From: a virus
DNA: 25,866 nucleotides
Direction: 5' to 3' (one strand)
Virus record (IMG/VR): IMGVR_UViG_3300028388_005384
Span: 1-25,866 of that record
The translations under genes and the position numbers were made by a program. Position 1 is the stretch's first letter. Every line of letters begins with the position of its first letter. The notes under the pieces are model-generated. The model worked only from the letters and a program-made list of their open reading frames with translations, ran no database searches and was not told where the DNA came from. Shown one piece after another: positions 1 through 25,866 of the stretch.

Positions 1-635
1 TTACCAGGAAGTACAATTGTTACGTCAGCTGATTCTGAACCTGAACCATATACTTCAATCCCTTCACCACCGGTGATAGTCTGTACATAATTTCCAGTTG
101 TTTTTGTGCCAAGAGCGACTGCATCATTACCAATCTTAGTAGCTGTTACTGCGCCAGCACCAATTTTAGCAGCTGTGACAGCACTGTCTGCCAACTCCGT
201 GGTATCCACAACACCTGCATCTAGTGATGCGTTGAGTTCTACGTTGCCTGAACCATCAAATGAAACTGCTGATGCTGTAATGTCACCAGTAATCGAGAAG
301 TCACGTGCAGTAGTAAGTGTGTCTGCTTGTGATACGTTACCTGTGGATGCAATTGTAATTACACCGTCAGACTCCGTTACACTGACACCAGTACCACCTG
401 AGAACTGAATGGCATCATTAGAAAGCGATTCGTTATCTACTGTTAACGTAATAGTTGGATCAGCACCTGTTGTTGTAGTCAGGTTGTACTGATCGCCAGA
501 TACGTTAAAGACTGAGGATCCGTTAGAAGAGAATAACTTCTTATCGGGGATGTTAATTGCAAGTTCACCAGCCTCAAGAGAACCAGGAACACTACCAGGA
601 GTTAAACTTCTTTTAAGTTTAATTACAGAGGCCAT
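1..635 (-). CDS. Phage tail fibre-like structural protein, C-terminus outside the window
   Basis: An open frame of 211 full codons runs from an ATG at 635 to the window edge without a stop. The start is supported by a strong purine-rich Shine-Dalgarno (AAGGAAGG) just upstream. The N-terminus contains SLEAGELAINIPDKKLF, a motif typical of the N-terminal domain of phage tail fibre, appendage and major-tropism-determinant proteins. It is followed by a Ser/Thr/Gly/Ala-rich beta-repeat stretch (DTTELADSAVTAAKIG) of the kind found in fibre shafts. It probably belongs to a virion appendage and closes the fibre module downstream of the portal gene. A TATAAATA late-promoter box lies about 63 bp upstream, inside the preceding small gene. 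The receptor-binding end, if there is one, is not in view. Confidence 0.8.
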   Translation of the reverse strand, partial: MASVIKLKRSLTPGSVPGSLEAGELAINIPDKKLFSSNGSSVFNVSGDQYNLTTTTGADPTITLTVDNESLSNDAIQFSGGTGVSVTESDGVITIASTGNVSQADTLTTARDFSITGDITASAVSFDGSGNVELNASLDAGVVDTTELADSAVTAAKIGAGAVTATKIGNDAVALGTKTTGNYVQTITGGEGIEVYGSGSESADVTIVLPG

Positions 636-638
636 TAT

Positions 639-860
639 CTACCTTCCTTCTATAGTTTTTTTATGACTGAATCCAGTCACCTTATTTACTTTCTTCTTAT
701 TTATAATTTCATACTGATTTACTTTTTCTTCCAGATCTTTGTTCTCTCTTTCTAACATTACTATTCTTGTTTGAAGCATAGTATTATTTTGATCTAAATT
801 TTGAATTTTTTCTGAAAGTTGTTTAATGTATAACTCAAGAGCCTCTTCTTCCTTAGTCAC
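639..860 (-). CDS. Small coiled-coil protein of the fibre module
   Basis: A 73-residue protein, strongly charged, with a heptad-like coiled-coil pattern over roughly residues 5-55 (YIKQLSEKIQNL, then MLERENKDLEEKVNQY). It starts with GTG at 860, whose G is the last base of the TAG stop of the preceding gene (TAGTG), so translation is probably coupled. No known domain is recognised. Its place between two fibre genes suggests a fibre assembly factor, a trimerisation helper or a small structural part, but this is inferred from context only. The 3' part of the gene carries a TATAAATA box and a short hairpin that may serve the next gene. Confidence 0.65.
   Translation of the reverse strand: MTKEEEALELYIKQLSEKIQNLDQNNTMLQTRIVMLERENKDLEEKVNQYEIINKKKVNKVTGFSHKKTIEGR
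698..705 (-). promoter_or_regulatory. Exact TATAAATA box upstream of the partial fibre gene
   Basis: An exact late consensus inside the small coiled-coil gene, 63 nt before the ATG at 635. A 6-bp hairpin (TGACTG-GATT-CAGTCA, 679-664) follows it. The coding context (Ile-Asn-Lys codons) means chance cannot be excluded. Confidence 0.45.
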
Positions 861-1549
861 TAAAAATCACCACCATCTAGTTTGTCGAATTTAGGAACAC
901 CATCGCTCCCTATTTGCATTATCTGACCACTTGAACCACTTATAAAACCTAATACTGATGTGTTTGAGGCAAACATGACACCGTTTTCAGTAAATGAAGA
1001 TAGACCTGTTCCACCAAATTCAGTACCAAGTACGTTTTCTAATACTAAGTTTGTAATACTTACATTAGCAAAATTGTTATTATTTTGCTCTACTATTGCA
1101 GTGTTTAATTGGGTCTGATCTGGAGTACCATTTGCAGTATCAATTGATTTAATAGTACCTGCTTTGGTAATAACTACAGCTTTTGGCTCTTCTACATCCT
1201 CAGGCCTTCTCTCTGGAATAATTACGATAGAACCAGAATCTGCATCAGATTTTAATTGAGCCCCCCCGAGAACGATCGTGCCACCACTTAAATATAAATC
1301 ACGCCACGATAATTCAGGTGTACCTAAATCATAAGTAACATTGGCTGAAGGAACGATGCTTGTTGATACTGATTGAAGGTTTGCTTGATTGATATCAGAG
1401 AATTTAGCTAAACGGAATCCGCCTTGAGTCACACCATCGTGAACAATAGCAGTCTTGTGAGTAGTGTCGATAGTAATCTCACCATTAGCACCAGTAAACG
1501 TACTATGGTCTAGAGCTGTACCGCGTCTAAATCTGACTTCTATCGACAT
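860..1549 (-). CDS. Tail fibre-like protein with Mtd-N-type N-terminus
   Basis: A 229-residue protein. Its N-terminus (IEVRFRRGTALDHSTFTG, then NGEITIDTTHKTAIVHDG) matches the short beta-rich module found at the start of many phage fibre and appendage proteins (major tropism determinant N-terminal type, 'rRGT..eh..F.G..gEi.vDt..ktl.vhdG'). A Thr/Asn/Ser-rich beta region follows, and the tail is rich in Gly and Ser. The ATG at 1549 overlaps the upstream stop (TAATG), so the start is probably coupled. The coding strand has a run of seven G at 1267-1261, around residues 95-97, which is unusual in such AT-rich DNA. Its role is probably a virion appendage or fibre segment working with the collagen-like protein encoded just upstream. 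Confidence 0.75.
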   Translation of the reverse strand: MSIEVRFRRGTALDHSTFTGANGEITIDTTHKTAIVHDGVTQGGFRLAKFSDINQANLQSVSTSIVPSANVTYDLGTPELSWRDLYLSGGTIVLGGAQLKSDADSGSIVIIPERRPEDVEEPKAVVITKAGTIKSIDTANGTPDQTQLNTAIVEQNNNNFANVSITNLVLENVLGTEFGGTGLSSFTENGVMFASNTSVLGFISGSSGQIMQIGSDGVPKFDKLDGGDF

Positions 1550-2634
1550 TAATTAATTGTTCCGTAATTTTGCTGTATAGTTACTGGCGATGTAATAGAC
1601 CCATAATCGAAATCTCCTGAAACACTTTCACCCCCACCAGTAGACGATATTACAATATCATCATCTTCTATTCCAACCGATACGTTAGATCCACCTCTAA
1701 TTGTACGAAGTTGTAATATACTATTTATTTTAGATGAAAATAGCCCTGTACCAGTTCCAATATTATTTGCAGAAGTAACAAAACTAACTGAATTTGATAC
1801 TTGAAGATATGCATCTAACTGGTTATTTTCTACAAAATTGGTTGAATTGGCAACTAGTAAATAGTTATCCAATTGATCAGGTGAAACAAAATTAGCATTC
1901 GCCACTTGTAAGTAATTATCAAGCTCTGGTCTTTGTACAAACAATCCAGTGTTTGCTACTTCTAAGTATTTGTCAAGCTGAGGAATCTGATTATCATTTA
2001 TCGTACCAGTCAACTCATCAAAGGAAGAAGCACCACCTGCTCCACCAGATGCAGGAGCAAATTCAATCTTTCCAGTTGTTGAATTGTATTTGAGAAACAG
2101 TCCATTAGATAGATTAGAAGCGTCTACATCATCTAAATTTAAAAGTCTAACCTCACCAGACCCTGCATTCTTTGCATAAGCCATTCTAGTGACTTGGCTT
2201 GAGACAGTACCTTTGAATTCTTCAAATAATTTGAGGAGTTTATCTTCTACTGGTTTAACATCTGGTGATTGACCATCTTTACCATCTTTACCGGCAGGTC
2301 CTTCTGGTCCTTGAGGTCCTTGTGGACCAATGAGACCCTGAACACCCATAGGACCAATATCACCTTTGGGTCCTTGAGGACCTTCTGGACCTATCGGTCC
2401 TTGTTTTCCCTTAGGTCCTTGTCGACCTTTAGGACCTCTGTCACCTTTTTCGCCTTTGAACACCTGAATAGGTATAGGCTGATCAACTTCGTCAAGTTGA
2501 AGGAATTGAGTACCTGATCTAGAATCAAGTTCTTTTTCAAGCTCCTCTAATAGAGTGTCTTTGAGCTTGCTTTCTTCTTTTTTTAAGACACCTAGAAGTG
2601 CAGCAAGTAGTTTGGCCTTTTCAACTTCATTCAT
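1549..2634 (-). CDS. Collagen-like phage fibre protein
   Basis: A 361-residue protein in three parts. The first is a charged helical N-terminus (about residues 1-50, Lys/Glu/Leu-rich). The second is a run of 21 uninterrupted Gly-X-Y triplets at 2454-2266 (for example [19 protein letters not shown]), with Pro mostly at X and Lys or Gln often at Y. The third is a Ser/Asn-rich beta C-terminus with an approximate repeat of the form 'QLDNYLxVANxxxFV' seen at least four times. The triplets imply a trimeric collagen-type shaft, as known in phage fibres. I chose the ATG at 2634 over one 15 nt upstream because GAGGA sits 5 nt before it. It overlaps the end of gene 20 by 8 nt. Lys at Y positions could be a substrate for hydroxylation, and three 2OG oxygenases are encoded nearby. 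Confidence 0.85.
2266..2454 (-). repeat. Collagen-like Gly-X-Y coding repeat (21 triplets)
   Basis: An uninterrupted run of 21 Gly-X-Y codon triplets within the fibre gene. On the plus strand it appears as repeated 'ggtccttnngg'-like units. Recombination or slippage between units could change the length of the shaft. Confidence 0.85.
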
Positions 2635-4270
2635 CGTCGTCCTCGACATAGGATGAAGTCATCGAGTTCATGAACTTAGTCATAGACTCTACGAGACGTT
2701 TCTCTTCTTCACTTATTGGTTTTGGTGATAATTCTTCATTTGTATCTGGTTGATTGTTAGAAGGTTGCTCTTCTCCTGAATCATACTCTACAGGTCCAAT
2801 ATTTCCCTCTTCATCACTAGCATCTCTTTCTGCAGCAATCTCTTGATCTACTGACTTGATCTCTTCTTCAGTCATATGAAGAACATTCTCGCGGACCCAC
2901 TTTAACGAATAATACTTGCCGATCAATGGATCAATCTCATTCGCGAGACGAAGTCTCTCTGTCATGATCTCATTCTGCTTCAATTCTTCAAAATGGTTGT
3001 CGTTAATAAAGTCAAAGTAAATTTGATTCTTCATTTCCGCCCATTCTTGTCTTGTCGTAATACCTTTGAGGACTAATTGAATCTCAAGTAGATCATCAAA
3101 CATATGAGAGAATCTATTGCGAAGTCTCTTAATGAACTTAGAAAACTTAAGTTCGTCTCTGGTAATCTCTGATGCTCTACCTAGGTTAAACTGATTGTCA
3201 GTTTCCATTCTAGTCATCGGTACGTTCAATGCTTTGTATAGCTTCTTGCGGAAGTAATCTACATCATCCATTTCACCGAGATTCTGACCACCTGGTAAAG
3301 TAGTAATCTCTGTACCCCTGCCACCTTCTCTACGAGGCAACCAAAAGTCCTCTAGCATTGTCATGAACTTACGATCATCACGAACTTCACCAGTCTGTGC
3401 ATCATATACTAAACGGTTCTTGTGCTTAATCATCATATCACGAAGATATTGCTCTGCCTTCATCTTTGGAAGGTTACCTACATCAATATAGAAGATTCGA
3501 CGTTCTGGAGCTCGAGATAAACGATAGATCACAGTAGCATCTTCAAGCATTCTAAGTTGGTTCAATGGCTTGATTGCTTTATGCATGTACCCAAGTACCA
3601 TATTGTTTCTAGCATCCATTAATCCTGAAGTAACAAGATTGATACTGTCCACTGCTATCTTGATACCTTGATTAGTAGATGTAATTCCTTTATGGTTGTA
3701 TAGAAAATATTCTTTATACTTCTTATACAATACGGCTCCAGTTCTTGGATCTTTTGTCTTAACTGGTTCTCGTATCTTACGAATCTTTCTTGGATCAATG
3801 TAACGAAGTTCTTTGATACCTTCGCGGGGATTCTCTTCATCAATAATGATATGGTGGTACATTCTTCCATCAACATACCACCTCTTGAAAAGCTCATATC
3901 CTCTATTACCAAAGTCCATTAACTTAAGTACGTTATCAAATTCTTCTCGGATTTTCTTTTTAACAGATTGGGGTTGTTTGAGATCATCAAGAACAATCTC
4001 AATAGGATATGCTTGGTCATCCATAATGATAGCTTCATTGACGATATCTTCAACAGCTGAATCTGCTTCAGGCTGGAGAGACATTTCGCGATATCGAGTA
4101 ACTAGCTCAGCTTCTGACTTAGCTGTTCCTTCGAGGTCGACATACGTGCCATATGAAGCACCAGGTGCAATTTCAACTGCGCCATCTTCGGTCTGAGGGG
4201 GGACAAAAGTTTCGAGCTCTTCAGTCTCTTTTTTGTCTGTACGAGTGATTTGAAAACCGAATAATTCCAT
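2627..4270 (-). CDS. 20: Portal vertex protein (T4 gp20 homologue)
   Basis: A 547-residue homologue of T4 gp20 (524 residues). Gp20 forms the dodecameric portal at one capsid vertex through which DNA is packaged and to which the neck and tail attach; it also initiates head assembly. Diagnostic stretches include [19 protein letters not shown] near the N-terminus, [15 protein letters not shown] in the middle, and [20 protein letters not shown] followed by [16 protein letters not shown] further on. The ATG at 4270 has GAGG six bases upstream; an in-frame TTG 12 nt earlier overlaps that ribosome site and is not needed. The acidic C-terminus (EEEKRL then DDDE) is usual for marine homologues. A late promoter and a hairpin precede the gene, so it can be transcribed separately from the tail genes. 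Fibre genes follow directly. Confidence 0.97.
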
Positions 4271-4280
4271 TGTATTCCTC

Positions 4281-4322
4281 AAAAAGATAATAGGAGGTCA
4301 GATATATTTATCTCACCTCCTA
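4281..4322 (-). terminator. Rho-independent terminator-like hairpin upstream of gene 20
   Basis: On the minus strand an 8-bp perfect inverted repeat, TAGGAGGT (4322-4315) and ACCTCCTA (4298-4291), extends inward by a further 5 bp after one C-C mismatch, leaving a 4-nt loop. It is followed by TTATCTTTTT. It begins 19 nt after the stop of the preceding gene. The shape fits an intrinsic terminator for the gp18-gp19 transcript. The same segment contains the late promoter box for gene 20. Confidence 0.65.
4305..4312 (-). promoter_or_regulatory. T4-type late promoter box for gene 20 (GATAAATA)
   Basis: GATAAATA on the minus strand matches the T4 late consensus TATAAATA at 7 of 8 bases. It lies 35 nt upstream of the gene 20 ATG, a suitable distance for a short leader. 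It sits inside the hairpin described for this intergenic stretch. Confidence 0.65.
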
Positions 4323-4341
4323 CTCACATAATAATTCTCTG

Positions 4342-4764
4342 TTAAAGGGCGAAAATTTTACTTGCGCCGTCAGAGAATCTAACTGTAATATCACCACCGT
4401 TTGGTAAAATAGGAAGACCAGTTGCTGTATCAATATATGCAATCAATCTAGAAGTTGTTTGATCCGTCCCATCATTTTCTGCATCACCGGTGTTATGATA
4501 CAAGATTAATGCTTCAGAGTTAGCACCTGATACTGTGGTAAAAGTTGCGTCCGCCGCATCAAAAACACCAGCTGTAATGCTTTTACTAGTCAAATTTACC
4601 GTTGAAACCACGGCAGTGTTTGGGACATCAGCTCTGTCTTCATGAGATGTATTAAATGAATATACATCAGTATCAATCAATGCCATCGTAATTGTATTAG
4701 ATGACATATTCAAATTCCCAGCTAGAAAGTCTTCCTTCGCTTTGGGATACAGCTGGTTAGCCAT
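4342..4764 (-). CDS. Conserved phage structural-type protein of unknown function
   Basis: A 140-residue protein with AGGAG seven bases before its ATG. The N-terminus (MANQLYPKAKEDFLAGNLNM) and the pattern 'itmALIDTdvYsf..sHed..dvp' are of a type often found as a small neighbour of tail or head genes in marine phages. The rest is beta-rich (Thr/Ser/Asp), ending in ITVRFSDGASKIFAL. It lies between tail tube and portal genes and shares their reading direction, so a virion part (a head or tail decoration or accessory protein) is likely. No enzyme motif is seen, and I do not recognise a T4 counterpart. Confidence 0.75.
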   Translation of the reverse strand: MANQLYPKAKEDFLAGNLNMSSNTITMALIDTDVYSFNTSHEDRADVPNTAVVSTVNLTSKSITAGVFDAADATFTTVSGANSEALILYHNTGDAENDGTDQTTSRLIAYIDTATGLPILPNGGDITVRFSDGASKIFAL

Positions 4765-4778
4765 TAATTACTCCTAAA

Positions 4779-5363
4779 TTATAAAGGTATAGTTGCTGTA
4801 ATACTGAGCGATGCACCAGCATTATCATCAGCTAATTCCCAGTAATCGTATGCCCACGTTACTGTAAATTCTTCAATTGCATCAGTACCCCAATCAAGAT
4901 CGATAGGAGCAATTACAGATGGATAGAATCCTACAAATCTATATGTTCTAATAGGATTTCCTTGCTTTCCATATTGAATTACCAATGCTTCTGTTGCTTT
5001 ATAGCTTTCAGGGCCAGCAAAAGCTCCATCTCTAACATTGGTTTCATTGTCGTTAATCTTACGGTGCCAATCTTCCAAAGCAGCTCGGATTGCAAAGTCT
5101 TCATCATTCATGACTGTAGTTGTCCAGTCATCGAAAACTCTGTTACCAGCCACTTTAATCTGACGACCAAAGTAAGGTACAATAATTGGGTTAATTGTAG
5201 AACCAGGTAGCTGCGAAGCACGAACCATATATCTTGACTTGTTTGTCAAGTTATTTCCACCAAGTACGCCTGTTGGAATATCGTTGATTCTTACTTCGAA
5301 CAGGGAGGGGCGAGCCCCTCCAAAGTCTAGTTCACCTCTAAAATCGTTAACGTTGAACGCCAT
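4779..5363 (-). CDS. 19: Tail tube protein (T4 gp19 homologue)
   Basis: A 194-residue homologue of T4 gp19 (163 residues). Gp19 polymerises into the inner tail tube through which DNA passes. The N-terminus MAFNVNDFRGELDFGGARP followed by SLFEVRI is characteristic of the marine T4-like family, as are RASQLPGSTINPIIVPYFGR and VTWAYDYWEL near the end. AAAGGAG lies seven bases before the ATG, and the gene begins 12 nt after the sheath gene, so the two are cotranscribed. The extra length over T4 is mostly in internal loops and the C-terminus. Confidence 0.95.
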   Translation of the reverse strand: MAFNVNDFRGELDFGGARPSLFEVRINDIPTGVLGGNNLTNKSRYMVRASQLPGSTINPIIVPYFGRQIKVAGNRVFDDWTTTVMNDEDFAIRAALEDWHRKINDNETNVRDGAFAGPESYKATEALVIQYGKQGNPIRTYRFVGFYPSVIAPIDLDWGTDAIEEFTVTWAYDYWELADDNAGASLSITATIPL

Positions 5364-5375
5364 TTGTTAGCTCCT

Positions 5376-7145
5376 TTATACCGCGCCTACTACTTCTGAG
5401 AATTCAACACCAGTTCTAACCGCTACAAAGTTCTGTACATCTCTTAAAAACGGTCTCACCAAATTAACAAACTGGGTTCTCGTTACCTCATCATTGAATT
5501 CAAACAATTGACCTTGTGCTGCTGCAGCAATTGCTTTTTCCAATGTGATAAACAATCTTCTAACATTAATTCTGTCGAATGCGCTTGGCAATGCTAGAAG
5601 TGTCTTATCTCCGAATAGTACGGTTCCCTGTCCAGGGAATGATGTTACTGGATTGATCCCATTCTTATATAGGATGTCACGGTCAGCTTTTCTTGGATTG
5701 TAAGCAAGTTTGATTACATTCTTTATCTGACCCCTCTGGAATCCAGCTGGAGAGAACCAAGGATCTCTAATAAGATCTGTTTGAGCGATTGTACCAGCAA
5801 CGTCTCCGTTCAGTGGAACATATCTGTATACATCGTTATACTTGTCATACTGATACTTCCAACCACTATCCATTGTAGCATATGAAGTTGATGGCAACAA
5901 GTTTCTGTATGCAACAATGTCTTCTTGTTCTGCACCATCGTAACTTGAGTTGTCTACAACATCTGCTCTCTCAGGTGATAATGTAACAACAAGATCACGT
6001 CTTACCTCTGCGATATTGTTAATCAAATGTGTTGCAATAGTTTGGTTAGCACCAGATCCAATCAAGATACCGATATCTACATCTTCAGAAGATCTGAACA
6101 AGTCATATCCTTTGATGATTTCTCCGTTAGTTGGAGCAGAACCATCAGCACCACCTGTGAACGACTGTGTCTGAGGCAATGTATCGCCAGTAAATGTTGA
6201 AGAAGCTGCTGAACCAGCATTTGTGTTGTCATCATTGTGCTTAGCAAACCAAACATAAGATGACTGCTGATTGATTACGTTTTTGTAATAATTTGTAGAT
6301 CCATTTTCGGTCTTTGCATCATTTGCAAATGAAACACCTTCGAATCTTTCGATTACCTGACCTCTTGTTCCTGTCCACTCGCCATCTTCATCAATGACTG
6401 CAACGTGTAACATATCATTTGAACCACCACGAGTAGTTGCAAATGCAGTAGTTGAAGGTGCTCTATCGAAAAAGTTAAAGTATTCCCAACGTCTTTCGAG
6501 ACCGTCAAGTGTTGTTACTGTGTTTCCAGTATAAGATGTTTCTAGTGTAGCTGTGTTTCCTGCAACAGCTGAAACTCTAATTACTTCTCTATCAGGACCA
6601 AGTACCAGCTGATCGCCAACAACAAGTTCTGAAGCAAGGTTAGCTCCAAAAGTAACTGTTGTTCCACCGTTTGTCACACTGTACGTGTTAGACAATGTGG
6701 AAGAAAATGCGTCTGAACTAGGGCAAACTGAAATCTTCAATGAGTTGCCCAAGGCTCCTGGGAATTTTGCAACCCACTCACCAACATTGTCAGTAAATCC
6801 TGAACTAAAGTTTTCTTCGTAATGATCTTCGTTCTTAACTAAAACTGTGTTTGCAGCATCAACAGTCGCGTTCAGTGTGTCAGATTCATTAACAACTCGA
6901 ACAACAAACAATTGATTGGTATAAGCTAGGAAGTTTGCAGCCGAGAAAAAGTCAGTTGCAGTATCATTATTGGGTGTTTGAAAATTAGATACTAAGCGAT
7001 CTTCTGAGTCAATTACAACTCTCTGCTTTACTGGTCCCCAACGAAAACGACCAGCTAGTCCGCCGGCCGTGGTTTGCACCGCCGGGACAACGGCAGTAAG
7101 ATCGATTTCACTTACATTTACACCTGGTGAAACCTGAAATGCCAT
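5376..7145 (-). CDS. 18: Contractile tail sheath protein (T4 gp18 homologue)
   Basis: A 589-residue homologue of T4 gp18 (659 residues), the subunit of the contractile sheath around the tail tube. The N-terminus (VSPGVNVSEIDLTAVVPA) and the following GGLAGRFRWGPVKQRVVI are the usual start of phage sheath proteins. The conserved C-terminal half has DPWFSPAGFQRGQIKNV, YKNGINPVTSFPGQGTVLFG and NVRRLFITLEKAI, which belong to the domain that interlocks with the tube and neighbouring subunits. AGGAG precedes the ATG, and an exact late promoter box lies 38 nt upstream. The shorter length than T4 reflects smaller surface insertions, common in marine relatives. Confidence 0.97.
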   Translation of the reverse strand: MAFQVSPGVNVSEIDLTAVVPAVQTTAGGLAGRFRWGPVKQRVVIDSEDRLVSNFQTPNNDTATDFFSAANFLAYTNQLFVVRVVNESDTLNATVDAANTVLVKNEDHYEENFSSGFTDNVGEWVAKFPGALGNSLKISVCPSSDAFSSTLSNTYSVTNGGTTVTFGANLASELVVGDQLVLGPDREVIRVSAVAGNTATLETSYTGNTVTTLDGLERRWEYFNFFDRAPSTTAFATTRGGSNDMLHVAVIDEDGEWTGTRGQVIERFEGVSFANDAKTENGSTNYYKNVINQQSSYVWFAKHNDDNTNAGSAASSTFTGDTLPQTQSFTGGADGSAPTNGEIIKGYDLFRSSEDVDIGILIGSGANQTIATHLINNIAEVRRDLVVTLSPERADVVDNSSYDGAEQEDIVAYRNLLPSTSYATMDSGWKYQYDKYNDVYRYVPLNGDVAGTIAQTDLIRDPWFSPAGFQRGQIKNVIKLAYNPRKADRDILYKNGINPVTSFPGQGTVLFGDKTLLALPSAFDRINVRRLFITLEKAIAAAAQGQLFEFNDEVTRTQFVNLVRPFLRDVQNFVAVRTGVEFSEVVGAV

Positions 7146-7182
7146 GTTATCTTCTCCTTGACATAAATTTAAATTCTATTTG

Positions 7183-7190
7183 TATTTATA
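7183..7190 (-). promoter_or_regulatory. T4-type late promoter (exact TATAAATA) for gene 18
   Basis: The minus strand reads TATAAATACAAATAG in the 48-nt gap between genes 17 and 18. The box is identical to the T4 late consensus and ends 38 nt before the gene 18 start codon. This placement suits high late expression of sheath and tube. Confidence 0.8.
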
Positions 7191-7193
7191 ATT

Positions 7194-8810
7194 TTACATA
7201 TTTGCTTCGTTAGGCAGTGTATAACCAAGAGGAGAATATTCTTCTTCATGAATGTCATGACCATCATCTATGATACCAAAAGGGAGGACATCGTCTTCAA
7301 TCATTCTTTGATTTTCTATATACAGTTTAGATCTAATGTCACTGTCAGTTATTTCTATAAAATATTCCTGCCTTACGAGCCATGAAAATAAAACTGTACA
7401 CATGACTAGATCATCATGGTATCCTTCATCAGCTTGATAGCTTGTTCCTTTACTTATAAAAACACTTAACTCTTGAATAATATCGTAATCATTCAGTATT
7501 AACTTATCTTTCTCTACCAGATCCTTGAGATGAGAGCAACCGACTCTTTTTACAGTTTTTGTAGTTTTGACACCCATGTTTACTCTTCCACCAAATCCAG
7601 CGCCTACCTGCTGACCACCTCTTCCTCTAGGTGTTGTGGAAAGAATATTTTCGTATTCGAGATCCTGATGTAAAATAGACGATACTTGTTCACCCAAGTC
7701 ATTTAATTCTATTAACACATACGCATCGTTGTATGTTTTTGCTATACTTTCCAATACATTTGGAAAAATAAGAGGAGATATGTCCTTTGATCTATATTTT
7801 CCTACAATTTTGTACGGTATGTCAGAAATGTCAAAAACTACAGTTGCACTATAATCTAACCCAACTCCCCTCGAAGTATCAACTACCATCAAATAAATGT
7901 TATCTTTTTTAGGTTCTTCATAACAATCAAAACCATTCTTTGATGATATAGGCTTTTTAAAAGTTAACTGTCTAAGTTTACTTGGGTGGATCAATGTATT
8001 AGAAGATCCAAGAAACTCGCACTCAAACTCTTGTCTAAATTGTTCTTGAGATGTGTTCTTGATTGTTTCTTCTTTCCACTTTTCATCACGACCTGGAACA
8101 TCTGACCAATGGATATCTACTCTTGCATAGTTGTTACGTCCTTCCTCACTGTCGACCCAAATCTTATAGAACATGTTCATTCCATTTGGAGTAGAGGTGA
8201 TGATTACCTTAGAACTTGTACCAGATGAAATTGTTGGAAATACAGAAGCAAAAAACTCTTCTTGTAGATTGTTTGGTACGAATGCAAACTCATCAAGATA
8301 GATTAGGTTCTGAGATGTACCTCGAATTGCTGAAGAAGATGTTGCTGATGCAAGAATCTCTGATCCATTCTCTAATCGAATGTTCCCCTTGTTCCATTCT
8401 TCTACGCCTTGCTGCATCCATTTTGGAAGCCATTCGTATGCAAGCTGGATTCGTCCAAGGATCTCTCGAGCCTGTGCCATCTTGTTGGCAAGGATAGCGA
8501 CTGAGTACTGTTCTGTGAAGAGGATCTTCCATAAGATATACGCAGCTACAGTAGTCGTCTTACCAACCTGTCTAGGGAGCTTACAGATAGAGAAACGGTT
8601 GTCGTCAAACGTATTGACCATTTGTTCCTGGAAGTCCCACAGATCAAAGTCAATTAGACCTTTGTCAACGTTCACGATCTTTACATAGTTTTTGATAAAA
8701 TAAACAAGGTCTTTAGAACATTTGACATATTCGTGAACGTCTTCCTGAGTAAACTCTACAGGAACACCTACCCGTTTTAGATTTTTATTTCCAAGATATG
8801 TCTCAGACAT
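7194..8810 (-). CDS. 17: Terminase large subunit (T4 gp17 homologue)
   Basis: A 538-residue homologue of T4 gp17 (610 residues), the packaging ATPase and headful nuclease that docks on the portal. ATPase motifs are visible: Walker A LPRQVGKTTT (Lys84), Walker B LIYLDEFAF (Asp173, catalytic Glu174) and the coupling motif TSTPNG (205-210). The RNase-H-fold nuclease domain shows MVVDTSRG (Asp311), VLIELNDLG (Glu368) and GYHDDLVM (Asp466/467), matching the acidic metal-binding set of the family. AAGG lies upstream of the ATG. The gene follows the small subunit after a 52-nt gap in which I see no clear promoter. No catalytic residue appears to be missing. Confidence 0.97.
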   Translation of the reverse strand: MSETYLGNKNLKRVGVPVEFTQEDVHEYVKCSKDLVYFIKNYVKIVNVDKGLIDFDLWDFQEQMVNTFDDNRFSICKLPRQVGKTTTVAAYILWKILFTEQYSVAILANKMAQAREILGRIQLAYEWLPKWMQQGVEEWNKGNIRLENGSEILASATSSSAIRGTSQNLIYLDEFAFVPNNLQEEFFASVFPTISSGTSSKVIITSTPNGMNMFYKIWVDSEEGRNNYARVDIHWSDVPGRDEKWKEETIKNTSQEQFRQEFECEFLGSSNTLIHPSKLRQLTFKKPISSKNGFDCYEEPKKDNIYLMVVDTSRGVGLDYSATVVFDISDIPYKIVGKYRSKDISPLIFPNVLESIAKTYNDAYVLIELNDLGEQVSSILHQDLEYENILSTTPRGRGGQQVGAGFGGRVNMGVKTTKTVKRVGCSHLKDLVEKDKLILNDYDIIQELSVFISKGTSYQADEGYHDDLVMCTVLFSWLVRQEYFIEITDSDIRSKLYIENQRMIEDDVLPFGIIDDGHDIHEEEYSPLGYTLPNEANM

Positions 8811-8862
8811 GTTGACCTTTTTTCAATCACGAGTATAATTAGCGGTGTAGCCGATATAAGAA

Positions 8863-9264
8863 CTAGTCTTTGTTAATCATCTTCTGGAGTTCAGCAGTAG
8901 ACCCAATAAACAAAGCATTTGTTACATTGTCGGGTCCTTTCTTGGACTCTTCTTTAAGACTTTTTACCTTCTTCTGAATCTCTAAAAGATCCTTGTTTGC
9001 CTCGGTGAGAGTCTTTATCAAAGAACCGACTACCTCATAAGCACGGGGATGTTCAGAAGCCTGAGCAATGTCTACTAAATTATTCAAAGCATCAGACCCT
9101 CTTTCGATCACATTGTAGAGGTTCTCTCTAGCATACTTATAATCATTGTCAATATCCTGGTGTTCATTAGATTCTACAACAACCGTTGGCTTTTCATCTG
9201 CTAGTGGAGGACTATCAGGAAGATTAAAGATTTCCTCAAAGTTATTTTCTAACTTCGTCTTCAT
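8863..9264 (-). CDS. 16: Terminase small subunit (T4 gp16 homologue)
   Basis: A 133-residue protein (T4 gp16 is 164). The family recognises phage DNA and regulates the gp17 motor as a ring. The acidic N-terminus (EEIFNLPDSPP) and the helical core (YKYARENLYNVIERGSDAL, then EHPRAYEVVGSLIKTL) followed by a Lys/Glu-rich coiled coil (LEIQKKVKSLKEE) match marine T4-like small terminases. The start overlaps the gene 15 stop by 4 nt (ATGA), and gene 17 follows, preserving the T4 order 15-16-17. Confidence 0.92.
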   Translation of the reverse strand: MKTKLENNFEEIFNLPDSPPLADEKPTVVVESNEHQDIDNDYKYARENLYNVIERGSDALNNLVDIAQASEHPRAYEVVGSLIKTLTEANKDLLEIQKKVKSLKEESKKGPDNVTNALFIGSTAELQKMINKD

Positions 9265-10076
9265 TCTGTGTCACCACCAGTAAAGAATTCAACGTCTTCA
9301 ATAAACCCATAATTATCATCATTATCAATATTTTGAACACCAACGCTGTTATTAGCTATTGAAGTAGGCTCTCCATTGGCCGTCAAACCTGGTGTCACTG
9401 TTACACGGGAAGTCGTTGCAACTTGATCTAATATTTTAAAATCTGCTCTGACATTTTTAATTACACCTGTAGCAGAAGTAGGACCAAATATGTATCCTTT
9501 GATTGTAAAATCCAAGTTGTGAATCAAAGCTCGTCTTACTTCAAAATTACCTTCATAAGAGTCTTCCGTGGAAATGTTGTTAAGTACAGTAGGGACGTCA
9601 ATGTTAATTCCAAGATTTGGAAGTGCTCTTACACTATTTGTCCATTCTGGTGTGAAAAATGGAATTATTTGTTCAAGAATCTGTACGCCATCATCAGCAT
9701 TTTTTACAAACACTGAAAGCTGCATGTTAAAATCATAAGGAACAGGAGTAAATGTTGTACTGACTTTATTTTTATCTGATCCAACAGTTCTGTAATCTTT
9801 AAGTGTAGAAGGGAGTTTACGTGATGGACTGTAACTCATCCCAGTCATTTCAAAAGATAAACGAGGAAGTGATATAGCAACGTCTCTATCAAGATTTGGA
9901 TCTTCTCCTAGCCTTACAAGAAACTTTTCTTTTGGTCCATAGGCTATCGGAACACGAAGTGTCTGTATTCTGTTTCCACTTCGATCAAACCTTTGTACAT
10001 CAATATCATTAAACATGTTGCCAAACATGATGATGTACTTTCTAATAAGTTGATTGTAGTATGTGTGTCCAAACAT
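9261..10076 (-). CDS. 15: Tail completion/sheath terminator protein (T4 gp15 homologue)
   Basis: A 271-residue protein, nearly the same length as T4 gp15 (272), which caps the finished tail tube and sheath and binds the neck. The N-terminus (MFGHTYYNQLIRKYIIMFG) resembles the T4 gp15 start. Other family stretches are QTLRVPIAYGPKEKFLVRL and PRLSFEMTGMSYSPSRK. The C-terminal part carries the acidic tail typical of marine homologues. The start codon overlaps the gene 14 stop (TAATG), and the end overlaps gene 16 by 4 nt, indicating tight translational coupling in the neck-terminase operon. Confidence 0.95.
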   Translation of the reverse strand: MFGHTYYNQLIRKYIIMFGNMFNDIDVQRFDRSGNRIQTLRVPIAYGPKEKFLVRLGEDPNLDRDVAISLPRLSFEMTGMSYSPSRKLPSTLKDYRTVGSDKNKVSTTFTPVPYDFNMQLSVFVKNADDGVQILEQIIPFFTPEWTNSVRALPNLGINIDVPTVLNNISTEDSYEGNFEVRRALIHNLDFTIKGYIFGPTSATGVIKNVRADFKILDQVATTSRVTVTPGLTANGEPTSIANNSVGVQNIDNDDNYGFIEDVEFFTGGDTE

Positions 10077-10924
10077 TAGAATCTATCAACCTCACTAAAT
10101 GGGTTTACTTCACTAAAGTCAATAATTCCTTCTGCTTGAGTAGTATAGAAAGAATTGTTTGCAAACTTAACTTGACTTTCGATAACAAACTCTTGCAAGA
10201 ATGTCCCTCCATCTTCTGAAAGTAACACACCTGATTCATCTTCTATTGTAAACTGATTACCCAAAGTATCAAGGCTGAACGTAGTTTCTATTGCATCGAT
10301 ATCATTGTTTCCAGTATCAAGACGTTCGCTGCTGTACTCGAATAACTCACAACGGAGATCATAAGATTGCATTCTACCCATCTGGAAGAATGTTGGACGA
10401 TCATCGACATACATGATCTCGAAGATCTTACCGATCATTGGGAAGTAGATTAGATCGCCCTGCTGAGGCCTGTTCATTGTATTAAGATAATCATCGCCTT
10501 CAAGTTCCCACGATTCGGTGTTGATATCGCCGGTTAAGATCTGACGTGATGGTTCATCTGTATCGCCATCTTCAAATACAAGATTGTAACCAACCTCTGT
10601 CATTATTTTAGGAGAAGTGATTGCTTGATCGAATCTCTTACGAGATACTGTAAGAACTATCTGGTCTCTGATTTCAAGACCAAACTTTGAGAGAAATTGT
10701 CCATCACCTTCAAATCCTTCCATAGACTTGAGATACATTTCAACTGGGATTGCTTCGTCAAACTTAGATAATGGATCTTCGCCAAATAGATGATCTACAG
10801 ATACACGAGTACGAGGTAAGTAAAGAATCTCATGACCATAGATCTTTATAGATTCTAAGATCAGATCCTCTACTAGATCCTGTTCTCTAGCAAATCCATA
10901 GTTGTTGAAATAAGCATTAAGCAT
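10076..10924 (-). CDS. 14: Neck protein (T4 gp14 homologue)
   Basis: A 282-residue homologue of T4 gp14 (256), which with gp13 forms the neck that seals the filled head and joins it to the tail. Family signatures are NAYFNNYGFAREQDLVEDL, IKIYGHEILYLPRTRV and GDLIYFPMIGKIFEIMYVDD. The ATG follows the gene 13 TGA with one base between, and no strong ribosome site of its own is seen, so it is likely translated by coupling. The C-terminal region after about residue 215 is variable and acidic. Confidence 0.95.
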   Translation of the reverse strand: MLNAYFNNYGFAREQDLVEDLILESIKIYGHEILYLPRTRVSVDHLFGEDPLSKFDEAIPVEMYLKSMEGFEGDGQFLSKFGLEIRDQIVLTVSRKRFDQAITSPKIMTEVGYNLVFEDGDTDEPSRQILTGDINTESWELEGDDYLNTMNRPQQGDLIYFPMIGKIFEIMYVDDRPTFFQMGRMQSYDLRCELFEYSSERLDTGNNDIDAIETTFSLDTLGNQFTIEDESGVLLSEDGGTFLQEFVIESQVKFANNSFYTTQAEGIIDFSEVNPFSEVDRF

Positions 10925-10925
10925 A

Positions 10926-11669
10926 TCAATTCATCATATCCATTACTGGTAATGAGTAGCTTGAAATCATTTCATCTTCTAACTGACGTCTTTCTTCTGT
11001 TGCCTCTTCCCAGATCTTTTGACCATTAAAAGTCAAGCCACCTGGCATTTGCATACCTTCAAATTTTTTCAGGTTGGTACCCCACTGCTGCTTAACCAGA
11101 CATGTGGCATATCTACGCAACCAACGATCCTTCCAAAGATCAGAGTAAACATTTGGATCAGTTATTCTATATGCTTCTGCAATAACAAAATCGCCCACTC
11201 TAACATCTTCTTGCCACTGCATATCAATATGAAGTTTGTTAACATGACGATTGTATCTAAAAGGTTTGCTACCAACAAAGATTTCTTCTAGTTGCTCCAC
11301 ATGTCTCATAGCAGTAACATAAGGGACATAAGTTGTTGAAGTGAAATCAAATAAATCGTTCAGATGAATCTGGTAACGAATGTTGAATAGGTTTGATGTC
11401 TGCACACTGTCACCAATATCAAAGATGTTAGCCACACCGATTATGTTTTCGTCTAATGTAAAATAACCATTGTCGATATCGGCTTGAGTAACTTGGATCT
11501 TTTCTAGTGTACGTTCTGTACCATCGAAGTGATAGTCGTGATAGTAGTCGAGAGCATCGTCTATACGATCCTCTACTTGTTCATCATCTACGTTGATGTC
11601 GACTACAGGGGCTCCTAGTTGACGGAGACAATAGTCTTTGAATTCTGTACGGTTAGTAGGCCTAGCCAT
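10926..11669 (-). CDS. 13: Neck protein (T4 gp13 homologue)
   Basis: A 247-residue homologue of T4 gp13 (309), the neck protein that contacts the portal after packaging. Recognised by TEFKDYCLRQLGAPVVDINV, DRIDDALDYYHDYHFDG and the C-terminal WGTNLKKFEGMQMPGGLTFN. AGAGG lies close before the ATG. This is the first gene of the neck-terminase block. Its own late promoter box lies in the 51-nt gap that separates it from the accessory cassette, so it need not depend on the cassette's promoter. The shorter length than T4 is normal for marine relatives. Confidence 0.95.
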   Translation of the reverse strand: MARPTNRTEFKDYCLRQLGAPVVDINVDDEQVEDRIDDALDYYHDYHFDGTERTLEKIQVTQADIDNGYFTLDENIIGVANIFDIGDSVQTSNLFNIRYQIHLNDLFDFTSTTYVPYVTAMRHVEQLEEIFVGSKPFRYNRHVNKLHIDMQWQEDVRVGDFVIAEAYRITDPNVYSDLWKDRWLRRYATCLVKQQWGTNLKKFEGMQMPGGLTFNGQKIWEEATEERRQLEDEMISSYSLPVMDMMN

Positions 11670-11676
11670 TGGTCAC

Positions 11677-11706
11677 CTCTGACTTTTTATTATATTTATG
11701 TCAGAG
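11677..11706 (-). promoter_or_regulatory. Late promoter box in the loop of an inverted repeat, upstream of gene 13
   Basis: The minus strand reads CATAAATA at 11700-11693, 7 of 8 bases of the late consensus, 24 nt before the gene 13 ATG. It is flanked by a perfect 7-bp inverted repeat, CTCTGAC (11706-11700) and GTCAGAG (11683-11677), with a 16-nt AT-only loop. The 3' arm overlaps the ribosome site AGAGG. The repeat may also act as a weak terminator for the cassette or as an RNA structure that hides the ribosome site in read-through transcripts. Confidence 0.6.
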
Positions 11707-11720
11707 CGATATAGGTAGTT

Positions 11721-12326
11721 TTATTTGAATTTTGGACCCCAACACCATCCTACTAGAGAATTTCTTACACCTTGAGTTACAGGCTTAACTTCATGAAGCG
11801 TAAAGGATGAAAAAAATGTCATTGAACCTTTTTTTTTACAGGCAATTGTTTGTGTTTCACCGATGCATGAACATAAGTCACCACCTTGATATTCAGATGG
11901 ATCTGTTAACTGTATGGAGAAGCTAAGCTTGCGGCATGTACCACCTAAAAATAATCCATTATTCATGTCAATATGCGGCTTATAAAAATCCCCCACAAGA
12001 TATCTTGTGTATTGTATAGGCTCTATGTCAGTAAGTTCGTATTGAAATACATTTGAATTTACTTCTAAAATTTTAGTAACAATTTTTTTGAAGATATTTT
12101 GAATTTGTTTGTCTTGTGACTCTGGTTTTAACCAGAATATCAAAGAATTTCTAATTTCACAATCTATATCATCATATACAGAGTCTAAAATACCAGCCTT
12201 TTCCATTTTTACTGTTTGACTAAATTTTGTTAAAACATTTATTTCATCGTCAGTCAACACTTGTTTTACTGTGTAAAAACCAGAATTAGAAGTAGTCGAT
12301 TGAGGATTTTTTGTTAAAGAATACAT
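11721..12326 (-). CDS. 2OG-Fe(II) oxygenase, prolyl-4-hydroxylase/PKHD-like
   Basis: A 201-residue protein with the jelly-roll dioxygenase signature: iron ligands His118 and Asp120 in YKPHIDMNNG, His178 in SFTLHEVKPV, and Arg188 ten residues later (GVRNSLVGW), which binds 2-oxoglutarate. Proteins of this type hydroxylate prolyl or other residues, or small substrates, using Fe(II), O2 and 2-oxoglutarate. It is the last gene of the accessory cassette, 3 nt after the sulfotransferase. The coding strand carries nine A in a row (11837-11829) encoding three Lys, with the frame intact. The substrate is unknown; virion fibres (including the collagen-like protein), host proteins or glycans are all possible. 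Confidence 0.85.
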   Translation of the reverse strand: MYSLTKNPQSTTSNSGFYTVKQVLTDDEINVLTKFSQTVKMEKAGILDSVYDDIDCEIRNSLIFWLKPESQDKQIQNIFKKIVTKILEVNSNVFQYELTDIEPIQYTRYLVGDFYKPHIDMNNGLFLGGTCRKLSFSIQLTDPSEYQGGDLCSCIGETQTIACKKKGSMTFFSSFTLHEVKPVTQGVRNSLVGWCWGPKFK

Positions 12327-12329
12327 AAT

Positions 12330-13127
12330 TTATCCATACATTAGTTGTGATTTTTCACGCCAAAATTCGAGGCCTTTATATTTATTCCACACACTTTCTG
12401 GCAGAATCGATCTACGTGGTTTGTGCTCTACTTTTTTCCTCACAGTATGTAAGTCTCTCATTCCAAACGAAAGGTCAAATGGTTCGTTAGAATATTCTAC
12501 ATTATTATAGTCGTGAGGATAATATTCTCTATCTAAGAAGCTGTAAATCTTTCTAATTTCTTGTTCTGGACTCTTACAAAGATCATCATATTCTACAAGA
12601 TGGATAATTTCTGGATTGCATGCCAAGCCTTCTTCTAACCACTTCAATGGTTTGTATACATGACCAGCTTTAGTTGGATCCATCATTGCCATACATCTAG
12701 TTTCAACTGAAGGTTGAGCTTCTTCGTCTATAAATGTATTTGTGTACAATGCATTGTGATTTGAAATTCTCTCGAAGCTATCGAGGATCCAAGGAATATC
12801 TCTCACGCAGCAAATAATTTTTGTGTATGGAAACAAGGTTTTTAGTAGAGATGTTTTTGAGGTCCAAGACCGATTGCTATCAAAAATTACTTGTTTATCG
12901 ATACTATTGTAATATCCGTCAATGAAACCTTTAAGACTGTCCTTTCTCTTCTCTTCATCAATATTCTGGCTATTCTCACTTGCGGTAAATGAATTAATAA
13001 TTGAATCACATATACCTGATACAGGAGAAGCAATATCCGCATAGAACTCAGGATTCTGCTTAAGGATAGCAGAAACAAGTGTTGAACCTGATCTTGGAAG
13101 TCCAGAAATAAAGTAATATGTCTTCAC
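12330..13127 (-). CDS. Sulfotransferase family protein
   Basis: A 265-residue protein beginning with the PAPS-binding loop FISGLPRSGSTLVSAIL (5'-phosphosulfate motif GLPRSGST) and carrying the second PAPS motif CVRDIPWILDSFERIS (Arg/Ser contacts to the 3'-phosphate). Length and layout fit soluble bacterial and phage sulfotransferases, which move sulfate from PAPS to sugars, peptides or small molecules. It starts with GTG at 13127, supported by GAGG six bases upstream and a 4-nt GTGA overlap with the preceding gene. Set among glycosyltransferases, it may sulfate the sugar they build; this is an inference. Confidence 0.88.
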   Translation of the reverse strand: MKTYYFISGLPRSGSTLVSAILKQNPEFYADIASPVSGICDSIINSFTASENSQNIDEEKRKDSLKGFIDGYYNSIDKQVIFDSNRSWTSKTSLLKTLFPYTKIICCVRDIPWILDSFERISNHNALYTNTFIDEEAQPSVETRCMAMMDPTKAGHVYKPLKWLEEGLACNPEIIHLVEYDDLCKSPEQEIRKIYSFLDREYYPHDYNNVEYSNEPFDLSFGMRDLHTVRKKVEHKPRRSILPESVWNKYKGLEFWREKSQLMYG

Positions 13128-13687
13128 GATTCCTCACTTAATAATTTAAATACTGTATTCATTACAATTCTATACTCACTATTTATTGGCGACGAACTGC
13201 TATGAAACTTATTAGAGTCAAATAGCACCATACGACCTTTCTTCGGTGTTATAGTGTTTGTCACATTAAGATCTTCGTCGAAGAAATATGTATCACCATC
13301 ACTATCATTGACATAGTAAATGGCCGTATATACATCTTGTTCTGAATTATCTACATGTGGGTAATGGTATGTATTATCTGAGCTTTTTGGCAAAAAGTTA
13401 AACTTGCATCTTAGTATTCTAATATTACTTTGAAATTCAACTGAAAGTTGGTTCATGACTGGTGTAATTGTATCAATGAAACTGCAATCATTGAGATTGA
13501 TACTGTGAACGAACTGAAAAGGATTGATGCCTTTATCGTATACAGATTTTGATTGTATACCTCCTCTAACATCAACTATAGTACCAGGAGTAAAGAACCA
13601 TGGAAAGTTTGGATCGAAAGTCAACAACTCCTCAATTTTCCGCTCTTGTTCTTCGGTAAGAAAGTTTTCTATCATGTAGCTATTCAT
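13124..13687 (-). CDS. 2OG-Fe(II) oxygenase, prolyl-hydroxylase-like
   Basis: A 187-residue protein with the double-stranded beta-helix oxygenase ligands: His111 and Asp113 in HYPHVDNSEQ, His162 in SNKFHSSSSP, and Arg173 in EYRIVMNTVF, the usual 11 residues beyond the distal His. The stretch YTAIYYVNDSDGDTYFF between them is typical of the family. The N-terminus (MIENFLTEEQERKIEELL) resembles related phage oxygenases. The start could be the ATG at 13687 or one 12 nt downstream; neither has a strong ribosome site, and the gene overlaps the radical SAM gene by 8 nt. The substrate is unknown. Confidence 0.85.
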   Translation of the reverse strand: MNSYMIENFLTEEQERKIEELLTFDPNFPWFFTPGTIVDVRGGIQSKSVYDKGINPFQFVHSINLNDCSFIDTITPVMNQLSVEFQSNIRILRCKFNFLPKSSDNTYHYPHVDNSEQDVYTAIYYVNDSDGDTYFFDEDLNVTNTITPKKGRMVLFDSNKFHSSSSPINSEYRIVMNTVFKLLSEES

Positions 13688-14639
13688 TTACAAAATACAA
13701 TTGTTGATTATTTTTGTGTTGCCCGTATTGTTTACCTGGAATATTTGTCCACACTAATGATTCTGTCGACTCATATAATTGATCACAATTTTTACAATAA
13801 TCTATTTCATCAAACCTTTCCTGCGCATGAAGTTTACGAAGTTGTTGATATTGTTGACCATTAAAGATATCAATAATAGATTGAGTATCTGCATGTCCTA
13901 ATACCGCGCCCGAGTCATTACCTAATACATAGCAGCAGGGTACTACTGCACCATGATGGATATCTAAACCTCCTGCTCTAATATTAATGTAAGGAGCAAA
14001 CGGCCGGCCACAAGACCTTCTCTTAGTAGTATTTCTAGAGTAAGGTGTATCGTATGTGCCACTCCAGTTATGCATCAGCCATATTTCTGCTTTAATGCCA
14101 AGCGGATCGATCCAATTATTTTTATATTGTTGTACATCAAAATCTTGGTTTTTTTTATCTAAAACTAAATGATATGATGAAAGTTTCGATCCTGTATCAT
14201 TTGATCTTTGCAAGTAATAATTAACATTTTTGTATACTTTATCAAATCCATCTCTACTCATCCATTTAATATATGTTTGTCTATTGTATCCTATTACACT
14301 AATTCTTATAAAATCCAGGCCTACATCTATCAACTCATCTGATATTTTTTGTGATAAATTAAAACCATTAGAAACCATACTTACTTCAAGATTTTGATCT
14401 TTAGCTATCTTTACATATTCAGCAATATTCCTATTAAGTAGTGGTTCACCACTTCCCTGTAAATCTATTTGCTTGCACCCAATGTCTTCAAGTTGTAAAC
14501 AAATATCCTTGAAAAGATCTATTGGCATTTTTTTTAGAAAGTTTTTTTCTCTTCCAGAAGATTGAGGACACATTTCGCATGTATAGTTACACCCCCCGTT
14601 AACTTCAACAGAAGCATTTGTAATAATATTATCGCTCAT
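13680..14639 (-). CDS. Radical SAM enzyme with SPASM-like C-terminus
   Basis: A protein of about 319 residues with the radical SAM cluster motif CNYTCEMC (CxxxCxxC) near the N-terminus, which binds the 4Fe-4S cluster that splits S-adenosylmethionine. QGSGEPLLN (the GGE-like motif) and VSMVSNGFNL follow in the usual order. The C-terminal third has extra cysteines (CGRPF, VPCCYVLGN, YCKNCDQ), as in SPASM/twitch domains that bind auxiliary clusters in peptide- and sugar-modifying enzymes. The ATG at 14639 is preferred; an in-frame GTG 9 nt earlier overlaps the likely GTGAG ribosome site. It lies in a run of modification genes, so it may act on a sugar nucleotide or a protein side chain. The exact reaction cannot be read from the sequence. 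Confidence 0.87.
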   Translation of the reverse strand: MSDNIITNASVEVNGGCNYTCEMCPQSSGREKNFLKKMPIDLFKDICLQLEDIGCKQIDLQGSGEPLLNRNIAEYVKIAKDQNLEVSMVSNGFNLSQKISDELIDVGLDFIRISVIGYNRQTYIKWMSRDGFDKVYKNVNYYLQRSNDTGSKLSSYHLVLDKKNQDFDVQQYKNNWIDPLGIKAEIWLMHNWSGTYDTPYSRNTTKRRSCGRPFAPYINIRAGGLDIHHGAVVPCCYVLGNDSGAVLGHADTQSIIDIFNGQQYQQLRKLHAQERFDEIDYCKNCDQLYESTESLVWTNIPGKQYGQHKNNQQLYFVNE

Positions 14640-14657
14640 TGATCTCACTTATCAAAT

Positions 14658-15020
14658 TCATTCATAGTTCACATACTGCTTTTCTTCTACAATATCTGAG
14701 TTCAATTCCACGTTTATTTGCTTCTTAATCGCTGCGCGTTTGTCGTTTGTAAAATATACACTGCGGGCAAGTTCGATGAACTCTTCATCAAATTCCTTTT
14801 CTTTCTCTTTTATCCTCAATCGATCTTCTATATCCCACAAATTCTTATTCACAGTCTTAAGTTTGTGAACTAAATCCGGATCGATGTCTATATTTTTAAT
14901 TTTTTCTAACAACAAATCAAGTTCTTTCTTTACATTGTCTGATTTAATTTCTAGTAGTTTGATCTGGAGAATGCTAATCTTATCAAACAATTCGCCATAC
15001 GATACTGGAATATTAATCAT
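14658..15020 (-). CDS. DUF6165-type small protein
   Basis: A 120-residue, highly charged helical protein. The N-terminus INIPVSYGELFDKISILQIK is the hallmark of a small family (DUF6165) that I associate with glycosyltransferase clusters in marine bacteria and phages. Helices continue to about residue 80 (KELDLLLEKIKNI), and a conserved-looking segment SVYFTNDKRAAIKKQIN lies near the end. There are no catalytic motifs. It overlaps the preceding gene by 8 nt and has AAAGGA upstream. A partner or scaffold for the glycosyltransferases is plausible, but the function is unknown. Confidence 0.75.
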   Translation of the reverse strand: MINIPVSYGELFDKISILQIKLLEIKSDNVKKELDLLLEKIKNIDIDPDLVHKLKTVNKNLWDIEDRLRIKEKEKEFDEEFIELARSVYFTNDKRAAIKKQINVELNSDIVEEKQYVNYE

Positions 15021-15903
15021 GCTTATAGTCCTTTAACTTTTCTACTCTATCAAAAAATGACTGTTTATCAGTATACCATACTAAATCAAGAAGTGCACCA
15101 GCTGTTCCAACTTGATCTCCTGTCCAGCCTTTAAACAAAGATGGAGAGTCTATATCAACTCCCCACAATGCAGCTTGAAATCCTAATGTAGAGTGATATG
15201 CCCATATCTTTTTACAGTTAGGCAGCATTAGCGAACTATCCATGTTAATAAGGCGATCTTGAGGTAATCCACTAAAATAATCATATTCAAAACTCTGAGT
15301 GATACCCATCACATTGAATGTGGGTTTTTTTGTCCAATAAACATTGGAATTGTTTTCAAAGAATTCTTCGTAGTATTCTATAAAACTCTTATATAAAAAT
15401 ACTTTACTTGGCCAGTAATGTGAGTTAAAAGGAAATAAACTTATTTCTCTATATTGATCAACTATATGGTGTTGATTTTCGTTTCTAAACTGAAAAGCAA
15501 TATCGTGGTTCGGCTCAACATACTTTGGAGCATTAAACGTCAATGACTTGCCAAATATTCCCCACGGATCGAGTTGGAGTTGCAGCTTGAATGGAGGTCT
15601 AGAATATATTCCTATAGTTAAGTTCAGTACATAATCAAAAACTTCTCTGACTATTTGATTTGGACTATTTGTAATAACTAAATCATAATCTTGATAATCT
15701 GATAACTGCTCTGCAAACTGTTTTTGATACTGCTGATCGACTTGATTGTTGTAACAGTCAATATAGTAGTCACCATCATACTCAAGATCACTGTAAAAGT
15801 ATTTAACTTTTGTATAATTAGATATATTATTAAATACTGTTAGATAAAAATTTTTAGTTTCAGCAGTTCGGTCACCAGGATCCAATAACAACAAAGTTTT
15901 CAT
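15013..15903 (-). CDS. Hypothetical protein, possible GT-B-like glycosyltransferase
   Basis: A 296-residue protein rich in Tyr, Asp and Asn. I do not recognise a named family. The C-terminal stretch CKKIWAYHSTLGFQAALWG resembles the 'S.lgfeA...G' nucleotide-sugar-side motif of capsule-type GT-B transferases, and DYDLVITNSPNQIVREV looks like a Rossmann-type strand-loop. This is suggestive only. It is bounded on both sides by overlapping genes (TAATG with the GT9-like gene upstream, 8 nt with the DUF6165 gene downstream), so it is part of the cassette and probably acts in the same glycan process. Confidence 0.6.
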   Translation of the reverse strand: MKTLLLLDPGDRTAETKNFYLTVFNNISNYTKVKYFYSDLEYDGDYYIDCYNNQVDQQYQKQFAEQLSDYQDYDLVITNSPNQIVREVFDYVLNLTIGIYSRPPFKLQLQLDPWGIFGKSLTFNAPKYVEPNHDIAFQFRNENQHHIVDQYREISLFPFNSHYWPSKVFLYKSFIEYYEEFFENNSNVYWTKKPTFNVMGITQSFEYDYFSGLPQDRLINMDSSLMLPNCKKIWAYHSTLGFQAALWGVDIDSPSLFKGWTGDQVGTAGALLDLVWYTDKQSFFDRVEKLKDYKHD

Positions 15904-16892
15904 TAGTCGTAGTTCATTTCACTCTGATCATTGGTAGATTCGACAGTCATGTTTGGAGTTCCTAACACCCTTTCCTTAATATGATCACAGATGTCTTGCA
16001 ACTCTTCATCGGTGAAGTCCATGATTCCTTCATTAGAGCGATCAGCAAACTCACAGTCGCCATCACTCAATCTCCATGGCGAATATACTGGTTCTCTTCC
16101 TTCCTTTCTCAGAATAGCAAAATGATCTTGATAACTAAACGATCGTTCATTAGTGCCACCCATTATGATTGTTCCAGGTTTCTTAAAAGCTCGAGCAACA
16201 TGTTGACCTACAGAACATACACCAACATAGTAATCACATTGCTCAATAAATGAAGTTAGCACTCTCAAATATGGTTTATGCTCGTCAAAAGTAAATGAAA
16301 TTTTGTCATTGGGATGTCTAAACTGTGGAATACTTGCATACACCACTGTAGCAAACTTACCCAATTCTTGAACGATCTTGTAATAGCTTTCCCGAGACAA
16401 ACTTCTGTTAGATCTATCAATTACAGCACCGTTAATAATATCAGCACCACTGCCAAAAGGTTGAAACACAATTACTTTATCTTTTTTAGTTTTGTTAATA
16501 TATTGGCCAAACAACTCACATGATCTGTGTTTCTCAATGATTGAAGTGTGAAGATATTTGTCTGAAGTTAAGTCACTGTGATCATCTGTATTGTTAATGA
16601 TCTCATCGAATGATTCCACGAGATTCTTTTTCTGATTAAAGAAACTATTCAATGTGTATGGTTCAGGTGCGATTACACGACTGTTTTTAATATAGTTTTC
16701 AAAGTGACCTTTTTGGTTTGCTGGAAACACTCTATCCTGTAAGATCGGATGACTCCAGTAAAGATCCTGCCAACCATGAACCAATATTTTAAAGTCGTCA
16801 TCAGGGTTCAATCTGTGATACTTTTCTAAAGCTGGAATTGATGTAACGACTCGCCCTGCGCCACCTGAAATAATAAATGTCGTGTTAGTCAT
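15903..16892 (-). CDS. GT9-like (heptosyltransferase-type) glycosyltransferase
   Basis: A protein of about 329 residues. The N-terminus FIISGGAGRVVTSIPALEKY has the glycine loop of GT-B enzymes related to ADP-heptose transferases. The C-terminal domain has VIVFQPFGSG and CDYYVGVCSVGQHVARAFKK followed by PGTIIMGGTNE, which parallels the 'vg.dsg..HlAaalgkP.i.lfG.t' sugar-nucleotide site of family GT9. The ATG at 16892 is preferred; an in-frame TTG 12 nt upstream lacks support. It overlaps the preceding transferase by 8 nt. It probably adds a sugar in a surface-glycan or protein-glycan pathway; donor and acceptor are unknown. Confidence 0.78.
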   Translation of the reverse strand: MTNTTFIISGGAGRVVTSIPALEKYHRLNPDDDFKILVHGWQDLYWSHPILQDRVFPANQKGHFENYIKNSRVIAPEPYTLNSFFNQKKNLVESFDEIINNTDDHSDLTSDKYLHTSIIEKHRSCELFGQYINKTKKDKVIVFQPFGSGADIINGAVIDRSNRSLSRESYYKIVQELGKFATVVYASIPQFRHPNDKISFTFDEHKPYLRVLTSFIEQCDYYVGVCSVGQHVARAFKKPGTIIMGGTNERSFSYQDHFAILRKEGREPVYSPWRLSDGDCEFADRSNEGIMDFTDEELQDICDHIKERVLGTPNMTVESTNDQSEMNYD

Positions 16893-17715
16893 ACTGAAAC
16901 TCAACCTGTTTTTGCTTAATGTATTTGTTCAAGTCAAAATGGCATTCTGTGAGATAACCACCATTTGTATAATCTTTATAGAAGTCAAACGTATCGATCG
17001 TTACACCAGATAAATCTGAATATTGACTCAATTCGTCAATATACGTATCTTTACTATTGTACGCCTCTTTACCCCACATCCCAGTCAACATATGTTTAGT
17101 ACGATATTCGGGGTGGTAACTTAATCCATGATTATTGTATACTACACCAGGCAAGATATCAACACTGTCTGGATTTTCTTTAAGAACTTCGAATACTAAA
17201 TGTGGTCCAGTAGCTGACGTTATAATTAATTGATCGAGTCTATGTTTAAGATCTAGTATGTTTTCTCTTCGTTTAACTTTATCGTTATAAGTCTCTACAG
17301 ATTTATCTAAACACTTTAACCAAAACTCATTATCAGGCTCTGAAGCCATCAAAGCATTTTCTACTGGCACATCTCCATAGGGAGCTTGTTGAATATATAC
17401 TTGGCTTGTCAACTCACTGTAAAAGTTCTTGTAACAATATACATCCATGTCTGCATAGATCCCGCCATACTTATAAAGGATACAGAATCTAGCGAAGTCA
17501 ATCTTCATTATATGGAGTGGAAAGTTGCTGTAAGTATCATAGTATTGTGGATAGTTTTGCTCCACTAAGTTATCAATATCTTCTTCATCGTTCCACAGCT
17601 TATGCTTAAAGTCTGTAAACTGTTCTTGCCACGATGGGTAACATCTCTCCCACATGGGATGCCACCTGGACCGATCAGCTGGAGCTATGTGGTGTATAAT
17701 TTTACTTATACTCAT
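16885..17715 (-). CDS. DXD glycosyltransferase (Gly_transf_sug/GT32-like), paralogue A
   Basis: A protein of about 276 residues from the ATG at 17715. It begins ISKIIHHIAPADRSRWHPMW and has FPLHIMKIDFARFCILYKY followed by GGIYADMDVYCY. The DMD is the DXD motif (about residues 89-91) that binds the metal and nucleotide sugar in capsular and OCH1-like transferases. The C-terminal signature SYHPEYRTKHMLTGMWG is shared with paralogue B. It is the third of three tandem relatives in order of transcription. No signal peptide or membrane segment is evident, so it acts in the cytoplasm. The acceptor is unknown. Confidence 0.88.
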   Translation of the reverse strand: MSISKIIHHIAPADRSRWHPMWERCYPSWQEQFTDFKHKLWNDEEDIDNLVEQNYPQYYDTYSNFPLHIMKIDFARFCILYKYGGIYADMDVYCYKNFYSELTSQVYIQQAPYGDVPVENALMASEPDNEFWLKCLDKSVETYNDKVKRRENILDLKHRLDQLIITSATGPHLVFEVLKENPDSVDILPGVVYNNHGLSYHPEYRTKHMLTGMWGKEAYNSKDTYIDELSQYSDLSGVTIDTFDFYKDYTNGGYLTECHFDLNKYIKQKQVEFQYD

Positions 17716-18550
17716 ATTCTGTATCAACTGTCAACTGTCCATAACAATCATTCTTATCGATATCAAAAATATTCTCTTTCAAATAGTTTCCATGAGTATA
17801 GTCGGTATAGAAATCAAACATCTCAATAGGTACATTTCTCAACTCATTGTGTTCATCGGTGATGACAATGTTCTCTTCACCCCACAATCCTGTATGAATA
17901 TGTTTTGTACGATATTCAGGGTGATAAGACATATCATTATTGTTGTAGTATATACCAGGAAGTGTGCTAATGTCAAGTTTGGTTTTTCGAAAAACTGTTG
18001 ATAACAAGTTTGTTCCTGTAATAAAAAATACTAGATACGGTCTAAGTACTCTGCCAAACTGTTTATCTGTACTAGCAATTCTTACATTGTCAAGATAGCT
18101 AACATCTTTATCTTTTATGTATTGATACCGCTCTAGTGCAAGATCCATACACTCAATCCAGAATGGGTGACCAGCTTCAGATACCATCATAGAATTTTCT
18201 ATGCTATCGTTGCCCATTGGGTTTTCTAATAGGTATACTGACTTGTCAAGTTCGTCGTAAAAGTTCTTATAGCAGAACATATCCATGTCTGCATAAATCC
18301 CTCCAAACTTATGAAGAAAGCAAAAACGAACAAAGTCTATTTTCATAATGTGAGCTGGAAACTCACTATACATTTCCCAGTACTCTGGATAGTTAGTTTT
18401 AACTAGATCATCGATCTGTTGATCATTCCACAATCTATGTTCAAAGTCGGGGAAGTGGTTGGTCCACGATTGGGTACAATTAAACCACAGTGGATGCCAA
18501 TGATCTTTGTTAGTTGGTGCAGTTTGATGAATAATCTTAGGAATACTCAC
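17702..18550 (-). CDS. DXD glycosyltransferase (Gly_transf_sug/GT32-like), paralogue B
   Basis: A protein of about 282 residues from a GTG at 18550, chosen because it gives SIPKIIHQTAP, aligning with the SISKIIHHIAP start of paralogue A; an in-frame TTG lies 6 nt upstream. The core has FPAHIMKIDFVRFCFLHKF followed by GGIYADMDMFCYKNF with the DXD motif. The C-terminus has SYHPEYRTKHIHTGLWG. It ends 13 nt inside paralogue A and overlaps the GT9-like gene upstream. Similarity to A over the whole length indicates tandem duplication, and differences in the middle region suggest a different sugar or acceptor. Confidence 0.88.
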   Translation of the reverse strand: MSIPKIIHQTAPTNKDHWHPLWFNCTQSWTNHFPDFEHRLWNDQQIDDLVKTNYPEYWEMYSEFPAHIMKIDFVRFCFLHKFGGIYADMDMFCYKNFYDELDKSVYLLENPMGNDSIENSMMVSEAGHPFWIECMDLALERYQYIKDKDVSYLDNVRIASTDKQFGRVLRPYLVFFITGTNLLSTVFRKTKLDISTLPGIYYNNNDMSYHPEYRTKHIHTGLWGEENIVITDEHNELRNVPIEMFDFYTDYTHGNYLKENIFDIDKNDCYGQLTVDTEYEYK

Positions 18551-19493
18551 AATCAAACACCTTTTTATTAGTTTGTTGGATATTAAATATTTCTTTCAAC
18601 CTTACAAACGGATAATCCCAGCAGTTAGAATCTTTTTGTTTTATTACAGTAGTATTGTGAGAATAAATCATTGGCTTTTCATTGTGAATACCAATATCAT
18701 CCCAAACTCTATAGGTAAATCTATTATTAGGTATTAGTATAAATGTTTTTTTATCTAGGGCAGCTGAAGCGTGTGCTATTGATGTGCATGATGATATTAC
18801 ATAGTCCATCTGATCTAGAGCACTGAGTGTGTTATCCAATGTCTTACAGTGATTAGATAGATCGATAATATGTTGATGTTCTCTCACCTGCTCGACACAT
18901 TCATCCCTTTGAAAAGAATACAGCTGAAATTTATCTGGATCGAACAACTCAACTACACGCTCCAATGGAAAGTTTCTTTTATATCTATTCTCTAAAGCTG
19001 GAGTACCAGAAAATTTCAAACCTATCTTTATGTTATTGGATTGGGGAATTGTATTATCTTTGTTGGAAAAAAGATACTTTTCCCTCCACTTTATATCCTG
19101 ATCAAAGTCAAAGATATTATTTTCTTCGAATCCTAAATACGATGCAAAAGGAGAAATAAAATACTTGAACTTAGATAAGTTATTAATATTATTTTCAGTG
19201 TTGTAATTATATCCAATATCAGTTTCAGTTTCCAAATCAAACGAATGTTTAAAATATTTACTTCTCGATAGTATGTTGGATATTCCACTCGTAGAACAGT
19301 ACACACATTGAATACCTTTATCTTGAAGAACCTTAGCAAACCTCACAAAGATTATCTCGTCACCTAAACCTCCTTCGCCTAGAAACAAAACAGGTTCATT
19401 GACTGGTCGTTTCAATAGCTCAATATTCAATGAACTTAGCAATTTTCTAAGATTAGTAAATTTGCCGTCAGTCAACATGGTATTATTGCGCAT
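18537..19493 (-). CDS. GT9-like glycosyltransferase
   Basis: A protein of about 318 residues from the ATG at 19493, which overlaps the preceding gene by 11 nt; the open frame extends 87 nt further upstream but entirely within that gene. It has a GT-B N-terminal loop FLGEGGLGDEIIFVRFAKVL, and the C-terminal domain shows IKIGLKFSGTPALENRYKR and MDYVISSCTSIAHASAALDK. This is close to the heptosyltransferase and TPR-linked transferase pattern 'lD.vis.dts.aHlAgalgk'. It sits between paralogues B and C of the DXD transferases, so the cassette alternates GT32-like and GT9-like enzymes. Donor and acceptor are unknown. Confidence 0.78.
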   Translation of the reverse strand: MRNNTMLTDGKFTNLRKLLSSLNIELLKRPVNEPVLFLGEGGLGDEIIFVRFAKVLQDKGIQCVYCSTSGISNILSRSKYFKHSFDLETETDIGYNYNTENNINNLSKFKYFISPFASYLGFEENNIFDFDQDIKWREKYLFSNKDNTIPQSNNIKIGLKFSGTPALENRYKRNFPLERVVELFDPDKFQLYSFQRDECVEQVREHQHIIDLSNHCKTLDNTLSALDQMDYVISSCTSIAHASAALDKKTFILIPNNRFTYRVWDDIGIHNEKPMIYSHNTTVIKQKDSNCWDYPFVRLKEIFNIQQTNKKVFDCEYS

Positions 19494-20295
19494 AGTTGGT
19501 ATGAAAGTCAAATTCTTCCCATCGCTTTGCTGTTGGTTCAGTCTCAAGAAACTCGGGAGTGCAGTTCCATATGTTACCATCTTTGATCATAAAACATTCT
19601 CTGCTGCTATGGTTAATGTAGTCATCGCCCCACAACGAGCTGTGTAAATGTCTTCCCATTAGATCTTTTTTATATACAATGGGATCTTGATTAAAGACAT
19701 CTGCTGGAAAATTACCTACAGAAAAATATTGACCATATGATTTGATACATGCAGATAACATTCCGGAACCAGTAGTATTGTTTACTGCATAATCGTTGTC
19801 ATACGACCTCCAGTCATCTGTATCGGTGTTAAACAGACGTCTGTAGAGTATAAAGCTATGTTTAGTGTTTTTCATTACAGTGTATAAAAATTCACTATTA
19901 GATGTACTTGCCATCAAACAATTTTCATACTCTGCATTGGTATAAAGCTCTGATGTATTCTCTAAAAATATATTTTCACAAGTTAAATATTTTTCAAAAT
20001 TATTGTAACAGTAATAATCCATATCAGCATAAATCCCACCATACTTGTGAAGTAGACATAATCTTGCAAAGTCAATCTTCATAATGTGATGCGGAAAGTT
20101 TGTGTACAGGTTCCACACTTCATTATAATGATCATAGACTAATCTGTCTATGTCATCTCGATCGTTCCACAGAATAAACTCGTGATTGGGAAAGTTTTCG
20201 ATAAACGAGTCGCGGCATCGCTTCCATATAGGATGCCACTTAGATTCATCTTCAGGTGCAATGTGGTGAATAATATTGGGAATCACTGAGTTCAC
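19483..20295 (-). CDS. DXD glycosyltransferase (Gly_transf_sug/GT32-like), paralogue C
   Basis: A 270-residue protein from a GTG at 20295 that overlaps the preceding TAG stop by one base (TAGTG). This start aligns the N-terminus VIPNIIHHIAPEDESKWHP with those of paralogues A and B; the open frame extends 36 nt further upstream inside the oxygenase gene. The core FPHHIMKIDFARLCLLHKY followed by GGIYADMDYYCY holds the DXD motif (about residues 91-93). The middle and C-terminal parts differ more from A and B than those two do from each other (GRHLHSSLWGDDYIN in place of the EYRTKH motif). Confidence 0.87.
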   Translation of the reverse strand: MNSVIPNIIHHIAPEDESKWHPIWKRCRDSFIENFPNHEFILWNDRDDIDRLVYDHYNEVWNLYTNFPHHIMKIDFARLCLLHKYGGIYADMDYYCYNNFEKYLTCENIFLENTSELYTNAEYENCLMASTSNSEFLYTVMKNTKHSFILYRRLFNTDTDDWRSYDNDYAVNNTTGSGMLSACIKSYGQYFSVGNFPADVFNQDPIVYKKDLMGRHLHSSLWGDDYINHSSRECFMIKDGNIWNCTPEFLETEPTAKRWEEFDFHTNYAQ

Positions 20296-20906
20296 TATTT
20301 CGTATGTGGAACATTTTCCTTTGGAATACAAATAATGTTAAATGAGATAGAAATTCTCGCGTCATCATGGTCATTTGGAAGCACACTGTGCGGAAGATAC
20401 GATGGCCAGATATAGATCTGCCCTTCCTTAGGTTCAAACTTCAAATGCTCTGCTGTAAACTTATTCTTAGACTCAGAGAGCATCGTTCCTTGCCACAGTT
20501 TATTCAATCCAGGATTCGTAAAAGAAATCTTTCCACTTTTCTCAGGGACTTGTAAATAGAATACACCAGAGTATGTATCGTTGTGAACGTGCTCATGATT
20601 GTGTGCTGCACGATTGTCGTTGATGTTCGCCCATGCAGATGTAATGTACACGTCACAATCAACAAACTGATTGTCAAAGTTTGCTTTCATTCCCATTTGA
20701 GCAACAAACTCAAACAGAGGAGCAAACGCAGGTTCATTTGTTAATTTCATTGGACTTTCGTAACCTGAAATATTTGAACGAGATCCACTGTTAGGATTGT
20801 TCTTTCTGTATTCAGCTACACAGTCAAGAAACGCTTGCTTTTGATTTTGGAAGTCTGGAAACTCAGAGTTCCATATCGGAGTAGAAAATACTTGAATAAT
20901 GTTCAT
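20295..20906 (-). CDS. 2OG-Fe(II) oxygenase family protein (TIGR02466-like)
   Basis: A 203-residue protein from the ATG at 20906, with GAGG five bases upstream; an in-frame GTG lies 6 nt before. The start NIIQVFSTPIWNSEFPDF and the middle TSAWANINDNRAAHNHEHVH are typical of the TIGR02466 oxygenases found in many marine T4-like phages. Iron ligands are His108 and Asp110 (HVHNDTYSG) and His173 (SYLPHSVLPN), with Arg184 (ARISISFN) binding 2-oxoglutarate. It is the first gene of the accessory cassette, directly downstream of the exact sigma-70-type promoter. The substrate is unknown. Confidence 0.88.
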   Translation of the reverse strand: MNIIQVFSTPIWNSEFPDFQNQKQAFLDCVAEYRKNNPNSGSRSNISGYESPMKLTNEPAFAPLFEFVAQMGMKANFDNQFVDCDVYITSAWANINDNRAAHNHEHVHNDTYSGVFYLQVPEKSGKISFTNPGLNKLWQGTMLSESKNKFTAEHLKFEPKEGQIYIWPSYLPHSVLPNDHDDARISISFNIICIPKENVPHTK

Positions 20907-20926
20907 AGTCACCTCACTTTTGTTAA

Positions 20927-20955
20927 ATTATATATTAATTATATGTGTATGTCAA
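20927..20955 (-). promoter_or_regulatory. Exact consensus sigma-70-type promoter for the modification cassette
   Basis: On the minus strand TTGACA (20955-20950) and TATAAT (20932-20927) are separated by exactly 17 nt, the ideal layout for bacterial housekeeping RNA polymerase. It lies in the 56-nt gap between the last lectin-type gene and the first oxygenase gene, with the ATG about 20 nt after the -10 box. In T4-like phages such promoters are used early, by unmodified host polymerase. Confidence 0.85.
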
Positions 20956-20962
20956 CTCATTT

Positions 20963-21886
20963 TTAATTATAAAATGATACTCTCCTGACAGCTCTAACAC
21001 AGCGGATAAAGCCTTTATGAAGGCCGTCATTGATGCTACCATTGCTAAAGAACTGGTAGAATGCATCACTGGCAGAGCCCTCCGTACTAGACCAATAGAG
21101 GGCCGTTGTAAACCCCTCACCAGCTGGAGCACTGGCTTTATTGTCATACAATTGGTCTAGTTCACATATGGCTGGTAGGTACCAATCGCTAAATCCACCT
21201 ATTGATCTAGTCGCTGTCCAATTGCCTGCTGGATGAGTGGCATTCGCCAGATGGTCATAGGTATTTCCATAGCCGTCACATTGTTCGTTGCCAACACCAG
21301 AACTAGTTCTAGTGGTCTTCCATATGCAGTCAGCACATCCAGTCGCATTAGGTGCCATGATTAGGTAATAACATGAACCATCACTAATACCTATGGTACC
21401 CATATAGAACCCACCAAACGTAGACTCACCCAACGTTGATGGTAAAGGTACAGTAGTGAAGCAAGTTGCATCTGAAAATTCCGAACAACATCCGTCTTCA
21501 TCTTCATAACGGAGTCTAAAAAAGTGTTGAGTACCATCTGATAAACACCCAGCTGGTACAGCCACACTTGTACAAGCACCTGCTATCTCACATGTAAAAC
21601 TATTACAGGTACTGAAATCTGAACACTCTGACACCTGAAAACATGTACAACAGTGTGCCTTACCTTCTGACGAAACGAATATTGTACCAGTCAAAGTGGG
21701 TACTAATTCTACATCCGTCGCGGCATCAGCAGGTGATTGATTTCCTGGTTTTAATGTTCGGTCAAGCAGCGAAATACCAGTTAACGAAGAACCATCACCA
21801 ACAAGTGTTGTAGCACAAAAATCATTTGCATTCGTTACATTACAAGAATTATCAATAACTGTGGTGCCTGAAATCTTAATAGCCAT
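20963..21886 (-). CDS. Cysteine-rich fibre/adhesin with DUF1566 lectin-like domain, copy 1
   Basis: A 307-residue protein in three parts. Residues 1-40 form a marine-phage fibre start (MAIKISGTTVIDNSCN, then VGDGSSLTGIS). About residues 45-148 form an Ig/Fn3-like domain unusually rich in Cys (HCCTCFQVSECSDFSTC). Residues 155-303 form a DUF1566 C-type-lectin-like domain with GGFSDWYLPAICELDQLY, YWSSTE and a final VRAVRRV. There are 19 Cys in all. AAGGA precedes the ATG, 9 nt after copy 2. The segment for residues 259-296 differs strongly from the other copies and has many NNC codons. DUF1566 domains are known display scaffolds for retroelement-driven diversity. The likely role is host-surface binding at the virion. 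Confidence 0.82.
   Translation of the reverse strand: MAIKISGTTVIDNSCNVTNANDFCATTLVGDGSSLTGISLLDRTLKPGNQSPADAATDVELVPTLTGTIFVSSEGKAHCCTCFQVSECSDFSTCNSFTCEIAGACTSVAVPAGCLSDGTQHFFRLRYEDEDGCCSEFSDATCFTTVPLPSTLGESTFGGFYMGTIGISDGSCYYLIMAPNATGCADCIWKTTRTSSGVGNEQCDGYGNTYDHLANATHPAGNWTATRSIGGFSDWYLPAICELDQLYDNKASAPAGEGFTTALYWSSTEGSASDAFYQFFSNGSINDGLHKGFIRCVRAVRRVSFYN
20999..21112 (-). other. Variable segment of lectin-like domain, copy 1
   Basis: Codons 259-296 of copy 1. Fifteen of 38 codons end in C, against about 14 of the first 133 codons of the same gene. Short conserved ends (YWSST on one side, VRAVRRV on the other) frame it. This pattern resembles a variable region of a diversity-generating retroelement, but no template or reverse transcriptase is seen here. 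Confidence 0.4.
21210..21259. repeat. 50-bp direct repeat shared by lectin copies 1 and 2 (unit 1)
   Basis: This 50-bp stretch is identical to 22158-22207. A further 39-bp identity links 21470-21508 and 22415-22453. Such islands of identity beside divergent ends suggest recent duplication or gene conversion. Confidence 0.85.
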
Positions 21887-21895
21887 AGTTAATCC

Positions 21896-22828
21896 TTAAA
21901 ATGGTACTCTTCTAATAGCTCTTATGTATCTGCAATTTTCTTTATCAGAATCTGTCAAACGTCCGGGTGAATCTCTTCCGGCAGCCATGTATAGGATGAG
22001 TCCATTATCTGTATTTGGCACATTCGCTGTACTAAGCCAATAGCCTCTATCACCAGTCCACCCCTCACCAACTGGAGTACAGGCGATGTTATTGTATATT
22101 GCTTGCAGTTCGCACGAAGCCGGCAAGTACCAGTCAGAAAATCCACCGATTGATCTGGTCGCTGTCCAATTGCCTGCTGGATGAGTGGCATTCGCCAGAT
22201 GGTCATACGTGTTTCCATAGCCGTCACATCGTTCATCACCTTCACCAGAATTTGCTCTTGGCACTCTATATTGGCAATAAGCACAACCGGTTGCATTTGG
22301 AGCCATAATTAGGTAGTAACATGATCCTGCAGCGCAAATCGTTCCCATATAGAAACCACCACAGATAGATTCACCTAATGTTGATGGAAGTGGTGCTGTA
22401 GTGAAGCAAGTTGTATCTGAAAATTCCGAACAACATCCGTCTTCATCTTCATATCTCAGTCGGAAGAAATGCTGTGTATTGATATTTAAACACCCATCTG
22501 GAACAGTTATACTTGTACAGCCGCCAGCTATTTCACAGGTAAAACTATTACAGGTACTAAAGTCAGAACACTCTGACACCTGAAAACATGTACAACAGTG
22601 ACTAGAACCAACTGTTGATACAAAGCATGTTCCAGTCAAAGTGGGTTCAAATTCTACATCAGTCGCGGCATCAGCAGGTGATTGATTTCCTGGTTTAAAA
22701 ATTCGATCTGGCCCAATACCAGTAATTGCTGATCCATCACCAACGAAACATGTTGCAGTAGCCGTTCCTATGTTACAAAAGTTACGGCTGTCATCAATGA
22801 CGGTATTGCCAGATATCTTGATTGCCAT
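21896..22828 (-). CDS. Cysteine-rich fibre/adhesin with DUF1566 lectin-like domain, copy 2
   Basis: A 310-residue paralogue with the same three-part layout and 23 Cys (7.4%). It shares long stretches with copy 1, including a 50-bp identical DNA block encoding part of the lectin core, but the end of the domain (from GEGWTGDRGYWLSTANV to DKENCRYIRAIRRVPF) is quite different and a few residues longer. YWSSTE is changed to YWLSTA. The ATG overlaps the stop of the preceding gene (TAATG). Conserved scaffold with a variable binding face is the expected pattern for alternative adhesins. It may assemble as a tip or side fibre; there is no direct evidence which. Confidence 0.82.
   Translation of the reverse strand: MAIKISGNTVIDDSRNFCNIGTATATCFVGDGSAITGIGPDRIFKPGNQSPADAATDVEFEPTLTGTCFVSTVGSSHCCTCFQVSECSDFSTCNSFTCEIAGGCTSITVPDGCLNINTQHFFRLRYEDEDGCCSEFSDTTCFTTAPLPSTLGESICGGFYMGTICAAGSCYYLIMAPNATGCAYCQYRVPRANSGEGDERCDGYGNTYDHLANATHPAGNWTATRSIGGFSDWYLPASCELQAIYNNIACTPVGEGWTGDRGYWLSTANVPNTDNGLILYMAAGRDSPGRLTDSDKENCRYIRAIRRVPF
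21926..22060 (-). other. Variable segment of lectin-like domain, copy 2
   Basis: Codons 257-301 of copy 2. Only 8 of 45 codons end in C, so the codon bias is weaker than in copies 1 and 3. It is the most divergent in length and sequence of the three. Confidence 0.35.
22158..22207. repeat. 50-bp direct repeat shared by lectin copies 1 and 2 (unit 2)
   Basis: Second copy of the 50-bp block at 21210-21259. It encodes part of the conserved lectin core, around HLANATHPAGNWTATR. Confidence 0.85.
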
Positions 22829-23418
22829 TACTCAGGAGTTTCCTCTTCAACAGCAAATGGATTATCACTGACTTCGTTCGCTGTAATGAACACATTATCC
22901 AACTGTTCTTCTGTCCAACCCAAACCTTCAGCCATCTTCTGCACGATTGGATGATATTTTGGAATAAAGTCAGCAAATTCCCATATGATGCTGATTTTTG
23001 CTTTAGTAGCATCATCGTAAGTATCAAAGTGTGCTACTACAGAATCCAACAGTCCAAGTTCTAACAAAGCCAAACGAATTCGCATTGGCGATGCTTCTTG
23101 AGGAAGTCTTGCACGTTCTTCAACTACCTTAGCATTATTATACTGTTCTTCAGCTGTGACGGTTACAGATCCTTCCTCAGTTTCATCTACTCGATCTTCA
23201 AAGACGAACACAACACCAGGAATGTCGGTATCAGCATCGTCATCGCACGTTCCATAGAAACGTGGGTATTGATCTGGATGAGTCAGTGGCCAATTTGATT
23301 CGTCCCACCACTCAATATTTAAACCTTTGACATCAGGAAATGTAGGTCCATTTCTCATCGGAGCCTCTGTTCCTGGTATTTTTGTTCTACTATCTACATG
23401 TGTTACACAAATGTACAT
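22828..23418 (-). CDS. Conserved marine-phage hypothetical protein of fibre modules
   Basis: A 196-residue protein with GGAG before the ATG. The N-terminal region (MYICVTHVDSRTKIPGTEAP, MRNGPTFPDVKGLNIEWWD, PRFYGTCDDDADTDIPGVV) is a type I know from fibre regions of marine T4-like phages. The C-terminal part (RIRLALLELGLLDSVVAHF, then EGLGWTEEQLDNVF) resembles a helical module often at the C-terminus of phage tail-associated proteins. No catalytic motif is seen. It lies between lectin-type copies 3 and 2 and is coupled to copy 2. It may help fold or attach them, as small chaperones do for other fibres, but this is inference from position. Confidence 0.72.
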   Translation of the reverse strand: MYICVTHVDSRTKIPGTEAPMRNGPTFPDVKGLNIEWWDESNWPLTHPDQYPRFYGTCDDDADTDIPGVVFVFEDRVDETEEGSVTVTAEEQYNNAKVVEERARLPQEASPMRIRLALLELGLLDSVVAHFDTYDDATKAKISIIWEFADFIPKYHPIVQKMAEGLGWTEEQLDNVFITANEVSDNPFAVEEETPE

Positions 23419-23449
23419 TGTTTTCTCCGAATAATTAAATAATTAAATA

Positions 23450-24379
23450 TTAAAATGGTACTCTCCTGATAGCTCTAACATTGCGAAAAGTGATCTTAAA
23501 GTTGCCTTGGGTCCCACCAGTGTCAAATCTCAAGCAGGTTGCGGTGGTCGAGTTCGCTTCCGTACTAGACCAATAGCCGCCCGCAGCAGTCGAATCAAAT
23601 CCTTCACCAACTGGAGCACAGGCGCAATTTTGGTATAATTGACCAAGTTCACATATGGCCGGCAAATACCAGTCACTGAAGCCATCAATCGACCTCGTTG
23701 CTGTCCAATTACCAGCTCGATGTGTGCCAGGGGAGGCGGCCGTCAGATGGTCGTAGGTCTCTCCATAGCCGTCGAAATCCTCTTTTGTGTCTGCAGAGTC
23801 TGTGTTAGTGCTCTTCCATCCGCATTTTGCACAACCAGTAGCATTCGGTGCCATGATTAGGTAATAACAGGAACCATCACTAATACCTATGGTTCCCATA
23901 TAGAACCCACCACAAATTGATTCACCTAATGTTTCGGGAAGTGGGAAAGTAGTAAAACAAGTTGCATCTGAAAAATCAGAACAACATGAATCCTCATCTT
24001 CATAACGAAGTCTAAAAAAGTGTTGAGTTCCTGGAGATAAACATCCATCTGGAACAGTTATACTCGTACAAGCACCGGCAATTTCACAGGTAAAACTATT
24101 ACAGGTACTAAAATCTGAACATTCTGATACCTGAAAACATGTGCAGCAATGACTAGAACCAACTGTAGATACAAATTCAGTACCAGTTAAAGTTGGTTCT
24201 AAATCTACATCAGTCGCAGCATTAGTAGGTTCTTGGTTTGCAGGTTTTAGAATACGATCTGGGGTGACACCAGTTAATGAAGTACCATCGCCAAATATAC
24301 ATGAAGCGGTGATAGTACCAGCATTACACAAGTTTCTACTGTTATCAATAACAGTTGTATTGTTAATTTTGATCGCCAT
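23450..24379 (-). CDS. Cysteine-rich fibre/adhesin with DUF1566 lectin-like domain, copy 3
   Basis: A 309-residue paralogue, the first of the three to be transcribed. The fibre start is MAIKINNTTVIDNSRNLCNA, then ASCIFGDGTSLTG. The Cys-rich Ig/Fn3-like domain (SHCCTCFQVSECSDF) is nearly the same as in the other copies. The lectin-like domain has DGFSDWYLPAICELGQLY and YWSSTE and ends VRAIRRVPF. It has 21 Cys. The variable segment (about residues 261-300) has 13 of 40 codons ending in C. The ATG has AGGA upstream, and an AATAAATA late-like box lies 32 nt before it. It is separated from copy 2 by the 196-residue gene, so the three copies are not a simple tandem array. Confidence 0.82.
   Translation of the reverse strand: MAIKINNTTVIDNSRNLCNAGTITASCIFGDGTSLTGVTPDRILKPANQEPTNAATDVDLEPTLTGTEFVSTVGSSHCCTCFQVSECSDFSTCNSFTCEIAGACTSITVPDGCLSPGTQHFFRLRYEDEDSCCSDFSDATCFTTFPLPETLGESICGGFYMGTIGISDGSCYYLIMAPNATGCAKCGWKSTNTDSADTKEDFDGYGETYDHLTAASPGTHRAGNWTATRSIDGFSDWYLPAICELGQLYQNCACAPVGEGFDSTAAGGYWSSTEANSTTATCLRFDTGGTQGNFKITFRNVRAIRRVPF
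23480..23599 (-). other. Variable segment of lectin-like domain, copy 3
   Basis: Codons 261-300 of copy 3, with 13 of 40 codons ending in C. It shares an 18-nt identical core with copy 1 (encoding YWSST) and differs on both sides. Confidence 0.4.
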
Positions 24380-24396
24380 CTTCGTTCCTAGAACTA

Positions 24397-25500
24397 TTAG
24401 CTTTTTAGTTTATTTATTGTTTCTTGTTGCTCTTTGATAGCCTCGATCAACAAACCAATAAGTTTACCGTAACCAATGGATTTAAATCCATTTTCTCTGG
24501 TACTTACCACTTCCGGAACTATTTCCTCGACTTCTTGAGCAATCATTCCTACAGAACTCTCTCCACTTTCTTTCCAGTTAAAAGATACACCTCTCAATTG
24601 TAAAACTTTTTCTAAACTGTTGTTAAGGGTTTGAATGTTTTCCTTGAGATTTTCATCTGAAGTAGAGTTAAAGTCTGTAGCATCTACCTCTCCTGATGAA
24701 GGATTGAATGTAAATACTGAGCTTACATTAGCTGTTGTCATTGTTCCTGAAGTAATTCCAGTAAACACTACACTTAGATCTCTATCAGCACCACCATCGA
24801 CAGCAACTGTCGATCCAGCATTAGTTAACTGTGATCCATCCCCAATAAATGCATTAGCTGTAATGTTACCAGTAGCTGTCAAAGCACCAGTAAAGTCTGC
24901 TCCAGCAGCAGTGAATTCCATTTTCCCACCGCCACCAAGCTGGATGATTAAATTACCACCACCTTCATCATTAATGATACTATCTGACCCATTGTGGAAG
25001 ATCTCCAAGTCTCCAGCAGTACCGAATAATGCTTTAATATTATCGTTAAATGTTAAGTCGCCTGAAGTTTTTGCATCAGCTGTATCTGATCTCAGGAAAC
25101 TTCCAGAATCTATACTATCGAGCGTCTGTGCATCAACATCGGTTAAACTTGAACCATCGCCGGAGAAGGAATTTGCATACACATTGCCTGTTACAGATAT
25201 AAAATCGGCAACACTCAGATTTCCATTAGTACGTACATCATCACCTTCAACACGTAAACCACCAGAGTTGATATCAACTGTACTTGTGATATCAACATTG
25301 GCACCTGTTAAAGATGTATTAGATGTGATACTCGTAATTGAACCATCCAATGTTGTATTGGATGAAAACGTTGTGATTGTTGTAATTGTAGTCGGAGTAG
25401 TAGAGTTAGCAGATACAGCCTCAGCAATGATACTGTTAGTTCTCACACGCCATGTGTTAAAAGTATCTGTTAGTTCTACATTAGCTATGTTAAGAGCCAT
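24397..25500 (-). CDS. Tail fibre protein with C-terminal S74 self-cleaving chaperone domain
   Basis: A 367-residue protein from the ATG at 25500; an in-frame upstream start would add 7 residues from within the preceding gene. The N-terminus (ALNIANVELTDTFNTWRVRT) is common in marine phage fibres. A Thr/Ser/Gly-rich beta shaft follows, with two copies of the module 'TGNxxANxFxGDGSxLT'. The C-terminal 90 residues are a peptidase S74/intramolecular chaperone domain: STSDENLKENI holds the Ser281-Lys286 pair with the spacing of the known autoproteolytic dyad, then GMIAQEVEEIVPEVV and a coiled-coil end (EAIKEQQETINKLKS). The domain should trimerise the fibre and then cleave itself off. Its start overlaps the preceding gene by 11 nt. 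Confidence 0.92.
   Translation of the reverse strand: MALNIANVELTDTFNTWRVRTNSIIAEAVSANSTTPTTITTITTFSSNTTLDGSITSITSNTSLTGANVDITSTVDINSGGLRVEGDDVRTNGNLSVADFISVTGNVYANSFSGDGSSLTDVDAQTLDSIDSGSFLRSDTADAKTSGDLTFNDNIKALFGTAGDLEIFHNGSDSIINDEGGGNLIIQLGGGGKMEFTAAGADFTGALTATGNITANAFIGDGSQLTNAGSTVAVDGGADRDLSVVFTGITSGTMTTANVSSVFTFNPSSGEVDATDFNSTSDENLKENIQTLNNSLEKVLQLRGVSFNWKESGESSVGMIAQEVEEIVPEVVSTRENGFKSIGYGKLIGLLIEAIKEQQETINKLKS
24411..24418 (-). promoter_or_regulatory. Possible late promoter box (AATAAATA) for lectin-type copy 3
   Basis: The minus strand reads AATAAATA, 7 of 8 bases of the T4 late consensus, 32 nt before the ATG of copy 3. It lies in the last codons of the S74 fibre gene, so it could be a chance match in AT-rich coding DNA. 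Confidence 0.35.
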
Positions 25501-25744
25501 TCTGCTTACCTTTGTTTTCAATTGACATTAAAATTAATTCTCTTAACGAATTGATTTCTTCTTTCAAGGTATTTATATCTTCTTTGACTTCTGTCTTGAA
25601 ATCAGTCAATTCGTTTATCTTACTTAACTGTTTCTTTTGTCTCTTGTATGCAACAAGAGCATTATTGTTTACATTTAAGATCGCACCAGTATTCTTATCT
25701 TTAACGAGATCAGGTTGATCTTCAATTTTCTCTACTTCAATCAT
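25490..25744 (-). CDS. Small coiled-coil protein conserved in marine T4-like phages
   Basis: An 84-residue protein. The N-terminus (DQPDLVKDKNTGAILNVNNN) is of a type seen in many marine T4-like phages ('DlyRD.ktGAI.N.n...y..Y'), followed by a Lys/Glu-rich coiled coil (FKTEVKEDINTLKEEINSL). The ATG overlaps the preceding stop by 4 nt (ATGA), and the end overlaps the S74 fibre gene by 11 nt, so translation is coupled on both sides. A minor structural or assembly role in the baseplate/fibre region is likely; the function is unknown. Confidence 0.75.
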   Translation of the reverse strand: MIEVEKIEDQPDLVKDKNTGAILNVNNNALVAYKRQKKQLSKINELTDFKTEVKEDINTLKEEINSLRELILMSIENKGKQNGS

Positions 25745-25866
25745 ATCTGTAATGCGATTGCTCTGAGATCTCTTACAGTTGGGAACAGATTTGAACCAGC
25801 TGAAGATCTTAACACAATTTTTATCTGGAATGACTTATATGTAGTAAACACTGAGTTTGCACTATT
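25741..25866 (-). CDS. C-terminal end of a marine-phage fibre/baseplate-type protein (partial)
   Basis: A frame of 41 codons plus TGA, open to the window edge. The peptide TTYKSFQIKIVLRSS, then LFPTVRDLRAIAL, matches the C-terminal end of a large family of marine T4-like structural proteins ('fk.FkIKiv..s.....P.vkDlRaIAl', DUF4815-type), thought to sit in the baseplate or at fibre attachment. The stop overlaps the next start (ATGA), which supports the frame although only the end is visible. Confidence 0.65.
   Translation of the reverse strand, partial: NSANSVFTTYKSFQIKIVLRSSAGSNLFPTVRDLRAIALQI

Follow-up and report, generated by a model that had tools for sequence, protein, structure and literature searches.

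Diversity-generating retroelements (DGRs) acting on DUF1566/Lcl_C domains are known from the Bacteroides phage Bacuni F1 and from the Legionella type (PMC8143477, PMC4159848). DGRs that diversify phage attachment proteins have likewise been described, and the suggestion of an earlier note on this DNA that DUF1566 domains are established DGR targets agrees with the literature (PMC4159848, PMC6642488, PMC8143477, PMC8144416). Here we analyze three adhesin genes, c1, c2 and c3, found in a 25,866-base virus record (the window), which is part of the genome of a T4-like myovirus. We conclude, with a probability of about two thirds, that the variable segments of c1 and c3 are former variable regions (VRs) of a DGR, the mutator part of which (avd, the template repeat (TR) and the reverse transcriptase (RT)) has been deleted in this lineage.

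Genome context and relatives of the window

The window contains T4-type structural genes, including a portal (phrog_213) and a gp15-type tail sheath stabiliser (PF16724), which place it among the T4-like myoviruses, and its terminase is 58% identical to those of Pelagibacter, Methylophilales and Synechococcus myophages. The neck genes lie on one side and a tail fibre with an S74 chaperone domain (24397..25521, PF13884; all features given here are on the minus strand), located upstream of c3, lies on the other. Between them are found a sulfotransferase, a radical-SAM protein, glycosyltransferase-like ORFs, a 2OG-Fe(II) oxygenase and the three adhesin genes. In both location and gene content this arrangement is that of the host-recognition cluster of pelagimyophages and cyanomyophages (PMC7029224), and the window belongs to such a cluster in a T4-like aquatic myovirus.

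Scans of viral_contigs with single proteins and with the first alignments returned no relatives, and a nucleotide search of phages with the window gave no matches. Relatives were recovered when domain-level alignments were used as queries against viral_contigs; these are IMG/VR contigs, which we label L085, L086, L088, L117, L132, L137 and so on. The closest relative of the window is L085. Its adhesin precedes the same oxygenase that is found behind c1 in the window (20295..20912, PF13759; 90% identical in L085/L094).

Three old paralogues with different tips

The adhesins are encoded by ORFs of 307 (c1, 20963..21886), 310 (c2, 21896..22828) and 309 (c3, 23450..24379) amino acids. At a Pfam gathering cut-off of 34.9 bits, PF07603 (Lcl_C, formerly DUF1566) is matched by c1 (41.2 bits) and c3 (38.2 bits), whereas the c2 match stays below the cut-off (24.2 bits, E 4e-5). 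In c1, a MAIKISG.TVID anchor is followed by a Cys-rich FN3-like part and a C-type-lectin-like Lcl_C tip, and all three copies have in common the MAIKI..TVID start, the Cys-rich part and the Lcl_C C-terminus. The AlphaFold model of the c1 Lcl_C domain, calculated with 40 sequences, has a pLDDT of 94, whereas that of the full-length protein reaches only 39. The best fold matches of the predicted tip are the C-terminal domain of Legionella Lcl (PDB 8q4e, E 6e-5) and the Bacteroides fimbrial tip 4eps (E 7e-4), both of which are bacterial rather than phage proteins and are about 20% identical to the tip in sequence. We infer from domain and context that c1, c2 and c3 encode receptor-binding adhesins.

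The three proteins are 70–72% identical overall, with an almost invariant Cys-rich part, and they do differ sharply in one C-terminal segment, as had been noticed before. The further statement that the copies are nearly the same outside this segment holds for the proteins but not for the DNA. Third codon positions outside the segment agree in only 49–60% of cases, so that the copies cannot be recent duplicates over their whole length. A second, smaller variable patch is located at residues 186–203. Exact DNA runs of 35–50 nt are common to c1 and c2. Such long exact runs elsewhere in the adhesin genes show that blocks of DNA can stay conserved through gene conversion alone, which counts against a DGR reading.

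We defined the segment tightly, as the codons after YWSSTE and before VRA[VI]RR. It comprises 27 codons in c1 (20999..21079), 33 in c2 (21926..22024) and 26 in c3 (23480..23557). It lies at the C-terminal end of the C-type-lectin-like domain, where VRs are found, and in alignments it coincides with the L132 and Bacuni F1 VRs. Its flanks are conserved at the DNA level in c1, c3 and L085 as TATTGG[TA]CTAGTACGGA and GTTAGAGCT[GA]TCAGGAGAGTA. The 5' border reads TATTGGTCTAGTACGGAG in c1 (21080..21097) and TATTGGTCTAGTACGGAA in c3 (23558..23575). At the 3' border, which begins with GTTAGAGCTGTCAGGAGAGTA in c1 (20972..20998) and reads GTTAGAGCTATCAGGAGAGTACCATTT in c3 (23453..23479), 9/9 third positions are equal in every pair among c1, c3 and L085, whereas elsewhere in these genes only 39–60% agree. 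Together with the downstream DNA, the 3' border of c3 matches L085 in 50/51 nt across the stop codon. The c2 segment has neither these borders nor the STE motif, and its third positions agree with those of c3 and L085 at chance level.

Codon signature of the segments

The codon counts reported earlier are exact: 15/38, 13/40 and 8/45 codons of the wider segments of c1, c3 and c2, respectively, end in C. The front of c1 indeed has 14 such codons, although out of 151 by our boundaries and not out of about 133. After amino-acid composition and phage codon usage had been controlled for, the tight segments of c1 and c3 were found to contain 2.5 times as many C-ending codons as predicted, with p about 0.0005 each (13 vs 5.2 expected, p 0.0004, and 11 vs 4.1, p 0.0006). 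The bias claimed for c2 did not withstand this control (7 vs 5.5, p 0.30). The NNC-type footprint of AAC template codons is thus present in c1 and c3 and absent from c2. The core of c3 is also mildly rich in C-ending codons (p 0.006). A GC-rich foreign origin of the c1 segment is unlikely, as C is frequent at third positions and G is not (13 vs 1). Measured against their own codon usage, an NNC excess is also displayed by L085, L086 and both tandem domains of L088.

For a broader comparison, 80 Lcl_C loci were collected from IMG/VR, and an RVT_1 reverse transcriptase was found in 13 of the 76 newly searched records. Each 25-codon tip was scored for C-ending codons against the codon usage of its own contig, and loci were counted as RT-less only if at least 3 kb of downstream sequence was available, this status being called on fragments. 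The median z score was 2.7 in loci with an RT (n=12) and -0.1 in those without (n=33; p 8e-6). In another 44 RT-adjacent genes, retrieved separately, the median was 2.4 and every value was positive, and the pooled 56 genes had the same median of 2.4 vs -0.1 in the 33 genes without RT. The difference persisted when AT-rich contigs alone were considered (p 4e-5). With scores of 3.4 and 3.9, c1 and c3 are in the range of RT-bearing loci, and c2 (2.0) is in between. Several RT-less T4-like relatives are also in that range (L085, 4.8; L088, 4.2 and 2.9; L117, 3.9; L086, 2.6), whereas RT-less L111 shows no signature (-0.2). As a group, these nine T4-like RT-less tips, c1, c2 and c3 included, differ from the RT-less loci (p 2e-4) and not from the RT-bearing ones (p 0.6; AT-rich contigs), all these p values being indicative only because the loci are related and not phylogenetically independent. 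The excess of the segment over the core discriminates less well than the segment score alone, since the cores of RT-less loci are poor in C-ending codons.

These comparisons bear on the possibility that no DGR was ever involved, and that the loops diverged by ordinary mutation, diversifying selection and recombination between copies and phages. Such a history would fit the lack of an RT or template in the window, the variability of Lcl_C tips in DGR-free phages, the long identical DNA runs of c1 and c2, and the absence of the signature from c2. It does not predict a local, composition-corrected NNC excess, the likeness of c1 and c3 to RT-bearing loci, or the avd remnants beside orthologous adhesins and the post-VR repeat behind c3 that are described below, and we consider it quite unlikely.

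A comparison of third positions between segments was less clear-cut. In a three-way alignment of c1, c3 and L085 anchored at conserved residues, with gaps placed so as to maximise the count in both the real and the shuffled data, third positions were equal in 11 amino-acid-variable columns vs 4.7 expected (p 0.001), but with default MAFFT gaps the count was 3/15 and not significant, so that the outcome depends on gap placement. A more favourable count from a first hand alignment (10/18, p 4e-5) was dropped as evidence on account of the same MAFFT result. Because the segments of c1 and c3 differ in length by one codon (27 vs 26) and share third positions only in part, a simple model in which both derive from one template is rejected, and one template cannot have generated them recently. 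In L117, third positions of the two tandem tips are equal in 14/16 codons that differ in amino acid, compared with 18/33 in the rest of the domain, and judging from their sequences these tips look like products of one template.

DGR machinery in relatives and its absence from the window

Complete DGRs are present in relatives of the window. In the contigs L132 and L137, which are T4-like by their portal, sheath, gp15 and neck genes, and in the related contig L146, the gene order is adhesin-avd-TR-RT-chaperone. Templates were located with a scan that tolerates mismatches at template adenines only; it recovered both VRs and the template of Bacuni F1, which served as a positive control, and found template-like copies in RT-bearing loci. 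Mismatches between VR and TR coincide with a template A in 9/9 (L132), 13/13 (L137) and 19/20 (L146) cases. The layout recurs in other contigs whose RT belongs to this group (L220-L228), and in L220-L223 and L228 a homologue of the sulfotransferase of the window (56–57% identical) is found behind the chaperone.

The searches of the window confirmed the earlier observation that it contains neither RT nor template, and Avd is absent from it as well. The contigs of L085, L086, L087, L088 and L117 contain no RT at E <= 10, and no template was detected in those of L085, L088 and L117 by the scan that recovers templates in RT-bearing controls. Thus, both RT and template are missing from as much as 115 kb of L088 and 78 kb of L117. 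An RVT_1 search of 46 terminase relatives found none either; those records are without an Lcl_C gene.

The position at which the cassette would be expected can be identified by comparison with the T4-like relatives that carry avd-TR-RT. Homologues of the chaperone gene sit directly behind the RT in the DGR-bearing relatives, and the window contains such a tail-fibre assembly chaperone-like gene (22828..23418), assigned by its match to phrog_6034, by the match of its L132 homologue to PF16778 (Phage_tail_APC) and by synteny. It is separated from c3 by a gap of only 31 nt (23419..23449), which represents the empty avd-TR-RT slot and in which no remnants of avd or RT were found. The gap does contain, directly behind the c3 stop codon, the sequence TTTAATTATTTAAT (23434..23447), the sole match in the window to the post-VR repeat TTTAATNNTTTAAT of the DGR-bearing relatives (0.01 expected). 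The repeat occupies the same place in 4/5 AT-rich RT-bearing relatives and in 0/15 RT-less loci, the motif having been defined only after the sequences had been looked at.

Remnants of avd are found in the closest relatives. In L085, a piece of about 42 residues (67% identical over 42 aa, E 6e-13), which runs into stops, is located directly behind the RT-less adhesin, and similar truncated avd pieces lie behind the RT-less adhesins of L086, L117 and L160. These truncated genes point to loss of the DGR. They also bear on the idea that the tips were acquired by recombination from a DGR-bearing relative, with the conserved borders as crossover sites, in which case the window's own ancestor need not have had a DGR. 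Among c1, c3 and L085, identity in DNA is indeed seen at the borders and not in the gene bodies, and the c2 tip is unrelated even though the c2 body has exact runs in common with c1. Yet the position of the segments is that of the DGR locus itself, and the avd piece behind the orthologous L085 adhesin indicates that the cassette was in the lineage, which makes such an acquisition highly improbable.

Alternatively, an active DGR could lie at another position of this genome and target c1 and c3 from a distance. The window covers 25.9 kb of a genome of probably 130–200 kb, the NNC signature of c1 and c3 is not visibly decayed relative to RT-bearing relatives, and L132 provides a T4-like precedent, since it has a second, remote VR of one template, which lies on the other strand at a distance of roughly 8 kb from the RT and in which 14/16 mismatches coincide with a template A. 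This arrangement is nevertheless rather unlikely for the window. In the T4-like contigs with an RT, avd-TR-RT lies directly between adhesin and chaperone, where the slot is empty here; the long L088 and L117 contigs are devoid of RT and template; L085, L086 and L117 have truncated avd genes; and no contig of viral_contigs other than L085 contains the border 18-mer GTTAGAGCTRTCAGGAGA. We infer from the footprint and synteny that a DGR acted on c1 and c3; its loss, as opposed to relocation within the genome, is the more probable outcome. The proposal that a DGR diversified the segments is supported for the origin of those of c1 and c3, given their VR position, codon signature and the complete DGRs of T4-like relatives. 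It is not supported for an ongoing process, in view of the missing RT, Avd and template in the window, the lack of RT and template in L088 (115 kb) and L117 (78 kb) and the avd remnants.

A more general proposal is that T4-like phages keep diversifying orphan VRs by means of an RT supplied from a distant locus of their own genome, a co-infecting phage or the host. We consider this unlikely; the L117 tips, with their one-template appearance and 78 kb free of RT and template, would be the clearest case for it.

Proposed history and comparison with known systems

Under the preferred reading, in which c1 and c3 carry orphaned VRs, an ancestral adhesin-avd-TR-RT-chaperone cassette would have rewritten the lectin tip by copying an adenine-rich template with mutations at adenines, thus leaving NNC and NNT codons between borders conserved in DNA. 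Subsequently, avd, TR and RT would have been deleted in this lineage. The adhesins would have been duplicated, and the bodies of c1 and c2 partly homogenised by sequence exchange, while the tips were kept different. The outcome would be a small fixed set of tips, presumably binding different host surface ligands.

One locus in T4-like phages displays DGR turnover, from complete cassettes through truncated avd relics to clean losses, with the diversified tips remaining. Such turnover suggests that a mutator may serve phages temporarily, a small number of fixed receptor-binding variants being retained afterwards via gene duplication. Furthermore, surveys that rely on RT-VR proximity miss targets without an RT on the contig, as acknowledged in PMC8144416, and the codon test flags former or remote DGR targets on such contigs. 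Neither DGRs within the host-recognition clusters of T4-like phages nor avd relics adjoining orphan VRs were described in the literature searched, coverage of which was partial.

The window shares with the Bacuni F1 and Legionella-type DGRs the C-terminal Lcl_C domain, a VR at the identical place (STE...A...F..G.....K....VR[AP]V) and NNC/NNT codons in the VR. Unlike those systems, it is without RT, Avd and template, and its copies are old paralogues with segments of different lengths. The host-recognition cluster of pelagimyophages and cyanomyophages (PMC7029224) is likewise a variable island with tail fibres and glycosyltransferases beside the neck genes; a word search of that text finds no mention of a retroelement. 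The T4-like DGRs (L132, L137; L146, L220-L228) differ from the window in carrying avd, TR and RT, all three of which it lacks. They have in common with it the host-recognition cluster, the chaperone gene and the post-VR repeat found here behind c3, and the adhesins are homologous, that of L132 starting with MALKIGGVTVIDDSKN and c2 of the window with MAIKISGNTVIDDSRN.

In L132, one of the T4-like relatives that carry a complete DGR, the template has a second, remote variable repeat (L215, the contig of L132, 12428-12541, plus strand). It lies in the Lcl-like tip of a 118-aa protein, about 8 kb from the reverse transcriptase and on the opposite strand, and 14 of its 16 mismatches fall at template adenines. 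The terminase large subunit of the same phage is matched in separated pieces across L215 4009-6958, where there is an 818-aa ORF; the pattern looks as if an intein or other insert interrupted the gene.

In the RT-less relative L117, a single adhesin of 449 aa contains two Lcl_C domains in tandem (L211, the contig of L117, 12624-13973, minus strand). Its two variable tips have their third codon positions in common and differ at the first and second positions; neither an RT nor a template was found in the 78 kb of this contig. Downstream (3') of the adhesin of L088, also RT-less, the stretch 10393-10531 includes GTGGCACAGTAA, which can be read as M-A-Q-stop; this is suggestive of, and possibly represents, a last trace of avd.

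Between adhesin copy 1 and the 2OG-Fe(II) oxygenase gene of the window, a perfect TTGACA-17-TATAAT match, located by eye, is a predicted sigma-70-type promoter (20913-20962, minus strand). The same promoter-like sequence occurs in the closest relative, L085, behind its avd remnant.

Also on the minus strand of the window are a collagen-repeat fibre gene (PF01391; 1549-2649) adjoining the portal gene and, in the host-recognition cluster, a radical SAM/SPASM gene (13680-14648) and a sulfotransferase gene (12330-13127). A sulfotransferase gene of this kind is likewise present downstream of the DGR in L220-L223 and L228, contigs with the same RT group as L132.
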